Assembly (NCBI GenBank): GCA_001768515.1
Contig: MEOA01000021.1
Span: forward strand, 1-64,000
Length of the DNA: 64,000 nucleotides
Source of the DNA: Bacteroidetes bacterium GWE2_42_24
GTDB lineage: Bacteria > Bacteroidota > Bacteroidia > Bacteroidales > TTA-H9
Direction: 5' to 3'
The position numbers were made by a program, and so were the translations under genes. How positions within the stretch are numbered: the first letter of the stretch is position 1; every line of letters starts with the position of its first letter. The notes under the pieces are model-generated. The model searched no databases. It had not been told where the DNA came from and was given only the letters and a program-made list of their open reading frames with translations. Shown in pieces: positions 1 through 64,000 of the stretch.

Positions 1-31
1 TAATGAGTTTAAATTACAACCTTCAGGGATG

Positions 32-107
32 CAGAATGTGCTGAAAGAATCAGGATCATTCATATTTTGGTCTTCGGATTGTTTCACACAATTACAGGTA
101 GAACCTT
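32..107 (+). repeat. Dispersed intergenic repeat, copy 1
   Basis: A 76-base stretch beginning CAGAATGTGCT and ending AGAACCTT aligns without gaps to 14662-14737 with about 10 mismatches (about 87 percent identity by eye). Weaker similarity continues about 25 bases to the left in both copies. Both copies lie in non-coding DNA on the same strand, each about 75-160 bases before a gene. No transposase or terminal inverted repeats are visible, so the type of element is unknown. Confidence 0.75.
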
Positions 108-118
108 TTAAGATTTGG

Positions 119-126
119 TATCTTTG
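119..126 (+). promoter_or_regulatory. Bacteroidota -7 promoter element (TATCTTTG)
   Basis: TATCTTTG fits the phylum -7 consensus TAnnTTTG and lies 56 bases before the ATG at 182. No clear TTTG -33 box at the usual spacing was seen. Confidence 0.5.
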
Positions 127-181
127 CTGAAGAAAGCACAATCTGTCACCCACGCGCGCTTAATTTTAAATTCATATCACG

Positions 182-682
182 ATGAACTTCAAATCATTTC
201 TATTTATTTCCATGATCGGAGGCCTGTGCATACATTGCAAAAGTCCCGCAGAGCCTGCCCGCAATAATCCGACTGTGGCAATGTCTCAACCGCTGATCAT
301 TTATAAGACTACTGAAAATTTTAACCAGAACACGCCTATCTCACTGAGTCAGGATGGCACGGTTGTTCAAGGTTACCCCTCCCCTTCAGACCTTAAAAAT
401 AGCGATGGATTACGTCTTCCGATAGAACTCAAAAATGGATACCTCCTCGATAAGAGAGGAATTGGCCCTGACGTTGCATTTATCAGACTAACGTATTCAG
501 AATACAGCCAGTTAAAGCAGGCACCAGAGCCGGATCAATTACTGAAGATGATCATTGAAAAACAACCTATTAAAGAAATGTGGCGTTGTAATCGGAAAGC
601 TAACGATGAATTAAATATTAAATATGCCAACGAATTGATCGAAACCAGGCAACTTGATAAAATGTGCGAGCGATTGAAATAA
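182..682 (+). CDS. Hypothetical lipoprotein, 166 aa
   Basis: Not recognised as a known family. The N-terminus has a short basic start, a hydrophobic stretch (FLFISMIGGLCIHC) and then Cys-Lys-Ser. This resembles a Bacteroidota lipoprotein signal in which Cys19 would be lipidated, although the residues before the Cys (CIH) are a poor lipobox. The rest is soluble and mixed alpha/beta in composition. A WRCNRKANDELN segment near residue 137 is followed by a charged C-terminus that contains another Cys. A -7 promoter box sits 56 bases upstream, preceded by a dispersed repeat, and the gene appears to be transcribed alone. No gene partner suggests a function. It could be an uncharacterised periplasmic or outer-membrane lipoprotein. 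Confidence 0.6.
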   Translation: MNFKSFLFISMIGGLCIHCKSPAEPARNNPTVAMSQPLIIYKTTENFNQNTPISLSQDGTVVQGYPSPSDLKNSDGLRLPIELKNGYLLDKRGIGPDVAFIRLTYSEYSQLKQAPEPDQLLKMIIEKQPIKEMWRCNRKANDELNIKYANELIETRQLDKMCERLK

Positions 683-752
683 ATCTTCTTAACAAATGTT
701 AAACGACTACAATTCAAACTTGTAGAATTTTTCTCAGTAATTAGAAAAGCTG

Positions 753-760
753 TAATTTTG
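753..760 (+). promoter_or_regulatory. Bacteroidota -7 promoter element (TAATTTTG)
   Basis: TAATTTTG matches TAnnTTTG and lies about 110 bases before the GTG at 871. The intervening leader begins with a hairpin at 761-783 (GCCGGCGA pairing with TCGTCGGC, one G-U pair), so the 5' UTR of the DhaL-DegV gene is probably structured. Confidence 0.55.
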
Positions 761-870
761 CCGGCGAGAACTTTTCGTCGGCATTATTGTTTTTGATCGG
801 GCTTACTGACCGACAAAACCAAGTCTGTCGCTTTGAGTTTTTTTATGAGTGTTAATTAATTATAAAGTAA

Positions 871-2661
871 GTGACTACTACCGCTACCCAACTTGATGGC
901 AAAGGACTCTACTACAGTTTTCTGGCCGGTGCGCAACGAATATTCGACAACCAACATCTCCTGAATAAAATCAATGTTTTCCCTGTGGCTGATGCCGATA
1001 CAGGGACTAACTTTGCATCTACCATGCGTAGCATTGTGGACACGATTATCCCTACTGACAATCTTAAAGCGACGGCAGTGGCGCTCGCCGATGCGGCCCT
1101 GATCGGTGCCAGAGGAAATTCCGGAATCATCTTCGCTCAATTTCTCTACGGCTTTAGCAACGAAATTGAGACAGACGGGAACATGGGGGTTCATGGCTTT
1201 GCCTTAGCTGTAAAAAACGGTGTGAAGTATGCTTACGATGCAATTTCCAATCCTGTGGAAGGGACCATGATTACCGTCATTAGAGAATGGTCGGAAAGTA
1301 TATATTCGATGAAGGATAAAATTAACGACTTCAACAAAATGATGGAAAATTCAATGCAGGTCGCAATAAAATCACTCGAGCAGACACCTAAAAAGCTGGA
1401 AGTTTTAGCCAAAGCTAACGTGGTAGATGCCGGAGGAAAAGCCTTCGTTTTATTTCTGGAAGGGATCATCGAATTTTTTAAAACCGGTGAGCTCAAAAAC
1501 CTTTTAACTGCTCGTAACATTATAAAAGTAAAAGATATAACGAGCATATCGCACGAAGATATCACCTTCAGGTACTGTACTGAGGCACTCCTCACAGGTT
1601 TGAATATTGACAAGAATACAATCAAACGCAAACTGAACCATATGGGAGATTCTCTTGTAGTAGCCGGGTCGGAACAAAAAGTCAGGGTTCATATTCACAC
1701 CGACTTCCCAAGTACGGTTTTCGCTACGCTTAACAACCATGGCCTCATTGGTTTTCAAAAGGTTGATGACATGGTTTTCCAGCAAGAGATTAACACAAAC
1801 CGAAAAACATCTGTCGCACTTTTAACCGATTCAACCGCAGACCTGCCGCAAGAGTTCATCGACCGCTATCAGATTCACGTTGTTCCTCTTTCGGTTCATT
1901 TCGGAGAACAATTTTTTCTGGACGGGATCACCTTATCAGGCAGCGATTTCTCGAAAATGTATTTTAAATCAACAGCCTACCCAACCACAGCTCAGCCTGC
2001 TTTTAAAGATTTCACCAACAAATACTCTTTTCTCACTGGTCACTATGACTCCATCATTTCGTTTCACATCACAAGTGGTATGAGCGGTACATGGAGTAAT
2101 AGTTCCAAAGCAGCCAAATCAATCGGCCTCCAAATGAAAAAAAAGATTGATGTCATCGATAGCAAACGACTGTCAGGCGGTTTAGGGATGATGATGGTTC
2201 GCGCGGCTCAACTCATTGAATCGGGTACTTCGCATGAAGAAATTGTTGCCCTTGGTCAAGAGTGGATAAAAAAGACCCACATGTTTGTTACTGCCAAAAC
2301 CATGAAATACATCGTTCGCAGCGGTCGGGTAAGCCCGATAAAAGGCTTCATCGGCAATCTTTTGAAGATTAAGCCAGTAATTGTGGTGAATAACCTCGGC
2401 GTAACTGAAGCCATGGGCAAACCTTTTACAGAAAAGGGAGCTGTGAATATTGTCATGAAAAAAATTCGCGACCTGGTAAAACAGGGAAAAGTGTGGAATT
2501 ACGTCGTGACACACTTTCAAAATGAAGAAACCGCCATGTGGTATGTTGAGCAAATCAAAGAACTTACCGGTCTTGATCCGCTGTTTGTCAAAGAGGGCAG
2601 TCCGGTACTCTCTGTCAATGTCGGCCCGGGTATCGTAGCCGTGAGTATTATGATGGAATAA
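871..2661 (+). CDS. DhaL-DegV fusion, fatty-acid-kinase-like (FakA-FakB in one chain)
   Basis: Residues 1-200 form a DhaL kinase domain. The nucleotide/metal loop DADTGTN is at 41-47 and GARGNSG at 79-85, as in FakA/YloV. Residues 200-305 match the FakA middle region. From residue 313 a DegV/FakB fatty-acid-binding domain begins (LLTDSTADLP) and runs to the end, with the HITSGMSGT segment typical of DegV. In Firmicutes, FakA phosphorylates a fatty acid held by a separate FakB, giving acyl phosphate. Here kinase and carrier are one 596-residue cytoplasmic chain. The GTG start at 871 is chosen because it places the conserved LDGKGLYYSFLAGA at residues 8-21. The next gene is an acyl-CoA synthetase, which fits use of exogenous or recycled fatty acids (inference). 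Catalytic function has not been shown for this fused form as far as I know. Confidence 0.88.
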   Translation: MTTTATQLDGKGLYYSFLAGAQRIFDNQHLLNKINVFPVADADTGTNFASTMRSIVDTIIPTDNLKATAVALADAALIGARGNSGIIFAQFLYGFSNEIETDGNMGVHGFALAVKNGVKYAYDAISNPVEGTMITVIREWSESIYSMKDKINDFNKMMENSMQVAIKSLEQTPKKLEVLAKANVVDAGGKAFVLFLEGIIEFFKTGELKNLLTARNIIKVKDITSISHEDITFRYCTEALLTGLNIDKNTIKRKLNHMGDSLVVAGSEQKVRVHIHTDFPSTVFATLNNHGLIGFQKVDDMVFQQEINTNRKTSVALLTDSTADLPQEFIDRYQIHVVPLSVHFGEQFFLDGITLSGSDFSKMYFKSTAYPTTAQPAFKDFTNKYSFLTGHYDSIISFHITSGMSGTWSNSSKAAKSIGLQMKKKIDVIDSKRLSGGLGMMMVRAAQLIESGTSHEEIVALGQEWIKKTHMFVTAKTMKYIVRSGRVSPIKGFIGNLLKIKPVIVVNNLGVTEAMGKPFTEKGAVNIVMKKIRDLVKQGKVWNYVVTHFQNEETAMWYVEQIKELTGLDPLFVKEGSPVLSVNVGPGIVAVSIMME

Positions 2662-2903
2662 ACACCATATTTGCATCTTTTATCCCGACCAGCAACTTTC
2701 TCTTACAAACTACGCCATCGAAGCACTGACATCTGGACTGACCGCAATAAGATATTAACTGTATTAACATTATTCGCAACATCTTGCACACTGATTATCA
2801 ACAGATCACTGGAATTGATAAAAATCATTTTGGGTTAAAACCGCAAAAAATTTATCAATCTGTTTTTTTTATACTTTTACGCCTTCTCAACCAAACTTAG
2901 TAT

Positions 2904-4523
2904 ATGGTTAACGAACGTTATTCTGAACTAGTGCGGCAAAGCTTTCTTGAAAATGCAGAAAGAACCGCTTTTTCAAACTACGAGGGGGGATCACTTACCT
3001 ACGGGCAGGTTGCACGTCTTATCAACCAACTGCACGACTTATTCAGGCAAGCTGGTATTAAACCTCAGGATCACGTCGCCCTGATAGGCAAAAACTCTTC
3101 TAACTGGGCTACAGCCTATATGGCTTCTATCACTTATGGATGTGTCATTGTTCCTATCCTCCCGAATTTCATTCCATCCGACGTTCAACACATTATCAAC
3201 CACAGTGAATCTGTATGGTTGTTTACCGGAATCCAAAACATGGAGCCACTGCGTTGGGATTCGATGCCCGCACTAAAAGCAGCAATTTCACTTGATGATT
3301 TTTCGATTATTGAATCACGTGTTACTATTGATCCGACTAATACACTTGAAACCACCGATTCACAGACACCTTATATTGCCAATCTGCCCATGGAGGCTAA
3401 AATGGTTCTGTTGTACACAAGTGGAACAATGGGCTTTTCCCGCGGCGTAATGCTAAGCCACAGAAGTATCTCAGGGAATATTGAATACTCGCGAACCCAC
3501 ATGCCCCTTGTTCCCGGCGACAAAATACTGAGTTTTTTACCACTGGCACATGCCTACGGATGTGCTATTGAATTTTTATACCCCTTTACCCTGGGTTGTC
3601 ACATTACCTTCCTTGGTAAAATGCCAACACCTCAGGTTTTGGTGCGGGCTTTCGGTGAAATCAAACCTCGTTTAATTCTCTCCGTTCCTCTCATTATTGA
3701 AAAAATTTATAAAAAGCAGTTGAAGCCGATTATTGACAAACCCATCATGAAGGTTTTAATGAACATTCCCGGCATCAACAAAATCATTTTCAAAAAGGTA
3801 AACAAGAAGCTCTCCGATGTATTTGGAGGAAATTTCGTTGAACTGGTGATTGGCGGTGCTCCTATGAATGAAGATGTACAGCGGTTTCTTAAAAAGATAA
3901 AATTCAGATTTACGGTTGGCTATGGAATGACTGAATGCGGCCCCCTGATGAGTTATGCCCCTTGGAATCTAAATCCAATCAATGCATGCGGACGCGTAGT
4001 TGATCAACTTGAGATGAAAATTGATTCACGCGATCAGAAAAACACCGTTGGCGAAATCATGGTCCGCGGCACCAACGTCATGGAAGGCTATTACCGTAAT
4101 CCTGAAACTACTGCCATAGCCCTAACAACCGACGGATGGCTGAGAACAGGTGATCTTGGCGTCATAGATGAAAAAGGATTCTTATACATTAAAGGCCGCA
4201 GCAAAAGCATGATCCTTGGCGCCAACGGACAGAATATTTATCCTGAAGAAATTGAATCAAAGATTAATAACTTACCGTTTGTCGCGGAATCACTTGTAGT
4301 TGAAAGACGAGAAAATCTGGTAGCCCTCATCTACCCTGATCTCGACTGGGTTGATGCTCATAAGGTCAGCGAGGATCATCTAAATCATATAATTGAACAG
4401 GCAAGATTACAACTCAACAAAGAGCTTCCTTCCTTTATGAGGATCATGACTTGCGAGGTTTTTAAAAACGAATTTGAAAAAACACCTAAACGGAGCATCA
4501 AACGATTTCTTTATCAACAATGA
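2904..4523 (+). CDS. AMP-forming long-chain acyl-CoA synthetase
   Basis: A 539-residue member of the ANL adenylate-forming superfamily. It activates a fatty acid with ATP to acyl-AMP and then acyl-CoA. Visible motifs are the phosphate loop YTSGTMGFSRGVMLSH near residue 170, the A5-type motif VGYGMTECGP, the adenosine-binding aspartate in GWLRTGDLG, and the hinge region KGRSKSMILGANGQNIYPEE. The C-terminal domain is present but short, ending with TPKRSIKRFLY, where the lysine of the conserved P-x-x-x-K-R segment can be seen. There is no signal peptide. The gene is 243 bases after the DhaL-DegV fusion on the same strand and 32 bases before a HAD phosphatase. Acyl specificity cannot be read from the sequence; long or medium chain is likely from family resemblance. 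Confidence 0.9.
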   Translation: MVNERYSELVRQSFLENAERTAFSNYEGGSLTYGQVARLINQLHDLFRQAGIKPQDHVALIGKNSSNWATAYMASITYGCVIVPILPNFIPSDVQHIINHSESVWLFTGIQNMEPLRWDSMPALKAAISLDDFSIIESRVTIDPTNTLETTDSQTPYIANLPMEAKMVLLYTSGTMGFSRGVMLSHRSISGNIEYSRTHMPLVPGDKILSFLPLAHAYGCAIEFLYPFTLGCHITFLGKMPTPQVLVRAFGEIKPRLILSVPLIIEKIYKKQLKPIIDKPIMKVLMNIPGINKIIFKKVNKKLSDVFGGNFVELVIGGAPMNEDVQRFLKKIKFRFTVGYGMTECGPLMSYAPWNLNPINACGRVVDQLEMKIDSRDQKNTVGEIMVRGTNVMEGYYRNPETTAIALTTDGWLRTGDLGVIDEKGFLYIKGRSKSMILGANGQNIYPEEIESKINNLPFVAESLVVERRENLVALIYPDLDWVDAHKVSEDHLNHIIEQARLQLNKELPSFMRIMTCEVFKNEFEKTPKRSIKRFLYQQ

Positions 4524-4555
4524 AGGTATAGCCTTTATATAATTATTCTTTTCTT

Positions 4556-5206
4556 GTGGTTTATAAGACAATTATATGGGACTGGAACGGCACCCTGTTG
4601 AATGATGTTTCAGTCTGTATTGGATCGATGAACAAAATGTTGTCGCAAAGGGGGCTGCCATTGCTCAATGAACATCGCTACCGTCAAATCTTCACCTTCC
4701 CGGTGAAGGATTATTATGACCAGCTCGGCTTCGATGACAATAAGGATCCATTTGAGGAGATAGGGTTGGAATTTATCCGTTACTTCAGGGAAAGCCTGCC
4801 GGGGGTTCCCTTACAGGAAGGAGCTAAGAACATCCTCGCGAAAATTAAAGCAGATGGCCATCGTCAGGTTATTCTATCTGCCATGGAACACCAATCCCTG
4901 ATTAAAAATGTCAGGCATTTCCAGATTGATCACTGGTTTGATTCAATCATCGGGATCGACAATGATTACGGTGGCGGCAAAAGTCATCTCGTTCAGAAAA
5001 TTAAAGATATTCATTCCATTGCACCAGATGAATGCCTCATGATTGGCGATACCCTGCACGACGCCGAAGTGGCTTTACAGGCAGGCTGGAATTGTGCACT
5101 TACAGCTTCAGGTCACCAGTCGTACAACCGATTACTTGTGGCAGGTGTCCCTGTCTTCCATGACCTGAATGAGATTGGAATATGGCTCAGTAGCCTTCAG
5201 GATTAG
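4556..5206 (+). CDS. HAD-family phosphatase (phosphoglycolate-phosphatase-like)
   Basis: 216 residues with all HAD motifs. Motif I is IIWDWNGTLLNDV at residue 5 (nucleophile Asp8; the second Asp of the usual DxD is Asn here). Motif II is ILSAMEHQ, a lysine lies in GGGKSH, and motif IV is MIGDTLHDAEVA. The helical cap lies between motifs I and II, as in subfamily IA (Gph-like). The Asp-to-Asn change in motif I (DWN) also occurs in some active HAD phosphatases, so loss of activity is not implied. The start is GTG, 32 bases after the acyl-CoA synthetase, so cotranscription is likely. The 3' end overlaps the convergent MORN gene by 20 bases. The substrate is unknown. Confidence 0.85.
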   Translation: MVYKTIIWDWNGTLLNDVSVCIGSMNKMLSQRGLPLLNEHRYRQIFTFPVKDYYDQLGFDDNKDPFEEIGLEFIRYFRESLPGVPLQEGAKNILAKIKADGHRQVILSAMEHQSLIKNVRHFQIDHWFDSIIGIDNDYGGGKSHLVQKIKDIHSIAPDECLMIGDTLHDAEVALQAGWNCALTASGHQSYNRLLVAGVPVFHDLNEIGIWLSSLQD

Positions 5207-5963
5207 GCTGATTGGCCGGATCATTAACCGGATCTATAGGCACAGCTTCTTCGGTTTCATCCTTGATGTAAGTCTCTGCAGTCAGAATGGCACCATTCTG
5301 GTAAACTTCTTTTTTCTTCAGTTTGCCATCGATTGTATAGAACAGCCACTCACCATCTTTTTTACCGTTATTGTAATTCCCTTTAAACTGTAAAATTCCC
5401 TCCGGGAGCCATCCCTGAACAACACCCTGCGCCTTATCATCTGCATAATTCATCTCAAATTTCACACTCCCTGTCTGAAAAAACTCACGATACAATCCAT
5501 TTCGTGAACCAGCTTTCCACATCTGTATTTGTGCTGTCACAGAATCAGCAGCAAAATAGGCAGCCCACCGCCCTTCAGGAATCCCGTTCTTGTATTGCTC
5601 TTCTGCGATCTTGTGACCAGAAGCATCAAACATAGTCCAAAGGCTGTCCTTTTTTTGCCCCAAAAAATACCCTGTAGCCTGTAATCCTCCCAGATCATCA
5701 TACATCCGGGTAAATGAATGTTCACCATCCAAGGCATGGATTATCACTGTCTTCAACTTCCCCTCTTCATTGAAATAACGAAATTCACCTACAGGCTTAT
5801 CGTCAACAAACCGTCCACGATATCTTACTACCCCATTGGGATAGTTTTTCTTCCAGACCCCTTGCTTTCGTCCATGACTATCAGTCTTGTTCAGGGTATC
5901 AGACGACTGCGAAAAGACCGTCAGTGATGAAAACAGCAGCAGATAAAAAATGAAGATGCGCAT
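5187..5963 (-). CDS. Exported MORN-repeat protein (YwqK-like), 258 aa
   Basis: An N-terminal signal peptide (MRIFIFYLLLFSSLTVFSQ) is followed by about seven repeats of the type G-x-W-x-x-Y/F-x-x-x-G-x-(I/L)-x-x-x-x-x-Y. Examples are GVWKKNYPNGVVRYRG, PVGEFRYFNEEGKLK, GRWAAYF and DGEWLFYTIDGKLKKK. These are the MORN-type hairpins of the so-called YwqK antitoxin family, although in Bacteroidota such proteins are usually exported and not linked to a toxin. The C-terminus is acidic and Pro-rich. The gene converges with the HAD phosphatase and overlaps it by 20 bases. It starts divergently from recR, whose promoter lies in the short gap. Function is unknown. A smaller relative lies at 17923-18384. 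Confidence 0.82.
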   Translation of the reverse strand: MRIFIFYLLLFSSLTVFSQSSDTLNKTDSHGRKQGVWKKNYPNGVVRYRGRFVDDKPVGEFRYFNEEGKLKTVIIHALDGEHSFTRMYDDLGGLQATGYFLGQKKDSLWTMFDASGHKIAEEQYKNGIPEGRWAAYFAADSVTAQIQMWKAGSRNGLYREFFQTGSVKFEMNYADDKAQGVVQGWLPEGILQFKGNYNNGKKDGEWLFYTIDGKLKKKEVYQNGAILTAETYIKDETEEAVPIDPVNDPANQPNPEGY

Positions 5964-5979
5964 ATCAGGAGGCGTTTAA

Positions 5980-6007
5980 TTTGAAAGGTTGAAAACTGTT
6001 AACTTTG
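5980..6007 (+). promoter_or_regulatory. recR promoter (TTTG ... TAACTTTG)
   Basis: TTTG at 5980-5983 and TAACTTTG at 6000-6007, separated by 16 bases, slightly short for the -33/-7 pair. The expected transcription start lies just after the in-frame TTG at 5989, which argues that translation begins at ATG 6031. Confidence 0.6.
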
Positions 6008-6030
6008 CCAATGCAAAGATAATTGAATCG

Positions 6031-6645
6031 ATGACTGATTACCCCTCTGCCCTGCTAGAAAAAGCAGTAAACGAATTTTCCAGACTACCCGGAGTTGGCC
6101 GTAAGACTGCTCTCAGGTTTTGCCTTCATCTGCTTAAGCTGCCACCGGCTGAATCGGAAGAACTTGGACAAACGATTATCCGGCTACGCACCGGCATCAG
6201 ACAATGCGAAGTATGTCACAACCTCAGCGACAGTTCTCGTTGTTCCATCTGTAATGACCGTCGCCGAGACACTTCGGTTGTGTGTATTGTTGAATCAATA
6301 CGCGATGTATTGGCCATCGAAAACACAACGCAATTCCGTGGTGTTTATCATGTATTGGGAGGGATCATCTCACCTATGGAAGGAATAGGCCCAACTGATC
6401 TCTCGCTGCCTCAGCTCGAAGAGAGAGCAGCTAAAAGTACAATCAACGAATTCATTCTTGCTTTGCCCGCCACCCTCGAAGGTGATACAACCAGTTACTA
6501 TATTTACCGAAAGTTGTCAGCTGTCTCATCGGCCACATTCAGCACCATCGCTCGCGGCATTGCCGTTGGTGATGAGTTGGAATACACCGACGAAATAACC
6601 CTCGGTCGCTCAATTCTGAACAGGACACCCTATCACAGCCGATAA
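6031..6645 (+). CDS. Recombination mediator protein RecR
   Basis: 204 residues from the ATG at 6031, the normal RecR length. An in-frame TTG at 5989 is rejected because the -7 box overlaps it. RecR acts with RecF/RecO to load RecA onto SSB-coated single-stranded DNA. Visible in order are a helix-hairpin-helix (RLPGVGRKTALRF, about residues 18-30), a four-cysteine zinc finger (CEVCHNL...CSICND, about residues 57-72), a Toprim domain beginning VCIVESIRDVLAIE, and the C-terminal ring-forming segment ending ELEYTDEITLGRSILNR. The gene is divergent from the MORN gene and is followed by an unrelated membrane protein. No recF, recO or dnaX lies nearby. Confidence 0.95.
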   Translation: MTDYPSALLEKAVNEFSRLPGVGRKTALRFCLHLLKLPPAESEELGQTIIRLRTGIRQCEVCHNLSDSSRCSICNDRRRDTSVVCIVESIRDVLAIENTTQFRGVYHVLGGIISPMEGIGPTDLSLPQLEERAAKSTINEFILALPATLEGDTTSYYIYRKLSAVSSATFSTIARGIAVGDELEYTDEITLGRSILNRTPYHSR

Positions 6646-6686
6646 CCAATTAATACACACAGAAATCATCCTAAACATTAATCATC

Positions 6687-7208
6687 ATGTTTTTTAATGA
6701 AGAACAACGCTTTAGGCAAAAGCTCATTCTCCTACCAATCGCCTTCTCCGGCCTTGTAATTCTTGTCGTTCTGTGTGCCGGCCTCTATTCACAAATGGTC
6801 TTAAACAAACCATTCGGCAACAATCCCATGAGCAACAAAGGACTAATTCTTGCGATTTCTATTATCCTTCTGATCTATGTCGCAATATTCTGGCTCTTTA
6901 ATTTCACTTGCCTCTTCACGCGAATTGACCGCGAAGGTATAACCATTCGGTTCCGTCCATTCCATAGAAAGCCAATTCTCGTCAGATGGGAGGAAATCGA
7001 AAGTTACGAAATAGTAAAATACAATCCAATTGGAGATTACGGTGGATGGGGATTACAATCAGGCAGAAAAGGAAAAGCCTATAACGTCAGCGGTAACATT
7101 GGGCTACAACTCATCCTGAAGAATCAGAAGAAAATCCTGATCGGAACCCAAAATAAAGAAAAGATGCAGAATTTCTTTTCCTCTCTGGAGAAAAGAAATC
7201 AGGACTGA
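6687..7208 (+). CDS. Two-TM membrane protein with PH-like domain, unknown function
   Basis: 173 residues. Two hydrophobic spans (about residues 14-33, LLPIAFSGLVILVVLCAGLY, and 53-73, ILAISIILLIYVAIFWLFNF) are followed by a cytoplasmic beta-rich domain of about 100 residues. In that domain, WEEIESYEIVKYNPIGDYGGWG and the later GNIGLQLILKNQKKILIGTQ resemble conserved hypothetical proteins of Bacteroidota with a bacterial pleckstrin-homology-like fold (recollection of the family, not searched). It ends in a basic helix. It starts 41 bases after recR, so readthrough is possible. No function can be assigned. Confidence 0.8.
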   Translation: MFFNEEQRFRQKLILLPIAFSGLVILVVLCAGLYSQMVLNKPFGNNPMSNKGLILAISIILLIYVAIFWLFNFTCLFTRIDREGITIRFRPFHRKPILVRWEEIESYEIVKYNPIGDYGGWGLQSGRKGKAYNVSGNIGLQLILKNQKKILIGTQNKEKMQNFFSSLEKRNQD

Positions 7209-7290
7209 TATGCTGATCAACCGGAGCGCCCTATTTGGGTATGCCATGCAAATTCAATAGGTTTGCAATTTACTTTAACCATTTCGAATA

Positions 7291-9993
7291 ATGACTATTC
7301 TTAACCCGTTAAAAAATACCTCCGTCAGGTGCAGTGTCTTCTGTATCATCCTAATTACCCTGACAGCAGGTCATCTTTCGGCCCAGCTCTTACCTTATAA
7401 AAACCCAAAACTAAGTATTGAAGAGCGAGTTGATGACCTCCTCTTGCGCATGACCCCTGAAGAGAAATTCTGGCAGCTATTCATGATACCTGGCGATCTT
7501 GATGAAGGAAAAGAACGATTTAAAAACGGAATATTCGGTCTTCAAATTTCGACCCAAAGCAAGAGCAGTGACCAGACAGAGCAGGTACTTTCATATGCCG
7601 GAGGTGGCAGCCCCAGGGCAGTAGCCGAGAAGATCAATGCCATTCAGAAATATTTCATTGAAGAGACTCGTTTGGGAATCCCGATTATTCCTTTCGATGA
7701 AGCCCTTCACGGACTGGTGCGTGATGGCGCTACAGCCTATCCTCAGGCCATTGCACTTGCAGCTACTTTCGACACATCCATGATGCATTCAGTAGCAAAA
7801 GCCATAGCAGACGAATCAGTGAGCCGTGGACTCAGGATGATCCTATCACCAGTGATAAATATTGCCCGCGATGTGCGCTGGGGACGTACAGAAGAAACCT
7901 ATGGTGAAGACCCCTGCCTTACCTCCCTCATGGGGACAGCCTATGTATATGAACTGGAAAAAGCAGGTCTGATCACTTCGCCAAAACACTTTGCTGTGAA
8001 CACAGGCGATGGGGGACGAGATAGTTACCCAATACACCTGAACGACAGAATCCTTGAGGAAATATACTTTCCTGCCTTTAAATCATGCATTAATAAAGGG
8101 AACGCCACCTCTGTCATGACTGCCTACAACTCAATTGACGGAAGTCCCTGCACAGCCAGCGACTGGCTCCTTAACCAAAAGCTCAAAAAAGAATGGAAAT
8201 TTGACGGTTTTGTCATAAGCGATGCCAATGCCGTTGGAGGGGCCAACGTATTGCATTACACTGCTTCCGGTTATGCAGATGCAGGTGCTAAAGCCATCAA
8301 CAATGGCCTTGACGTCATCTTCCAGACCGAATACAACCATTATCCCTTATTTTGGGAAGCCTTCGAAAAAGGGACGGTCGATCAGCTTGCGGTTGACAAT
8401 GCCGTAAGACGTGTGCTACGCGCCAAATTCAAGCTTGGTTTGTTTGAAAACCCGTATGTAAATCCTCAAAAAGCAACAATTGCGAATGGAAATCCCGATC
8501 ATCGTATGCTGGCAGAAGTAGCCGCTCAAAAATCAATCGTTTTGTTAAAAAACGAAGGCAACCTGCTTCCAATCAAGCCTTCAGTTAAATCCATCACAGT
8601 AATCGGGACAGATGCCGTTGAAGCCCGTCTGGGGGGATACAGCGGCAAAGGGAACAACAAAATTTCGATAATTGAAGGGATTAAACAACGTGCAGGAAAC
8701 AATGTAAAGGTCAATTACCAGCCGGGTTGTGGAAGAAAAGCCGGTGAATTTGAAACAGTACCTGATCAGTACCTTAGTACCGTATCGCCTGCCGGGCAAC
8801 GAATAAACGGACTTACCTCTGAGTTTTTTAATAATCCTGATCTACAGGGAGCTCCTGTTGCCGTCCGTACTGAAAGAGCCATTGATTTTCGATGGACCCT
8901 TCTCCCTCCTTGTCCTGAAGTTGAATTTGACTGGTTTTCCGTAAGATGCACTGGAAAACTAACACCTGCTGAAAATGGCACCTACGAACTAGGTATTGAG
9001 GGCAATGACGGTTACCGACTTTGGATCGACGGAAAACTCTTTATCGATAACTGGCAAAAAAGCAGTTATGGCATCCATACAAACACAATTGCAGTTAAAA
9101 AGGGGCAGGTATATGACCTTAAGTTTGAATACCGGGAGACATCAGGGAGCGCCTGGATAAAGATGATCTGGAAGAGAGAAGGCAACTATTTGTGGAAACA
9201 GCAGATCGAAAATGCTGTAGCAGCTGCCGGACAAAGCGACCTGAATATCCTGGTTGTGGGGATTGAAGAAGGGGAAGGACTTGACCGTGCTGTATTATCG
9301 CTTCCCGGTCATCAGGAACAGCTTATAAGGGCAGTTGCTGCTACATTAAAACCCACTGTGGTAATAATAGTGGGCGGAAGTGCTGTTACGATGGATAACT
9401 GGCACGACGCGGCTGAAGCCATTCTGGATGTATGGTATCCGGGAGAAGCTGGTGGTTCAGCAGTTGCTTCTGTTCTATTTGGTGATTACAATCCGGCAGG
9501 AAGACTTCCTATCACCTTCCCAATGGATGAGGGGCAACTGCCACTGGTGTACAATCACAAGCCCACTGGCCGTAACGACGATTATGGAAATCTAACCGGC
9601 AAACCGCTATTTCCCTTTGGATTCGGGCTCAGTTATACCCAATTCTCCTATAGCGACATGATCATCGATAAACCGTTTATTGGCGACAATGAAAACGTCA
9701 GCCTTTCCTTTATATTAAAAAATACGGGAAACATAGCAGGAGAAGAGGTAGTGCAACTTTATATAAAGGATTTGCTGGCATCAACAGCAAGGCCTCTCCT
9801 GGAACTAAAAGGATTTCAACGAGTACCGTTGAACCCGGGCGAATCAAAAACAATAAGATTCATCCTGACACCCGACATGCTCAAAATGCTAAATGAGAAG
9901 ATGCAGTGGGTAGTCGAACCCGGCGATTTCCGTATTCTCATCGGTGCCTCCTCAGTCGATATACGCTTGCGGGGAACAGTCACAGTTAAGTAG
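7291..9993 (+). CDS. GH3 beta-glycosidase with PA14 insert, exported
   Basis: 900 residues. A signal peptide (about residues 1-31, ending GHLSAQ) is followed by the GH3 N-terminal barrel (about residues 35-400). The catalytic nucleophile is Asp311 in GFVISDANAVGG, and the substrate-binding motif SPKHFAVN is visible. The second GH3 domain is split by a PA14 carbohydrate-binding domain (about residues 500-640; NGLTSEFFNNPDL ... RLWIDGKLFIDNW). It then resumes with GEAGGSAVASVLFGDYNPAGRLPITFP. A fibronectin-III-like domain closes the protein. PA14-containing GH3 enzymes include beta-glucosidases and beta-xylosidases; sequence alone does not decide between them. The likely site is the periplasm. 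The gene stands alone, with no SusC/SusD pair nearby, so it is not in a classical polysaccharide utilisation locus. Confidence 0.92.
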   Translation: MTILNPLKNTSVRCSVFCIILITLTAGHLSAQLLPYKNPKLSIEERVDDLLLRMTPEEKFWQLFMIPGDLDEGKERFKNGIFGLQISTQSKSSDQTEQVLSYAGGGSPRAVAEKINAIQKYFIEETRLGIPIIPFDEALHGLVRDGATAYPQAIALAATFDTSMMHSVAKAIADESVSRGLRMILSPVINIARDVRWGRTEETYGEDPCLTSLMGTAYVYELEKAGLITSPKHFAVNTGDGGRDSYPIHLNDRILEEIYFPAFKSCINKGNATSVMTAYNSIDGSPCTASDWLLNQKLKKEWKFDGFVISDANAVGGANVLHYTASGYADAGAKAINNGLDVIFQTEYNHYPLFWEAFEKGTVDQLAVDNAVRRVLRAKFKLGLFENPYVNPQKATIANGNPDHRMLAEVAAQKSIVLLKNEGNLLPIKPSVKSITVIGTDAVEARLGGYSGKGNNKISIIEGIKQRAGNNVKVNYQPGCGRKAGEFETVPDQYLSTVSPAGQRINGLTSEFFNNPDLQGAPVAVRTERAIDFRWTLLPPCPEVEFDWFSVRCTGKLTPAENGTYELGIEGNDGYRLWIDGKLFIDNWQKSSYGIHTNTIAVKKGQVYDLKFEYRETSGSAWIKMIWKREGNYLWKQQIENAVAAAGQSDLNILVVGIEEGEGLDRAVLSLPGHQEQLIRAVAATLKPTVVIIVGGSAVTMDNWHDAAEAILDVWYPGEAGGSAVASVLFGDYNPAGRLPITFPMDEGQLPLVYNHKPTGRNDDYGNLTGKPLFPFGFGLSYTQFSYSDMIIDKPFIGDNENVSLSFILKNTGNIAGEEVVQLYIKDLLASTARPLLELKGFQRVPLNPGESKTIRFILTPDMLKMLNEKMQWVVEPGDFRILIGASSVDIRLRGTVTVK

Positions 9994-10204
9994 ATTCTTG
10001 ATACCGATAACAACTCTTTGGCTTTGAATATTAGCAATAGTTATTTCTCAGGGTTCTTTTATCAGAATATAACCTTAAACGTTAATCATTAAACTTTAAG
10101 CATTTAGCATTAATAATCTGGCGCCATTTGTCCTCAGTCAGCAATCATCTTCCATTGCCATCTCAGTGGAAAGGCCTAACTTGCGGCGCTTTTTAAATGT
10201 AATT

Positions 10205-10819
10205 ATGCCTTTCATTTCAGGACTAACTGTCGGGCTGGCCATTGCCCTCTCTTTCGGGCCTGCATTCATATACATGATGCAGACAGCACTCCGTAATGGG
10301 ATACATCAGGCGATGGGAATTGCAGTTGGTATCGTTGTTGGGGACTTTCTGCTGGTATTGCTGGCTTATACAAGTATCGGGCACTTCCTGTCGCAAGGAT
10401 CAGGCAATCAAGCGATCGGCATCTTCGGCGGCATTATTCTGGCTGCAATGGGAATTATTAACCTGATCAGGCCGGAAGGAAAAAAATTTGACCCGAATAA
10501 ACTTCCCCAACCAAAGAATTACCATGGTTTCTTTATAAGGGGTTTTGTCATAAACCTCAGTAATCCTTTTAATTTAATTTTCTGGATTGGAATAACCGGG
10601 GCAGCCTCTACCCGGTATCACACCTCATGGCAAATACTCGCCTTCCTTGCTGGGGTACTGACTACTGAAATCATCAGTTCCTATACTAAATGTAAAATAT
10701 CTGCCGATTTCAGGCAGGCAATCACACCGCTGGTTCTGAAAACCATTAACCAAATTTCAGGAAGCATTTTTATCATAACCGGGGTGTACCTTATGGCTAA
10801 CAGCCTGCAACTATTATAA
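10205..10819 (+). CDS. LysE/RhtB-type translocator
   Basis: 205 residues from ATG 10205; a GTG at 10166 would add 13 residues lacking family character. Six hydrophobic segments can be traced, starting ISGLTVGLAIALSFGPAFIYMMQ. The GPAF/GPxx segment at the end of the first helix and the conserved (G)x-x-x-NLSNPFNLIFWI near the middle are typical of LysE/RhtB exporters of amino acids. The third hydrophobic region (GIFGGIILAAMGIINLIRP) also fits. The substrate is unknown. The gene is transcribed toward the convergent hybrid histidine kinase, whose stop codon is only 31 bases away. No intrinsic terminator was seen between them. Confidence 0.82.
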   Translation: MPFISGLTVGLAIALSFGPAFIYMMQTALRNGIHQAMGIAVGIVVGDFLLVLLAYTSIGHFLSQGSGNQAIGIFGGIILAAMGIINLIRPEGKKFDPNKLPQPKNYHGFFIRGFVINLSNPFNLIFWIGITGAASTRYHTSWQILAFLAGVLTTEIISSYTKCKISADFRQAITPLVLKTINQISGSIFIITGVYLMANSLQLL

Positions 10820-10849
10820 TCAATAAGGATATGATAAAATGGCTCACCC

Positions 10850-13612
10850 CTATTCTGGCAGCATCTGGCTCATTAGCGCCAGAAGATCCTTTCGTGAGTA
10901 TGGCTTTGACAAATAGTAATTAAAGCCGCTGCTAAGCAACCTTTCACGTTCGCCCTTAAGGGCATTTGCAGTAACGGCAGTGGCCGGTACCTTTTGGTAT
11001 CCATCCATCTTTCTGATAGCATGCAATACCTCTATACCACTCATATCACGACCCAGATTAATATCGAGTAGAAGGGCTGCAAAATGATACTTCTCTGCCA
11101 GGCTGATGGCCATCAGCGCTGTAGTAGCCACTATCACATTGTAATATCCTGTCAGTGTGTAAAGAGCAAATTCACGGTTGATGTCGTCGTCTTCAACCAG
11201 CAACACTAATCTCAATTCCTCCTGTGCAACCATTGCTTCCGTAGTAACCGGGCGCCGTGTAAAACGACCCTCTGGCTTATCAATATCTTCCCAGAGAGCC
11301 GATAGGACGGCTGTAAACTCTGAACCGACCCCTCTTCTACTGCTAACCTTCAGATCGCCGCCAAGTAGCGTCAGATAGCTTCGACACAAACTGAGACCCA
11401 GCCCCGTTCCTTCATATTCCCTGACAAGCCCTTCACTAACCTGCCTAAACTGCTGAAAAATCAACTCAAGATTCTCGGTATCGATTCCAATTCCAGTATC
11501 CTTAACCTTAATAATTGCCTGATACCCAATGGAACTTTTGACTCCGGAAATCGAAACCAAAATACTGCCCTCCATGGTATATTTAATTGCATTGTCAACC
11601 AGACTATCGATCACCCGTTCAATCAGGGTTTCATCACTAGACACACGTATCGGATTCCCGGAATGATGAAACTCAAACGAAATTCCCTTATCAGTTGCGT
11701 GACTACGATGTCGGTCAACAACAGAAGCAACCATATCGGTCAATGAAAATATGGTATAATTCACCTCCACCATGTTCCGTTCAATCTGAGAAATATTCAA
11801 CAACCCATTCAATGTCGTCATCAGGCGGTTTCCGCTTTGGTTGATGGATTGAGCCATTTCCGCATGAACAACATCGACCAGCTCGTTTTCCAGAATCTCA
11901 GCAAAACCTATAATTCCATTCAAGGGGGTTCGCAACTCATGATTCATAGCCGCCAGAAAATTATCTTTTAAGCGGTCGGCTTCCTTCCCTTTCTCAATTG
12001 CCTCCTCCAATTGCATTTTCTGATGAGCAACATCCACGTTCTGAAGCTTAAGTTTCATCGTAACAAGCTTTATCCGCACCAACGACCGGATCAACAGAAC
12101 CATAAACACTACAGCAACGAGAACAGCAAATATCAAGCTATATTGAAATATCTCTTGCCTGTAAATCAACTTTTGCTTTTCAGCCAGTTCCTGTGCATTT
12201 TGCCTGCTCTCAACACGCAGCCGTTCTATTTCCTTCTGCTTCTCAACCATATTCTTTTCGACACTAATCCAGATCGACTGATTCATCAGCCTTTCATTGA
12301 ATATTGTATCAAGAATAGCATTGTTCTTCTGCAAATAGTCGAACGCCAAAGCATGGTTACCCATCAAATGGAAAAGGTCAGACATCGCTTTATAAAGATC
12401 TGCCAGGTCCTCAGTAAGTCTGTTATTGAGGCATAATCTCTCCGATCTCTGAAAATCACCAAGTGCATCTTCATAGCGTCCCATAGAGGCTAATACCCTC
12501 CCTCTGGTTTGCAGCGATCGCGAAAGATCTGGCTCAAAGTGTCCGCGTTGATCTATTTCAACCGACAAATTTGAATAAGTATAAGCCTGCTTCATTTTTC
12601 CCATCGCGAAATAGATGTCTCCGAAGTTGTTATACGCTGTGGAAATCATGGTAGAATCACCTGAATCTCTGACTATATTATATGACAATTGCATATATAA
12701 CAAGGCTTTACTATAAACACCCCTTTCAAGCCACAAGATTCCAAGGTTATTGTAAACACTGGCCAAACCAGCTGTATCATTCCGCTGCTTGTCTATAGAC
12801 ATCGATTTCATAAGGAAACTTAGAGCCTCATCAAACCGGTGGAGTTTTTTGTAAAGCAAGCCTGAATTGTTGTATGACATCGACAACAACGACGAATCAC
12901 CCGACTTTCGGGATTCAAATTCAGATTTCTGATAAAACTCCAACGCCGGAAGCAGCAAACCCCACTCGTCACACACAGCACCAAGAAAATTTAGAAAAAG
13001 GGCTTTCTGTGCAGTTTGCCCTTGAGCTTTACAAAATGAAAGACCCTTCAGCGAGATTTCATAGGTGCTTTTAAATTGCTGATGATCAAAAAAGACACGG
13101 GCAACAAACGAGGCTACCACCACACTCAGACTGTCGTCATGTATATCATCAATGTACTCAGCAGCACCTTTAACCGATGAGAGCAGCTCAGTTTCATTTT
13201 TTAATTTAGCATATATTAACGCTTTCAAATAAAATGCTTCCGATACGCCTCCCCAGTTTTTCGAAGAGATAGCCATCTCTTGCGCAACAGCAACTGAAGT
13301 GAGGGCTTTGACAAAGTGACCATAGTTAAAAGCAGCACGTCCCATGGCCATGTGAGCCTTATATACCATATCTTCCCTGCCTATTTGTGCCGATCGGGCT
13401 AATCCTTTACTGATTGTCTGATACGCCTGCGTAGTATCCGACATCTCCATAGCCAGTTTAAGTTGCCGCTCAATACTACATACTTCCTCTTCGTTCTGAT
13501 CAGCTAAAGCAACATCGGAAGGTAATTCACTACAAATCCCCACTGAACCCCACACCAGCACCACTGCCAGAAGTAGCATTATAGGAAAGCACCTTCGCAG
13601 ATAGACGTACAT
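10850..13612 (-). CDS. Hybrid histidine kinase with periplasmic TPR sensor
   Basis: 920 residues. A signal-like N-terminus (about 1-27) is followed by a TPR-rich sensor region to about residue 460 (repeats such as MSYNNSGLLYKKLHRFDEAL and AYNNFGDIYFAMGKMKQAY) and a coiled coil. A transmembrane helix at about 487-510 (YSLIFAVLVAVVFMVLLIRS) precedes the HisKA domain, with the phospho-acceptor His558 in MNHELRTPLNG. The HATPase domain follows, with N box DNAIKYT, G1 DTGIGID and G2 GTGLGLS. Residues 801-920 are a receiver domain with acidic pocket VEDDD, phosphorylation site Asp850 in LLLDINLG and Lys in YLSKPYS. There is no DNA-binding domain, so the signal probably passes to another protein. 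It overlaps by one base a small upstream ORF (TAATG). Confidence 0.92.
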   Translation of the reverse strand: MYVYLRRCFPIMLLLAVVLVWGSVGICSELPSDVALADQNEEEVCSIERQLKLAMEMSDTTQAYQTISKGLARSAQIGREDMVYKAHMAMGRAAFNYGHFVKALTSVAVAQEMAISSKNWGGVSEAFYLKALIYAKLKNETELLSSVKGAAEYIDDIHDDSLSVVVASFVARVFFDHQQFKSTYEISLKGLSFCKAQGQTAQKALFLNFLGAVCDEWGLLLPALEFYQKSEFESRKSGDSSLLSMSYNNSGLLYKKLHRFDEALSFLMKSMSIDKQRNDTAGLASVYNNLGILWLERGVYSKALLYMQLSYNIVRDSGDSTMISTAYNNFGDIYFAMGKMKQAYTYSNLSVEIDQRGHFEPDLSRSLQTRGRVLASMGRYEDALGDFQRSERLCLNNRLTEDLADLYKAMSDLFHLMGNHALAFDYLQKNNAILDTIFNERLMNQSIWISVEKNMVEKQKEIERLRVESRQNAQELAEKQKLIYRQEIFQYSLIFAVLVAVVFMVLLIRSLVRIKLVTMKLKLQNVDVAHQKMQLEEAIEKGKEADRLKDNFLAAMNHELRTPLNGIIGFAEILENELVDVVHAEMAQSINQSGNRLMTTLNGLLNISQIERNMVEVNYTIFSLTDMVASVVDRHRSHATDKGISFEFHHSGNPIRVSSDETLIERVIDSLVDNAIKYTMEGSILVSISGVKSSIGYQAIIKVKDTGIGIDTENLELIFQQFRQVSEGLVREYEGTGLGLSLCRSYLTLLGGDLKVSSRRGVGSEFTAVLSALWEDIDKPEGRFTRRPVTTEAMVAQEELRLVLLVEDDDINREFALYTLTGYYNVIVATTALMAISLAEKYHFAALLLDINLGRDMSGIEVLHAIRKMDGYQKVPATAVTANALKGERERLLSSGFNYYLSKPYSRKDLLALMSQMLPE

Positions 13613-13812
13613 TATTTATCAGCCAGTTTGTTATGTCTCATACGAGACAGAATTTTCGACCTGCCGGCAAGTACCCTTATTAAGTAGCCGACCAACCGTT
13701 CCACAATGGCAAATATAGGGTTTTCCGTTAATAATAAACGATTATAAAGGTATTTTAAAAATGGATCTACCCGAATCTGTATAGCAGACTTGGCTTTGAC
13801 AAGCTTTTCCAA
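13612..13812 (-). CDS. Possible small protein, 66 aa, coupled to the histidine kinase
   Basis: A 66-residue basic ORF whose TAA overlaps the kinase ATG (TAATG), an arrangement typical of translational coupling. The sequence IQIRVDPFLKYLYNRLLL ... NPIFAIVERLVGYLIRVL is amphipathic. It faintly recalls short Bacteroidota proteins of unknown function with an (I/V)xVxPFLKxFL start and an NPI(F/R) segment (memory only). It could instead be an untranslated leader that is open by chance. It contains no membrane segment or known motif. Confidence 0.4.
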   Translation of the reverse strand: MEKLVKAKSAIQIRVDPFLKYLYNRLLLTENPIFAIVERLVGYLIRVLAGRSKILSRMRHNKLADK

Positions 13813-14661
13813 TGATGTTTTCCGAATAATTCTTTGAATTTCTGTAAACTGTTTCTCATCATTAATCTGAAGCTATTTCAGAATTTGCTCTTAAACCCTG
13901 GCATTTATAAGGTAAATAAATGTTTAAATCACTATTATTCACACTACTCCCTTGTGGCAGTCCTAATGATTACATGGGGTGAATTCAGGAATTGGACTTG
14001 CAAAGAATTCCACATCAGATTTTAATTAGTTGGAAGGATTCAGGGGTAGCCCGCAAGGGTTCTGACCTGACTATTTTTCAGAAAAAAACAAATGATAAAT
14101 TATATCCACTAAAATTGTGCCAAAAAATTTATATAATTATGTCTTCTTCATATATAAGATACTCAAACGTTACTACAACCATAGGCTATACATAAGAAAA
14201 AGATATCTTTGGCCTAACTTTGATATATGTTTCGTATGACTTAGGCGTAAAACCAAATGGTAAAAAACACATAATCAACCGTTTAAAAAATTCACTTATG
14301 TGAGTTTGTTCACACGAAAAAAAATTAAAAAACTTAAAATTTCTTAAATAAAGGACCAAACTAATCTCAAAAACCAGTCCAAAAATTGGAATATTGCATA
14401 TTTTTTCGGAAGACAAGTCCGGTGAAAAATTGCTTCAGAATTCCTATAGAGAAGACAATAATAATGTTAACTGACCCACCAATTAAGCTCAACTATTCAA
14501 AATCCAACGCCTGTAAGTATTCCATTGATGACATTGGCTAGATATACAACTGACTCTTATGTATAGTTTCTACAGGAAATTGGATGCAGGGATGTGCTTT
14601 TATTTATCTTATAAACAACAAATTACCTTCTGTTCATGTTTAATCACATCCTTTCGGGTTT

Positions 14662-14737
14662 CAGAATGTGCTAAAAGAATCATGATCATTCATATTATGA
14701 TCTTTGGATTATTTCACACAAATCCAGACAGAACCTT
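14662..14737 (+). repeat. Dispersed intergenic repeat, copy 2
   Basis: It matches 32-107 over 76 bases with no gaps and about 10 differences. To the right the copies diverge quickly (copy 2 goes into an A-rich run). It lies 96 bases before the acyltransferase promoter. Confidence 0.75.
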
Positions 14738-14832
14738 AAAAAAAGCAATAACTATTATCCATTTTAATCATTCAAGACCACAACCCTGCTTTGCCGGCAA
14801 TAAGAACATCCCCCGGCTAAACAGGTAATTTA

Positions 14833-14840
14833 TAACTTTG
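14833..14840 (+). promoter_or_regulatory. Bacteroidota -7 promoter element (TAACTTTG)
   Basis: TAACTTTG matches TAnnTTTG and lies 56 bases before the GTG start of the acyltransferase at 14897. Confidence 0.6.
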
Positions 14841-14896
14841 CACTAATTGCAATTTCAGACTACCCATCGGTATTTATCCATAAAAGTCAATATAAA

Positions 14897-15796
14897 GTGC
14901 GGAAAATTAAATTGAAATACTATTTCTCCTATTGGTTCTATTTCGTCTCTATTAAAGCATTTGGGATGGTACCGTTTCGCATGCTATACCATTTCAGCCA
15001 CGGGTGTTCATATTTGCTGCGTAATATCATTCATTACCGCAAGGGGGTCATACAACAAAATCTCAGGCTTAGCTTTCCGGAAAAAACGGAAAAGGAATTA
15101 CAGACAATTGAGAAAGAGACTTACCTGAATCTTACTGACATATTGCTCGAAACAATGAAAATGCCCTCCATGAATCAGGATGACCTAGCGAAAAGGTTTC
15201 GATTCATTCCAAATACCGATTTAACTGATGCCATCAACCAGGGACAAAGTATCATTGTGGCCTCAGCTCATTTCGGAAACTGGGAATGGGGTGCACTGGC
15301 AGCCCCATCCATTGTAGCCCCGTTAAAGGCAATCGGATTTTACAAACCCTTAAATAATCCATTGGTCGATCAGCAGGAGCTTAAAAGCAGGGGACGTTAC
15401 GGCTTGCGCGTAACCAGTATGTTTCACACAACAAAAACCTTCAACCTTAACCGCAAACAACCCTCTGCCTTTTTCCTCATCGCTGACCAAAGTCCCAGCG
15501 ACCGTAAAACTGCAATCTGGCTCGATTTTCTACACCAACCGACCCCATGGCTTCATGGCCCTGAACGTCATAGCCGGCATTACAACTACCCGGTTTTTCT
15601 ACTGATGGTGGTCAGAGTCAGCCGTGGCTTCTACGAGATAGAAACACATAAGTTGGCCGATAATCCGGCCAACCTTCCCCAACATGAACTAACCCGCCGT
15701 TACAGCGAAGCACTCGCGCGCTATATTGAGAAGTACCCGGAGCAATGGCTTTGGTCTCACCGCCGGTGGAAAATGAAACCAGAAAAGAAAATATAA
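14897..15796 (+). CDS. Lipid A biosynthesis acyltransferase (LpxL/HtrB family)
   Basis: 299 residues from a GTG start that follows the promoter by 56 bases. Members transfer a secondary acyl chain onto lipid A precursors at the inner face of the cytoplasmic membrane. An N-terminal hydrophobic segment (YWFYFVSIKAFGMVPFRMLY) anchors the protein. The catalytic H-x4-D/E motif appears as HFGNWEW, with the downstream FLIADQSPSD and the late WLWSHRRWK segment conserved in the family. The middle block, normally a G-I-P-hydrophobic stretch, reads HSRHYNYPVFLLMVVRV here. The gene is alone. A bidirectional hairpin terminator follows at 15879-15927. Which acyl chain is added cannot be told. Confidence 0.9.
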   Translation: MRKIKLKYYFSYWFYFVSIKAFGMVPFRMLYHFSHGCSYLLRNIIHYRKGVIQQNLRLSFPEKTEKELQTIEKETYLNLTDILLETMKMPSMNQDDLAKRFRFIPNTDLTDAINQGQSIIVASAHFGNWEWGALAAPSIVAPLKAIGFYKPLNNPLVDQQELKSRGRYGLRVTSMFHTTKTFNLNRKQPSAFFLIADQSPSDRKTAIWLDFLHQPTPWLHGPERHSRHYNYPVFLLMVVRVSRGFYEIETHKLADNPANLPQHELTRRYSEALARYIEKYPEQWLWSHRRWKMKPEKKI

Positions 15797-15878
15797 AATA
15801 CCTGCAGGGCTAATTTCAGGTCAAATCTTTACAAAAGCAAAGAAATGACATAAAACCTGATCGGAATCTCAGAAAAAC

Positions 15879-15927
15879 ACCAACCGCTGCCAGAAAACAG
15901 GTGATCCCATTTCAAGCAGCGGTTGGT
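15879..15927. terminator. Bidirectional terminator hairpin
   Basis: A perfect 12-bp stem (ACCAACCGCTGC with GCAGCGGTTGGT) and a 25-base loop, between two convergent genes. On the minus strand the stem is followed by GTTTTTC; on the plus strand by ATTTT. Confidence 0.7.
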
Positions 15928-15944
15928 ATTTTAGCCGGATAGTG

Positions 15945-17645
15945 TTACTTACACTTTTGCACAGCGGCTTTTATTGCTTCGATAATGTTTCGGGCAGCTT
16001 CCACATCGTTGACACGTATCTTCAGATCGCTGGTGAAGGATTGGTTCTTCCCATTCTTATAAGCTTTAATAATTTTCTGTTTGTAACGGGTTTCAATTTT
16101 CACAAAAAGATTTTTCCCGCTTATAGAAAAATTAACAAGGTTGGCGTCGATATCGCACAGGTTGAATTCAAAAACCTCTACATCGCTGGTTTTCGTGCCG
16201 GAAGTCGTAACTTCAAACCTGATGTCGTCGCCGTCAGGATTAGTGAAGCGTTGATTCAGGGTTGTCTCGTCTGAATTGACATCAACGATATTGGCTGTCA
16301 GCCAACCGGTGATGGTCTTCATATCGCCGGAAGGAACGGACGATTTATACTGATCGTTGCACAGTTGAATGATCTTTTTCAGTCTGTAAACGGTACTGCG
16401 GGCATCTTCGGGATCGTTGACCGAAAGGGAGAACTCATCTGTATAACTTTGCAATTGACCGTCCTTAATCACTTTCACCAATTTCTGACCTGCCAGAGTC
16501 TGAAAATTAATCTCCATGACATTACTTCTCACTTTATAGTCGAGCAGCGCGGGATTCAGGTCACGGAAACTGAAGGCATAGTGCTCTTCTTTACTCGATT
16601 TTGCCGTAGAGGTAATGATAACCAGTTCACTTACACAATCAGGTGTGAATGTTTGGGATATTTGGGTTGTACCCAAATCAATTTTTGCAACACTGGTATT
16701 CATATCGTCAATAATGGCTGGCACCGAGGAAGATGTTTTAGGTAAAGCAGCCGTAACAACTTCGTTTGCTTTTTCAATAATAGCTTTCAGCACGGTAGCC
16801 AGATCGCGGGCCTGATCAATGCCCGCTGCATAGATTGTCATCTCCTTGTCATATGAAGTCGGCTGACCGTTTTCAGAGACCTTGATCAACTTGTTGTTGC
16901 GCACAGTTGGCAGACTGACCAGTACATCCTTTCCTTTAACTTCAAAGAAGACCAGATTTGAGGTGATGTCAGCCAGATTAAAAGTACTGGTAATGGTTTT
17001 GGATTTGCTTCCATTAGTCTCAACACCGTAGATGGCAACTTTTCCGGCGATCTCAGGGAAGAAATCAAACCGTTGCTCGACTGAAGATGTTCCCTTGTTT
17101 ACGTTGGTAATGTTGGCCTTAAGCCAATTAAGCATTTCATTGTAATCAGTCAGGTTAAGCCGCTTCTTCATCAGGTCATTGGCAATCGGAACAACCATCT
17201 TCAGGTTGTCGATGATTTGACGGGCTTCATCTACATTATTGACAAATATTTTTATCTCATTGCTATAACCATTATGGACGCCATTCACTGTCTCCCTGAA
17301 CAACTTTTGTTGATTTTTAGCTTTTAGGTTCACATACATCACATTACCAGAAACCAGCCTGCTAATGAGATTTACATCGATATCGGCAAGATTGAAATCG
17401 AATATAGTCTGCGTGCTTTTCCCTTTAGCTCCAACCTCTTCCTGCTTTAGCTGAACGATGTACATCTGATCTCCATTGGCTGTAAACTCCTGGTTGTATG
17501 TCACCTTTTCTGTAGAAACTGTTTTCACACCTGCCTGAAGCTGTTCAATGCCGGCCTGCAATTTATCATCGGCCTGAGCCCTGATTGCAAAAAGAGAAAA
17601 CGCTGATAGAAATAAATAAAATACTTTCATTGTAAATGGTTTCAT
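15945..17645 (-). CDS. Exported protein of four tandem ~135-residue domains, unknown
   Basis: 566 residues with a signal peptide (VFYLFLSAFSLFAIRAQA). I can align four internal repeats at about 25-165, 165-305, 305-440 and 440-566. Each contains a strand-rich core: an F-(N/R)-L-x-D-(I/L)-x-x-x-L block (FNLADIDVNL, FNLADITSNL, FRDLNPALLD, FNLCDIDANL), then a V-x-G-(K/N) block, a K-L-(I/V/F)-x-x-x-x-(N/D)-G block and an A-R-x-(I/L/T)-(I/A/V)-x-x-L/I-K motif (VDEARQIIDNLK, IDQARDLATVLK, PEDARSTVYRLK, VEAARNIIEAIK). There is no enzyme motif. It probably acts in the periplasm or on the surface. It has its own reversed promoter at 17705-17737 and ends in a bidirectional terminator. I do not recognise the family. 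Confidence 0.85.
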   Translation of the reverse strand: MKPFTMKVFYLFLSAFSLFAIRAQADDKLQAGIEQLQAGVKTVSTEKVTYNQEFTANGDQMYIVQLKQEEVGAKGKSTQTIFDFNLADIDVNLISRLVSGNVMYVNLKAKNQQKLFRETVNGVHNGYSNEIKIFVNNVDEARQIIDNLKMVVPIANDLMKKRLNLTDYNEMLNWLKANITNVNKGTSSVEQRFDFFPEIAGKVAIYGVETNGSKSKTITSTFNLADITSNLVFFEVKGKDVLVSLPTVRNNKLIKVSENGQPTSYDKEMTIYAAGIDQARDLATVLKAIIEKANEVVTAALPKTSSSVPAIIDDMNTSVAKIDLGTTQISQTFTPDCVSELVIITSTAKSSKEEHYAFSFRDLNPALLDYKVRSNVMEINFQTLAGQKLVKVIKDGQLQSYTDEFSLSVNDPEDARSTVYRLKKIIQLCNDQYKSSVPSGDMKTITGWLTANIVDVNSDETTLNQRFTNPDGDDIRFEVTTSGTKTSDVEVFEFNLCDIDANLVNFSISGKNLFVKIETRYKQKIIKAYKNGKNQSFTSDLKIRVNDVEAARNIIEAIKAAVQKCK

Positions 17646-17704
17646 GATTCTGTTTTTATTAGTAATGTTATTTGTCTATATCACTTTTAACTGTACACAA
17701 CTGA

Positions 17705-17737
17705 CAAAAATATGAAAGTTGTCTGACTTTGTACAAA
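17705..17737 (-). promoter_or_regulatory. Promoter of the four-domain exported protein
   Basis: Read on the minus strand: TTTG (17737-17734), 21 bases, TATTTTTG (17712-17705), a full match to the Bacteroidota -33/-7 consensus. The start codon is 60 bases downstream at 17645. Confidence 0.75.
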
Positions 17738-17848
17738 AAAAAGAAACCATTGTCTTAAAACCGGTCTGCTACAAAGCCCGGATACAGCCCTTAAAAAGTA
17801 TCTCTGGCTAAAATAAGAATATTTTATAAATTCAGGAATAACAAGCAA

Positions 17849-17881
17849 GGGGAAAACCAAACAATTAAGTTGGTTTTCCCC
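17849..17881 (-). terminator. Terminator after the MORN gene
   Basis: A perfect 12-bp stem (GGGGAAAACCAA with TTGGTTTTCCCC) and a 9-base loop, 42 bases past the stop codon of the minus-strand MORN gene. It is followed on that strand by a weak T-rich stretch (TTGCTTGTT). Confidence 0.65.
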
Positions 17882-17922
17882 TAGTGCCAATTCATATCGC
17901 CAGCCCATAGCCGACATCAACC

Positions 17923-18384
17923 TCAGTCGTAACGACGCTCGCTGGTCACGACACCTTTATCATCAAAGATTCGCCAGATACCGGTTTTCCGTCCCGACTT
18001 ATAGAACATCTCATAACGCAGTCGCCCCTCATCATCCCAGATGTACCAATTGCCATCCTTCAGATCGTCAACATAGGACGCTTCGGCAGTCTTGACCCCC
18101 GACTCATTCCAGTTAATCCAGATTCCATGTTTACGACCATCCAAATAAGCACGTTGCTCCTGCATCACGCCCGAAGGATAATAGAACTTAACAATTCCAT
18201 CCTCCTTACCATTTTTAATTTCACGCTCCGACTTCACCTTCTCATCATTGTATTTCTCAATGAAGAGACCGGTATAAAGCATTCCGTTTTTATAATAGCT
18301 ACCGTCGTGGTATTCCACTTCCTGAGACCTCACAAAAGGCAGAAGGGAGACACAGAACAGCCATGTAATAATCAGTTTTTTCAT
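17923..18384 (-). CDS. Exported MORN-repeat protein (YwqK-like), 153 aa
   Basis: The start is taken at the second in-frame ATG (18384), which gives a clean signal peptide (MKKLIITWLFCVSLLPFVRSQ); the ATG at 18402 would add six residues. The mature part consists of four or five MORN-type hairpins (KNGMLYTGLFIEKY, NGKEDGIVKFYYPSG, DGRKHGIWINWNESG, LKDGNWYIWDDEGR, SGRKTGIWRIFDDKG). It starts 49 bases after the TonB receptor gene on the same strand and ends at a strong hairpin, so it is probably the last gene of the lipoprotein/TonB transcription unit. Its role is unknown. It is related to the larger MORN protein at 5187-5963. Confidence 0.82.
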   Translation of the reverse strand: MKKLIITWLFCVSLLPFVRSQEVEYHDGSYYKNGMLYTGLFIEKYNDEKVKSEREIKNGKEDGIVKFYYPSGVMQEQRAYLDGRKHGIWINWNESGVKTAEASYVDDLKDGNWYIWDDEGRLRYEMFYKSGRKTGIWRIFDDKGVVTSERRYD

Positions 18385-18432
18385 AAGTCTATAATTATTC
18401 AAAGATAAACAATCAGGGGTGCTCCTGATAAT

Positions 18433-21330
18433 TTAATTAAAAAGATTGTAGCTAAACCTCAATTGAAAACCAATTCCTGGCGAAAGCCGGGAAAAATATT
18501 GATCGGCAGCTCCAAAAGATTTAAAGATTGATTCGGTTTTGGAATTCAGTATATTATCAACTTTTAACCCGATCTGATACCTGTTGTCTTTACCAAACCG
18601 TTTGTTGGCATTGAAGTTGAGGCTATGAAAAGGTTTCAGATAGATATCGGGTCTATCGGCGATCCCGACATATTGAAGTGTTTCTCCCTGTACATTGTAA
18701 AAAATGCCACACTCCAACCCTTTTTGGAAACCTTGCTTGCTACCAGTAAACAGCAAACCGGCATTTATCAGGTAAGGCGACTGACCAGCCATATCACGGT
18801 ATTTCTCGATCGTCTGACCTGTACGTTTATTCAGCTCACGTGAATCAAACTCGGTTTGGCTCAGTTCAATTTTTGAGTCAGTGAAAGTAATGTTGGCCGT
18901 CAGGCTCAATTCATTGAATATTTCATGAATAAATCCAAGATTCTTCCTTAATTCAAGTTCTGCGCCAACCAGTTCTCCATCTCCGACATTACGTGGTTGA
19001 AATGATCCGGTTTGGGTAGCATACTGCACTATTTCAATAGGTTTGTTAAAGGATTTGTAAAATCCGCTCAACGAAACAAGTTGTCCGTCATTCAGAAATA
19101 GTTCATAGCGCAGATCGAAGTTCTGAATTGAAGTGCTCACGAGATTACCATCCCAATACACAATTCCTGCTACATCGTTTGCATCTCTGAAAAGTCCTCC
19201 AATAAAGGTGCGTCCGCTAATAGGGTCGAAGATCTCGGCATACGAAAGTTCTTTAAAAGAAGGCCGGGCCACTGTCATTGAATAGGAAGCCCGCAAGTTC
19301 TGTTTCTCACTGATACTATAAACGAGATTAACAGAAGGAAAGAAGCTCAGGTCGTCGAGCACCTTATCATTATCTAAAACATTCAAGCCCAACTGGTCAC
19401 GTCCGGTATAACGCTGAACATGGTTTTCAGCACGCAAGCCAAGAATTGCCTTCAACCGCCTGAAAGGATTAATTTCTGTGGCAACATAACCGGCAGTATT
19501 CATGATATTGGCATCAAACTGGTTGGGATTCACAGGCAGAAAGGGAGCTTCATAAGTTGTACCATGGTTGGCAGAACCATTCATGGGCCATAGGTTTTCT
19601 TCGGCAAAAAGCTCATTCGGGTCACCAGTCAGTTCAAGCCCGCGGATGTTGAGGGCAAAGTTCCGGATGATAAATTCACGCTTCTTATAAATCTCTGCAC
19701 CGCCAAACAACAACTTGGCATTTTCGCCAAGGAATTGATATGATTTGGTGACATGTAACTGTCCGGTAAGGTTAATTTCTTTCAGATCGCGCCAGATACG
19801 CTCGGGAAAACCCGACTCAGTGCTTATCACGTAAGATCCTCCACGTACGATGTACCTTGTGAAACGGTTATCAGGTTCTTCATTCCGGGAGATAGTAGGT
19901 GAAAGCTTCCATTCAATCTCCCATTTAGAACCTGGGATGGTGTGTCGTCCATCAATCAGCAAATTGGTAAGAGACCGCTGACTGTAATCGAGGTTATGTT
20001 GAAAGCCCTCAAAATTGGATCCCTGATCGGAACCAACATAGTCAAAAATACCGGCTTTTGACTCGCCATTCTGTATATGAAGTAAATTAATCCTGTACCT
20101 GGAATTGGCTGATTTAACAGCAAAACCTGCAAGACCACTCAACAACACCGTACTTACACCATAGTCTCCCTTCTGAAACTCCCTGACTTCCATTTCCAGA
20201 TGATCAGCATTGCCAGATAGGCCATAGCGACCATACTCTGCATCTTTATAAAACTCGGTGGTGCTTTTATAGGAAAAAGCCAGATTATAGCCCATTGTAT
20301 GCTTCCTAAACTGAAACTGATTGCCCAGGTTGAAGCCAAAGTTATAATCCATCAGGCTCGTCTTTTTTTCTGCAGCCATGACAGGATTAAAACTTCTGAG
20401 AATCTCTTTATACCTGATGGCTCTAGAACCATTGGGATTTCCGACCACATCAGAAAAGAACGGGATGTCGGTAGTGGCGGGAATATCACGGGTGCCATTA
20501 TCGAACCCGAGGAAATCGGTAGGGCTTCCTTCATAGGTGAGGAAGTCCTTGTTGAAATGGGATTGTGGGCTGTAGCCGACACCCACTGATATATTGCCCG
20601 TTTTATCATCAGGAAAATCTTTCGTGACGATGTTGACAACACCTCCGGTGAAGTCAGCGGGAAGTTCCGCGCTGAAAGATTTGTGAACAATCATGTTATC
20701 GATGATATTCCCGGGGAAGATATCCATCTGCAGTGTATTTCTATCAGGATCAAGCCCCGGAATATCAACCCCGTTGAGCGTCGTCTTCGTATAGCGATCC
20801 CCTAATCCGCGTATAAAAACATACTTGCCTCCTTCCACCGAAACACCCGGGACACGTTTCATGGCAGATGCAGCATCGGAATCACCAATTTTCCGCAGAT
20901 TGGAAGCAGAAATTCCGTCGAGCAGATTGGCCGATTTCATTTTGATGGAGAGCAAGGCATTTTCGGAGTTACGCAATTGGCTCGCTACTATGGTGACAGC
21001 TTCAAGGTTAATGGCAGCTTCCTTCAGCCGAATGTTATCATAGACCGATGCTTTCCCCGGCCTCACAACAATACCGCTAATCAATTGTGCCTCATAAGAA
21101 ATAAACGAAACCTTGACGTTATATGTCCCCGCTGCGACGCTAAGGTTAAACTTTCCGTCAAGGTCGGTAATTGTCCCCTGGGTAGTACCTTCCAACACAA
21201 TCGTAACACCAGGGAGGTATTCGCCGGTTGCCTCATCAAAAACTGCCCCTCTGATAAAACCGTTCTGGCTATACATAGCGATTGAAAACAGAAGGAAAAT
21301 GGAGAATGCTATAATTCTTCTATAGTTCAT
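18433..21330 (-). CDS. TonB-dependent outer-membrane receptor with carboxypeptidase-regulatory-like domain
   Basis: 965 residues. A signal peptide (about 1-21, ending IAMYSQ) is followed by a CarboxypepD-regulatory-like beta-sandwich (about 23-105; VFDEATGEYLPGVTIVLEGT). The plug domain has VPGVSVEGGKYVFIRGLGDRY and DFTGGVVNIVTKDFP. A long 22-strand barrel ends in aromatic RFSYNLFN. The protein imports a ligand across the outer membrane using TonB energy. No SusD partner is present, so it is not a SusC pair. Directly upstream on the same strand is a beta-helix lipoprotein, with a hairpin between them, and a MORN protein lies downstream. The ligand is unknown. Confidence 0.92.
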   Translation of the reverse strand: MNYRRIIAFSIFLLFSIAMYSQNGFIRGAVFDEATGEYLPGVTIVLEGTTQGTITDLDGKFNLSVAAGTYNVKVSFISYEAQLISGIVVRPGKASVYDNIRLKEAAINLEAVTIVASQLRNSENALLSIKMKSANLLDGISASNLRKIGDSDAASAMKRVPGVSVEGGKYVFIRGLGDRYTKTTLNGVDIPGLDPDRNTLQMDIFPGNIIDNMIVHKSFSAELPADFTGGVVNIVTKDFPDDKTGNISVGVGYSPQSHFNKDFLTYEGSPTDFLGFDNGTRDIPATTDIPFFSDVVGNPNGSRAIRYKEILRSFNPVMAAEKKTSLMDYNFGFNLGNQFQFRKHTMGYNLAFSYKSTTEFYKDAEYGRYGLSGNADHLEMEVREFQKGDYGVSTVLLSGLAGFAVKSANSRYRINLLHIQNGESKAGIFDYVGSDQGSNFEGFQHNLDYSQRSLTNLLIDGRHTIPGSKWEIEWKLSPTISRNEEPDNRFTRYIVRGGSYVISTESGFPERIWRDLKEINLTGQLHVTKSYQFLGENAKLLFGGAEIYKKREFIIRNFALNIRGLELTGDPNELFAEENLWPMNGSANHGTTYEAPFLPVNPNQFDANIMNTAGYVATEINPFRRLKAILGLRAENHVQRYTGRDQLGLNVLDNDKVLDDLSFFPSVNLVYSISEKQNLRASYSMTVARPSFKELSYAEIFDPISGRTFIGGLFRDANDVAGIVYWDGNLVSTSIQNFDLRYELFLNDGQLVSLSGFYKSFNKPIEIVQYATQTGSFQPRNVGDGELVGAELELRKNLGFIHEIFNELSLTANITFTDSKIELSQTEFDSRELNKRTGQTIEKYRDMAGQSPYLINAGLLFTGSKQGFQKGLECGIFYNVQGETLQYVGIADRPDIYLKPFHSLNFNANKRFGKDNRYQIGLKVDNILNSKTESIFKSFGAADQYFSRLSPGIGFQLRFSYNLFN

Positions 21331-21364
21331 GGTTAAATAATATTCATCTAAACCTTATAAATAA

Positions 21365-21397
21365 AAACCCGCCGGCTAAATAAATACCGGCGAGTTT
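21365..21397 (-). terminator. Hairpin between lipoprotein and TonB receptor genes
   Basis: An 11-bp stem with one mismatch or wobble (AAACCCGCCGG with CCGGCGAGTTT) and an 11-base loop, followed on the minus strand by TTTTTAT. It is probably a partial terminator that lowers expression of the downstream TonB receptor relative to the lipoprotein. Confidence 0.65.
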
Positions 21398-21419
21398 GAT
21401 CCAATCCGGGAAAATACAA

Positions 21420-22640
21420 CTAAAAACCAGCAAGTTCACCTGCGACCGAAGCCCAGGTCCACGCACTAAATTGAGAAACATCGGCACCTACAGTGTGCTG
21501 ACCTTCAGCAACCGATGAAGCAAAGGCATCAGTACCATGTTTGAAGACATCAGGTAACAGAACACCTGTTGGCAAAACTGTTTGAAGATTTTCGAAACTT
21601 AAAATTCCACTGGCAAAATTGGCCAGAGTGGCATCGCCCGAGAGCGAAAGATCACCACGTCCATCGGTTGCGGGATCAGGGAATCCAAAGAAATAAATAT
21701 TTTTGAAAGTACCTCTGGCACCATCCCTGAAATCACCCAGTTCGGTTTGAGTGTCTCCTTTAATCGAACCGTTTATTATATGGTTTGATCCAAGTAATGC
21801 ACCTTCAGGTCCATCAATTTCAAGGGCATGGTCGGTTTCCGGTCCACCGATTACAATGAAATTATTGAGTGTTCCGGCCCAAGCCTGATCAGTATCAACT
21901 CCATCATCAGCAGAGTTCCACACCAGTAAGTTCTTCACATTGACTGTACCACCAAAGAACTCAACACCATCATCCTGGTTGGCAATAATTTCAACATTCT
22001 CGATTACAGTAGCTGAACCAACACCACCAAGTGTAAGGCCGTTTATTTCATTGCCTTCACCTATGTTGGCGCCACCGTGACGAATAGAGATGTAACGGAT
22101 GACACCGGAATTATCGGCAGCATCCGTACCACCATAGAGGCCATTCTGATCCGACGGGGGAATACCCTCAATCTGAACCGAAGCGGCATCAGCAGAGATT
22201 GGTGCATTGCCAAGGATGATCACACCGCCCCAAAGGCCATTGAGATCGAAATCCAGGTTTGGACTGGCAATCTGGCCGGGGGTAATCTCATCGGCTACTG
22301 AGGTAAAGATGATAGGACTGGTTGCAGTACCTTCGGCCATCAATTTACCCCCACGGGCGACCAGAAGCGCTGTGGCGTTGGCACCGGTACCAGCCTGTCC
22401 TTTGACGATAACGCCGGGCTGAATGGTCAGGGTAACACCCGACAATACCGCGATACGGCTTGCCAGAACGTAAGTCTTTCCGGTTGTCCATGTAGTATTG
22501 GTGGAAATGTTAGCCGAGATAGTCTCGGTGGTAACAACCGGTGTAACAACTGTGGATTCATCGTCCTTACTGCAGGCACTAAATAGCACCACCTGAAGCA
22601 TTAAAAACACAGGAAGAAGTTTCAGAATGTTCTTTTTCAT
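21420..22640 (-). CDS. Beta-helix surface lipoprotein partnered with a TonB receptor
   Basis: 406 residues. The lipoprotein signal ends in LFSAC (Cys23) followed by Ser-Lys-Asp-Asp, an acidic stretch typical of surface-exposed Bacteroidota lipoproteins. A parallel beta-helix-like body follows, with recurring segments: VTLTIQPGVIVKG, GGKLMAEGTATSPIIFTS, LWGGVIILGNAPI, GLYGGTDAADNSGVIRYISI, NGLTLGGVGS, DDGVEFFGGTVNVKNL and DDGVDTDQAW. This is a well-represented Bacteroidota family of unknown function, sometimes misnamed multidrug transporter. Its position immediately upstream of a TonB receptor suggests that it captures ligand for that receptor (inference). The Asp-rich turns could bind metal ions. 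Confidence 0.85.
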   Translation of the reverse strand: MKKNILKLLPVFLMLQVVLFSACSKDDESTVVTPVVTTETISANISTNTTWTTGKTYVLASRIAVLSGVTLTIQPGVIVKGQAGTGANATALLVARGGKLMAEGTATSPIIFTSVADEITPGQIASPNLDFDLNGLWGGVIILGNAPISADAASVQIEGIPPSDQNGLYGGTDAADNSGVIRYISIRHGGANIGEGNEINGLTLGGVGSATVIENVEIIANQDDGVEFFGGTVNVKNLLVWNSADDGVDTDQAWAGTLNNFIVIGGPETDHALEIDGPEGALLGSNHIINGSIKGDTQTELGDFRDGARGTFKNIYFFGFPDPATDGRGDLSLSGDATLANFASGILSFENLQTVLPTGVLLPDVFKHGTDAFASSVAEGQHTVGADVSQFSAWTWASVAGELAGF

Positions 22641-22976
22641 AAAATTAAGTTTAAAAATGGTTTTCAGTTTTTAGATTTTTCATGGTGCAAAGGAACTCCT
22701 GTTATAAAAAGTGATATTAAAGCAAGCCTTAATCTTATGTTAAGGATGGCTCAAAAAGTTACCCAAACTGCTAACATTTTGGTAACGTTGAATCCAACAA
22801 TAACCCCAATACCAGCACAAACAATTACTTACACATTAATTAATCATTAAGCAGACTGAATTATTCTTCAATCAGTGCTTTTGCCAGCTTCTTCTTATTA
22901 ATGTAATTCGGCGTTTTCCGGGAAAATACAATAATTCGGAATAAATTTGCCATTCATTTTCCTTGCAGAATTCAAC
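22641..22976. other. Intergenic region between divergent genes
   Basis: 336 bases between the lipoprotein and thioesterase-like genes. On the minus strand a near-consensus -7 box (TTCCTTTG, at 22695-22688) lies about 48 bases before the lipoprotein start. On the plus strand TAAATTTG is at 22942-22949. An imperfect inverted pair, GTTACC ... GGTAAC, around 22758-22785 could be an operator. No gene is seen. Confidence 0.5.
22942..22949 (+). promoter_or_regulatory. Bacteroidota -7 promoter element (TAAATTTG)
   Basis: TAAATTTG lies 27 bases before ATG 22977. It overlaps an alternative in-frame TTG start at 22947, which is therefore rejected. Confidence 0.6.
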
Positions 22977-23708
22977 ATGGCTATCACACACTATTCCCTC
23001 CATGGTACCGAGATGGACCACACCTTTCACCTGAAACCATTGCTTACCGCCGCAGTCTTCCATGATGCTTTTGCAAGGCTGAATTACGAACTCGAGACGT
23101 CGGCCATTCACCTCGAAAAACTTGGACTATCGTGGGTACTGTCGGACATGCACCTTGAGTTTGAGGGCAAGCTGCCTTATTGGCGTGAGCCATATTCTGT
23201 TGAGGTATGGGTAAGGAAGAACCAGCAGGTACGTATTTTCGCCGATTTTATAGCGATCAACGGATATGGTGAGGCCTTCGCCCGTGGTACCAGCGTCTGG
23301 CTGGTGATTGATCAACAAACAAGGCAACCTGTCATTAAACCAGACCTCTTAAACCGTTTTACGATCGAAAACAGGGCTGCCATTCCCGGATTCCGTTTTT
23401 CTATACTGCCGGAGTCAGGAACAGTTATTAACACCGCTACTATCAGAATCGGTGTAAACGACATTGATTTTAACCTTCACCTGAATTCAGTAAGGTATCT
23501 GGGCGGGGGGATCGATGCGTTGGGTAAAGAATTTTTATTCAGCCACAGGTTGAAGGCTGTAACGGTAAAGTATATGAAGGAGGTACTTTGTGAAGAGGTG
23601 GTGACCGTTGTCAACAGCCGTCTTGAGAACGGCACAATCCTACATCAAATATATAGTGATAGCGAAGAAGAGGTCTGCAGATTTATTTCACGATGGGCCC
23701 CATATTAA
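22977..23708 (+). CDS. Acyl-ACP thioesterase-like protein
   Basis: 243 residues from ATG 22977. The arrangement is two hotdog domains, as in FatA/FatB-type acyl-ACP thioesterases, which release free fatty acids from the carrier. Domain 1 has LGLSWVLSDMHLEFEGKLPYWREPYSVEVWV, broken here as SWVLSDMHLEFEGKLPYW followed by the VRKNQQVRIFADF strand, with ARGTSVWLVID after it. Domain 2 holds the characteristic DIDFNLHLNSVRYL; the Asn and His of NxH align with the catalytic pair of plant enzymes. It ends in a shared terminator with the convergent aminotransferase. Confidence 0.85.
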   Translation: MAITHYSLHGTEMDHTFHLKPLLTAAVFHDAFARLNYELETSAIHLEKLGLSWVLSDMHLEFEGKLPYWREPYSVEVWVRKNQQVRIFADFIAINGYGEAFARGTSVWLVIDQQTRQPVIKPDLLNRFTIENRAAIPGFRFSILPESGTVINTATIRIGVNDIDFNLHLNSVRYLGGGIDALGKEFLFSHRLKAVTVKYMKEVLCEEVVTVVNSRLENGTILHQIYSDSEEEVCRFISRWAPY

Positions 23709-23748
23709 AGCAATGAATACCTACTCAGAACTCAATAAATAACGGCAT

Positions 23749-23779
23749 AAAAAAACCGGTCTGACGGCCGGTTTTTTTT
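23749..23779. terminator. Bidirectional intrinsic terminator
   Basis: AAAAAACCGG and CCGGTTTTTTTT flank a short loop between two convergent genes. The stem is flanked by A and T runs, so it works in both directions. Confidence 0.85.
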
Positions 23780-23793
23780 GATTAACTGATAAA

Positions 23794-25041
23794 CTAATTA
23801 TGAACCGCTAAACCGGCTATTTCATTTTGGTGATTGAGCCCTTTGGCTTCGCAGTATTTGCGAATGGTGTTAGCCAGCCGGGCTATTCCGGTTTCAATTT
23901 GTTCAGTGGAAGGATAAGAATAATTCAAACGCATGTTATTGCTCCCCTCCCCATTGCAGTGGAACGGACGGCCGGTAACATAGACCACACCGTTAGCTGC
24001 AGCTTCTTCAACCATTTCTTTGGTATCTGCCCCTTCAGGCAGTGTAACCCAAAGGAACATGCCGCCCTCTGGGCGTGTAAATTTAACATAAGAAGGCATA
24101 TTTTTTTCAAGGGCAGCAATCATACACGCACTTTTCTGCCGATAAAGATCAACAGCCCGGGCAATAGTAGCTTTCATTAAACCCTCATTTATGTATCGGG
24201 CAATAATCAACTGATTAAAAGTTGGGGTACATAAATCGACCGATTGTTTCATCAAAGCCAGTTTGGCTGTGATTTCCTTCGCGGCAACAAGCCATCCAAG
24301 CCGCATCCCCGGGAACAACATCTTCGAGAAAGTTTTGAGTTGAATGACCCCTTGCCCATTTGCCAATGTCCAGAGACTTGGCATAGTGGTTCCTGTAAAA
24401 CGGATTTCACGGTAAGGGGAGTCTTCGACTACCAGCGTATTGTATCTTGTAGCAATATCGAGGAGTCGCATACGATTTTCAAGCGACATTACCACACCGG
24501 ATGGATTCTGGAAATCAGGAATAACATAAATAAACTTAACAGGTGTATTCGCTTCATGCTTGCGGCGAAGCACTTCTTCCAACTCACCTGAAGGCATTCC
24601 GGCTGTGCCCAATGGGATACCGGTCATACGGGCGCCTGAACGGCCAAACGCCTGAATGGCACCAAGATATGAAGGTAATTCCATCACGATCTCATCACCC
24701 GGATCAAGCAGGGCTAACGACAACAAATCCAGTCCCTGCTGCGATGAAGAGGTGACCAGAATTTGTTCTGATGTAGCCTCTTCGTCAAAATTTTTCATGT
24801 GAAGAATCAGCGAGTCGATGAACTCAGGTTCTCCTGGCGTAGGTCCGTATTGAAGAGCGAGCAACCCCTTTTCATCCATGACCTCCTTCGTAATCCTGGC
24901 AATTTGTTCAGTCGGAAAGAGTGAGGAATCCGGCAAACCGCCGGCAAATGAAATGACACCTTTCATACGGGTGTACCTGAGCAATTCACGGATTTCGGAA
25001 CTGCTTGTACGGCCTGAACACAAAGAATATTTTATTTCCAT
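23794..25041 (-). CDS. PLP-dependent aminotransferase, class I/II (LysN/MocR-catalytic type)
   Basis: 415 residues from the ATG at 25041 (MEIKYSLCSGRTSSS); the further upstream ATG at 25098 would add a poorly conserved hydrophobic stretch. It is a fold-type I transaminase without a DNA-binding domain, closest in appearance to 2-aminoadipate or aromatic/branched-chain aminotransferases. Visible features are FAGGLPDSSLFP near the start, the cofactor-binding aspartate region IYVIPDFQNPSG, the Schiff-base lysine in LKTFSKMLFPGMRLGW, and the carboxylate-binding arginine in NNMRLNYSYPS. The substrate cannot be decided from the sequence. It is convergent with the thioesterase-like gene and divergent from the alpha-oxoamine synthase. 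A near-consensus -7 (TTACTTTG on the minus strand) lies just upstream. Confidence 0.88.
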   Translation of the reverse strand: MEIKYSLCSGRTSSSEIRELLRYTRMKGVISFAGGLPDSSLFPTEQIARITKEVMDEKGLLALQYGPTPGEPEFIDSLILHMKNFDEEATSEQILVTSSSQQGLDLLSLALLDPGDEIVMELPSYLGAIQAFGRSGARMTGIPLGTAGMPSGELEEVLRRKHEANTPVKFIYVIPDFQNPSGVVMSLENRMRLLDIATRYNTLVVEDSPYREIRFTGTTMPSLWTLANGQGVIQLKTFSKMLFPGMRLGWLVAAKEITAKLALMKQSVDLCTPTFNQLIIARYINEGLMKATIARAVDLYRQKSACMIAALEKNMPSYVKFTRPEGGMFLWVTLPEGADTKEMVEEAAANGVVYVTGRPFHCNGEGSNNMRLNYSYPSTEQIETGIARLANTIRKYCEAKGLNHQNEIAGLAVHN

Positions 25042-25270
25042 AAACTGGTGATATTTTATGCAAAGTAATAAAAGAATCGTATGACCAAAAACATCCAATC
25101 ATTAGCTATTTTTACTCATCCAATTACATAATAAATCCTAAGATAGAAAAAGTCTTCAAAAAAGACAATTGCAAAAACTATCAACCTGAAAGACAAACAA
25201 TAACGTGCCCGCAATTAATCCCGGATAAAATCTGCCTTCCGGCTTCCTTGCACACCTTAACCGAAACCCA

Positions 25271-25278
25271 TAGCTTTG
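25271..25278 (+). promoter_or_regulatory. Bacteroidota -7 promoter element (TAGCTTTG)
   Basis: TAGCTTTG fits TAnnTTTG and lies 28 bases before ATG 25307. Confidence 0.6.
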
Positions 25279-25306
25279 CACCACAAAACTTACACATCGT
25301 TTCATC

Positions 25307-26557
25307 ATGGATATTTTTGATAAAGTGATAGCTAACCCTGGCCCTATAGGGATGTACGGTGATAAAGCCTTCGGATATTATATGTTTCCGAAGCTCGAAG
25401 GAGAAATATCAAACCATATGGTTTTCAGAGGAAAAGAGCGCCTTGTCTGGAGTCTGAACAATTATCTGGGGCTTGCCAATCACCCCGATGTGCGAAAAGC
25501 AGACGAGCAGGGAGCCGCCGACTGGGGCCTGGCCTATCCGATGGGTGCCCGCATGATGTCGGGACAGACCGATCTGCACGAACAGCTTGAACGCGAACTT
25601 GCAGCCTTCGAACACAAGGAAGACGCCTTCCTGCTCAATTTCGGATATCAGGGGATGATCAGCATCATCGACTCAATGCTCGATCGCAAGGATGTGGTGG
25701 TGTACGATTCAGAAGCGCATGCATGCATTATCGACGGGCTCCGTCTGCACATCGGCAAGCGGTTTGTGTACCCTCACAACAACATGGAGAACTGTGAAAA
25801 GCAGCTTCAACGTGCAACCAGGCTCACTGAAGAATCTGGTGGAGGCATTCTGCTGATCACCGAAGGCGTTTATGGAATGTCGGGTGACTTGGGAAAACTG
25901 CGTGAAATAGCTGCATTAAAAAAGAAATACAATTTCCGTTTGTTGGTTGACGATGCCCATGGATTCGGGACAATGGGACCAACAGGTGCAGGAACAGGAG
26001 AACATTTGGGCGTACAGGATGAGATTGATCTGTATTTCGGAACCTTTGCCAAAGCCATGGCTGGAATCGGTGCATTTGTAGCCGGCAAAAAGCAGGTAAT
26101 TGATTACCTCAGGTTCAATATGCGTTCACAGACCTTTGCTAAATCGTTACCCATGCCCATGGTAGTTGGCTCACTCAAACGTCTTGACCTGATCAGAAAA
26201 CATCCGGAGTTACGCGATAACCTGTGGACCATTGTGAAAGCATTGCAGAGCAGCCTGAAGGAAGCCGGATTCAACATTGGCAACACCGAATCGCCTGTTA
26301 CTCCTGTATTCCTGAACGGGGGGATTTCTGAAGCTACCGCCATTACCCACGATATGCGTGAAAGGTTTAACATCTTCTGCTCGATCGTCACCTATCCCGT
26401 AATCCCGAAAGGGTATATCCTGCTCCGGCTGATTCCGACAGCCATTCACACGCTTGAGGATGTGAAATACACCATCGAATCGTTCCGGCAACTAAAGTCA
26501 AAACTCGATTCAGGGGAATATGCTGATGGCGGTTTCGTTGAGCCCGAAAAACTATAG
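25307..26557 (+). CDS. Alpha-oxoamine synthase family enzyme (serine palmitoyltransferase / KBL / BioF-like)
   Basis: 416 residues. This PLP enzyme family condenses an amino acid with an acyl thioester, with loss of CO2. Features are LVWSLNNYLGLANHP at the N-terminus, GARMMSGQTDLHEQLE, NFGYQG, the histidine stacking on PLP in SEAHACIIDG, the LLVDDAHGFGTMG cofactor motif, and the Schiff-base lysine in FGTFAKAMAGIGAF. The sequence resembles a very conserved Bacteroidota protein often annotated 8-amino-7-oxononanoate synthase or glycine C-acetyltransferase. No bio or tdh genes flank it. Bacteroidota use members of this family for sphingolipids and for sulfonolipids (cysteate acyltransferase), so a membrane-lipid role is a fair alternative (inference). 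It has its own promoter and terminator. Confidence 0.85.
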   Translation: MDIFDKVIANPGPIGMYGDKAFGYYMFPKLEGEISNHMVFRGKERLVWSLNNYLGLANHPDVRKADEQGAADWGLAYPMGARMMSGQTDLHEQLERELAAFEHKEDAFLLNFGYQGMISIIDSMLDRKDVVVYDSEAHACIIDGLRLHIGKRFVYPHNNMENCEKQLQRATRLTEESGGGILLITEGVYGMSGDLGKLREIAALKKKYNFRLLVDDAHGFGTMGPTGAGTGEHLGVQDEIDLYFGTFAKAMAGIGAFVAGKKQVIDYLRFNMRSQTFAKSLPMPMVVGSLKRLDLIRKHPELRDNLWTIVKALQSSLKEAGFNIGNTESPVTPVFLNGGISEATAITHDMRERFNIFCSIVTYPVIPKGYILLRLIPTAIHTLEDVKYTIESFRQLKSKLDSGEYADGGFVEPEKL

Positions 26558-26574
26558 ATTTCCAATTTCATACC

Positions 26575-26614
26575 AAAGCCTCCTGACTGCTATCGGGAGG
26601 CTTTGTCTTTTTCC
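26575..26614 (+). terminator. Intrinsic terminator after the oxoamine synthase gene
   Basis: AAAGCCTCC pairs with GGAGGCTTT over 9 bp, followed by GTCTTTTTCC. Confidence 0.85.
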
Positions 26615-27325
26615 TATAGTTATCAACGATTTAGCAGGAAATCATTTTAGTAGTTTTACCTGAAACTAAAGCCGGGGTAAAAAATACAACCAGGTTGATT
26701 GGAGGTTTGTGCCTTTATTGTTAGAATATGTGGCCGGATTCAAAAGTTTAGTTGAAGATTCAGCTCACATACGGTGTTATAGTAAGTTACTTTAATTGTA
26801 TCGTCCCCGACTATTAAAACCCAATCAGTATCAGAGAGTATCGCATCAACCGGATACAGTACATTTCAGCTTTTATAAGGCTGAGAAAAATGTGTCATAT
26901 ATTCAGATGGACCGTCGATTAACCGTAGATCAACCGTAGATCAACCGTAGATCAACCGTAGATCAACCGTAGATCAAGCGTATGGCCAGGGTCAGTTCAC
27001 GATTGATTTTCGCATGATTTCCGATGTATATTCTTTTAAAAGCATACTGTTATGCAACAAAAACAGTACCAAGGCAGGTTCTTTTTTTTGTTTGAGAGAA
27101 GAAAACTGTTTATTGGCAACACCCCCTGGCCAAGCTGAAATCATTGAATTAGCAGAAGTTCTATGTACTGGCCTGGCATTACCCGATAAAAAGAAAACCA
27201 GATAATCCGATCTTAGCAAAAGCAAGAATGGTAAAACAAAATGATATTCAAAGACTAATTAAGGTTATCGTCAAAAAAAATAAAAAAAAAGCAAAAAATA
27301 ATTACCAGCATTTTTGAAAAAACGC
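26615..27325. other. Intergenic region without recognised gene
   Basis: About 0.7 kb. It contains the 11-bp tandem array at 26911-26985. At about 27000-27220 a stretch is open on both strands (possible 63- and 77-residue peptides), but neither looks like a known protein. No RNA gene was recognised. Confidence 0.55.
26911..26985 (+). repeat. 11-bp tandem repeat array A
   Basis: Five perfect head-to-tail copies of AACCGTAGATC at 26921-26975, flanked by degenerate units on the left (ACCGTCGATT) and right (AAGCGTATGG). The same motif, reverse-complemented and more degenerate, forms array B at 51615-51669. The period is close to one helical turn. Confidence 0.9.
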
Positions 27326-27333
27326 TAATTTTG
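27326..27333 (+). promoter_or_regulatory. Bacteroidota -7 promoter element (TAATTTTG) of leader transcript
   Basis: TAATTTTG lies 39 bases before the ATG of the 30-codon leader ORF. A transcript from here would meet the strong terminator at 27492-27525 after about 180 bases. Confidence 0.6.
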
Positions 27334-27372
27334 CCACTTCAAACGAATCGATACAGGATTTAAAAAAAACTC

Positions 27373-27465
27373 ATGAGCACATTCACCTTCACCCCGTCAT
27401 TTATTCAGCTCGTGGCTGTCAATGCCACAACGGCCGGGATATGTTGTGTTCGTTTGTTTCCGTAA
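27373..27465 (+). CDS. Candidate leader peptide, 30 aa, before the MATE gene
   Basis: ATG to TAA, 30 codons, starting 40 bases after a -7 box and preceded by an A-rich TAAAAAAAACTC, as at other Bacteroidota starts. The peptide begins MSTFTFTPSFIQLVAVN and ends TTAGICCVRLFP, with a Cys-Cys pair near the end. A perfect 12-bp terminator begins 26 bases after the stop codon. GGCCGGG inside the ORF (27432-27438) could pair with CCCGGTC of the terminator stem (27495-27501), so an antiterminator is conceivable. It may be a regulatory leader peptide for the downstream exporter, or simply a short transcript or small RNA. Expression is unproven. Confidence 0.5.
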   Translation: MSTFTFTPSFIQLVAVNATTAGICCVRLFP

Positions 27466-27491
27466 ACAAGTTCAACATCATATAAAAAACC

Positions 27492-27525
27492 AAACCCGGT
27501 CAGCAAACTGACCGGGTTTTTTATT
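27492..27525 (+). terminator. Strong intrinsic terminator / possible attenuator before the MATE gene
   Basis: AAACCCGGTCAG pairs perfectly with CTGACCGGGTTT around a CAAA loop, followed by TTTTTTATTT. No normal gene lies between this terminator and the one at 26575, so it must end a short leader or regulatory transcript. The MATE start codon is 52 bases downstream. Confidence 0.85.
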
Positions 27526-27576
27526 TATCCCCGCCACAATAAACCTGACCCATAGAATTACTTAAATCAACATAGC

Positions 27577-28998
27577 ATGTTAAAAAGATCATACATCAAA
27601 ATGAATAGTCACCGACGAAGAGTGTTCCGGTTGATCGGAACAGCCATCGGAGGATCAGATCAGGACTTCACCAGTATGCGGGTAGGCAAGGCCATCTTCC
27701 TGCTTTCTCTTCCCATGGTGCTTGAAATGCTCATGGAATCAATATTTGCAGTAATCGACATCTTTTTCGTCTCACAACTGGGTGCTGATGCCATCGCAAC
27801 AGTAGGACTAACTGAGTCGTTGATGGTAATCGTCTATTCCATAGGATTTGGATTCAGCATGGCCACGACAGCCCTTGTCGCCCGGCGTATTGGTGAAAAG
27901 AACAGTAAAGGAGCTGCTGTAGCAGCAGGTCAGGCAATTCTGATCGGTTTAATGGTTTCTATCATCATAGCCATTCCCGGTGCCCTGTTTGCCGGTGATT
28001 TACTTTCTTTAATGGGTGCCTCGCCGGAACTCGTTGCCCGGAATGCAGGTTATACACATATCATGTTCGCCGGGAACACTGTTGTGATGTTACTCTTTAT
28101 CATCAATGCAATTTTCAGGAGTGCAGGAGATGCTGCGATTTCAATGCGTGTGCTTATGGTCGCTAACCTGATCAACATTGTATTAGACCCGATTCTGATC
28201 TTTGGATGGGGTCCGATTCCCGCGATCGGCATTGAGGGAGCAGCCTTTGCAACCAATATCGGGCGTGGAATTGCTGTGCTTTATCAATTGAAGATACTGG
28301 CCGGACAAAGTTCACGAATCCACATACAATGGCGCCTTCTCAGGCCCAAACCTGCCATTCTCATTCAATTGATTAAGCTCTCACTGGGTGCCATCGGGCA
28401 AAACCTGATTGCAACAGCCAGTTGGATCTTCATGGTACGTTTGGTTTCTCACTTTGGAAGTGTGGCCATGGCCGGATACACGATTGGCATCAGGGTTATC
28501 ATGTTTTCACTGATGCCGAGTTCAGGACTTGGCAACGCAGCCGCAACCCTCGTTGGGCAGAATCTTGGTGCCGGGAAACCCGACAGGGCGCAAAGGTCAG
28601 TATGGATTACCGGATTTGTCAACATGGCCTTGCTGGGATTCATCTCTGTTTTTTTCATCATAATCCCTGAGCAGTTTATCAGGTTGTTTATCGACGACTA
28701 TGCAGTCATCGTGCAGGGGGCACTCTGCCTGAAGATAGTGGGAGCAGGAATGCTTTTTTATGCGATGGGGATGGTAATGCATCAGGCACTCAATGGTGCC
28801 GGCGATACAATAACCCCTACACTGCTCAACCTGATCTGTTTCTGGGCAATTGAAATTCCATTGGCCTGGTTTCTTGCATTAAAAGGCGGATTCAACGTTG
28901 AAGGAGTCTATCTTGCTATCGTAATTGCAGAAAGCACACTTACATTGCTTGGTATGTGGGTTTTCAGCCGTGGAAAATGGAAACTGAAGAAAATTTAG
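27577..28998 (+). CDS. MATE-family multidrug/sodium or proton antiporter
   Basis: 473 residues. A short basic cytoplasmic N-terminus is followed by about twelve transmembrane helices in two homologous halves, beginning IFLLSLPMVLEMLMESIFAVIDIFFVSQLG, broken here as LSLPMVLEMLMESI and AVIDIFFVSQLGADAIATVG. This is the characteristic MATE start with the membrane-embedded aspartate (VID). The second half carries the matching GYTIGIRVIMFSLMPSSGLGNAAATLVGQ-type segment. Such proteins export cationic drugs or metabolites using Na+ or H+ gradients. An earlier ATG than 27601 is used here (27577); either is possible. Expression may be controlled by the leader ORF and terminator just upstream. A 12-bp terminator follows. 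Confidence 0.92.
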   Translation: MLKRSYIKMNSHRRRVFRLIGTAIGGSDQDFTSMRVGKAIFLLSLPMVLEMLMESIFAVIDIFFVSQLGADAIATVGLTESLMVIVYSIGFGFSMATTALVARRIGEKNSKGAAVAAGQAILIGLMVSIIIAIPGALFAGDLLSLMGASPELVARNAGYTHIMFAGNTVVMLLFIINAIFRSAGDAAISMRVLMVANLINIVLDPILIFGWGPIPAIGIEGAAFATNIGRGIAVLYQLKILAGQSSRIHIQWRLLRPKPAILIQLIKLSLGAIGQNLIATASWIFMVRLVSHFGSVAMAGYTIGIRVIMFSLMPSSGLGNAAATLVGQNLGAGKPDRAQRSVWITGFVNMALLGFISVFFIIIPEQFIRLFIDDYAVIVQGALCLKIVGAGMLFYAMGMVMHQALNGAGDTITPTLLNLICFWAIEIPLAWFLALKGGFNVEGVYLAIVIAESTLTLLGMWVFSRGKWKLKKI

Positions 28999-29021
28999 TT
29001 TAAATTGAATTAATCCAATCA

Positions 29022-29060
29022 TGAAGGCAGGTTATACGATAAACCTGCCTTCAGTTTTTT
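29022..29060 (+). terminator. Intrinsic terminator after the MATE gene
   Basis: TGAAGGCAGGTT pairs perfectly with AACCTGCCTTCA (12 bp, 8-base loop), followed by GTTTTTT. The T run merges with the next promoter's -7 element at 29060. Confidence 0.9.
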
Positions 29061-29067
29061 ACCTTTG
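29060..29067 (+). promoter_or_regulatory. Bacteroidota -7 promoter element (TACCTTTG)
   Basis: TACCTTTG, 22 bases before ATG 29090. It directly abuts the preceding terminator. Confidence 0.6.
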
Positions 29068-29089
29068 TCCTCAACCAAATGTATAAGCC

Positions 29090-30205
29090 ATGAAAAACCT
29101 GACCATGCTATGTTCCGTGATCATCCTTTTCACAAGTTGCCAGTCGGCGTCGAAACTTCTTCAGGAAGGGCGGTATGAAAAGGCAGCCTATTCAGCCGCA
29201 GGGCACCTCAAAAGCAATCCATCAGATGAGGCTTTGCAGCAAATTCTTGTGGAGTCCTACAACCTGACCATCCACCAGTATGACAGCCTGATTAACGACG
29301 CAGATCAATCAAAATCAAACGACCGCTTTGAAACACAATACGCCTCATACAGAGCCATGCAGGAGCTCACGGCAACAATCAGAAAACTGCCTGCAAATGC
29401 TACTCAGAAAATAAAAACAGTTGATTACAGCCGGGAAATGTCAATGGTAGCCAGCAGGGCTGCAGAGGAAAGATACAACCTGGGAATTAAGCTTCTTGAT
29501 CAGAAGAACAAAGCCGATGCTTATGAAGCCTGGGAAAACTTTAAGAAAGCAGAAGAATATGATCCAAATTACAGAGATGTCGCCCAGATGACAGAAAGAG
29601 CTTACGAAGCAGCCCTGACATTGGTTGAGGTAAGTGTCAGTCAGGAACGGTTTCCGCTCTACGATATCAACGCAGCCTGGTTAAAGCAGGGGCTCATCTG
29701 GAATCTGGAAACACTGCGAACCAACCATACACTTCTCAAATTCACGTTAAGCGATGATTTAACAAACCAGTCCCTTCGTCCTGACCAAAAACTACAGCTC
29801 GATTTCACCGATATGCGGTTCGACATGCCAATCATGAGCGACTATTCATACGAGAGAACCAGAGAAGTAACCGTAACCGACAACGAAGGAAACCAACGCG
29901 TCATTATGGTGCAGGCCACCGTTTATGTTACACGCAGAATCCTTACCGCCTCAGCAGTACTGATGGCCGAACTCCGTTCGCTGACTGATGGCAGGACATT
30001 GCTCTGGGAGAGATTCCCTGCCGATTACACATGGCGCTCCATTAGTGGGCGCTATACAGGCGATCAGCGGGCACTATCGGCCGATGATCTTTCGATCATA
30101 AACAACATGACGCCAGTGATCCCCGGCCGTGATGAATTATTCAGAATGCTTAGTGAAAAATGCATTAACGACATGGTCTTCAGACTCCAGACAATTTACA
30201 AATAA
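29090..30205 (+). CDS. Lipoprotein with TPR-like N-terminus, unknown function
   Basis: 371 residues. A lipoprotein signal with lipobox LFTSC (Cys17) is followed by helical repeats resembling TPRs (about residues 20-60, SKLLQEGRYEKAAYSAAGHLKSNP in family style, and about 120-175, AEERYNLGIKLLDQKNKADA ... FKKAEEYDPNYRDV). The C-terminal half (about 180-371) is beta-rich and unrecognised. It is probably a periplasmic or outer-membrane-attached protein. A terminator and promoter precede it, and a GH92 mannosidase gene starts 25 bases after its stop codon, so the two are probably cotranscribed. No function can be given. Confidence 0.82.
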   Translation: MKNLTMLCSVIILFTSCQSASKLLQEGRYEKAAYSAAGHLKSNPSDEALQQILVESYNLTIHQYDSLINDADQSKSNDRFETQYASYRAMQELTATIRKLPANATQKIKTVDYSREMSMVASRAAEERYNLGIKLLDQKNKADAYEAWENFKKAEEYDPNYRDVAQMTERAYEAALTLVEVSVSQERFPLYDINAAWLKQGLIWNLETLRTNHTLLKFTLSDDLTNQSLRPDQKLQLDFTDMRFDMPIMSDYSYERTREVTVTDNEGNQRVIMVQATVYVTRRILTASAVLMAELRSLTDGRTLLWERFPADYTWRSISGRYTGDQRALSADDLSIINNMTPVIPGRDELFRMLSEKCINDMVFRLQTIYK

Positions 30206-30230
30206 CAAACTATTTCACACCCAATCAGCG

Positions 30231-32510
30231 ATGAAATCACTCCTTTCATTTATTCTTGTATTTACCTCCCTGTATTCTTGGGCACAAATCACACCTGCCG
30301 ATCGTGTAAATCCGTTAATTGGTACCGATTCAAAATATGAACTTTCAAACGGAAACACCTACCCTGCCATTGCTATGCCATGGGGAATGAATTTCTGGAC
30401 TCCGCAAACTGCCAACATGGGTAATGGCTGGTGCTATACATACGGAGCTAATAAAATCAGAGGGTTTAAGCAAACCCACCAACCCTCCCCGTGGATTAAC
30501 GATTATGGCGCCTTTTCCATCTTCGCCACCACCGAAAAGATGGTTTTTGATGAGAATAAACGCGAATCATGGTTCTCGCACAAGGCAGAAGTTGTAAAAC
30601 CGTGGTACTATAAGGTATTTTTGGCCGATTATAACACTACTGTTGAGATTGCCCCAACCGACAGGGCCGCTCAGTTCAGGATCAATTACCCAACAACCGA
30701 TAAAGCCTATCTGATAGTTGATGCCTTCTTTAAGAATTCGATGGTCAGGGTGATTCCTGCCGAACGGAAGATCATTGGTTATGCACGGAATGCAGCGGGG
30801 GGAGTTCCCGAAAATTTCCACAACTATTTTATCATCACCGTTGATCAGCCTTTTGAAGAAATTTTCATGGTAAAGGATGGTGTCATCTACGCCCGGGCCA
30901 CTGAATCAGAGTGCTGGCATGCGGGCACCGTTATCAGGATGAAAACAGCAAAGGGGAAGCCCGTGCATCTGAAGGTTGCCTCCTCATTTATAAGTCAGGA
31001 ACAGGCAGAATTAAACCTGCAAAAAGAAATAGGTGACGACAGTTTCGATGTCACAGCCGGCAAGGGACGGGATGAATGGAACAGGTTGATGAGCCGCATA
31101 GAGATAGAAGGAGGGACTGATGCCCAATTGACGGTTTTTTACACAGCCTTATATCGCACCATGCTCTTTCCGCGGAAATTCCATGAAACCGATGCCAGTG
31201 GAAAAATGGTTCATTACAGCCCCTTCAACGGAAAAGTATGTGATGGTTATCTTTTTACCGACAATGGATTCTGGGACACCTTTCGGGCCGTGTTTCCCTT
31301 CTTCACGCTGATGTTCCCTGATATGAACAGCCAGATGATGCAGGGTCTGGCAAACACCTACCGTGAGAGCGGCTGGTTGCCCGAATGGGCCAGTCCGGGA
31401 CACCGGGATTGTATGATAGGGTCCAATTCGGCATCTATTATCGCCGATTCCTACCTGAAGGGAATTCCCAACCCCGATATCGAAACATGCTACGAAGCTA
31501 TTCTGAAGAACTCAATGAATGAGGGGCCGCTGAGTTCGGTTGGCAGACTGGGGGTATCCTACTACAACAAGTCAGGCTATATTCCCTATGATGTCGGCAT
31601 CGATGAAAACACGGCCCGCACCCTAGAATACAGTTACGATGATTTTACCATTATGCGTTTAGCCATTGCATTGAAGCGGTCTCAGGCTGAAATAGACACA
31701 TTCGCCAAAAGAGCCGGGTATTACAAAAAAGTATTCGACAACCGGATTAATTTTATGCGTGGCCGCAATGCCGATGGCAGTTTTCAATCACCTTTCAGGC
31801 CTGATAAATGGGGCGATGCCTTCACAGAAGGTTGTTCATGGCACTGGACCTGGTGTGTTTTTCACGACATCAGCGGATTGGCCAACCTGATGGGAGGTGA
31901 ACAAAAGTTTGCTGAAAAACTCGACTCCGTATATCTGGCTCCACCCACATTCGATTACTCCTACTATCGTACACAAATACACGAAATCACTGAAATGCTG
32001 ATCATGAATATGGGACAATATGCGCATGGAAATCAACCCATCCAGCACATGCCTTACCTTTATAATTATGCAGGACAACCATGGAAGACACAGTTTCACG
32101 TACGTGATGTGATGAATCGGTTGTACACCCCTGCCCCTGATGGATTATGCGGTGATGAGGACAATGGACAAACTTCAGCATGGTATGTATTCTCGGCATT
32201 AGGATTTTACCCGGTTTGCCCGGGTACCGATCAGTATGTCATTGGTTCACCTTTGTTTAAGAAGGTGACACTGAAATTTGAAAACGGGAAAACACTCCAG
32301 TTAAAGGCCGGATCGAATAGTGCCGAAAATCTATATATTGATCAGATACTGGTGAATGGGAAGGAGTACACGAAGAACTGGTTCAGTCACCAAACGCTTC
32401 AAAACGGAGGAGTCATTGAATTTAAGATGTCAGGGCAGCCAAATCTGCGCAGGGGAACTGAAAAAGAAAGCCAACCATATTCCTTTTCCAACTCAGGTAC
32501 CATTGATTAG
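30231..32510 (+). CDS. GH92 alpha-mannosidase (exo, Ca-dependent), exported
   Basis: 759 residues from ATG 30231, which gives a signal peptide (MKSLLSFILVFTSLYSWAQ); an upstream in-frame ATG at 30129 lies inside the previous gene and is rejected. Family landmarks are DRVNPLIGTDSKYELSNG, AIAMPWGMNFWTPQT, the GFKQTHQPSPWINDYG segment, the FWDTFRAVFPFFTLMFP helix, DAFTEGCSWHWTWCVFHD, and GLCGDEDNGQTSAWYVFSALGFYP, where acidic residues bind calcium and act as acid/base. GH92 enzymes remove alpha-linked mannose from N-glycans or mannans. No SusC/SusD genes surround it. It follows the TPR lipoprotein by 25 bases. Confidence 0.95.
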   Translation: MKSLLSFILVFTSLYSWAQITPADRVNPLIGTDSKYELSNGNTYPAIAMPWGMNFWTPQTANMGNGWCYTYGANKIRGFKQTHQPSPWINDYGAFSIFATTEKMVFDENKRESWFSHKAEVVKPWYYKVFLADYNTTVEIAPTDRAAQFRINYPTTDKAYLIVDAFFKNSMVRVIPAERKIIGYARNAAGGVPENFHNYFIITVDQPFEEIFMVKDGVIYARATESECWHAGTVIRMKTAKGKPVHLKVASSFISQEQAELNLQKEIGDDSFDVTAGKGRDEWNRLMSRIEIEGGTDAQLTVFYTALYRTMLFPRKFHETDASGKMVHYSPFNGKVCDGYLFTDNGFWDTFRAVFPFFTLMFPDMNSQMMQGLANTYRESGWLPEWASPGHRDCMIGSNSASIIADSYLKGIPNPDIETCYEAILKNSMNEGPLSSVGRLGVSYYNKSGYIPYDVGIDENTARTLEYSYDDFTIMRLAIALKRSQAEIDTFAKRAGYYKKVFDNRINFMRGRNADGSFQSPFRPDKWGDAFTEGCSWHWTWCVFHDISGLANLMGGEQKFAEKLDSVYLAPPTFDYSYYRTQIHEITEMLIMNMGQYAHGNQPIQHMPYLYNYAGQPWKTQFHVRDVMNRLYTPAPDGLCGDEDNGQTSAWYVFSALGFYPVCPGTDQYVIGSPLFKKVTLKFENGKTLQLKAGSNSAENLYIDQILVNGKEYTKNWFSHQTLQNGGVIEFKMSGQPNLRRGTEKESQPYSFSNSGTID

Positions 32511-32653
32511 GAAGATTTCTTTTAGCCACAAAAGAAAAATCATGTAGAATGCCCCCCTGCCGGTAAACAAACCATTGTGAAGGTTGTTACTCTGACTCAT
32601 GTATAAAAGCCGAGAGGGCATAAACAACCCTCCTAACATCAAATCAGAGCGTT

Positions 32654-33523
32654 ATGAGTGTACTCGTTAACAAAAATTCACGGATACTGGTGCAGGGTTT
32701 CACCGGTAATGAAGGGACATTCCATGCCCAACAGATGATTGATTATGGCAGCCCGGTAGTTGGTGGTGTTACCCCTGGTAAAGGGGGAATGAAACACCTT
32801 GGGTTGCCCGTATTCAATACTGTTTCGGATGCTGTAAAAAAGACAGGGGCCGATGTCTCTATAATTTTCGTACCACCACCAATGGCAGCCGACGCCATCA
32901 TGGAAGCAGCAGAGGCAGGAATCAGGGTGATTATCTGTATCACCGAAGGAATACCCATAGCCGATATGGTAATAACCAGGGAATACCTGAAAGGATTCGA
33001 TTGCCGGCTGATAGGCCCCAATTGCCCGGGTGTAATCACGCCGGGTGAAGCCAAGGTAGGTATTATGCCGGCTTTTATTCACCAACCCGGAAGTGTGGGA
33101 ATTGTAAGCCGATCGGGCACCCTCACCTACGAAACTGTTGACCAGCTAACCAAAGAGGGGTTGGGCCAATCAACTGCAATTGGGATTGGAGGGGACCCTG
33201 TTCCTGGAACAACAACCCGTGAAGCCATAGAATTACTGATGAATGACCCTGATACCAATGGCATTGTGATGATAGGCGAAATCGGGGGAAGCATGGAAGC
33301 CGATGCTGCATACTGGATCAGGGAGTTTGGGACAAAGCCGGTAGTTGCCTTCATAGCAGGGGCCACTGCACCAAAAGGCCGTACAATGGGACATGCCGGA
33401 GCCATAGTGGGCGGACATGCCGACACAGCCGAAGCAAAAAAGGCCATTCTGAGGGAATGTGGCATCAGCGTTGTCGATTCACCTGCTGACATCGGCACTA
33501 AGATGAAAGAGCTGCTTGGCTAA
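32654..33523 (+). CDS. Succinyl-CoA synthetase alpha subunit
   Basis: 289 residues, normal length. SucD carries the CoA-binding Rossmann domain ([16 protein letters not shown] near residue 14) and the phosphohistidine His247 in [17 protein letters not shown] and SRSGTLTYE are also conserved. It works as a heterodimer with SucC to interconvert succinyl-CoA and succinate with ATP/GTP synthesis, in the TCA cycle or in the propionate/succinate branch. The beta-subunit gene sucC is not in the window, although the two usually adjoin. A perfect 14-bp terminator follows. The gene lies between a mannosidase and pyruvate phosphate dikinase. Confidence 0.95.
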
Positions 33524-33543
33524 ATATCATTAAAACAAAGCAT

Positions 33544-33580
33544 AACACCTGCAAATCAAAATAGATTTGCAGGTGTTGTT
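33544..33580 (+). terminator. Intrinsic terminator after sucD
   Basis: AACACCTGCAAATC pairs perfectly with GATTTGCAGGTGTT (14 bp, 6-base loop), followed by GTTATTTCT. Confidence 0.85.
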
Positions 33581-33633
33581 ATTTCTAAACAAAGAAATCA
33601 GTTCGATTTAACATCCATATCCCGGATTATTCG

Positions 33634-33641
33634 TAAATTTG
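33634..33641 (+). promoter_or_regulatory. ppdK -7 promoter element (TAAATTTG)
   Basis: TAAATTTG lies 84 bases before the ppdK start. The leader contains a strong Shine-Dalgarno-like AAGGAG at 33705-33710, unusual in this phylum, but 15 bases from the ATG, which is too far for normal use. Confidence 0.55.
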
Positions 33642-33725
33642 CCTTCCGAATTTAGAAAGCACATTGATTAACTGACAATTAACCACTTAAACATTAAGTC
33701 CCTTAAGGAGGACATATTTATTCAC

Positions 33726-36602
33726 ATGGGAAAAAAAGAAAAACAAACCACGAAGCATGTCTACCTGTTTGGCAATCGTACAGCCGAAGGAAATGGCAGC
33801 ATGAAGAATCTGCTGGGAGGCAAGGGAGCCAACCTGGCTGAAATGAACCTGATTGGCGTTCCGGTACCTCCGGGATTCACCATCACCACCGAAGTTTGCG
33901 ACCTGTACTATAAATTGGGAGAAAAAGAAGTTGTTAAACTCATTCACGATGACGTCGTTGAAGGAATACGCTTCATTGAAAAAATAATGGGTTCAGGCTT
34001 TGGTGATAAAGAAAACCCGTGTCTGGTTTCGGTTCGTTCAGGTGCCCGTGCTTCAATGCCAGGCATGATGGACACCGTGCTTAATCTGGGGCTGAACGAT
34101 CAGTCAGTTGAAGGGCTTGTACGTCGTACCGGCAACTCCCGTTTTGTATGGGATTCATACCGCCGCTTTGTGCAGATGTATGGTGATGTTGTTCTGGGAA
34201 TGAAACCCGTGTCGAAAGAAGACACCGATCCTTTCGAAGAAATCATCGAAGTGATGAAGGAAGAGAAAAAAGTTCACCTCGATACCGATCTTTCGACCGA
34301 CGACCTGAAAGAACTGGTGACTAGGTTCAAAAAAGCAGTTAAAGAACGCACAGGCAAGGACTTCCCAGAAAGCCCATGGGAACAGTTGTGGGGTGCCGTT
34401 ATGGCCGTTTTCAATTCATGGATGAACGACCGTGCCATTTTCTATCGCGAACTCAATAACATTCCCGCCGAGTGGGGTACTGCTGTTAATGTACAAGCCA
34501 TGGTATACGGAAACATGGGCGAAAACTCCGGTACAGGCGTTGCCTTTACCCGTGATGCAGCTACCGGTGAAGACCTCTTCAACGGAGAATATCTGATCAA
34601 TGCACAGGGTGAAGATGTGGTAGCCGGAATCCGCACACCGCAACAGATCACCCTCGAAGGCTCACGCCGTTGGGCTGTTCTGGCTAACGTAACCGAAGAA
34701 GAACGCGCCGGCAAATACCCTTCACTCGAAGAGGTGATGCCTGCTATTTACAAGGAACTCATTGAGATTGAAACCAAACTCGAAATGCATTACCGCGATA
34801 TGCAGGATGTAGAGTTCACCATTCAGGACGGCAAACTTTGGATGTTGCAGACCCGTAGCGGAAAGCGCACCAGCGCCGCACAGGTAAGGATTGCCATGGA
34901 CATGCTGCGTCAGAAGATGATCGATGCTCCTACAGCCCTTTTGCGTGTTGAGCCCAATAAACTCGACGAATTACTACACCCGGTATTCAGTAATGAAGGG
35001 ATAAAAAATGCAACGGTTGTCTCGAAAGGACTTCCAGCCTCACCAGGTGCAGCCACCGGACAAATAGTTTTTCAGGCTGAAGATGCTGAAGCCTGGGTAG
35101 CTAAAGGTAAAAAAGTGATCCTGATCCGTATCGAAACCTCTCCTGAAGACCTTCGCGGAATGAACGTCGCTGAAGGCATCCTCACTGCACGTGGCGGAAT
35201 GACCTCACACGCTGCCGTTGTCGCACGTGGTATGGGAAAATGTTGTGTATCGGGTGCAGGAAGCGTTAAAATCGATTACAAGAAAAAGACCCTTGAAGCT
35301 GGTGGCAAGAAATACAAAGAAGGCGATTACATCTCGCTGAACGGAAGCACAGGTGAAGTATACGACGGAAAGATAGAAACCCGTGACCCAGAACTCAGCG
35401 GTGACTTCGGAGAAGTGATGAAACTGGCCGACAAGTTCTCCAGAATGTTGGTTCGTACCAATGCCGATACGCCTCACGATGCTCAGGTAGCACGGCAGTT
35501 TGGTGCTCAGGGTATTGGATTGTGCCGCACCGAGCACATGTTCTTTGGTGGGGTCAAGATCAAAGCCATGCGCGAAATGATTCTGGCCGATGATGAAGCC
35601 GGACGCCGTAAAGCCCTCGAAAAACTATTACCCATCCAGCGTGAAGACTTTGAAGGCATCTTCGAAGCTATGCACGATCTTCCGGTAACTGTCCGCCTGC
35701 TCGACCCTCCCCTGCATGAGTTTGTTCCTCATGAAGAAGCCAACCAGAAAGAAATGGCAGTAGAGATGGGAATCAGCCCCGAAGAGGTAAAAGCAAAAGT
35801 CGATTCTCTGCATGAGTTCAACCCTATGCTTGGTCACCGTGGCTGCCGTCTTGGCAATACCTATCCTGAAATTTCAGAAATGCAGGCCCGCGCGATCATT
35901 GAGGCTGCCCTTAACCTGAAGAAAAAAGGAATCAGAGCATTGCCTGAAATCATGATTCCTCTCACAGGTACGCTGGCCGAAATGAAGATGCAGGAAGATC
36001 TCGTCCGCGAAACAGCAGAAAAAGTATTTGCCGAACGTAACGACAGGATCGATTATATGGTAGGTACCATGATCGAAGTACCACGCGCTGCCGTTGTTGC
36101 CGACAAAATTGCTGAATCTGCTGAATTCTTCTCTTTCGGAACCAACGACCTTACCCAGATGACATTCGGCTATTCACGCGATGATGCCGGAAAGTTCCTT
36201 CCCATTTACGTGAAGAAAGGCATCCTCAAATACGATCCTTTCCAGGTACTTGATCAGGAAGGCGTTGGCCAACTGATGCAGATGGCAGTCGCAAAAGGAC
36301 GCTCTACCCGCAAAAAACTCAAAATTGGTATTTGCGGTGAGCATGGTGGCGAACCTTCGTCTGTTGAGTTCTGCAATACCCTTGGATTTAATTATGTAAG
36401 TTGTTCTCCTTTCCGCGTTCCCATTGCACGTCTGGCAGCTGCTCAGGCAGTCATCAAACAGTCGGGACTGATGGAAGCCGATAAGAAGAAAGACAAGAAA
36501 GCAAAAAAAGACAAGGACAAGAAAAAGGATAAGAAATCGCACAAAGACGATAAAAAATCCGATATAAAAGAGAAGAAAGACAAGAAAAAAGGAAAGAAAT
36601 AA
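33726..36602 (+). CDS. Pyruvate phosphate dikinase with lysine-rich tail
   Basis: 958 residues; typical family length is about 870-910. It converts pyruvate + ATP + Pi to PEP + AMP + PPi reversibly, serving gluconeogenesis or PPi-linked glycolysis. The N-terminal ATP-grasp domain (GGKGANLAEMN near residue 28) is followed by the swivelling phosphohistidine domain (His495 in GGMTSHAAVVARG) and a PEP-binding barrel with catalytic Cys870 in CGEHGGEP. After the conserved end (VPIARLAAAQAVIKQSG) come about 40 residues of almost only Lys, Asp, Glu and Ser (KKDKKAKKDKDKKKDKK and similar). The reading frame is open and the terminator follows immediately, so the tail is real coding sequence. Its role is unknown. 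Confidence 0.96.
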   Translation: MGKKEKQTTKHVYLFGNRTAEGNGSMKNLLGGKGANLAEMNLIGVPVPPGFTITTEVCDLYYKLGEKEVVKLIHDDVVEGIRFIEKIMGSGFGDKENPCLVSVRSGARASMPGMMDTVLNLGLNDQSVEGLVRRTGNSRFVWDSYRRFVQMYGDVVLGMKPVSKEDTDPFEEIIEVMKEEKKVHLDTDLSTDDLKELVTRFKKAVKERTGKDFPESPWEQLWGAVMAVFNSWMNDRAIFYRELNNIPAEWGTAVNVQAMVYGNMGENSGTGVAFTRDAATGEDLFNGEYLINAQGEDVVAGIRTPQQITLEGSRRWAVLANVTEEERAGKYPSLEEVMPAIYKELIEIETKLEMHYRDMQDVEFTIQDGKLWMLQTRSGKRTSAAQVRIAMDMLRQKMIDAPTALLRVEPNKLDELLHPVFSNEGIKNATVVSKGLPASPGAATGQIVFQAEDAEAWVAKGKKVILIRIETSPEDLRGMNVAEGILTARGGMTSHAAVVARGMGKCCVSGAGSVKIDYKKKTLEAGGKKYKEGDYISLNGSTGEVYDGKIETRDPELSGDFGEVMKLADKFSRMLVRTNADTPHDAQVARQFGAQGIGLCRTEHMFFGGVKIKAMREMILADDEAGRRKALEKLLPIQREDFEGIFEAMHDLPVTVRLLDPPLHEFVPHEEANQKEMAVEMGISPEEVKAKVDSLHEFNPMLGHRGCRLGNTYPEISEMQARAIIEAALNLKKKGIRALPEIMIPLTGTLAEMKMQEDLVRETAEKVFAERNDRIDYMVGTMIEVPRAAVVADKIAESAEFFSFGTNDLTQMTFGYSRDDAGKFLPIYVKKGILKYDPFQVLDQEGVGQLMQMAVAKGRSTRKKLKIGICGEHGGEPSSVEFCNTLGFNYVSCSPFRVPIARLAAAQAVIKQSGLMEADKKKDKKAKKDKDKKKDKKSHKDDKKSDIKEKKDKKKGKK

Positions 36603-36635
36603 TTCCTTTAACACCTTTCGAATCTTACCAATAAA

Positions 36636-36665
36636 AAAAGCACCGGTTAATATCCGGTGCTTTTG
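36636..36665. terminator. Bidirectional terminator after ppdK
   Basis: AAAAGCACCGG pairs with CCGGTGCTTTT around a 7-base loop, with A and T runs on both sides. It serves ppdK and the minus-strand genes ending at 36669. Confidence 0.85.
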
Positions 36666-36668
36666 TAT

Positions 36669-36851
36669 TTATTTCGGTAAAAAAACACTGTGATTTACGC
36701 CATTTCCAGAGCATTCAACAACATCCCGGAAGTAAACAGATACCTTGCGGCGTCCGTCATATCCGACGTTTGAATAAAAGCTGCCATTGAATTTAAAGCC
36801 ATGCCCGTCTGACAACTTATGCAAATAACGGGGTAATCCGAAGACAATCAT
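36669..36851 (-). CDS. Possible small protein, 60 aa, downstream of the GT-C-like gene
   Basis: The ATG follows the stop codon of the large membrane-protein gene after a single base, and its own stop lies next to a terminator, so it would be translated as the last gene of that transcript. The sequence (GFKFNGSFYSNVGYDGRRK ... VSVYFRDVVEC) is strand-like and not low-complexity, but I recognise no family. It may be a small protein or a remnant of the 3' end of the upstream gene. Confidence 0.4.
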   Translation of the reverse strand: MIVFGLPRYLHKLSDGHGFKFNGSFYSNVGYDGRRKVSVYFRDVVECSGNGVNHSVFLPK

Positions 36852-36852
36852 G

Positions 36853-38667
36853 TTACCTTACGAACTCAGACAACCTGAATGTAGCCCTTTTAAGCGTTAA
36901 GGTTTCCTTATTGGGATTGTATAAGTAGGCAACGATGGAACGGGCATTGCCGGGAATATTTACAACACTCAGTGAGTAGTTATATTCAGGCTTCGTTTGA
37001 AGTGAAACTAAATTCAGATTAAGCGAATGATATTGAAGCGGATTATGAAGCGAATCCCACACAGTTACAATTAAAAAACAGCCACTCATGTCATCATGAG
37101 GTTCGGGTTCAAAGTTAAAGTCACAAACAAACGACCGGTTCCCGATATCGAAGATAGTATCCCTTAAGAAGCTGAAGAATTCGGCAGACGTTTCAACCGG
37201 TTTAAAGACCACATTCCTCTCAAGAATCGCATTCCGCTTTAATCGTGGCTGTCGCATAAGGAGTGTCAGACTGGAAACTTCGTCAAATGCAAGCACTTTA
37301 TAGTCGCGATAAAAGCCGGCATCTTTGTCAATATCAGCCCGCTTCAACAATTGGTAATCATCATAATTATTAGGGTTATTGACAGGATTGATCAAATTAA
37401 CATCAGGCACACTGTTTCTCACGAAATAACTCCAGCCATTCCGGCTGACTTTGTAGCTACAGATTGTTACATTCCCTGGAGAAAGACTTCCCGAAGTATC
37501 CTTTACCAGCTTGACGAACGACTCATCGTAATGCTCATACCACCAGTGAAGAGAATACGTAAGGTTGGCCTGCGTAATAAAGTTCACAGGGATGAACAGG
37601 AAGGGGACAACTATCAGTTTAATCCATCGCAATGTGGATGTGGAAGCAACAAAAAAGATAAACCCGACAAACCATGGAAATAAGTAAACAGAGGTTCGGT
37701 CCTCAGGATAATTAACATCAAGAAAATGATGAAGAATTAAGATGGCACCAACGGTACTGATGAAGAGAGCAGGAAACAGTGTAGCCGAAGGAGAAAGCCA
37801 ATTGGAGAACCGTTGGGTAATCATATTTGTTGCAAACACGAGGAAGGCGATTGCTGCTATGATTACAATCGCCGAAGCAACAACACCGCTCCTGGTGAAA
37901 AAGAGCATAAAAACATTTGTCTTCACAACTGACTCAAAGAATCCAGGCTGAACTTCGGCGCCGTAGTACAACTTGCCTATTCCCTGGAGCATAAAGCTAT
38001 ATTTCACCGCTATCACAAAAACCCCGATTGACAGAATCAATGTGATAAGGAAATACCGGTCGGTTGTTGCCAGCGATCGCCCCCTGACCTCCCGCAGCCA
38101 CAAAAGGATGATAAATGAAAAAAGAACAATTGAGGTAGGCAGTAAATTTAGATTTGCAGTAACCGACAATATATTAAATAATAAAGCCCAAGATAACATT
38201 CTGACTGTGGGTAAGCGCTCAAATGAAAAAATCATCCAAACTGAGGCCATCACCAAAGCCATTGACATACCATAACCGCGGCAATATCCGAAAAACTCAA
38301 TAAATCCCTGTGTCAGAAATAAAGCAGAGACAAAAAGAAGACTCAGATACTTGTTCTTAAATGAACGGGAGATTCCAATTACCGATACAACATATAAAAC
38401 AAACGACAACACACCGGGAAGCCTGAGACAAAATAGAGATTTCCCGAAGAGGCTTACACTAATCCATGCCAGCAAAGAATTCAGAATATGATTGTTAGCA
38501 TCGGAATAGGCATACCATGGAAGAAAATTCCCCGAGTAAATGTAAAGATCAGATGTGACGACTTCATCCTCCAACACTGGAACAAGCCATGCCCGAAGGA
38601 TAAGGTACATAAACAGAAATGCACCTGAGACATAAAATAGTATTTTTAATCTGAAGTACTTTTTCAT
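36853..38667 (-). CDS. GT-C-like multi-pass membrane protein
   Basis: 604 residues with about ten to eleven transmembrane helices in the first two thirds, then a soluble C-terminal domain of about 200 residues. The first extracytoplasmic loop after helix 1 carries an acidic pair (PVLEDEVVTSDLYIYSG) and later HILNSLLAWISVSLFGKS and LRLPGVLSFVLYV. This layout matches GT-C glycosyltransferases of the dolichyl/undecaprenyl-phosphate-sugar type (PMT/ArnT-like), where the acidic loop is catalytic. The assignment is by topology only. It would transfer a lipid-linked sugar to a protein or glycan in the periplasm. A reversed promoter lies at 38782-38810. No other glycan gene is adjacent. Confidence 0.7.
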   Translation of the reverse strand: MKKYFRLKILFYVSGAFLFMYLILRAWLVPVLEDEVVTSDLYIYSGNFLPWYAYSDANNHILNSLLAWISVSLFGKSLFCLRLPGVLSFVLYVVSVIGISRSFKNKYLSLLFVSALFLTQGFIEFFGYCRGYGMSMALVMASVWMIFSFERLPTVRMLSWALLFNILSVTANLNLLPTSIVLFSFIILLWLREVRGRSLATTDRYFLITLILSIGVFVIAVKYSFMLQGIGKLYYGAEVQPGFFESVVKTNVFMLFFTRSGVVASAIVIIAAIAFLVFATNMITQRFSNWLSPSATLFPALFISTVGAILILHHFLDVNYPEDRTSVYLFPWFVGFIFFVASTSTLRWIKLIVVPFLFIPVNFITQANLTYSLHWWYEHYDESFVKLVKDTSGSLSPGNVTICSYKVSRNGWSYFVRNSVPDVNLINPVNNPNNYDDYQLLKRADIDKDAGFYRDYKVLAFDEVSSLTLLMRQPRLKRNAILERNVVFKPVETSAEFFSFLRDTIFDIGNRSFVCDFNFEPEPHDDMSGCFLIVTVWDSLHNPLQYHSLNLNLVSLQTKPEYNYSLSVVNIPGNARSIVAYLYNPNKETLTLKRATFRLSEFVR

Positions 38668-38781
38668 CGTGTATAATTTAATTCCTGATTTTACAAATTC
38701 TCAGCCCGTTGATCGCCGGATACCAAAACCCCTCCCCCACCGTAAAGCGAAAAAACTACAACAGGGCCACTTCTGACACTA

Positions 38782-38810
38782 CAAAAGTAAACTTCCTGTT
38801 CAAATTTCAA
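38782..38810 (-). promoter_or_regulatory. Promoter of the GT-C-like gene
   Basis: On the minus strand, TTG (38810-38808), 18 bases, TACTTTTG (38789-38782). The start codon is 115 bases downstream. Confidence 0.55.
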
Positions 38811-38969
38811 TTATATCGGAAGAATCTTATAACACACCTGATTACTACATGACCTTAGCCCGGCCATTTGCCGGTAAACATTCTACAACAGAAAAAGCCT
38901 TGGAAATGAATCAACTCAAACTATTAATTGACGACATAACAACACCTTAACTTAATTACTAAAAATAAA

Positions 38970-39000
38970 TTTGCTGTTATTTAGAATTATTCTACATTTG
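38970..39000 (+). promoter_or_regulatory. Consensus promoter with embedded palindrome, His-rich/TonB unit
   Basis: TTTG (38970-38973), 19 bases, TACATTTG (38993-39000): an exact Bacteroidota -33/-7 pair. Within it lies a perfect 13-base palindrome, TAGAAT-T-ATTCTA (38982-38994), overlapping the first bases of the -7 box, where a bound repressor would block transcription. Confidence 0.75.
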
Positions 39001-39035
39001 CATCATTAAAGTATTCTGGTGCCTGATTTACCACA

Positions 39036-39404
39036 ATGTGTACAATCAACATTATAGTTCAAAAAACAACGGTCATCCTGATGACAATCGTTCTGCTCGC
39101 GATGCAGGATGGCCTTGTACGTTATCGTCATGCCCACCTTCTTGACAATGGTATGATTGTATGGCACGCCCATCCATTTGGTGATGGCCAAAGCACTCAT
39201 GGTGGGAAAACCCATCATCACTCACCGGGAAATCAGTTTGCGCTCGATCAGATGGCCCAATCGCTGCCTTTTACAAACATCGCGACCACCCTTTCAAAAC
39301 TTCATTCAGCAAGGCTCAACCGGTACAGAAGTCAACGGGTGCAGGGGCATTCGATCCATCCCTTTATAACCATTCAATTGCGTGCACCTCCACTGGTCGC
39401 TTGA
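39036..39404 (+). CDS. Small histidine-rich protein, probable metal homeostasis
   Basis: 122 residues. An N-terminal hydrophobic segment (VILMTIVLLAMQDGLV) is followed by clustered histidines: RYRHAHLL, MIVWHAHPFGDGQSTHGGKTHHHSPGN. Similar short Bacteroidota proteins, with an HxHP segment and a later run of His, precede TonB receptors believed to take up zinc or copper (recollection of family context). The start ATG is 36 bases after the end of the -7 box, with no in-frame alternative. The C-terminal third lacks His and is basic. The TonB receptor starts 118 bases downstream on the same strand. Metal binding in the periplasm is inference. Confidence 0.65.
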   Translation: MCTINIIVQKTTVILMTIVLLAMQDGLVRYRHAHLLDNGMIVWHAHPFGDGQSTHGGKTHHHSPGNQFALDQMAQSLPFTNIATTLSKLHSARLNRYRSQRVQGHSIHPFITIQLRAPPLVA

Positions 39405-39522
39405 TTTTACAGACCTGTAAACCGGGTCATTTCCTTTCAATTTATTTCTTATTTCAAAATACTGACGATCTGATCATTCAGACCATCAGCTAAGCTATTG
39501 TTGATATTTTAACGCTATAAAA

Positions 39523-41811
39523 ATGAAATACTATTTCAAATTTTCCGCGCTATTAGCAGCGCTATATCTTCTTACCCCATTCTTTCTGTCGGCACAACAA
39601 ACTGATGCCGACATCGTGGGACATGTACTCTGTGAAGGCAACCATATTCCGGGCATCACCATACACCTGAAAGGGACTGGAAGAGGCACCTCCACCGACC
39701 AGACGGGTCATTACAATTTAAATAACCTGCCCGTTGGTTCCTATATTCTGAGAGCACAGGGTATCGGTTACACAGCTCAGGAAAAACCAGTTGAACTGAA
39801 GGCCGGAACAACTATTGAAGTCCATTTTGAACTTCAAACCGATCTGATTGACCTCGACCAGGTGGTAGTCAGTGCCAGCCGCAACGAAACAAGCCGGAGG
39901 GAAGCACCCGTTATTGTTAATGTGATTACACCGAAAACCTTTCAGAACACCCAAAGCACCTGCCTCGCCGGAGGGCTCAACTACCAGACCGGCCTGAGGG
40001 TCGAATCGAACTGTCAGAATTGCGGGTTTCCTCAAGTCAGAATCAATGGGCTCGAAGGCCCCTATTCACAGTTGTTGATTGACAGCAGGCCACTGTTCAG
40101 CGCACTCAACGGCGTCTATGGACTTGAGCACATCCCCGTATCTATGATTGAAAGGGTAGAAGTAGTCCGTGGAGGAGGATCGGCCTTATTCGGCTCAAAT
40201 GCCGTTGCCGGAACCATCAATATCATCACCCGCGAACCCCATGACAACAGCTTCAATTTCGATTATTCGGCACAGTTGTACAACGCCGGTTCAATCGGGC
40301 ACAACTTCAACCTGAACAATTCTACGATAAATACCGATGGAAAGTCCGGGCTGATGACTTATGGCATGTACCGTCAGCAGGATCCATGGGATGCCAACGG
40401 GGATAGCTTTTCAGAGATCGGCAGGAATCGTGCCGGCACATTAGGTTTCAGAGGCTTTTACAATCCATCGGATCATGATAAACTTGTACTCGAGATGCAT
40501 TACATTCTTGAAGACCGAAGGGGTGGGAATGCCTTTAACCTGCAACCTCACGAATCAGACATCACCGAAATGGCACGACATAACATTACAGGGGGAGGTA
40601 TACAGTGGAAACATTTCGCGGAAGACAACCAGAGCTTTTTCAATGTTTATGCATCGGCACAGTACACCGATCGCAACTCATATTACGGAGCTGGTAAAGA
40701 CCCTGACGCCTACGGCCACACTACCGACCTCAGCCTGGTTGGCGGAGTTCAATGGACATCCAACCTTCACCTGGGTCTTCCCTCCTTCTTCACTTCAGGC
40801 ACCGAATATCAGGTCAACCGGCTCGAGGATGCCATGCCGGGCTACAACAGGCTGATAGACCAAAAAATCAGCGTCGCCGGATTCTTTGTACAGAATGAAT
40901 GGCACTATGAATCATGGAGCTTCACCGCAGGTGCCAGGGCCGATAAACACAATAAGCTCGATGCTGTAGTCGTCAGTCCCCGGGCTATATTGAAATATGA
41001 TGCAGGCAAATGGATGCAGGTCCGCCTGAATTTTGGAACAGGTTTCAGGGCACCCCAGGCTTACGACGAAGACCTCCATATTGCAGCAGTTGGTGGTGAA
41101 GCTCAAATCATCACGCTATCTGATAATCTTGGTCCTGAAAAGTCATACACCATTAGTGCTTCCACCGACTTTTGGTTTACCGGTGAACACATAAGCGGGA
41201 ACTTCCTGATTGAGGGATTCAGAACCCACCTCACCGATGTCTTTATCCTGGAACAGGCTGGTCAGGATGAACAGGGAAATATGAAGCTCGAGCGACGAAA
41301 CGGCCCTGGTGCCACAGTTGCAGGACTTAACCTTGAAGGTAAGCTGCTTCCTGCCCGGTGGCTGCAAATACAGGTCGGGTTTACCTTCCAGAAAAGCACC
41401 TACGAAGAAGCTGTCAAATGGTCGGAAGACCCGGATACCGAGCCTGCCGAAAAGATGCTCCGCTCGCCCGAAACGTATGGCTACATGACAGCTCAACTAA
41501 ATGCTTCAAAAAGATGGGCTATATCTTTTTCAGGAATATACACAGGCAGCATGGATGTCCCACATTATGCCGGCTACATCACGAAAGATGAGCTTGTTCA
41601 CACCGGCAAATTCTTTGACATGGGATTAAAAATAGCCTATACCAGTCCTTTGGACGGGACCATGAGCATCCAGTTCTACTCCGGAGTCCGGAATATGCTT
41701 AACAACTTCCAGTCAGATTTTGATATTGGAGAAAACCGTGACTCTAAATACATCTATGGTCCGCGTGAGCCCGAAACAATTTACTTTGGAATCAGGTTGA
41801 ATTACGAATAG
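39523..41811 (+). CDS. TonB-dependent receptor, probable metal or metallophore uptake
   Basis: 762 residues. A signal peptide (about 1-25, ending FLSAQQ) is followed by a carboxypeptidase-regulatory-like domain (about 30-110; HVLCEGNHIPGITIHLKGT). The plug has ESNCQNCGFPQVRINGLEGP, a CxxC-bearing segment, and RVEVVRGGGSALFGSNAVAGTINII. The barrel ends YFGIRLNYE. The CxxCG plug motif with the following GLEGPYSQ is a recurring pattern in one Bacteroidota receptor group that usually sits next to His-rich small proteins, as here. Ligands such as zinc or copper complexes are therefore likely but unproven. A strong bidirectional terminator ends the unit. Confidence 0.9.
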   Translation: MKYYFKFSALLAALYLLTPFFLSAQQTDADIVGHVLCEGNHIPGITIHLKGTGRGTSTDQTGHYNLNNLPVGSYILRAQGIGYTAQEKPVELKAGTTIEVHFELQTDLIDLDQVVVSASRNETSRREAPVIVNVITPKTFQNTQSTCLAGGLNYQTGLRVESNCQNCGFPQVRINGLEGPYSQLLIDSRPLFSALNGVYGLEHIPVSMIERVEVVRGGGSALFGSNAVAGTINIITREPHDNSFNFDYSAQLYNAGSIGHNFNLNNSTINTDGKSGLMTYGMYRQQDPWDANGDSFSEIGRNRAGTLGFRGFYNPSDHDKLVLEMHYILEDRRGGNAFNLQPHESDITEMARHNITGGGIQWKHFAEDNQSFFNVYASAQYTDRNSYYGAGKDPDAYGHTTDLSLVGGVQWTSNLHLGLPSFFTSGTEYQVNRLEDAMPGYNRLIDQKISVAGFFVQNEWHYESWSFTAGARADKHNKLDAVVVSPRAILKYDAGKWMQVRLNFGTGFRAPQAYDEDLHIAAVGGEAQIITLSDNLGPEKSYTISASTDFWFTGEHISGNFLIEGFRTHLTDVFILEQAGQDEQGNMKLERRNGPGATVAGLNLEGKLLPARWLQIQVGFTFQKSTYEEAVKWSEDPDTEPAEKMLRSPETYGYMTAQLNASKRWAISFSGIYTGSMDVPHYAGYITKDELVHTGKFFDMGLKIAYTSPLDGTMSIQFYSGVRNMLNNFQSDFDIGENRDSKYIYGPREPETIYFGIRLNYE

Positions 41812-41834
41812 GCCCTGTTCAGGGATTTTAAAAA

Positions 41835-41875
41835 AAAGGCCCCGCCAAAAGCCATAAGCCGGGCGGGGCCTTTCA
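41835..41875. terminator. Bidirectional terminator, TonB receptor / ackA
   Basis: AAAGGCCCCGCC pairs perfectly with GGCGGGGCCTTT (12 bp, 15-base loop). A run of A precedes it. It lies between convergent genes. Confidence 0.85.
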
Positions 41876-41954
41876 TATTGAACATGCTGTCAAATCTGTA
41901 AGAAGAATTCTGATTACGACTCTCTGCATGATGGATTAATCTGAAATCAAACGA

Positions 41955-43169
41955 TTACAGCGCATCCACACCACGGGTTACTATCTCGTAGGTATCATTG
42001 GCTATCACGAGTTCTTCGTTGGTAGGGATTACCATTACCCTGACTTTTGAACCAGGACGGGTTAAGGTAATCTCTTTCCCACGGAGGCCTTCATTGAGTT
42101 CAAAATCAAAATCAACGCCAAGCCATTCCATATCGGTCATCACCTCCCTGCGTGTACGGAAGTCATTTTCACCAATACCACCGGTAAACAGAATCAGATC
42201 GACACCACCCATGGCGGCAGCATACGAACCAATGTACTTTTTCACCCGGTACTGATACATCTTCAGGGCAACACTGGCGCGTTCATTTCCCTCTTCAGCA
42301 GCCACCTCCAGATCACGCATATCGCTCGACAATCCACTGATGCCAAGCATCCCGCTGAATTTATTGATCAGCGTATTAACCGTGCCCAGGTCAATACCCT
42401 CTTTATCGGCTATACGCAGCAGCGCACCGGCATCAATATCACCCGTGCGGGTTCCCATGATAAGACCCTCGATTGGTGTCATACCCATACTGGTATCCAT
42501 CGACTTACCGTTTTTAATAGCGGTAATACTGGCACCATTTCCAAGATGGCAGGTGATGATCTTAAGGTCTTCGATCTGCTTCCCGAGTATCCCGGCTGCA
42601 CGGTGCGATACAAACTTGTGACTGCTGCCATGAAATCCATAGCGGCGGATTTTATACTTTTCGTACAGACTGTATGGAATTCCATACAGGTACACATAAT
42701 CGGGCATTGTGTGATGGAAAGCAGTATCAAATACACCTGCCTGAGGAACGTCGGGTAAAAGGCTGGTAATAGAATAAATACCCTCGAGGTTTGGCGGGTT
42801 ATGAAGGGGAGCCAGATCAATACACTCTTCGAGGGCAGCCACTACCTGCTGATTTATTTTCACACTGCCACCATAAAGCTCGCCGGCATGTACAATCCGA
42901 TGACCAACGGCATCAATTTCGTTAAGGCTCTTCATGCTCCCGTATTCGGGATGAATGAGCAAACCAAGCAGGTATTCGATGCCACTCTGGTGATCCAGAA
43001 TCTCACCTTCAACTTTTACCTCCACGCCATCATCTCGTTTGTGTTTGATAGAGGCACCCCGTAATCCGATTTTATCGACCAGCCCCTTTGCCAAAACTTC
43101 AGCAGAAGGCATGTCGAACAACTGATATTTAATAGATGAACTTCCGCAGTTCAAAACGATAATCTTCAT
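41955..43169 (-). CDS. Acetate kinase
   Basis: 404 residues, normal length. It interconverts acetyl phosphate + ADP and acetate + ATP. Motifs are VLNCGSSSIKYQLF at the start (phosphate 1), the catalytic DTAFHHTMP, RRYGFHGSSHKF, the phosphate 2 segment HLGNGASITAI, and the adenosine motif FTGGIGEN, with the late VIPTNEELVIANDT. The gene follows a 3-hydroxyacyl-CoA dehydrogenase gene by 32 bases on the minus strand and probably shares its promoter. The usual neighbour pta (phosphotransacetylase) is absent from the window. Confidence 0.96.
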   Translation of the reverse strand: MKIIVLNCGSSSIKYQLFDMPSAEVLAKGLVDKIGLRGASIKHKRDDGVEVKVEGEILDHQSGIEYLLGLLIHPEYGSMKSLNEIDAVGHRIVHAGELYGGSVKINQQVVAALEECIDLAPLHNPPNLEGIYSITSLLPDVPQAGVFDTAFHHTMPDYVYLYGIPYSLYEKYKIRRYGFHGSSHKFVSHRAAGILGKQIEDLKIITCHLGNGASITAIKNGKSMDTSMGMTPIEGLIMGTRTGDIDAGALLRIADKEGIDLGTVNTLINKFSGMLGISGLSSDMRDLEVAAEEGNERASVALKMYQYRVKKYIGSYAAAMGGVDLILFTGGIGENDFRTRREVMTDMEWLGVDFDFELNEGLRGKEITLTRPGSKVRVMVIPTNEELVIANDTYEIVTRGVDAL

Positions 43170-43201
43170 AAAATTCTCAAAATTTTGTTGTTATACCTTC
43201 A

Positions 43202-44170
43202 TTAGTCGCGGCCAAGATGTGTAATAGGGCCACCTTTGGGCTGTTTACGGCCATCTACCCAGTGGTAGAATCCTTCACCCGAAGTGATGCCGTTCATGTT
43301 GGCTCTAACCAGTCGCTTTATGATTGGCGACGGTTTGTATTTTAACTGACCGAATTCATGATAAAGGTTTTCCATCCACCTGAGCAACTTGTCAAGGCCA
43401 ATACGGTCAGCCGTTTCGAAAGGCCCCATGAGGTGACCTGAAGCCTTCATCATCGTCTCATCGATGTCGTGAACACTGGCCACACCTTCCATCAGAATCT
43501 CACAAGCCTCGTTGATAAATGGAATGATCATACGGGTGGAGATGTTACCGGGGGACTCTGCAACCTGTATTGCCTGTTTGCCGATCATTTTGGCAAACTT
43601 CAGGGCTGTGGCATGTGCATCGTCAGTGGTTTTTGCACTTCTGACTACCTCTACTATAGCTACTTCGCGTACAGGTGAAATAAAATGTATTCCAATTGCA
43701 CGACCCCGATGCTGCAGTACCGAAGCCAGATCACTGATCATAAGGGTGGCTGTGTTGGAAGCGATCACACAATCGGGTGCTACTACCGATTCGATGCGTG
43801 TAAATACAGCTTTGCGCAACTCAAGGCTGGTACCCGGTTTACGTGAATTGATGGTTTCGATCACAAGATCACAGGTGGCCAGTGCCTGATAGTCAATATT
43901 ACCCTGAATCCTCGACAGAATCAGTTTCTTTTCATTGGTTGTCATCCCCCACTTGCTGATAATCTGATCGAGATGCTCTCCCATGTGGATTAAAGCTTCT
44001 TCAACAATCTGCGAAGTGAGATCAACAAAAACAACATCGAGTCCGTACTGACTGCAGTGAAGGGCGATCTGTTGCCCCATCTCACCGCAACCCACAATAC
44101 CCACTTTATGCAATTCCCCTTTTTGCGGTGCCTTCTTGCTGAGCGCAAGATCTTCCAATCGTAAAGCCAT
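43202..44170 (-). CDS. 3-hydroxyacyl-CoA (3-hydroxybutyryl-CoA) dehydrogenase
   Basis: 322 residues. The N-terminal Rossmann domain has the NAD motif VGIVGCGEMGQQIA beginning near residue 23, preceded by a basic 20-residue extension. The catalytic region contains SNTATLMISDLA and HFISPVREVAIVEVV, where the family usually has HFFNPVP. The Asn-to-Ser and Pro changes are unusual, but the catalytic His and later EVVRS are kept. The C-terminal helical domain contains GNISTRMIIPFINEA and ends GEGFYHW. The reaction is NAD-dependent oxidation of 3-hydroxyacyl-CoA, or the reverse in butyrate-type fermentation. It is transcribed with ackA. A -7 box lies upstream on the minus strand at 44230-44237. Confidence 0.88.
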   Translation of the reverse strand: MALRLEDLALSKKAPQKGELHKVGIVGCGEMGQQIALHCSQYGLDVVFVDLTSQIVEEALIHMGEHLDQIISKWGMTTNEKKLILSRIQGNIDYQALATCDLVIETINSRKPGTSLELRKAVFTRIESVVAPDCVIASNTATLMISDLASVLQHRGRAIGIHFISPVREVAIVEVVRSAKTTDDAHATALKFAKMIGKQAIQVAESPGNISTRMIIPFINEACEILMEGVASVHDIDETMMKASGHLMGPFETADRIGLDKLLRWMENLYHEFGQLKYKPSPIIKRLVRANMNGITSGEGFYHWVDGRKQPKGGPITHLGRD

Positions 44171-44229
44171 CGTTACGTAATTAGTTTAAAATATTATAAT
44201 AGTGTCGGTTATCCATAGATTACAGCCTG

Positions 44230-44237
44230 CAAAGATA
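44230..44237 (-). promoter_or_regulatory. Bacteroidota -7 element (TATCTTTG, minus strand)
   Basis: TATCTTTG on the minus strand, 59 bases before the dehydrogenase start at 44170. It probably drives dehydrogenase and ackA together. Confidence 0.6.
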
Positions 44238-44373
44238 GCCCTTTTAGGCAGTAAAAAAATAGCGCAGGGTATGTTTTAATCGGCTTTTAAGACAGTAAAA
44301 TACAGTAAGACATCTAATATGCAATAAGATGACTGGTAAAACTGTAAATCTATGCTACACTTAGCTCCAAGGG

Positions 44374-47346
44374 CTATACTTCACGCGGATCAGGTTTCAG
44401 AGGCAATTTTGCCATCCGCTGAATGGTAACTGAGGGCTGCCCAAATTCTTCGGTTACGACACCCTGCAACAGGTAAACGCCATAACCCCGGAAGGGATTC
44501 TGCTTTAAACTGTCAGGAAAATGAACCGTGTCGAACACCTCCCCGTTGACATCGAGGAAACAACCAAAATGCATCAGTTCGCCTCTGGAGGTCCTCACAT
44601 ACTTGATGGTCACCAGATTTCCCAACATCCTGACCGTGAATCCTACTGCTGGCACCAGATCAGAAGCCCTGGCTCCACCCCTGAAATCAGTCCGAAGCAT
44701 ATCAAAATGGCTTACACTCACCGGAAAACCAATCAGGTTAAGCTCATCATACGCATCCTCGATGGGTTCAGATTCAAAACGTGGCAGGCTGAATTCCTGC
44801 CGGGGCACCTCAAAGAGCGCAGCCTGCAACGGTTGTTGTTGCCCCCGCCCCAGATACAGGTGAGCCTCCCATAGCAATTCGGCCTTGGTGAGGCCGGTAA
44901 ACCTGAAGGCACCTACCCTGATCAGCAGTGTTATTTGCTCAGAACCGATACTCACCCGTTGCATGAAATCATAAAGGTTCCGGAATTCCCCGCCTTGTTC
45001 CCTTTCTCGGGTCAGCCGGTGCGCCAGTTCGGTTTCCAGACCTTTCACATGAATAAAGCCAATATAAACCGAGACACCCATCACCGATGTGAAGTGCTGC
45101 CCCTTGTTTACGCAGGGAAGTTCTATCTGGCCTCCACAGCGCCGGGCTTCGTTAAAGTAAACCCATGTATGATAAAACCCGCCAAAATTGTTGATGACGG
45201 CAACCATAAATTCTATTGGATATCGCGACTTCAGGTAAAGGCTTTGGTAACTCTCAACAGCATAGGATGCCGAATGGGCTTTCGAAAAACTATAGCCTGC
45301 AAACGAGGCAATCTGTCGCCACACCTCTTCACTTACCTCAACAGGACGAGCCAACCCTGCACACCCTTCAAAAAACCGCTGGCGTATTCTTTCCATCTCT
45401 TTGTTACCCCTGAACTTCCCACTCATGGCCCGGCGGAGTATATCGGCATCGGCCAGATCAAGCCCCGCGAAATGATGGCAGACCTTCAACACATCTTCCT
45501 GGTAAACCATTACGCCATAGGTTTCGGCCAATTGCTCCTTCATCACCGGGTGAATATAGGTGAATCCGCCGGGGTTATGAAAACGCCAGATGTACTCCCG
45601 CATCATGCCGCTCTTTGCCACCCCGGGTCTGATAATGCTGGAGGCAGCCACTAGTGTAAGGTAGTCTTTGCACCTCAACTTCCTGATCAAACCCCTCATG
45701 GCCGGGCTCTCGATGTAAAAACAACCCATGGTTTCACCCCTGTGCAACAGATCATTTACCGTCTCATCTGCCTTAAATGATTCCACATCCCGTATGTTGA
45801 CCTCGATTCCTGAATTCTCTCTGACCAGCCTGACACAATCGTTGATATGTCCAATTCCGCGCTGACTCAACACATCGAGTTTTTCAAAACCTATCGCTTC
45901 GGCGGTGTACATATCCCACTGCGTGGTGGCAAATCCCTTGGGTGGCATATCGAGGGCTGTGTAACAGGTGATGGGGTCTTCGGTGATGAGGATGCCTCCG
46001 GCATGAATACTCCGGATATTTGGAAAATCAATCATCCGCGAGGCCACATCAACAATCGCTGCTGCTATAGAACTCTCCCTGGCTTCCCTGTCGGGATGAT
46101 CGGCCAGTCGGTCAATCTCTTCAACCGGCAACCCGTATACCTTTCCCAATTCCCGGTACATTGAACTGTCACGGAAGGTCGACATGGCCCCCAACAAGGC
46201 AGTATGCCGCGGCCCATAACGGTCAAACAGATATTGCTGAACCGCATCCCGGTCTTTCCAGGAATAGTCTATATCAAAGTCAGGCGGACTGGAGCGCAGG
46301 GGATTGATGAAACGCTCAAAATACAAATCAAGGCTTATCGGATCGACGTCGGTAATTCCCAAACAATATGCTACGACGCTATTGGCTCCGCTTCCCCTTC
46401 CGACATGAAAAAAACCTTGCGCTGCCGACCAGGTAACCATATCCCAGGCAATCAGAAAATACGAGGCAAAGCCAAGTTGACTGATCATCTCCAATTCCTT
46501 GTCGATTCTTCTGACAGCCTCCCTGCTTTCCGTCCCGTAACGTCTGACTCCCCCTTCATGAGCCAACCTGTGAAGCAATTGCCAGTCGTCGGAAGGGCTA
46601 TGACTGTATACCTTTTTATTCTTGATTGTTTTGAAATCGAGATCGAAAGTACAAGGCGCAAGCAATCCGGATGTCCGTGTGATCAGGGCGGGTGTCCGGT
46701 GGAATGTTTGCTGAAGATTTGCGGCAGACTGGAAGGATGCCAGCGATGAAGCTGTCATCGCGGGATCAAGCATTGTAAGCAGCAAGTTGTTGTCGATGGC
46801 ACGCAGATGTCGATGCAGTTCATACCCCTTGACAGACTCAAATACAACAGGCTGAACCGCGACGAGCCGATCGGCCACCCCTTGCCACCTGCTTCCAAAA
46901 AACCGGGTTGCGTTGGAGCCATCAACACCAATATATTGCCCCTCGGGCAATGCGTCCGGCGGCCCGGCAGGAAACGGGAGGATGACGATTGCATCCCCGA
47001 GCCGGGGTGGCTTGACGGGGTATTGCGCTTTCGGAGCGGCAACCTCATCCCTGCCTCTCTTTACCGATAGGTTATGGATAGTCAGGAACTCGTTGATCTG
47101 CCTGAACCCTTCATTGTTCCGGGCAATCAGCGTATAGAGTATCCTGTTCCCGTTGGCAACGGTAACGCCAGCAACCGGCGCTATGGCAGCGGCATGACAA
47201 GCCTTTACAAAATCAGGAATACCTGTTACATTGTTTATATCGGCCAACACCAGTTGCTTCAGGCCAAGCGCAACAGCTTGTTCAACCAGTTTCCCCGGCG
47301 ACAGCGTACCATAGCGAAGACTGAAATAAGACTGACAAATGTGCAT
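44374..47346 (-). CDS. DNA polymerase III alpha subunit, short second-type (DnaE-like)
   Basis: 990 residues, shorter than the replicative Bacteroidota DnaE (usually about 1150-1250). The PHP domain is present at the N-terminus but its metal site looks lost: the usual HxHS and DH signatures read HICQSYFS and LADINN. The polymerase domain is intact: GRGSGANSVVAYCLGI, the catalytic aspartates Asp358/Asp360 in PDFDIDYSW, GYSFSKAHSASYAV, and the finger and tandem HhH regions. An OB fold follows (GFTVRMLGNLVTIKYV). Such short alpha subunits usually serve damage tolerance rather than replication. It is last in an operon with lplA and an EamA transporter, 11 bases after the latter. No imuB or dinB lies nearby. 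Confidence 0.9.
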   Translation of the reverse strand: MHICQSYFSLRYGTLSPGKLVEQAVALGLKQLVLADINNVTGIPDFVKACHAAAIAPVAGVTVANGNRILYTLIARNNEGFRQINEFLTIHNLSVKRGRDEVAAPKAQYPVKPPRLGDAIVILPFPAGPPDALPEGQYIGVDGSNATRFFGSRWQGVADRLVAVQPVVFESVKGYELHRHLRAIDNNLLLTMLDPAMTASSLASFQSAANLQQTFHRTPALITRTSGLLAPCTFDLDFKTIKNKKVYSHSPSDDWQLLHRLAHEGGVRRYGTESREAVRRIDKELEMISQLGFASYFLIAWDMVTWSAAQGFFHVGRGSGANSVVAYCLGITDVDPISLDLYFERFINPLRSSPPDFDIDYSWKDRDAVQQYLFDRYGPRHTALLGAMSTFRDSSMYRELGKVYGLPVEEIDRLADHPDREARESSIAAAIVDVASRMIDFPNIRSIHAGGILITEDPITCYTALDMPPKGFATTQWDMYTAEAIGFEKLDVLSQRGIGHINDCVRLVRENSGIEVNIRDVESFKADETVNDLLHRGETMGCFYIESPAMRGLIRKLRCKDYLTLVAASSIIRPGVAKSGMMREYIWRFHNPGGFTYIHPVMKEQLAETYGVMVYQEDVLKVCHHFAGLDLADADILRRAMSGKFRGNKEMERIRQRFFEGCAGLARPVEVSEEVWRQIASFAGYSFSKAHSASYAVESYQSLYLKSRYPIEFMVAVINNFGGFYHTWVYFNEARRCGGQIELPCVNKGQHFTSVMGVSVYIGFIHVKGLETELAHRLTREREQGGEFRNLYDFMQRVSIGSEQITLLIRVGAFRFTGLTKAELLWEAHLYLGRGQQQPLQAALFEVPRQEFSLPRFESEPIEDAYDELNLIGFPVSVSHFDMLRTDFRGGARASDLVPAVGFTVRMLGNLVTIKYVRTSRGELMHFGCFLDVNGEVFDTVHFPDSLKQNPFRGYGVYLLQGVVTEEFGQPSVTIQRMAKLPLKPDPREV

Positions 47347-47357
47347 GGCCTCTTGTT

Positions 47358-48266
47358 TTAAGCCCTGAAAGAAGCTGCTTTTCGACGTCCGAGCTGCTGT
47401 ACAAATATGCCACTCACCACCAGGGTTAACCCAACGAAAGTAGAGGTAAGAATCGGTTCGCCAACGATAAAATGTATAAAGATCAGCGATATGAACGGCG
47501 ATAGAAACACCAGATTAGATACCCTGGCGGTATCAGGAGCCAGGTGCAGGGCTTTCATCCACAACAGAAAAGTGATTCCCATTTCAAAGATACCCAAATA
47601 AACGCCTCCCAACAAACCATACAGAGAGGGAACCCGAAAGGTGCCTGTGATGAGCATGGTGACGGTCAACAGGATCAACGCGGTCACAAAACCTGAAAAC
47701 AGTTTAACCTCATCACGCCGCGTATCCTTCATTCCTGCAAGCCAGTACACAGCCCATATCAACGCACTGCCTACCGCAAGCAAAACTCCAAAACCGTTTG
47801 AAAACTGCATCGAAAAAGGATCACCATGTGTAGAAATGACCACCAGCCCGGCAAACCCGAGAAGGATGCCGGCTATTCCGCCCAATCCGGGCTTCTGACC
47901 TAATACGGGAATCGATAACAGCACAAGCATCACAGGCCAGAAGTAGTTCAGTGTACCGGCCTCCTGCGCAGGTAGCAAATCATAGGCTCTCAACAACACG
48001 ATATAATAAAGAAAAGGATTGAGGAACCCTGTAAACAGGGTCAATCGCCATTCCTTCGCTGTCGGGGGTACAACTTTTTTCAGAAGCCCCCTGCTCCAAA
48101 CCGCTATTCCATGTAAAATCACTGCCGTCACCACCGACCAGAACAAAAGGTTCATGAAATCAATATAGCGCAGACTCATCTTCATGGCTGTACCAATCGT
48201 CGACCAGAACATCACCGACAACCCCGCGTATACAAAACACCGGGGTAAGGCTTTGATTTTATTCAC
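47358..48266 (-). CDS. EamA/DMT-superfamily transporter
   Basis: 302 residues with ten predicted transmembrane helices in two EamA repeats. The first begins FVYAGLSVMFWSTIGTAMKMSL; the second begins FGVLLAVGSALIWAVYWLAGM. The conserved P-x-x-x-x-(N/L)-Y-F-W segment appears as EAGTLNYFWPVMLVL, and the G-x-x-x-G-x-x-L/I near the end as STFVGLTLVVSGIFV. Members export amino acids, metabolites or lipids; the substrate is not predictable. The gene starts 10 bases after lplA and ends 11 bases before the dnaE-like gene, so all three are cotranscribed. Confidence 0.88.
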   Translation of the reverse strand: MNKIKALPRCFVYAGLSVMFWSTIGTAMKMSLRYIDFMNLLFWSVVTAVILHGIAVWSRGLLKKVVPPTAKEWRLTLFTGFLNPFLYYIVLLRAYDLLPAQEAGTLNYFWPVMLVLLSIPVLGQKPGLGGIAGILLGFAGLVVISTHGDPFSMQFSNGFGVLLAVGSALIWAVYWLAGMKDTRRDEVKLFSGFVTALILLTVTMLITGTFRVPSLYGLLGGVYLGIFEMGITFLLWMKALHLAPDTARVSNLVFLSPFISLIFIHFIVGEPILTSTFVGLTLVVSGIFVQQLGRRKAASFRA

Positions 48267-48276
48267 TTAAGTACGC

Positions 48277-49263
48277 TCAAAAAATGGCTTCAATCAGTTC
48301 ATCAACCGAAATATTATTGAAATAATCGTTGACATTGAATTTCTGCAGACATGTGCGAACAGCCGTCTCTTCGTGCATCACACCTGCCAGGGCTTCTTCA
48401 ATATCTTCCACATCCGATTTACCGAAAAAATCACCGAAAATCTTAACCTTTTCGATCTTACCCTTGCCAACGAGCAAATCAAACTCTACCTGACCACCAG
48501 CCGTCCTGATCACTTTACGCAGGTTATACTCCGGAGATTGGCCAAAATTCCAGTTCCACGTCGCATAACGTTGCCCGGCAAGTTTGTCGATGTTATCAAT
48601 ATCAGCAGCCGTAAGCTCATAGGCCCGGCTATCGGTGTACATCTCCATGATGTGCAACATCACCCGGTCTTTGAATTCAAGCACGGTGAGTGGTTCATGA
48701 AGGTGATCCGAGATGTTGGTTACACGGCTGCGGACAGATTTAACCGCCTTGTCGTTGAACTTGGCAGGATCAACATTCAGGGCTGCCGACAAATCGGGCA
48801 ATTTTGAAGAAAAAAGAAGGGTGCCATGATGCAACACCCTGTTCTTGTAAACATGTTCGGCATTGCCCGAGAACTTCTTCCCATCAATGGTCAGGTCGTT
48901 ACGTCCTTCAAAACGTGCATCAATGCCCGACTTTTGCAAGACTTCGAGAATCGGGAGGGTATATTTTTTAAAATCAATCAGGTTGTTATGATCGCCATTT
49001 ACATTCATGATAAAAGTGAAGTTGATGTTGCCCAAATCATGAAAAACAGCACCACCACCCGTAAGGCGTCTGACAACCTGAATGTTGTTGGCTTTCACGT
49101 AGTCGATATTGATTTCTGCCAGTGTATTCTGATGCTTTCCGACAATGATGGCTGGTTCATTCCGCCAGAGCATGAAAACCTCTTCCGTAAAATTTTTTAA
49201 AAAATATTCTTCTGCCGCAAGATTGAACTGCGGACGCGTATTTGAGTTATATATACAGAGCAT
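48277..49263 (-). CDS. Lipoate-protein ligase A
   Basis: 328 residues from the ATG at 49263 (MLCIYNSNTRPQFNLAAEEY); an ATG at 49302 would add 13 residues and overlap the -7 box. LplA activates lipoate with ATP and attaches it to lysine of lipoyl domains and GcvH. Motifs are NLAAEEYFL, the WRNEPAIIVGKHQN lipoate pocket, RRLTGGGAVFHDLGN (conserved RRxxGGGxVxHD) and GRNDLTIDGKKFSGNAEH, with a catalytic lysine in the last. The C-terminal accessory domain is present. It heads the three-gene operon and is divergent from typA. Confidence 0.93.
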   Translation of the reverse strand: MLCIYNSNTRPQFNLAAEEYFLKNFTEEVFMLWRNEPAIIVGKHQNTLAEINIDYVKANNIQVVRRLTGGGAVFHDLGNINFTFIMNVNGDHNNLIDFKKYTLPILEVLQKSGIDARFEGRNDLTIDGKKFSGNAEHVYKNRVLHHGTLLFSSKLPDLSAALNVDPAKFNDKAVKSVRSRVTNISDHLHEPLTVLEFKDRVMLHIMEMYTDSRAYELTAADIDNIDKLAGQRYATWNWNFGQSPEYNLRKVIRTAGGQVEFDLLVGKGKIEKVKIFGDFFGKSDVEDIEEALAGVMHEETAVRTCLQKFNVNDYFNNISVDELIEAIF

Positions 49264-49290
49264 TTGTATGGAATCATTTTTAATAAGGGG

Positions 49291-49298
49291 CAAAATTA
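49291..49298 (-). promoter_or_regulatory. lplA -7 promoter element (TAATTTTG, minus strand)
   Basis: TAATTTTG on the minus strand, 27 bases before the ATG at 49263. Confidence 0.6.
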
Positions 49299-49356
49299 AC
49301 ACAAATTCAATGTAAAGTATCCGAAGGGCTTAACAGTCGCCTTGGCGAAAATTCCT

Positions 49357-49364
49357 TACCTTTG
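49357..49364 (+). promoter_or_regulatory. typA -7 promoter element (TACCTTTG)
   Basis: TACCTTTG, 28 bases before ATG 49393. It lies inside the would-be coding extension from 49342, so the shorter start is preferred. Confidence 0.65.
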
Positions 49365-49392
49365 CACCCAAAAATATCGAATTAGCATTAAT

Positions 49393-51192
49393 ATGCACGA
49401 AATCAGAAATATAGCTATTATAGCACACGTCGACCACGGTAAAACAACGCTGGTTGACCGCATTCTTCATCAATGCCAGCTTTTTCGTGAAAACGAAGAT
49501 GCCGGAGAATTAATCCTCGACAGCAACGATCTGGAAAGAGAACGTGGAATTACCATCCTCGCCAAAAATGTATCGGTTCGTTATAAAGGGACCAAAATAA
49601 ACATCATCGACACCCCTGGTCACAGTGATTTCGGTGGTGAAGTAGAGCGTGTACTGAACATGGCCGACGGTGTACTGTTACTTGTCGATGCCTTTGAAGG
49701 CCCGATGCCTCAGACCCGCTTTGTTCTGCAAAAAGCACTCGAATTGCAGTTGAAACCCATTGTAGTTGTAAATAAGGTAGATAAGGCTAACTGCGATCCC
49801 GAAGGAACGGCCGAAGCCGTCTTCGATCTGATGTTTAGCCTCGACGCAAATGAAGATCAGTTAAACTTCCCCGTAGTGTATGGTTCCAGCAAAATGGGCT
49901 GGATGGGCGCCGACTGGAGTGAACCCGCTGAAGACATCAGCTACCTGCTCGACACGATCATTGAAACCATTCCTGAAGCCACCTTTGCTGAGGGCTCAGC
50001 TCAAATGATGATCACCTCCATCGATTATTCATCCTATGTTGGCCGGATAGCCGTTGGCAGGTTATCGCGTGGGTTTCTCCGCTGGGGCATGCCTATCTCG
50101 CTGGTAAAGCGTGATGGCTCGATCGTTCCCTCCAAGATCAAGGAATTGTACACCTTCGAGGGTCTCGGCAAAGAGAAGATCAAGACCGATGTCAGGGCAG
50201 GCGAAATTGTTGCCATCATGGGGCTTGAAAGTTTCGATATCGGTGATACCGTTGCCGATGCTCTTGAACCCGAAGGGCTTACCCCCATCAAGGTGGATGA
50301 ACCCACTATGAGCATGACCTTCACCATCAATACGTCGCCTTTCTTCGGCAAAGAAGGTAAATATGTAACTTCCCGCCACCTGCGCGAAAGACTCTACCTC
50401 GAAACCGAGAAGAACCTTGCCCTCAAAGTTGAAGATACTGCATCTGCTGACTCATTCTTAGTTTATGGCCGGGGTGTATTGCACCTCAGCATCCTGGTGG
50501 AAACCATGCGACGCGAAGGCTACGAATTTATGCTTGGGCAGCCCAAAGTAATCACGCATGACGTCAACGGTCAAAAGCACGAACCTGTTGAATTTCTTAC
50601 GGTTCATGTACCCGAGCCTTTTGCCGGCAGGGTGATTGAACAGGTGACCCAACGCAGGGGCGAAATCCTCAACATCGAACACCGCACCGACCGTACCTAC
50701 ATGGAGTTCACCATCCCCTCACGCGGACTAATCGGATTGCGCAACGCGCTGCTCAACGCCACCGAAGGGGAATCGGTGATGGCCCACCGCCTGAAAGGAT
50801 TCGAACCATGGAAAGGTGAAATCCCCGGCAGGCGTAATGGCTCACTCATCGCTATGGAAACCGGCCCTGCCATCGCTTATGCCATCGACAAACTGCAGGA
50901 CAGAGGCCGTTTCTTCATCGATCCGGGCGAAGATGTCTATGCAGGTGAGGTGATAGGCGAACACATCCGCCCGGGCGACCTCAACATCAACGTGTGCAAG
51001 ACAAAGAAACTTACCAACATCAGGGCTTCAGGCACCGACGACAAAGCCGCGATTACCCCATCAGTCAACTTCTCTCTCGAAGAAGCCATGGAGTACATTG
51101 CCGACGATGAATTTCTGGAAGTGACCCCCGCCGATTTCCGGATGCGGAAGATTTACCTGGATGAAAACGAACGTAAAAGAATGTCGAAGTAG
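49393..51192 (+). CDS. Ribosome-associated GTPase TypA/BipA
   Basis: 599 residues from ATG 49393, the usual family start (MHEIRNIAIIAHVDHGKTT). An upstream in-frame start at 49342 would include promoter sequence. The G domain shows G1 AHVDHGKTT, G2 RGITI, G3 DTPGHSDFGG, G4 NKVDK and G5 GSSK. EF-G-like domains II, III and V follow, then the BipA-specific C-terminal domain (GEDVYAGEVIGEH, NVCKTKKLTNIRASGTDDK). The protein assists ribosome assembly and translation under stress and cold. It is divergent from lplA and is followed by a terminator. Confidence 0.97.
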   Translation: MHEIRNIAIIAHVDHGKTTLVDRILHQCQLFRENEDAGELILDSNDLERERGITILAKNVSVRYKGTKINIIDTPGHSDFGGEVERVLNMADGVLLLVDAFEGPMPQTRFVLQKALELQLKPIVVVNKVDKANCDPEGTAEAVFDLMFSLDANEDQLNFPVVYGSSKMGWMGADWSEPAEDISYLLDTIIETIPEATFAEGSAQMMITSIDYSSYVGRIAVGRLSRGFLRWGMPISLVKRDGSIVPSKIKELYTFEGLGKEKIKTDVRAGEIVAIMGLESFDIGDTVADALEPEGLTPIKVDEPTMSMTFTINTSPFFGKEGKYVTSRHLRERLYLETEKNLALKVEDTASADSFLVYGRGVLHLSILVETMRREGYEFMLGQPKVITHDVNGQKHEPVEFLTVHVPEPFAGRVIEQVTQRRGEILNIEHRTDRTYMEFTIPSRGLIGLRNALLNATEGESVMAHRLKGFEPWKGEIPGRRNGSLIAMETGPAIAYAIDKLQDRGRFFIDPGEDVYAGEVIGEHIRPGDLNINVCKTKKLTNIRASGTDDKAAITPSVNFSLEEAMEYIADDEFLEVTPADFRMRKIYLDENERKRMSK

Positions 51193-51217
51193 CTTCACAT
51201 AAACAACAACTCCAAAA

Positions 51218-51247
51218 CCGTCGGACGAACATCCGGCGATTTTTTTA
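51218..51247 (+). terminator. Intrinsic terminator after typA
   Basis: CGTCGGA pairs with TCCGGCG (one G-U), followed by ATTTTTTTAT. Confidence 0.8.
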
Positions 51248-51326
51248 TGCCTCGTCGTTACCCATTTCCCAAAACAGGAAAATCCAAAGCGTATCATTGT
51301 CCGAACCCCGGATCGGTAATTTACAG

Positions 51327-51469
51327 AGCCGGTTAAAAGGAGTTGACGCCCTGTATACCCCGGACAGGAACCAAAAGAAAGGAGCAACGGCAATAGCAAG
51401 GTGCAGTCGACTAAACCATATACACTCCCCGAAGTCAACCGGCTGCCCGCTCCTTTCCGAAGCCTGTCC
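51327..51469. other. Interleaved inverted repeats (possible structured RNA)
   Basis: AGCCGGTT (51327-51334) pairs with AACCGGCT (51437-51444). GGACAGG and GAAAGGAGC (51362-51385) pair with GCTCCTTTC and CCTGTCC (51449-51469). The order is A-B-A'-B', as in a pseudoknot, not a nested hairpin. There is also an AAAAGGAG at 51335-51342 that could compete for GCTCCTTT. No known RNA class was recognised. Confidence 0.45.
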
Positions 51470-51614
51470 AGGCCATTTTGTCTAAAAACGCCCCCCAACT
51501 GATACGTTATCAGATGATGTAAAAAAATTTCTCATCACAGGTATGGGTTTGGCTTAATATTTGTCAGGATTATCATAGAAGGTTAACCAATAATAAACCA
51601 TAGATAAACCCTAA

Positions 51615-51669
51615 GCGTACGGTTGAGGTACGGTTGATGTACGGTCGATCTACGGTCGATGCACGGATG
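51615..51669 (-). repeat. 11-bp tandem repeat array B
   Basis: Five consecutive 11-base units: GCGTACGGTTG, AGGTACGGTTG, ATGTACGGTCG, ATCTACGGTCG, ATGCACGGATG. These are the reverse complement of the array A motif (AACCGTAGATC), with substitutions at a few positions. Just to the left, AAACCATAGAT resembles a unit in the opposite orientation. Confidence 0.8.
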
Positions 51670-52036
51670 AACGATGAAAATGGCTTTGGCCTTGCCCCTC
51701 CCCGATAGCTATCGCGGCTATCAGATGTAAAGACAGTGAGAGATATTCTGCTCATATAATCGGAAATCAAACAAATTTTCAAATCTGCCAGTACCAATAC
51801 GCGTACAACCCATAACCTGAATCTGACAGAAAACGATGACGATCAACCAGCAACCGGCATTCAAACATCATGAGGTGGGGGCACATCATATTCAACGCAT
51901 TTTAACATGAGAAAACAAGCCTCTTACTTCAATTTCTTAGCGTTTACTATTCAAATACAACTCGTCATCTCTTTCACTTCTCGTGATTCGGGATGTGAAA
52001 ACCCTTAATTTGAAATGCAGAGACACTTCGTAAGTT

Positions 52037-52510
52037 GTCAACGAATTACACGAAGCAGATATTCGTTTAATTCGTTTAATTCGTTTAATTCGTTTAATTC
52101 GTTTAATTCGTGGATAAAATGAGCTGTCAAGGTTTTCTGCGAAGAGGCACGAAGAATAAATTCGTGTAATTCGTGAAATTCGTGGATAAAATGAACTGTC
52201 AAGGTTTTCCGCGAAGAGGCGCGAAGAAAAAATTCGTGTAATTCGTGTAATTCGTGGATAAAATAAGCCGTCAGGGTTTCCCACGAAGAGGCACGAAGAA
52301 AAAATTCGTGTAATTCGTGTAATTCGTGGATAAAATGAGCTGTCAAGATTTTCCGCGAAGAGGTGCGAAGAAAAAATTCGTGTAATTCGTGTAATTCGTG
52401 GATAAAATAAACTTTCACTGTTTTCCGCGAAGAAGCGCAAAGAAAAAATTCGTGTAATTCGTGGATAAAATAAGCTGTCAACGAATTCCCCGAAGCAGGT
52501 ATCCGTTAAA
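52037..52510. repeat. 72-bp satellite array with nested 9-bp repeats
   Basis: Units start with ATTCG at 52160, 52232, 52304, 52376 and 52448, exactly 72 bases apart. Each has three 9-base words (ATTCGTGTA, ATTCGTGTA, ATTCGTGGA), then TAAAATGAGCTGTCAAGG, then TTTTCCGCGAAGAGGCGCG and AAGAAAAA. The left unit has five ATTCGTTTA words from 52061. Both ends carry a variant TGTCAACGAATT ... CGAAGCAG (52036 and 52477). The last unit has lost one 9-mer. No unique spacers, so not CRISPR. Confidence 0.92.
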
Positions 52511-52551
52511 TTCATACAATTGGTGGATTAAAACAAATGTTCTCAAAAGCC

Positions 52552-52582
52552 TTGACATTTAACCTGAAAGTAATTATCTTTG
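52552..52582 (+). promoter_or_regulatory. Promoter of the HExxH/membrane-protein pair
   Basis: TTGACA (52552-52557), 17 bases, TATCTTTG (52575-52582). It fits TAnnTTTG and also a sigma70-like -35/-10 layout. It lies immediately after the satellite and about 150 bases before ATG 52733. Confidence 0.65.
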
Positions 52583-52619
52583 CAAGAGGTGGTTTAGTAC
52601 AGCGAACAACACACTGGTT

Positions 52620-52696
52620 CACAATAGCGGATTACACCAATTTGGAAGTGAGACGGAAGTTTATAAATACCGGAACTATACACAACAGCGGATACA
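52620..52696 (+). promoter_or_regulatory. Paired direct repeat in the 5' UTR
   Basis: CACAATAGCGGATTACA (52620-52636) and CACAACAGCGGATACA (52681-52696) differ by one substitution and one base of length and are 61 bases apart, close to six helical turns. They lie between the promoter and the start codon of the HExxH gene, so they may bind a regulator or be RNA elements. Confidence 0.45.
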
Positions 52697-52732
52697 GGGA
52701 TATGATGCCATAATTTAACAATATTCTGTATT

Positions 52733-53908
52733 ATGAGAAAAGATTATCCAGATTCAATTAACGGGTTAATAGCACAATGTTTAAATACTATTATTAAGCC
52801 CACGATCTCTCCCGATCCTTTAAAATGGACAAATGACAAGGCATTATTGGAATTGGCTGAATTGTCAGAGATTTTCATTGACAAAAATCCTTGCCCCTCT
52901 TCCAGATTATTATTTAAAGATAATTCTTATTCATTGCACTTTTCTTATGGTCAAATTCTTTCATTACTTGAAATTATTAACCTATCATATAACGTAGCAC
53001 TATTTGAGCCCATGCTTAACAGCAGCATTACTCAAAAGCAAGATTTGCGTTTCATGAAAGAGCAGTTGGAAAACAATACTTTTCTTTTAGATTATTCATA
53101 TCTGTTAGATTTTTCTAACGACTATCTTCTTAATGAGTCTTTCTGTACTCCAGTTCCTGATTCAGAAACAGATTTTGCATTTGTGTGGCTTTTATTAGAT
53201 TATGCATTGGCTTTTATTTGTCTGCATGAACGGGCTCATATTCTTCGGGGACATTGGGATTATCTAAAAAAAGAGTTACTTACAGATGAAATTACTGAAG
53301 TGCTATCTCTAAAAGATATACTAAAAAAACAAACCGGGATCCCTAATTTGCAAAAAGAGTTTAAACCAACAGATGATATTTTGGCTTTTACCGGAGAACA
53401 ACTTCAAAGACAAGCGTTGGAATTAGATGCTGATTACTGGGCATTTATTGAACTAATAGCACGAAATACCCAAAAATCGTATGAATGGGTTTACGACTAT
53501 CCATTTATAAAAAGCAAAAAGGATATAGTATTTTTAAGTAGTTGTGCCGTTTCCTTTGTCTTCCTTCTGTCAAAACGAAATCAGATTGTAAATAATTATT
53601 TCGATCCTAATTCGCCTGATCCATCATTACGGCTATATCAAATTGTTGATATTCTGGCAAATCATTTAGATATATCAAAAGAGGAAGCTGAAAAAGGGAT
53701 ACATGGGGTACACGAAATTCTTCGATTAGCAGATTACCTTCATGAAAAATATGGGATCATCCATTCATCCAAAGTATTCAGGTTTCATGGAGATGATTTT
53801 GAGGGTTCTGTTTGGGGAGAAAATGCTCTTAGTTTTTATTATGCGAGTACTGAGAGATTAAATTCTATGAGACCTAAATTAAATAAATATGAAAGAAGAT
53901 GGTTATAG
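52733..53908 (+). CDS. HExxH putative zinc metallopeptidase, accessory gene
   Basis: 391 residues, no signal peptide. The key feature is HERAH in FICLHERAHILRGHWDY (about residues 162-178), a gluzincin HExxH zinc motif. About 60 residues later QALELDADYWAF offers the downstream acidic ligand in an E-L-D-A-D context, as in M48/M78 and Lit-like peptidases. The rest is helical and Leu/Asp-rich and is not recognised. The DNA is visibly more AT-rich than the flanking housekeeping genes and borders a satellite array, which suggests transfer. The next gene overlaps it by 20 bases. Such stand-alone HExxH/ELDAD proteins in islands are often involved in phage defence or toxin-type regulation, but here that is only inference. 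Confidence 0.7.
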   Translation: MRKDYPDSINGLIAQCLNTIIKPTISPDPLKWTNDKALLELAELSEIFIDKNPCPSSRLLFKDNSYSLHFSYGQILSLLEIINLSYNVALFEPMLNSSITQKQDLRFMKEQLENNTFLLDYSYLLDFSNDYLLNESFCTPVPDSETDFAFVWLLLDYALAFICLHERAHILRGHWDYLKKELLTDEITEVLSLKDILKKQTGIPNLQKEFKPTDDILAFTGEQLQRQALELDADYWAFIELIARNTQKSYEWVYDYPFIKSKKDIVFLSSCAVSFVFLLSKRNQIVNNYFDPNSPDPSLRLYQIVDILANHLDISKEEAEKGIHGVHEILRLADYLHEKYGIIHSSKVFRFHGDDFEGSVWGENALSFYYASTERLNSMRPKLNKYERRWL

Positions 53909-54272
53909 CAAAAACCCAAATAAGCTTATAACAGAGATAAGTAATTTGGATGATGATGAATTAGATTTATTGTTTTACAATGCAATTATTTCTGATTCGA
54001 TGGGATTTGATGGTAGTACCATTAAGGAAGCCATTAAAGGCATTTCGCACTATTTACAAAAGAATAATAAAAAATTCAGAGCGGAAATTTGTCATAACGA
54101 AACTATTGTCGGTTACATCTCTGATAATAAATCAAAAAACAGGACTACTTTAGTTGAAGCGATTGCAGCTTTGCTGATTGTATATTTGCCGCAAATAGCA
54201 GCTCTGGTTGCAGCAGAAAAAATCATCAGAATTGGTTTATCTTCTTATTGTGAGAAAGAAATATCAAAATAA
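53889..54272 (+). CDS. Small protein with C-terminal membrane segment, partner of the HExxH gene
   Basis: 127 residues. The ATG lies 20 bases before the stop of the preceding gene, so translation is coupled. The N-terminal 85 residues are soluble and charged (LITEISNLDDDELDLLFYNA; FRAEICHNETIVGYISDN). A hydrophobic stretch follows (LVEAIAALLIVYLPQIAALV, about residues 94-113), then a short basic/acidic tail. A membrane-permeabilising effector, an anchor or a regulator would all fit this layout. No family was recognised. AT-rich like its partner. A small perfect hairpin (TTGGCAT-AAA-ATGCCAA at 54306-54322) follows. Confidence 0.65.
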   Translation: MKEDGYSKNPNKLITEISNLDDDELDLLFYNAIISDSMGFDGSTIKEAIKGISHYLQKNNKKFRAEICHNETIVGYISDNKSKNRTTLVEAIAALLIVYLPQIAALVAAEKIIRIGLSSYCEKEISK

Positions 54273-55317
54273 CGTAGTTTGGTTTCATGACTCATTTCTT
54301 AGTAATTGGCATAAAATGCCAACAACATAAAAATAAGCAAATTATGTTAATAACCTGATGATACCTTTTACTATTTTATACAATATATAAATCTGGCATT
54401 CATTATCTTAAATGTAATATTAGCACATCTGACACAAAAACATATGAACACCAGATATGGATGGAAAAGAAGCATATTATTCGATATCTTAACTCAAATT
54501 TTCTGGTACAGCATGAATCTTGCCCGAATAGAATTCTTTGTACTGTTTTCCCGGCAAAGTAGTTTGTTGCTTAAAAATAAATACCGGCGTCCTGATTAGA
54601 TACATTTCACAACTTATGCTCTTCTGAGATAAATTCATCTCAGAATATTTAAGCTCTTTCTTAATTCTATCATCGTAATCTTAATGTTTGCCATGGCACC
54701 ATTATATCCTTTGATATAAAGGCATCAGGTTTGGTTAATAGAATTACAGCTTCGTGAAAGTGTTATATAATGGATCATTTGAGCATGATACGACCGGCAC
54801 AATTGTGAGTGATACTGGTGGTACATTTGGAGTGATATTATCAGCATCCTTCAACAAACACGGAATGGTACAGTATATATACTTCGTTTGGGCCTACATG
54901 GCTGGCATCTTTATACATTCACCGGTACACATCAAAACCAAATAGCACAGTCGATAATTACAAAGCAGTTTCAAGTACGGTCTAAACTACATAGCTAATA
55001 TTCTATTTTCTAATGATCGAAAAGAAATCAAAGAAAGTTGCAAATTTTCGTGATATGCTTAGATATCTAATACATATAGCGCGAGCAGCTAATAAATACT
55101 ATCTATATGCGCTGTAACGCAAAACGCCAAATAGAAGGCAGACTTTTCACTGGAGGCTATTGGTAGGCTGTAACGATTTAAGGTGGCGTTGAACAAAACC
55201 CAGAATGACTACTATGATGGAGGTTAATTTTTTATGGTGCTTGAGCCTTTCGAGTCAGATCTGAGCTTAACAGTAAAATTATGCTTTCTGTTTTTAAAAC
55301 AAAACGACGGCGTTTAC
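54273..55317. other. AT-rich intergenic region, no convincing gene
   Basis: About 1 kb. It contains hairpins at 54306-54322 and 54622-54645 (TTCTGAGAT with ATCTCAGAA), a palindrome TCAGATCTGA at 55255-55264, and only short chance-like reading frames (for example 51 codons from 54444 and 63 codons from 54754). It could be decayed island DNA. Confidence 0.55.
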
Positions 55318-55325
55318 TAACTTTG
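55318..55325 (+). promoter_or_regulatory. Bacteroidota -7 promoter element (TAACTTTG)
   Basis: TAACTTTG, 15 bases before ATG 55341, so the leader is very short. It lies inside the in-frame extension from ATG 55281, which is therefore rejected. Confidence 0.65.
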
Positions 55326-55340
55326 CGAAAACCTAATGCC

Positions 55341-58300
55341 ATGTCTTTCATCGCCGACTTACACATTCACTCGCGGTTCTCGCTGGCTACCAGTAAAGAG
55401 CTCACTCCTCCAACACTCCACCTGTGGGCTCGCAGAAAAGGAATTGGCCTTGTGGGTACAGGCGACTGTATCCATCCGAAATGGTTAACTGAACTTGAAC
55501 TGATGCTGGAACCTGACGATACAGGCCTCCTGAAGCTAAAACACGAATTCGGGCACCCGGAACTTAAATCTGCCCCTGCCGGCGATGTAAGATTTGTACT
55601 GACAACTGAGATCAGCAACATATACAAACGTGGAGGACAGGTACGCAAGGTGCACAACATCCTTATCTTCCCTGACTTCGAAGCTGCCCGTTCGCTGCAG
55701 CAAAGGCTTCAGCGCCTTCAGTTCAACATCAGCTCGGATGGACGCCCTATCCTCGGTCTCGACTCCCGCGATCTGTTAACGATGCTGCTGGAGGCCTCCC
55801 CCCAGGCAATGCTGATTCCCGCCCATATATGGACACCCTGGTTTTCGGCCCTTGGCGCTAAGTCAGGGTTCAATTCCATTGCCGAATGTTACGGAGAATT
55901 GACAAAACACATCCATGCTGTGGAAACAGGACTGAGCAGTGATGCCCCCATGAACTGGCTTATCAGTTCACTCGACGAATTCACCCTCATCGCCAACTCC
56001 GATGCCCATTCGCCTGAGAAGCTCGGGCGTAATGCCAACAGGTTAACGTGTGAAAAAAGCTACCAGGGATTGATGGATGCATTGAAAGGCGGCCCGGATG
56101 CTGGCTTCGGTGGAACAATTGACATGTTCCCCCAGGAAGGGAAATACCATTATGCCGGTCACCGAAAATGCAATGTTGCCATCGACCCTGCAGAAAACAT
56201 CAGAATGAAAGGGATTTGCCCGGTTTGCCACAAAAAGCTTACCGAGGGGGTGATGGATCGTATTGCTCAACTTGCTGATAGGGCCAATCCCCTTGAACGT
56301 CCAAACCGTGCCAGTTTTCAGTATGTCATCCCGCTGAAGGAGATGCTGGCCCAGGTTCACGGTTGTGGAGAAAGCAGCAAAACAGTGACCATGCTTTATC
56401 ACCAGCTTTTGCAACGATTGGGACCTGAACTGACAATACTGCTTGATATTCCAATCGGTGAACTTCAGCATAAGACCTCCCCGCTTGTTGCAGAAGCCAT
56501 CAGACGAATGCGCTCCGGCGAGGTGATCATTCACGAAGGATATGACGGAGAATATGGCACCATACAGGTTATCAGACCCGGAGAGCTCATGGAATCAGGA
56601 AGCAGTACAGGCTTCTTTGATAGATCTGACAGCACGACGAGAGATTCCCAATCACCACTGCTGCGCTTCGATCCGGCAAAGCTCATGGAGCTAAAATCGG
56701 CACCGGTACTCCCCAATTCTTCGCTGGCTGCCGAAAAGACCAGTCATTATCAGGCAGCGCCAAGCCTGCTAAACAGCAAACAACAACAAGCCGTCAGACA
56801 CACGGGCTCCCCTCTGCTGGTACTTGCAGGTCCGGGAACAGGGAAAACACGCGTGTTGACCGAAAGAATAGCATGGCTTATCAATAACTCGGGCATAGCG
56901 CCTGAAAAAATTATTGCGGTGACTTTCACGCAAAAGGCTGCCCGTGAGATGCAGGAGAGAACAATAAAACTGATTACCGGATCATTAACCGACGCTCCGT
57001 TCATCAACACCTTTCATGGCTGGGGAATAAACTGGCTGAGACAACATGCAGGTGTTGCCGGGTTGCCCGACGATTTTAACGTGGCAGGTGATCCCGAGAA
57101 ACGAATCATATTAACGGAGGAATTACAGATTCCGCCGGGTGAGATTGCAGCCAAAATGGCTCTGATCAGTGCCATGAAGCAGAAAGCAGACCAACCTGAT
57201 GTGGATGAAGTCATGCAGTCTATCAGAAACCGTTTTGATGCCGCCCTGCGTGCAGCCCGACTCATCGACATAGATGATCTGGTCTGCCTGCCTGTAACGA
57301 TATTACAAAAAGATGCAGAACTGCTGATCGAAGCACAGCATGCAACCCGCGCCCTCCTGATTGACGAGTACCAGGACATTAACGCCGTGCAGTATGAGCT
57401 TGTAAAGTTGCTGACCGCCGATGATCCCTCAAAGCTTTTTGCCATCGGTGACCCTAACCAGAGCATCTATGCTTTTCGTGGTTCCGATGTGGCTTACATC
57501 AACAGGTTCGTAAACGATTTTAGCGGCGCTGTTACCTATAGCCTCAACGAAAGCTATCGCTGCCCCCATAACCTGTTGACTGCGGCCCGGCAGGTGATTG
57601 ACAACGAAAACCAGACGATTCAGATTCAGGGAATTTCACATGGAACCATGGTTAAAATCACTGAGAATCCAACCGAAGCCTCTGAATCCGAATTCATCGC
57701 CCGTACAATCGACAGAATGACCGGAGGTACCCGTTTCTTTGCCATCGACAGTGGTATTGCCGACCCGGGCGATATACCTGCAGACATCGATCCATCACAG
57801 ATTGCCATTCTGACAAGAACACACCGGCAGCAGACATCTATTTGCAAGGCATTAAATGACCATGGAATTCCCTGGCGCTCATATCACCACATGGCGCCTT
57901 TCGCCCAAAAACCCGCTTCCGATCTTATCACCATACTAAAGGCCCTTGACAACCCGCAAAACAATTTTTACCAGCGTCAGGCTACACGCTTCTTCAGCAG
58001 TCAAAAAGCATACGGGACCTTCATGAACAATTTTCCTCTCAACCTCACCATTTCTGAACAGCTCTCATGGATTGGAGGACAGGTATTTCCATCATTGCAT
58101 GAAGGCTACCGGGAAATGATCAGAACGAGTGAGTCGTTCAGACATAACAAGCAAACCTTCTGGCAATACATCAACACCGGTATCATGGCCGATGCACTCA
58201 GTCCGGATGTGACGGCTGTGAACCTGATGACACTACATGCAGCCAAGGGATTGGAATTTGATGTAGTCATAATTGCAGGGTGTGAAGAAGGGATCATCCC

Positions 58301-58541
58301 TTACACCTTTGGAAACCGCAAAAGCCCCGACCCGGAGGAAGAACGCCGGTTGTTGTATGTAGGGATGACCAGAGCCCGTAACCTTCTGTTACTGACACAT
58401 GCCCTTGAGCGAACAATCTTTGGGCAACAGGTACGTTTACCCCGTAGCCGGTTTCTGGATTCGATCAGTAATGAGCTTACCGAGTTCGTAAAACAAGAAA
58501 CCTCACGGAAACAGGCCGACATTCAACTGAGTTTGTTCTAA
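55341..58541 (+). CDS. EndoQ-like PHP nuclease fused to UvrD/PcrA-type helicase
   Basis: 1066 residues from ATG 55341. Residues 1-420 resemble endonuclease Q (TIGR00375 PHP family): ADLHIHSRFS at the start, GTGDCIHPKW, a His/Cys zinc site (HRKC ... CPVC), EGVMDRIAQLA, and the GYDGEYG segment. EndoQ nicks DNA 5' of deaminated bases and abasic sites. From about residue 470 an SF1 helicase follows: Walker A AGPGTGKTR (about 496-504), motif II LLIDEYQD, motif III AIGDPNQSIYAFRGS, motif IV LNESYRCPHNL, motif V LMTLHAAKGLEFDVV, motif VI RRLLYVGMTRARN. A coupled nick-and-unwind repair enzyme is the simplest reading (inference). PorP/SprF follows after 10 bases. Confidence 0.9.
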   Translation: MSFIADLHIHSRFSLATSKELTPPTLHLWARRKGIGLVGTGDCIHPKWLTELELMLEPDDTGLLKLKHEFGHPELKSAPAGDVRFVLTTEISNIYKRGGQVRKVHNILIFPDFEAARSLQQRLQRLQFNISSDGRPILGLDSRDLLTMLLEASPQAMLIPAHIWTPWFSALGAKSGFNSIAECYGELTKHIHAVETGLSSDAPMNWLISSLDEFTLIANSDAHSPEKLGRNANRLTCEKSYQGLMDALKGGPDAGFGGTIDMFPQEGKYHYAGHRKCNVAIDPAENIRMKGICPVCHKKLTEGVMDRIAQLADRANPLERPNRASFQYVIPLKEMLAQVHGCGESSKTVTMLYHQLLQRLGPELTILLDIPIGELQHKTSPLVAEAIRRMRSGEVIIHEGYDGEYGTIQVIRPGELMESGSSTGFFDRSDSTTRDSQSPLLRFDPAKLMELKSAPVLPNSSLAAEKTSHYQAAPSLLNSKQQQAVRHTGSPLLVLAGPGTGKTRVLTERIAWLINNSGIAPEKIIAVTFTQKAAREMQERTIKLITGSLTDAPFINTFHGWGINWLRQHAGVAGLPDDFNVAGDPEKRIILTEELQIPPGEIAAKMALISAMKQKADQPDVDEVMQSIRNRFDAALRAARLIDIDDLVCLPVTILQKDAELLIEAQHATRALLIDEYQDINAVQYELVKLLTADDPSKLFAIGDPNQSIYAFRGSDVAYINRFVNDFSGAVTYSLNESYRCPHNLLTAARQVIDNENQTIQIQGISHGTMVKITENPTEASESEFIARTIDRMTGGTRFFAIDSGIADPGDIPADIDPSQIAILTRTHRQQTSICKALNDHGIPWRSYHHMAPFAQKPASDLITILKALDNPQNNFYQRQATRFFSSQKAYGTFMNNFPLNLTISEQLSWIGGQVFPSLHEGYREMIRTSESFRHNKQTFWQYINTGIMADALSPDVTAVNLMTLHAAKGLEFDVVIIAGCEEGIIPYTFGNRKSPDPEEERRLLYVGMTRARNLLLLTHALERTIFGQQVRLPRSRFLDSISNELTEFVKQETSRKQADIQLSLF

Positions 58542-58551
58542 TCATACGCCC

Positions 58552-59613
58552 ATGAAATTGCTTTCATCCTGTTTGGTAGTTTCTTTCCTGCTGATGAATC
58601 AGTTACTGACTGCACAAAGCGTGCTCTACAGCCAGTATCGGCGGGTCGATATGGCATTGAATCCTGCATTGACGGGCATGACGCCAGGAGCCTGGCAGGC
58701 GGAGGCACTCTGGCAAAACCGTTCCTTCGGGTCCGATACTACCCAGAACACCTACCTTCTGCAAGGTTCCTACAGATTTGATTTTAGAGGAGTATCAGAT
58801 AAGGGTTATGGACTCAGGATAGCATACGAGGACAAATACAGCATTGCCATCGGTGTGCTGGCTGAGATGCGCAGAGCAACCAATTACCGGGAACAGTTCA
58901 CATCGGCCTACGGTAGTATAGCCCTGCAAATGAAAACCGGCCGCAACGGCATTCTTTCAATCGGTGCACAGCCGGGTTTCTTCATGCAACCCTCCTACTA
59001 CCCGGTAACAAATACTTCGGCTGAGTTGTACAACGACACCATTTACATGCCCGGCACACCCAAAGCCGCGAAGTTTGATGTGAATGCAGGAATTCTCTAT
59101 GGTCAGGGACGAATGGAATGCTGGAACGATGACCAGTTATATAAATTTCAGATCGGACTGGCAGCCGGTCACCTGACAGAACCTTGGATGCGCGATAGTC
59201 TGCCACGCGTTCCCGGGCGTGAAATACGAGCACACGCCTCCTACCTGTGGGAGATAAACAGGACGTGGGGCGCCATTCCGTCGCTGCTATTTCAGTATGC
59301 CGATGAAAAACATCTGCAGGCCGGTGTTTCTATGATCTATCGCAAACACTTCAGCTATCTGGACCGAATCAGAGGAGCCTTGTTCTACCAGACTACAGGG
59401 CACCTGACCCCTGCCCTTGGTATGAGGTTTTATTGGGGTAACCGTGCAACATATGGCTTAGATATGGAAATAAGCTATGACATCTCCCTCCGCGATCAAC
59501 AACCATACGGTTGGCATAGCCGGGGCTTTGAGATAAGCTTAAAATTTGGTCCAATTTCAAGATGCTGGTCTGCCGATCCATGCTCTGGCGCTTACCAGCA
59601 CGAAAGCTACTAA
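58552..59613 (+). CDS. PorP/SprF-family outer-membrane protein (type IX secretion)
   Basis: 353 residues. A signal peptide (LLSSCLVVSFLLMNQLLTAQ) is followed by the family opening YSQYRRVDMALNPALTGMTPG and amphipathic strands of an outer-membrane barrel. The C-terminus is Cys-containing (RCWSADPCSGA). PorP/SprF proteins help deliver or anchor cargo of the Bacteroidota type IX system for gliding or surface attachment; they often sit beside large adhesin genes. Here no adhesin adjoins, only the DNA-repair fusion gene 10 bases upstream, so cotranscription may be incidental. No other T9SS core gene is present in the window. Confidence 0.85.
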   Translation: MKLLSSCLVVSFLLMNQLLTAQSVLYSQYRRVDMALNPALTGMTPGAWQAEALWQNRSFGSDTTQNTYLLQGSYRFDFRGVSDKGYGLRIAYEDKYSIAIGVLAEMRRATNYREQFTSAYGSIALQMKTGRNGILSIGAQPGFFMQPSYYPVTNTSAELYNDTIYMPGTPKAAKFDVNAGILYGQGRMECWNDDQLYKFQIGLAAGHLTEPWMRDSLPRVPGREIRAHASYLWEINRTWGAIPSLLFQYADEKHLQAGVSMIYRKHFSYLDRIRGALFYQTTGHLTPALGMRFYWGNRATYGLDMEISYDISLRDQQPYGWHSRGFEISLKFGPISRCWSADPCSGAYQHESY

Positions 59614-59820
59614 AAGCTGATCACCTGCATCACAACAATAGGAGGTTAATCCTCAGCGCTTCTTGTCGGATTCAGGCATTAATCCCTAAAAACAGATAAA
59701 TAAACAACGCTCTGCCAGACATACTTTTCAAAGGCGGGTGATCTGATTATTCTTAATAAAGCATTTAAAACATGCCGCACCAAAGGGTATTTAACATATT
59801 ATTCTGCCAATTATCTTATT

Positions 59821-59840
59821 TCAGGGGGATAAGCCCCTGA
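59821..59840. terminator. Weak hairpin between convergent genes
   Basis: TCAGGGG pairs with CCCCTGA around a 6-base loop. It lies between the PorP/SprF gene and the minus-strand oxidoreductase, without a long T run. Confidence 0.4.
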
Positions 59841-59900
59841 ACATTTTACCATTTAAGCTGGCGTAATAAACAAATATAGAGAAGATCGTGCGCTAATATA

Positions 59901-60563
59901 TCAGAAATAAATTTCCTGTCGCATCCGCTCGAGTGGTATATTCCGTTCGAGTAGCAATTCCCACACATCAAGAATCATTTGTGAATTACCGCATAGCATG
60001 ATCTCCGAATCAGCCGGGATTTGAAAGTCTTTGAGGAAATCGGTTACACGACCCATGAAGTCACCGTCATCGGCGCGCGATGTACAGGCGATGTAGGCTC
60101 CCGAATTAAAATCAGCACGATCGCAGGCTTCAGATGCCTCCCTGATTCCATGTATCAGTGTGAACCGCAGATCTGGGTGTGATTTCACAAAACTATGGAA
60201 CGGTGAGATACCTGTGCCGGTAGCTATCAGCAAGTGATGGCGGTCAAGCGATCCGGGGCGCAGGGTAAAATAGCCATTAGGGCCATCAACTGTAATTTGT
60301 TCACCCGGTTTGAGCAAAGCCAGCCGGGGAGTTAAGCGGCCATCATCCACAATCTTCACGAGCACCTCCAGAAAGTCGTCGGTTGGGGCATTATAAAGGG
60401 AGTATTCACGCATTTCGCCGATATCCGGAATCCCGATCGTAACATGCTGACCTGCTTTAAAAGTGAGCTCATCACGCTGAAAACGCAGAACAAAAGTTGT
60501 TGCCGTATGATACCGTACCGAAATCACCCGATGCTGTTGTTCGCCTCTTAAAAAGTGTACCAT
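59901..60563 (-). CDS. Ferredoxin-NADP reductase-like flavoprotein oxidoreductase
   Basis: 220 residues from the ATG at 60563; an ATG at 60602 would add 13 residues outside the conserved domain. The FAD domain (about 1-100) contains FKAGQHVTIGIPD and REYSLYNAP, the R-x-Y-S flavin motif. The NAD(P)-binding domain contains LLIATGTGISPFHSF and the late MLCGNSQMILDVWELL, ending EIYF with a terminal aromatic residue, as in FNR. It moves electrons between NAD(P)H and an iron-sulfur or flavin partner, which is not known. It is followed at its start by the lipoprotein gene on the same strand. Confidence 0.88.
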   Translation of the reverse strand: MVHFLRGEQQHRVISVRYHTATTFVLRFQRDELTFKAGQHVTIGIPDIGEMREYSLYNAPTDDFLEVLVKIVDDGRLTPRLALLKPGEQITVDGPNGYFTLRPGSLDRHHLLIATGTGISPFHSFVKSHPDLRFTLIHGIREASEACDRADFNSGAYIACTSRADDGDFMGRVTDFLKDFQIPADSEIMLCGNSQMILDVWELLLERNIPLERMRQEIYF

Positions 60564-60628
60564 AAAAAATAAACTGTCCGTTTTCTCCAAAGAACAAACC
60601 AACTGCGGTAAAGTTGCAGTCGGGGAAC

Positions 60629-61252
60629 CTAGAATTCTCCTACAATGGCACCACGATCGCTGAATTCAAGTCCGGAACGGTTCTTTTCACGCCCGTTAAC
60701 ATCATATTCAATCATGACTTCCTTCCAGAGATTGCCTTTATCATTGTAAATCCGCAGGGTAGTCGATCTACGGTTACCTTTCTTATTATACAGGGTCACT
60801 TCCGTTTGCTGGCGTTTGCTATTGTATTCATAACGGTTCTGCAGCCAGCTATTTTCTTTATCATTGGCATCATAGCCGATGAGTGTCGATTGACGCAACA
60901 GGCCGTCACTATAAATAAAAGTATTGTATGTGCGGGAAACCGGTGTACCATCAGGTGATTTGCGCCAAATTTGCTCAGAGGTTCTGTTATTCAAACTATC
61001 ATAAGTATAATGATACTCATTACGGGTTCTAACCTTGCTATCAGGGCCTAAAGTAACGTCGCGCCGCTCGGTCATATTTCCATTGGCATCCTTCACGATG
61101 CCTGGCCTGAATTCATTCTTCGCACAATCGGGTTTGACTGCTGCAACATCGGATTCAGTCTTTCCGGGTGTCGGCTTCATGTTACATGAAGCCAGACCGA
61201 TGACTATCATCACAGTTACACTTAAAATGAAGATACCGTTTTTGAAATTCAC
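60629..61252 (-). CDS. Lipoprotein with YD-like repeats, unknown function
   Basis: 207 residues. The lipoprotein signal ends VIGLASC (Cys23) followed by Asn-Met-Lys. The mature part has short beta repeats of Y-x-Y-x-x-x-N-x-R type: YHYTYDSLNNRTSEQ, NRYEYNSKRQQTEV, LRIYNDKGNLWKEV, EYDVNGREKNRS. This pattern is like YD/RHS-type or DUF3836-like Bacteroidota proteins. It probably sits on the outer membrane or in the periplasm. It lies 66 bases before the oxidoreductase start on the same strand and 65 bases after relA. The function is unknown. Confidence 0.78.
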   Translation of the reverse strand: MNFKNGIFILSVTVMIVIGLASCNMKPTPGKTESDVAAVKPDCAKNEFRPGIVKDANGNMTERRDVTLGPDSKVRTRNEYHYTYDSLNNRTSEQIWRKSPDGTPVSRTYNTFIYSDGLLRQSTLIGYDANDKENSWLQNRYEYNSKRQQTEVTLYNKKGNRRSTTLRIYNDKGNLWKEVMIEYDVNGREKNRSGLEFSDRGAIVGEF

Positions 61253-61317
61253 AGAAATGATCTTTTAGAAACAGTAAAATTAAAACTTAACGTTCAATTC
61301 CCGGCGCATTTTCTGAA

Positions 61318-63513
61318 TTATCCCTCAACAAGCCGGCGGGCACGGGTAACACCCCTGATACGTTCCAATTTGTGCAACAATTCATACAGTTGAAGCGAGT
61401 TAAAAACATGCACACGGATTCTGCCATCAAATTGCCCCCCTTTCGACTCGATGCTTACGCCCAGCATGTTTATTTTAAGGTCATTGGTGATAAGCTGAGT
61501 TATTTCATTGAGCAAACCCATACGGTCTTCACCAGTAATCCGGACCACGGTCTGGTAAGGCTGCGCATCCTCGGTACCGCTCCAACGCACTTTAATCACC
61601 CGATGCGGGAAACGTTCTTTCATATCGCGGGCATTGGGACAATTACTCCGGTGAACGGTTATTCCCTTGGTAATGGTCACAAATCCGAACACGTCGTCAC
61701 CATGAATAGGAGTACAACATTTAGCAAGCGCGTAGCTCATGTGCTTACCAGCTCCTTCAAAAACCAATTGCTCGTTGGCTCCTGATAAGGCCGTAAGGGT
61801 ATTCAGCCCCACCTTACGGTCAAACTTCGTGATAACGGGTGCTGCCGGTTCCTCATCCTTTTGCAGAATCAAATCCCTGACGTCGATCGGATCAATCTTC
61901 TCAACGCCAATGGCGGCATAGAAATCAATCATGGTCTTCATCCTGAAATGCTTCAGCAATTTCTCATTGAATTCGTCGGTGAGTACAAGTTTCCAGTTCT
62001 TCAGTTTACGACCGAGGATTTCACGTCCGTTCCCTGCATCGCGCAATTTCTCATCATTCAGTGCTCTTCTGATCCTGTTTTTGGCTCTGTTGGTTACCAC
62101 GATATTAAGCCAGTCGAGCTTTGGCTTTTGACTCTTCGTAGTAAGAATTTCAGCCACATCACCATTCTGAAGCAAGTGACGAATGGGGACATTTTTGTTG
62201 TTCACCCGTGCACCCGAGCAGCAGGCTCCTACATTTGAGTGAATCTCGAAGGCAAAATCGAGCACCGTCGCTCCAACAGGGAGTTGCTTGACGTCGCCCG
62301 CGGGGGTAAGTACATAAATAGATTCACTTTCAGGATGTGCCGGTAATCCGCTGTAAGAGCTTTCATCGGTTTCCGACTTTTGTTCAAGTAGTGTTCTGAT
62401 CTGCTTAATCCATTGATCTGAAGCCCCCGATTCACGCCTTTCTTTATACTTCCAATGGGCGGCATCGCCGCGTTCGGCAATTTCGTCCATGCGCGTCGTT
62501 CTGATCTGTATCTCTACCCAACGGGTATCAGGGGTCTGAACTGTAGTGTGCAGACTTTCGTAACCACTGTCTTTAGGCTTCGTAATCCAGTCGCGCAAAC
62601 GTGAAGGATCGGGTTTATAAATATTGCTAACGATGGAATAGATCTTCCAGCAATCGGCCTTTTCATTCTCAATAATTTTGCGGGAGATTATTCTGATAGC
62701 AAACAGGTCATAGATCCCGTTGAAACCGACACCCTGCTTCTGCATCTTCGTGTAAATAGAAGGAATCGACTTGTAGCGCCACTTTATCTCACAATCGAAA
62801 CCATTACGGTTCAACTCCTTGATTACAGGTTTCAGGAAAGCTGAAAAGTAGGCTTCCTGCTTCGGTTTTGATTCATCAATCTGCCGTACAATGGCCATGT
62901 AGGCTTGCGGTTCGGTAATACGCATAGCCCGTTCTTCCAGATCAGCTTTAATCTGATAGAGTCCCAGACGGTGGCAGAAAGGGATATACACGTAGAGGGC
63001 TTTTCGGAGAATGTGTTTTCCTTCAGACGCACTCACTTTATCGTAATGCCGCATCGAGAAAAGGTTTACAGACAAGCGGATCAGTATGACGCGCAAATCG
63101 GTGGTCATCGACAGCAACATCTGACGAAAATTCTCCGACTCGATGCTGATCTTGTCGAAATTAAGCGATTCGAGGATACGCAGTCCGGCAATCAGCTTTA
63201 AAATGTCGCTGCGTCCATCCAGCCAATCACCCGTTTCGCTGATTTCCTTATCGGTAAAAGTGTACGCCAGTGCAAAGGCAATGATTGAAGACGTCCCAAG
63301 CCCTACTTCTCCGGCAATAATCAGGCTGATATCAAAAAGCCGGATGAGCTGGCGGCTGCTCTCGGCACTTTCATCAGGGAATTTGGCAATGCAAAGTTGC
63401 ACCGTATGACGCAACAGATTGGTCTCTCCTTTATGTAAAAGTGGTTTTACCGCAGCAAGAAGTTTGCGGTATTTCTGGAGGACAAGTTTATCGGTAGTTG
63501 TTATAACCGTCAT
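61318..63513 (-). CDS. RelA-type (p)ppGpp synthetase with degenerate hydrolase domain
   Basis: 731 residues of RSH architecture. The N-terminal HD region is present but its metal-binding residues look lost: where SpoT has LLHD..ED, this has FALAYTFTDKEI, and KLADRLHNMR reads RLSVNLFSMR. The synthetase domain looks intact: KWRYKSIPSIYTKMQKQG, YDLFAIRII, DSGYESLHTTVQ, WVEIQIRTTRMDEIAERGDAAHWKYKE. TGS (ESIYVLTPAGDVKQLP), the zinc-finger/RIS region (YALAKCCTPIHGDDVFGFV) and a C-terminal ACT domain follow. It should make, but not degrade, the stringent alarmone, acting at the ribosome. It starts 68 bases after floA on the same strand, with a terminator between. Confidence 0.92.
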   Translation of the reverse strand: MTVITTTDKLVLQKYRKLLAAVKPLLHKGETNLLRHTVQLCIAKFPDESAESSRQLIRLFDISLIIAGEVGLGTSSIIAFALAYTFTDKEISETGDWLDGRSDILKLIAGLRILESLNFDKISIESENFRQMLLSMTTDLRVILIRLSVNLFSMRHYDKVSASEGKHILRKALYVYIPFCHRLGLYQIKADLEERAMRITEPQAYMAIVRQIDESKPKQEAYFSAFLKPVIKELNRNGFDCEIKWRYKSIPSIYTKMQKQGVGFNGIYDLFAIRIISRKIIENEKADCWKIYSIVSNIYKPDPSRLRDWITKPKDSGYESLHTTVQTPDTRWVEIQIRTTRMDEIAERGDAAHWKYKERRESGASDQWIKQIRTLLEQKSETDESSYSGLPAHPESESIYVLTPAGDVKQLPVGATVLDFAFEIHSNVGACCSGARVNNKNVPIRHLLQNGDVAEILTTKSQKPKLDWLNIVVTNRAKNRIRRALNDEKLRDAGNGREILGRKLKNWKLVLTDEFNEKLLKHFRMKTMIDFYAAIGVEKIDPIDVRDLILQKDEEPAAPVITKFDRKVGLNTLTALSGANEQLVFEGAGKHMSYALAKCCTPIHGDDVFGFVTITKGITVHRSNCPNARDMKERFPHRVIKVRWSGTEDAQPYQTVVRITGEDRMGLLNEITQLITNDLKINMLGVSIESKGGQFDGRIRVHVFNSLQLYELLHKLERIRGVTRARRLVEG

Positions 63514-63521
63514 TTAGTATT

Positions 63522-63560
63522 AAAAAAAAACGCCGGAATAAATACAATCACTCCGGCGTT
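63522..63560 (-). terminator. Intrinsic terminator after floA
   Basis: On the minus strand AACGCCGGA pairs with TCCGGCGTT (14-base loop), followed by a run of T. It lies between floA and relA, so relA needs its own promoter or readthrough. Confidence 0.85.
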
Positions 63561-63580
63561 TGAAATTCAACCTTTAAGAA

Positions 63581-64000
63581 TTATCCTTTGGTGAGATCGC
63601 CGGTTTTCTCGCCCCCCTGCCTTGACAAAGGATTGGCAATGTTTTCACGCATGCGGGTATCCGCCTGAATATTCTGGAACTTGTAATAGTCCATGATTCC
63701 AAGGTTACCACTCCTGAAAGCCTCGGCAATGGCCAGCGGAATCTGTGCTTCAGCCTGGATCACCATGGCACGGGCTTCCTGTGCCTTCGCTTTCATTTCC
63801 TGTTCATGTGCTACAGCCATCGCACGACGTTCTTCAGCCTTGGCCTGAGCGATGTTTTTATCTGCATTGGCCTGATCCATCTGCAATACGGCACCGATGT
63901 TCTTTCCTACATCAATGTCGGCGATGTCGATAGAGAGGATTTCGAAAGCAGTACCACTGTCAAGACCTTTGTCGAGTACCAGTTTGGAGATGCTATCAGG
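63581..64000 (-). CDS. Flotillin-like protein FloA (C-terminal part; cut by window edge)
   Basis: The 3' 140 codons of an SPFH/flotillin-like gene run off the right edge; the start lies beyond the window. Visible segments are [38 protein letters not shown], the Ala/Glu-rich coiled coil [20 protein letters not shown], and the conserved [20 protein letters not shown] before a Lys/Gly tail. FloA forms membrane microdomains that scaffold membrane-associated complexes. No NfeD-type partner is in view. The stop codon is followed by the terminator before relA. Confidence 0.95.

Follow-up and report, generated by a model that had tools for sequence, protein, structure and literature searches.

A MATE family exporter gene in Bacteroidetes bacterium GWE2_42_24 is preceded by a short open reading frame (ORF) and a strong terminator, an arrangement that raises the question of whether the ribosome decides if the exporter is transcribed and, if so, what it senses. 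The locus lies in a stretch of 64,000 nucleotides (contig MEOA01000021.1, positions 1 to 64,000, forward strand), which we call the window. The regulated gene (27577..28998, + strand) encodes a protein of 473 aa with two stretches of the MatE domain (PF01554, 1.9e-62) and a match above cut-off to TIGR00797; no equivalog cut-off was reached, and therefore no substrate could be assigned. On the sequence comparisons described here, we consider it quite likely that a ribosome-dependent transcription attenuator controls this exporter and answers slowed translation.

The leader begins with a predicted -7 promoter box of the Bacteroidota type (TAATTTTG, 27326..27333, + strand), for which a start site is expected near 27340; a clear -33 TTTG at standard spacing was not found in the promoter region of the window. 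It continues with a predicted ORF of 30 codons (MSTFTFTPSFIQLVAVNATTAGICCVRLFP, 27373..27465, + strand, with its ATG at 27373 and its TAA ending at 27465) and closes with an intrinsic terminator (27492..27522, + strand, -20.7 kcal/mol), whose perfect 12-bp stem (AAACCCGGTCAG at 27492-27503 and CTGACCGGGTTT at 27508-27519) starts 26 nt past the ORF stop, encloses a 4-nt loop and is followed by a T-run to 27522. An earlier note, made from the letters of this DNA, had listed the -7 box, the 30-codon ORF, the 12-bp terminator and the MATE gene, and all of them can be read directly in the sequence. The MATE gene does follow the terminator as stated there, but at 54 nt from the end of the T-run to its ATG rather than the 52 bases given. 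Four RNA arms can be distinguished in this leader: arm 1 (CCCG, 27393..27396, + strand, codons 7-8), arm 2 (GGCCGGG, 27432..27438, + strand, codons 20-22), arm 3 (CCCGGTC, 27495..27501, + strand) and arm 4, with arms 3 and 4 forming the terminator. Further upstream, between an aminotransferase gene and the leader, the window holds tandem copies of about 11 bases (GTAGATCAACC, 26915-26980), and a related degenerate array (CGGTCAATCTACGGTTAATGTA) occupies the corresponding place in the relative G002.

We compared 16 MATE leaders, four from the window's family, 11 from a second family and one, L084, from another lineage. The window's family is represented by its four closest MATE genes, namely G000, G002 (92% MATE identity), G001 (79%) and G004 (62%), all with the leader layout. 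A scan of reference genomes contributed three further leaders (L055, L056 and L084), and a pattern search followed by a family search around G308 yielded the second family, in which 11/11 of the MATE orthologs found (identity of at least 75%, with L055 and L056 counted among them) carry the layout. All 16 leaders have TAnnTTTG 29-53 nt 5′ of the leader ATG, an ATG-started ORF of 26-30 codons in the same place, a CCGGG that starts at codon 21.0-23.7, a stop codon 8-24 nt past CCGGG (17 nt in eight of them), a separation of 43-56 nt between arms 2 and 3, and an intrinsic terminator between the promoter box and the MATE gene. The ORF holds its place even in L084, whose leader peptide cannot be aligned to the others. 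The reading in the earlier note depended on the ORF being kept in relatives and on the MATE gene having no promoter of its own after the terminator; the ORF is kept in 16/16 MATE leaders, and TAnnTTTG was found between terminator and MATE gene in none of them.

The layout is also specific and phylogenetically coherent. Of 198 related genomes, 5 contain the exact arm pattern RCCGGG-N35-60-AACCCGG-N6-24-CCGGGTTTT and 0 its reversed control; all five sites are of leader type, three before MATE genes and two before aminotransferase genes with Phe/Tyr-rich leaders. Most matches to a looser pattern were set aside as coincidences in coding sequence, in tRNA or at gene ends. A protein tree of 66 rows unites the 17 rows from the two families that bear the attenuator, equivalent to 15 distinct genes, in a single clade (support 99/98), inside which we found no leaderless member. 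L084 falls outside this clade, beside L069, a sister MATE gene with CCGGG and a CCCGG/CCGGG-T terminator upstream (L069:1429-1556) and no comparable leader ORF; this region is perhaps a decayed attenuator. In a scan of 80, the terminators before other MATE orthologs (L127, L131, L132, L133 and L106) look like the ends of upstream genes and were rejected. A further relative, L182 (NZ_MH547561.1 12967-14319; 51% identity to the window's MATE gene), resides on Pseudomonas and Acinetobacter plasmids among YciI and VOC/glyoxalase-family genes and recombinases.

The core of the proposed switch is a choice made by arm 3, which is common to a terminator and to a candidate antiterminator with arm 2. 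The pairing of GGCCGGG with CCCGGTC suggested in the earlier note is borne out in the window, where 27432-27438 and 27495-27501 form six Watson-Crick pairs and one G.U, and upstream of orthologous MATE genes it is kept by compensatory changes. CCGGG in arm 2 is invariant (16/16). The base just 5′ of it forms a Watson-Crick pair with arm 3 in 12/15 distinct leaders (shuffle p 0.003), with G-C or A-U depending on the lineage, while its arm-3 partner fits the 3′ arm of the terminator in just 5/15 (p 0.44); in G001, G002, G308 and others the terminator is mismatched and the antiterminator perfect. Compensatory changes keep this pairing even where they break the terminator, and selection therefore acts on the arm 2:arm 3 pairing itself. 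Judged by these sequences, the antiterminator is under selection and is mutually exclusive with the terminator. For arms 2-4 we relied on a direct scripted comparison across leaders, because MAFFT shifted arm 3 in some rows of the alignment.

The relative strength of the two structures varies. In the window the antiterminator duplex, which contains the G.U, is weaker than the terminator (-14.8 vs -20.7 kcal/mol), and this order is reversed in G002, G001, G004 and G405; in G402 and G406 the arm 2:arm 3 pairing is limited to 5 bp plus one G.U. Between arms 2 and 3 the window folds a long imperfect hairpin (27439-27490) that spans the stop codon and is also present in G002, and the lineages beyond these two fold other hairpins in that region.

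A third pairing would make the choice depend on events in the ORF. When RNA from 30 nt before the ORF ATG up to arm 2 was folded, CCGGG paired upstream in 16/16 folds with a probability of 0.60-0.93; the partner is in most cases a C-rich arm 1 in codons 4-9, and in L084 it lies just 5′ of the leader ATG. The window's own arm 1 is short, with 4 bp and flanking pairs. In the second family, whose 11 leaders align without gaps, 68% of the cells for arm 1:arm 2 are paired vs 33-46% when the arms are slid, and 10 cells have changed on both sides, a number reached by 5/500 shuffles. We rate this protector helix, with its moderate covariation, as likely, because RNAalifold recovered the inner hairpin alone and did not report arm 1:arm 2, and because the single-sequence significance of the helix is modest. 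The inner hairpin lies between arms 1 and 2 in the RNA fold of the window (GTGGC-TGTCAAT-GCCAC, 27412..27428, + strand), whereas the GTGGC of second-family leaders has its partner, GCCAC, upstream. The addition of the protector helix would give the leader the 1:2, 2:3, 3:4 logic of trp-type attenuators.

The proposed mechanism follows this logic. RNA polymerase would start at the -7 box and make the leader RNA, in which arm 2 can take either of two partners: with arm 1 (codons 7-8 in the window, 4-9 in relatives) it would form the protector hairpin and leave arm 3 free for the terminator, and with arm 3 it would form the antiterminator and prevent termination. If the leader is not translated, 1:2 and then 3:4 would form, and transcription would stop near 27522. 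Fast translation would also leave the exporter off, since the ribosome would pass arm 2 and end slightly beyond it during synthesis of arms 3 and 4. A ribosome slowed within about the first 16 codons, however, would cover arm 1 and leave arm 2 free, so that 2:3 could form and the MATE gene would be transcribed. The parts of this leader, their conservation and the selection on arm 2:arm 3 emerge from the comparison with relatives; from the anatomy we infer translation of the leader ORF, a role for the ribosome, and a natural signal that consists of slowed translation (e.g., under antibiotics) and not of a single amino acid in short supply. The leader attenuator of the MATE exporter is real and conserved, and it is probably translation-coupled.

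Leaders with readable control codons and the same arms provide an internal control. Phe/Tyr-rich leaders with the arms of the MATE leaders occur at L137:1449-1573, L138 (reverse strand) 1441-1567 and L159:1434-1579. The leaders MKLSTLYYWFYFYLDITAGMEKNCN and MILTVNKYWFYFYYRMLHK, from the exact arm pattern, precede a class I/II aminotransferase gene, and MQAFSGVYYFFFFYFGFYFKRSTGNAVIIN, from the wider pattern, precedes a prephenate dehydratase gene (Pfam PDT, 7.6e-55). Their codon content makes them probable aromatic amino-acid attenuators, and read as such they provide a calibration of the arms: the last control codon stands several codons 5′ of CCGGG, the stop lies about 18 nt past CCGGG in 2/3, and the geometry of the MATE leaders matches. 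No Rfam family was noted for these aromatic leaders. Short ORFs before a gene for a small TPR protein (MKCFNIHINSITGRLTYDERKYCDPGIFIIYR, MKNPNLHIDSLFVGQGAYEIRIGISGSKMKR and MNLVSHISLPAYRSTMFDVWQTPTGYFIKF, at L144:1429-1585, L151 (reverse strand) 1428-1574 and L165:1367-1511) come with a -7 box and CCGGG/CCCGG/CCGGG-T arms in two other Bacteroidales genomes. An attenuator of this kind may control the small TPR protein as a second gene family.

What the MATE leaders sense is harder to read from their peptides. Among the 16 leaders, no run of control codons is conserved for any amino acid, and no arrest motif is firmly conserved. The dN/dS of the leaders is not low, so that clear purifying selection is absent from the peptides, and the pattern of codon substitution is uninformative; for this reason the case for translation is built on conservation of the ORF and on geometry. 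Comparison among orthologs, which the earlier note had put forward for both ORF and peptide, bears out the former and finds no clear purifying selection on the latter. The two adjacent Cys codons of the window (codons 24-25, TGT TGT), which are shared with G002, had suggested control by cysteine supply. They are missing from the other 14 of the 16 leaders, and they lie 3′ of GGCCGGG, where a stalled ribosome would therefore cover arm 2 and favour termination, whereas the aromatic control codons lie 5′ of arm 2; a MATE exporter, moreover, has no evident link to Cys synthesis. Given codons that are neither conserved nor on the right side of arm 2, we rejected cysteine control and regard an attenuator that senses cysteine through Cys24-Cys25 as highly improbable. 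Translation-dependent attenuation, the other half of the earlier interpretation, stands on the layout of 16 leaders, the compensatory changes and the aromatic control. A drug-specific arrest leader is a more serious competitor: [FLI]-V-A-V near codons 13-18 would arrest the ribosome and place its leading edge immediately 5′ of arm 2, in an erm/mef-like manner or through phenicol/oxazolidinone-type stalling after Ala, with a particular antibiotic. Ala stands 17-19 nt 5′ of CCGGG in 14/16 leaders, and codons 2-17 favour Ala, Thr and Phe and hold almost no Gly, although the P values for composition are not independent because the sequences are related. Stalling by chloramphenicol and linezolid is strongest after Ala and weaker after Ser/Thr, and Ala/Thr-rich codons could thus suit phenicol or oxazolidinone stalling (PMC8987054). 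However, this Ala falls within an RNA hairpin, one half of which is GTGGC, the sequence of the most conserved codons (Val-Ala). A fixed arrest peptide, which conservation of Val-Ala had suggested, was demoted on this ground and on the dN/dS; the unalignable peptide of L084 also speaks against drug-specific arrest, which we find doubtful. Since GTGGC forms a hairpin and purifying selection is not clear, we consider a leader that senses slowed translation in general a better explanation than a specific arrest peptide. In its strictest form, which we offer tentatively, the ORF would act as a meter of translation rate with neither control codons nor arrest peptide: the position of the ribosome relative to three arms alone would matter, and any slowdown in the first ~16 codons would induce the MATE gene.

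Two further explanations would dispense with the ribosome. A ligand-binding riboswitch or a protein-bound leader could work through this terminator and antiterminator, in which case the ORF would be incidental, as the weakly constrained peptide and the several hairpins that fold in the leader would allow. Yet the ORF of 26-30 codons, with its stop 8-24 nt past arm 2, recurs in 16/16 leaders including L084, a large conserved aptamer-like sequence is absent, and the arms recur in leaders whose control codons are obvious, all of which makes such a leader rather improbable. Searches against Rfam 15 gave no match at or above gathering score in the window and chance-level matches in relatives, and a known riboswitch or RNA family was rejected accordingly. 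The ORF might also be a coincidence beside an ordinary terminator of upstream transcription, with the MATE gene on its own promoter. Short ORFs are indeed common (the 8 kb searched holds 103 with a length of 25 aa or more), but conservation of the whole layout, the compensatory changes, the specificity of the pattern and the absence of a -7 box after the terminator in every leader leave this explanation with very little probability.

The ribosome-dependent attenuator proposed here has relatives among known systems. In bmrB-bmrCD of Bacillus subtilis, as experimentally tested, translation of a leader ORF with no obvious run of control codons controls terminator read-through before a multidrug transporter, and several ribosome-targeting antibiotics induce it; unlike the MATE case, it concerns an ABC transporter in Bacillota, a 53-codon leader and arms unrelated in sequence (PMC4191407). 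The mef(E)/mel leader of Streptococcus pneumoniae likewise combines a leader peptide, competing stem-loops and an intrinsic terminator before an efflux gene, but it serves an MFS pump and is macrolide-specific, with an 8-residue arrest peptide, MTASMRLR, whose motif the MATE leaders lack (PMC4335068). At vmlR of B. subtilis, a stall in the uORF blocks an anti-antiterminator comparable to arm 1:arm 2 and the antiterminator forms; the product is an ABC-F ribosome protection factor, and the cognate drugs are known (PMC9226507). These three nearest systems are all from Bacillota, and none controls a MATE gene. Trp-type attenuators, including L137, L138 and L159, share the 1:2, 2:3, 3:4 logic, and these three aromatic leaders also share the CCGGG/CCCGG/CCGGG-T arms and the order Bacteroidales; they differ from the MATE leaders in carrying control-codon runs that match their product. 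In E. coli topAI, stalls at different codons allow one uORF, toiL, to sense ribosome-targeting antibiotics of several classes, as our proposal would have it, but toiL acts on translation initiation and Rho instead of an intrinsic terminator (PMC12121999). In Bacteroidota, the tetQ leader of Bacteroides CTnDOT, as cited in PMC5418344, is a case of leader-mediated attenuation of a resistance gene, which according to that citation controls translation of a ribosome-protection gene and not transcription of a pump. Leader-like sORFs are described for B. thetaiotaomicron (PMC7366714), and Flavobacterium shows signs of attenuation by leader peptides before amino-acid operons (PMC9723704).

Among the titles and abstracts listed by searches of an open-access library, we found no earlier report of a MATE pump under leader-peptide or transcription attenuation; attenuation of efflux-pump transcription by the ribosome is represented by a few ABC and MFS systems of Bacillota (PMC4191407, PMC4335068). 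A conserved MATE case in Bacteroidota suggests that these exporters respond to inhibitors or stress of translation, and that coupling between the position of the ribosome and termination extends in this phylum from amino-acid operons to stress genes. If the leader does meter translation rate, a single Bacteroidales arm cassette (CCGGG / CCCGG / CCGGG-T) would serve amino-acid operons, efflux and perhaps the small TPR protein. The simple arm pattern can serve as a finder for such switches in an order in which few have been described.
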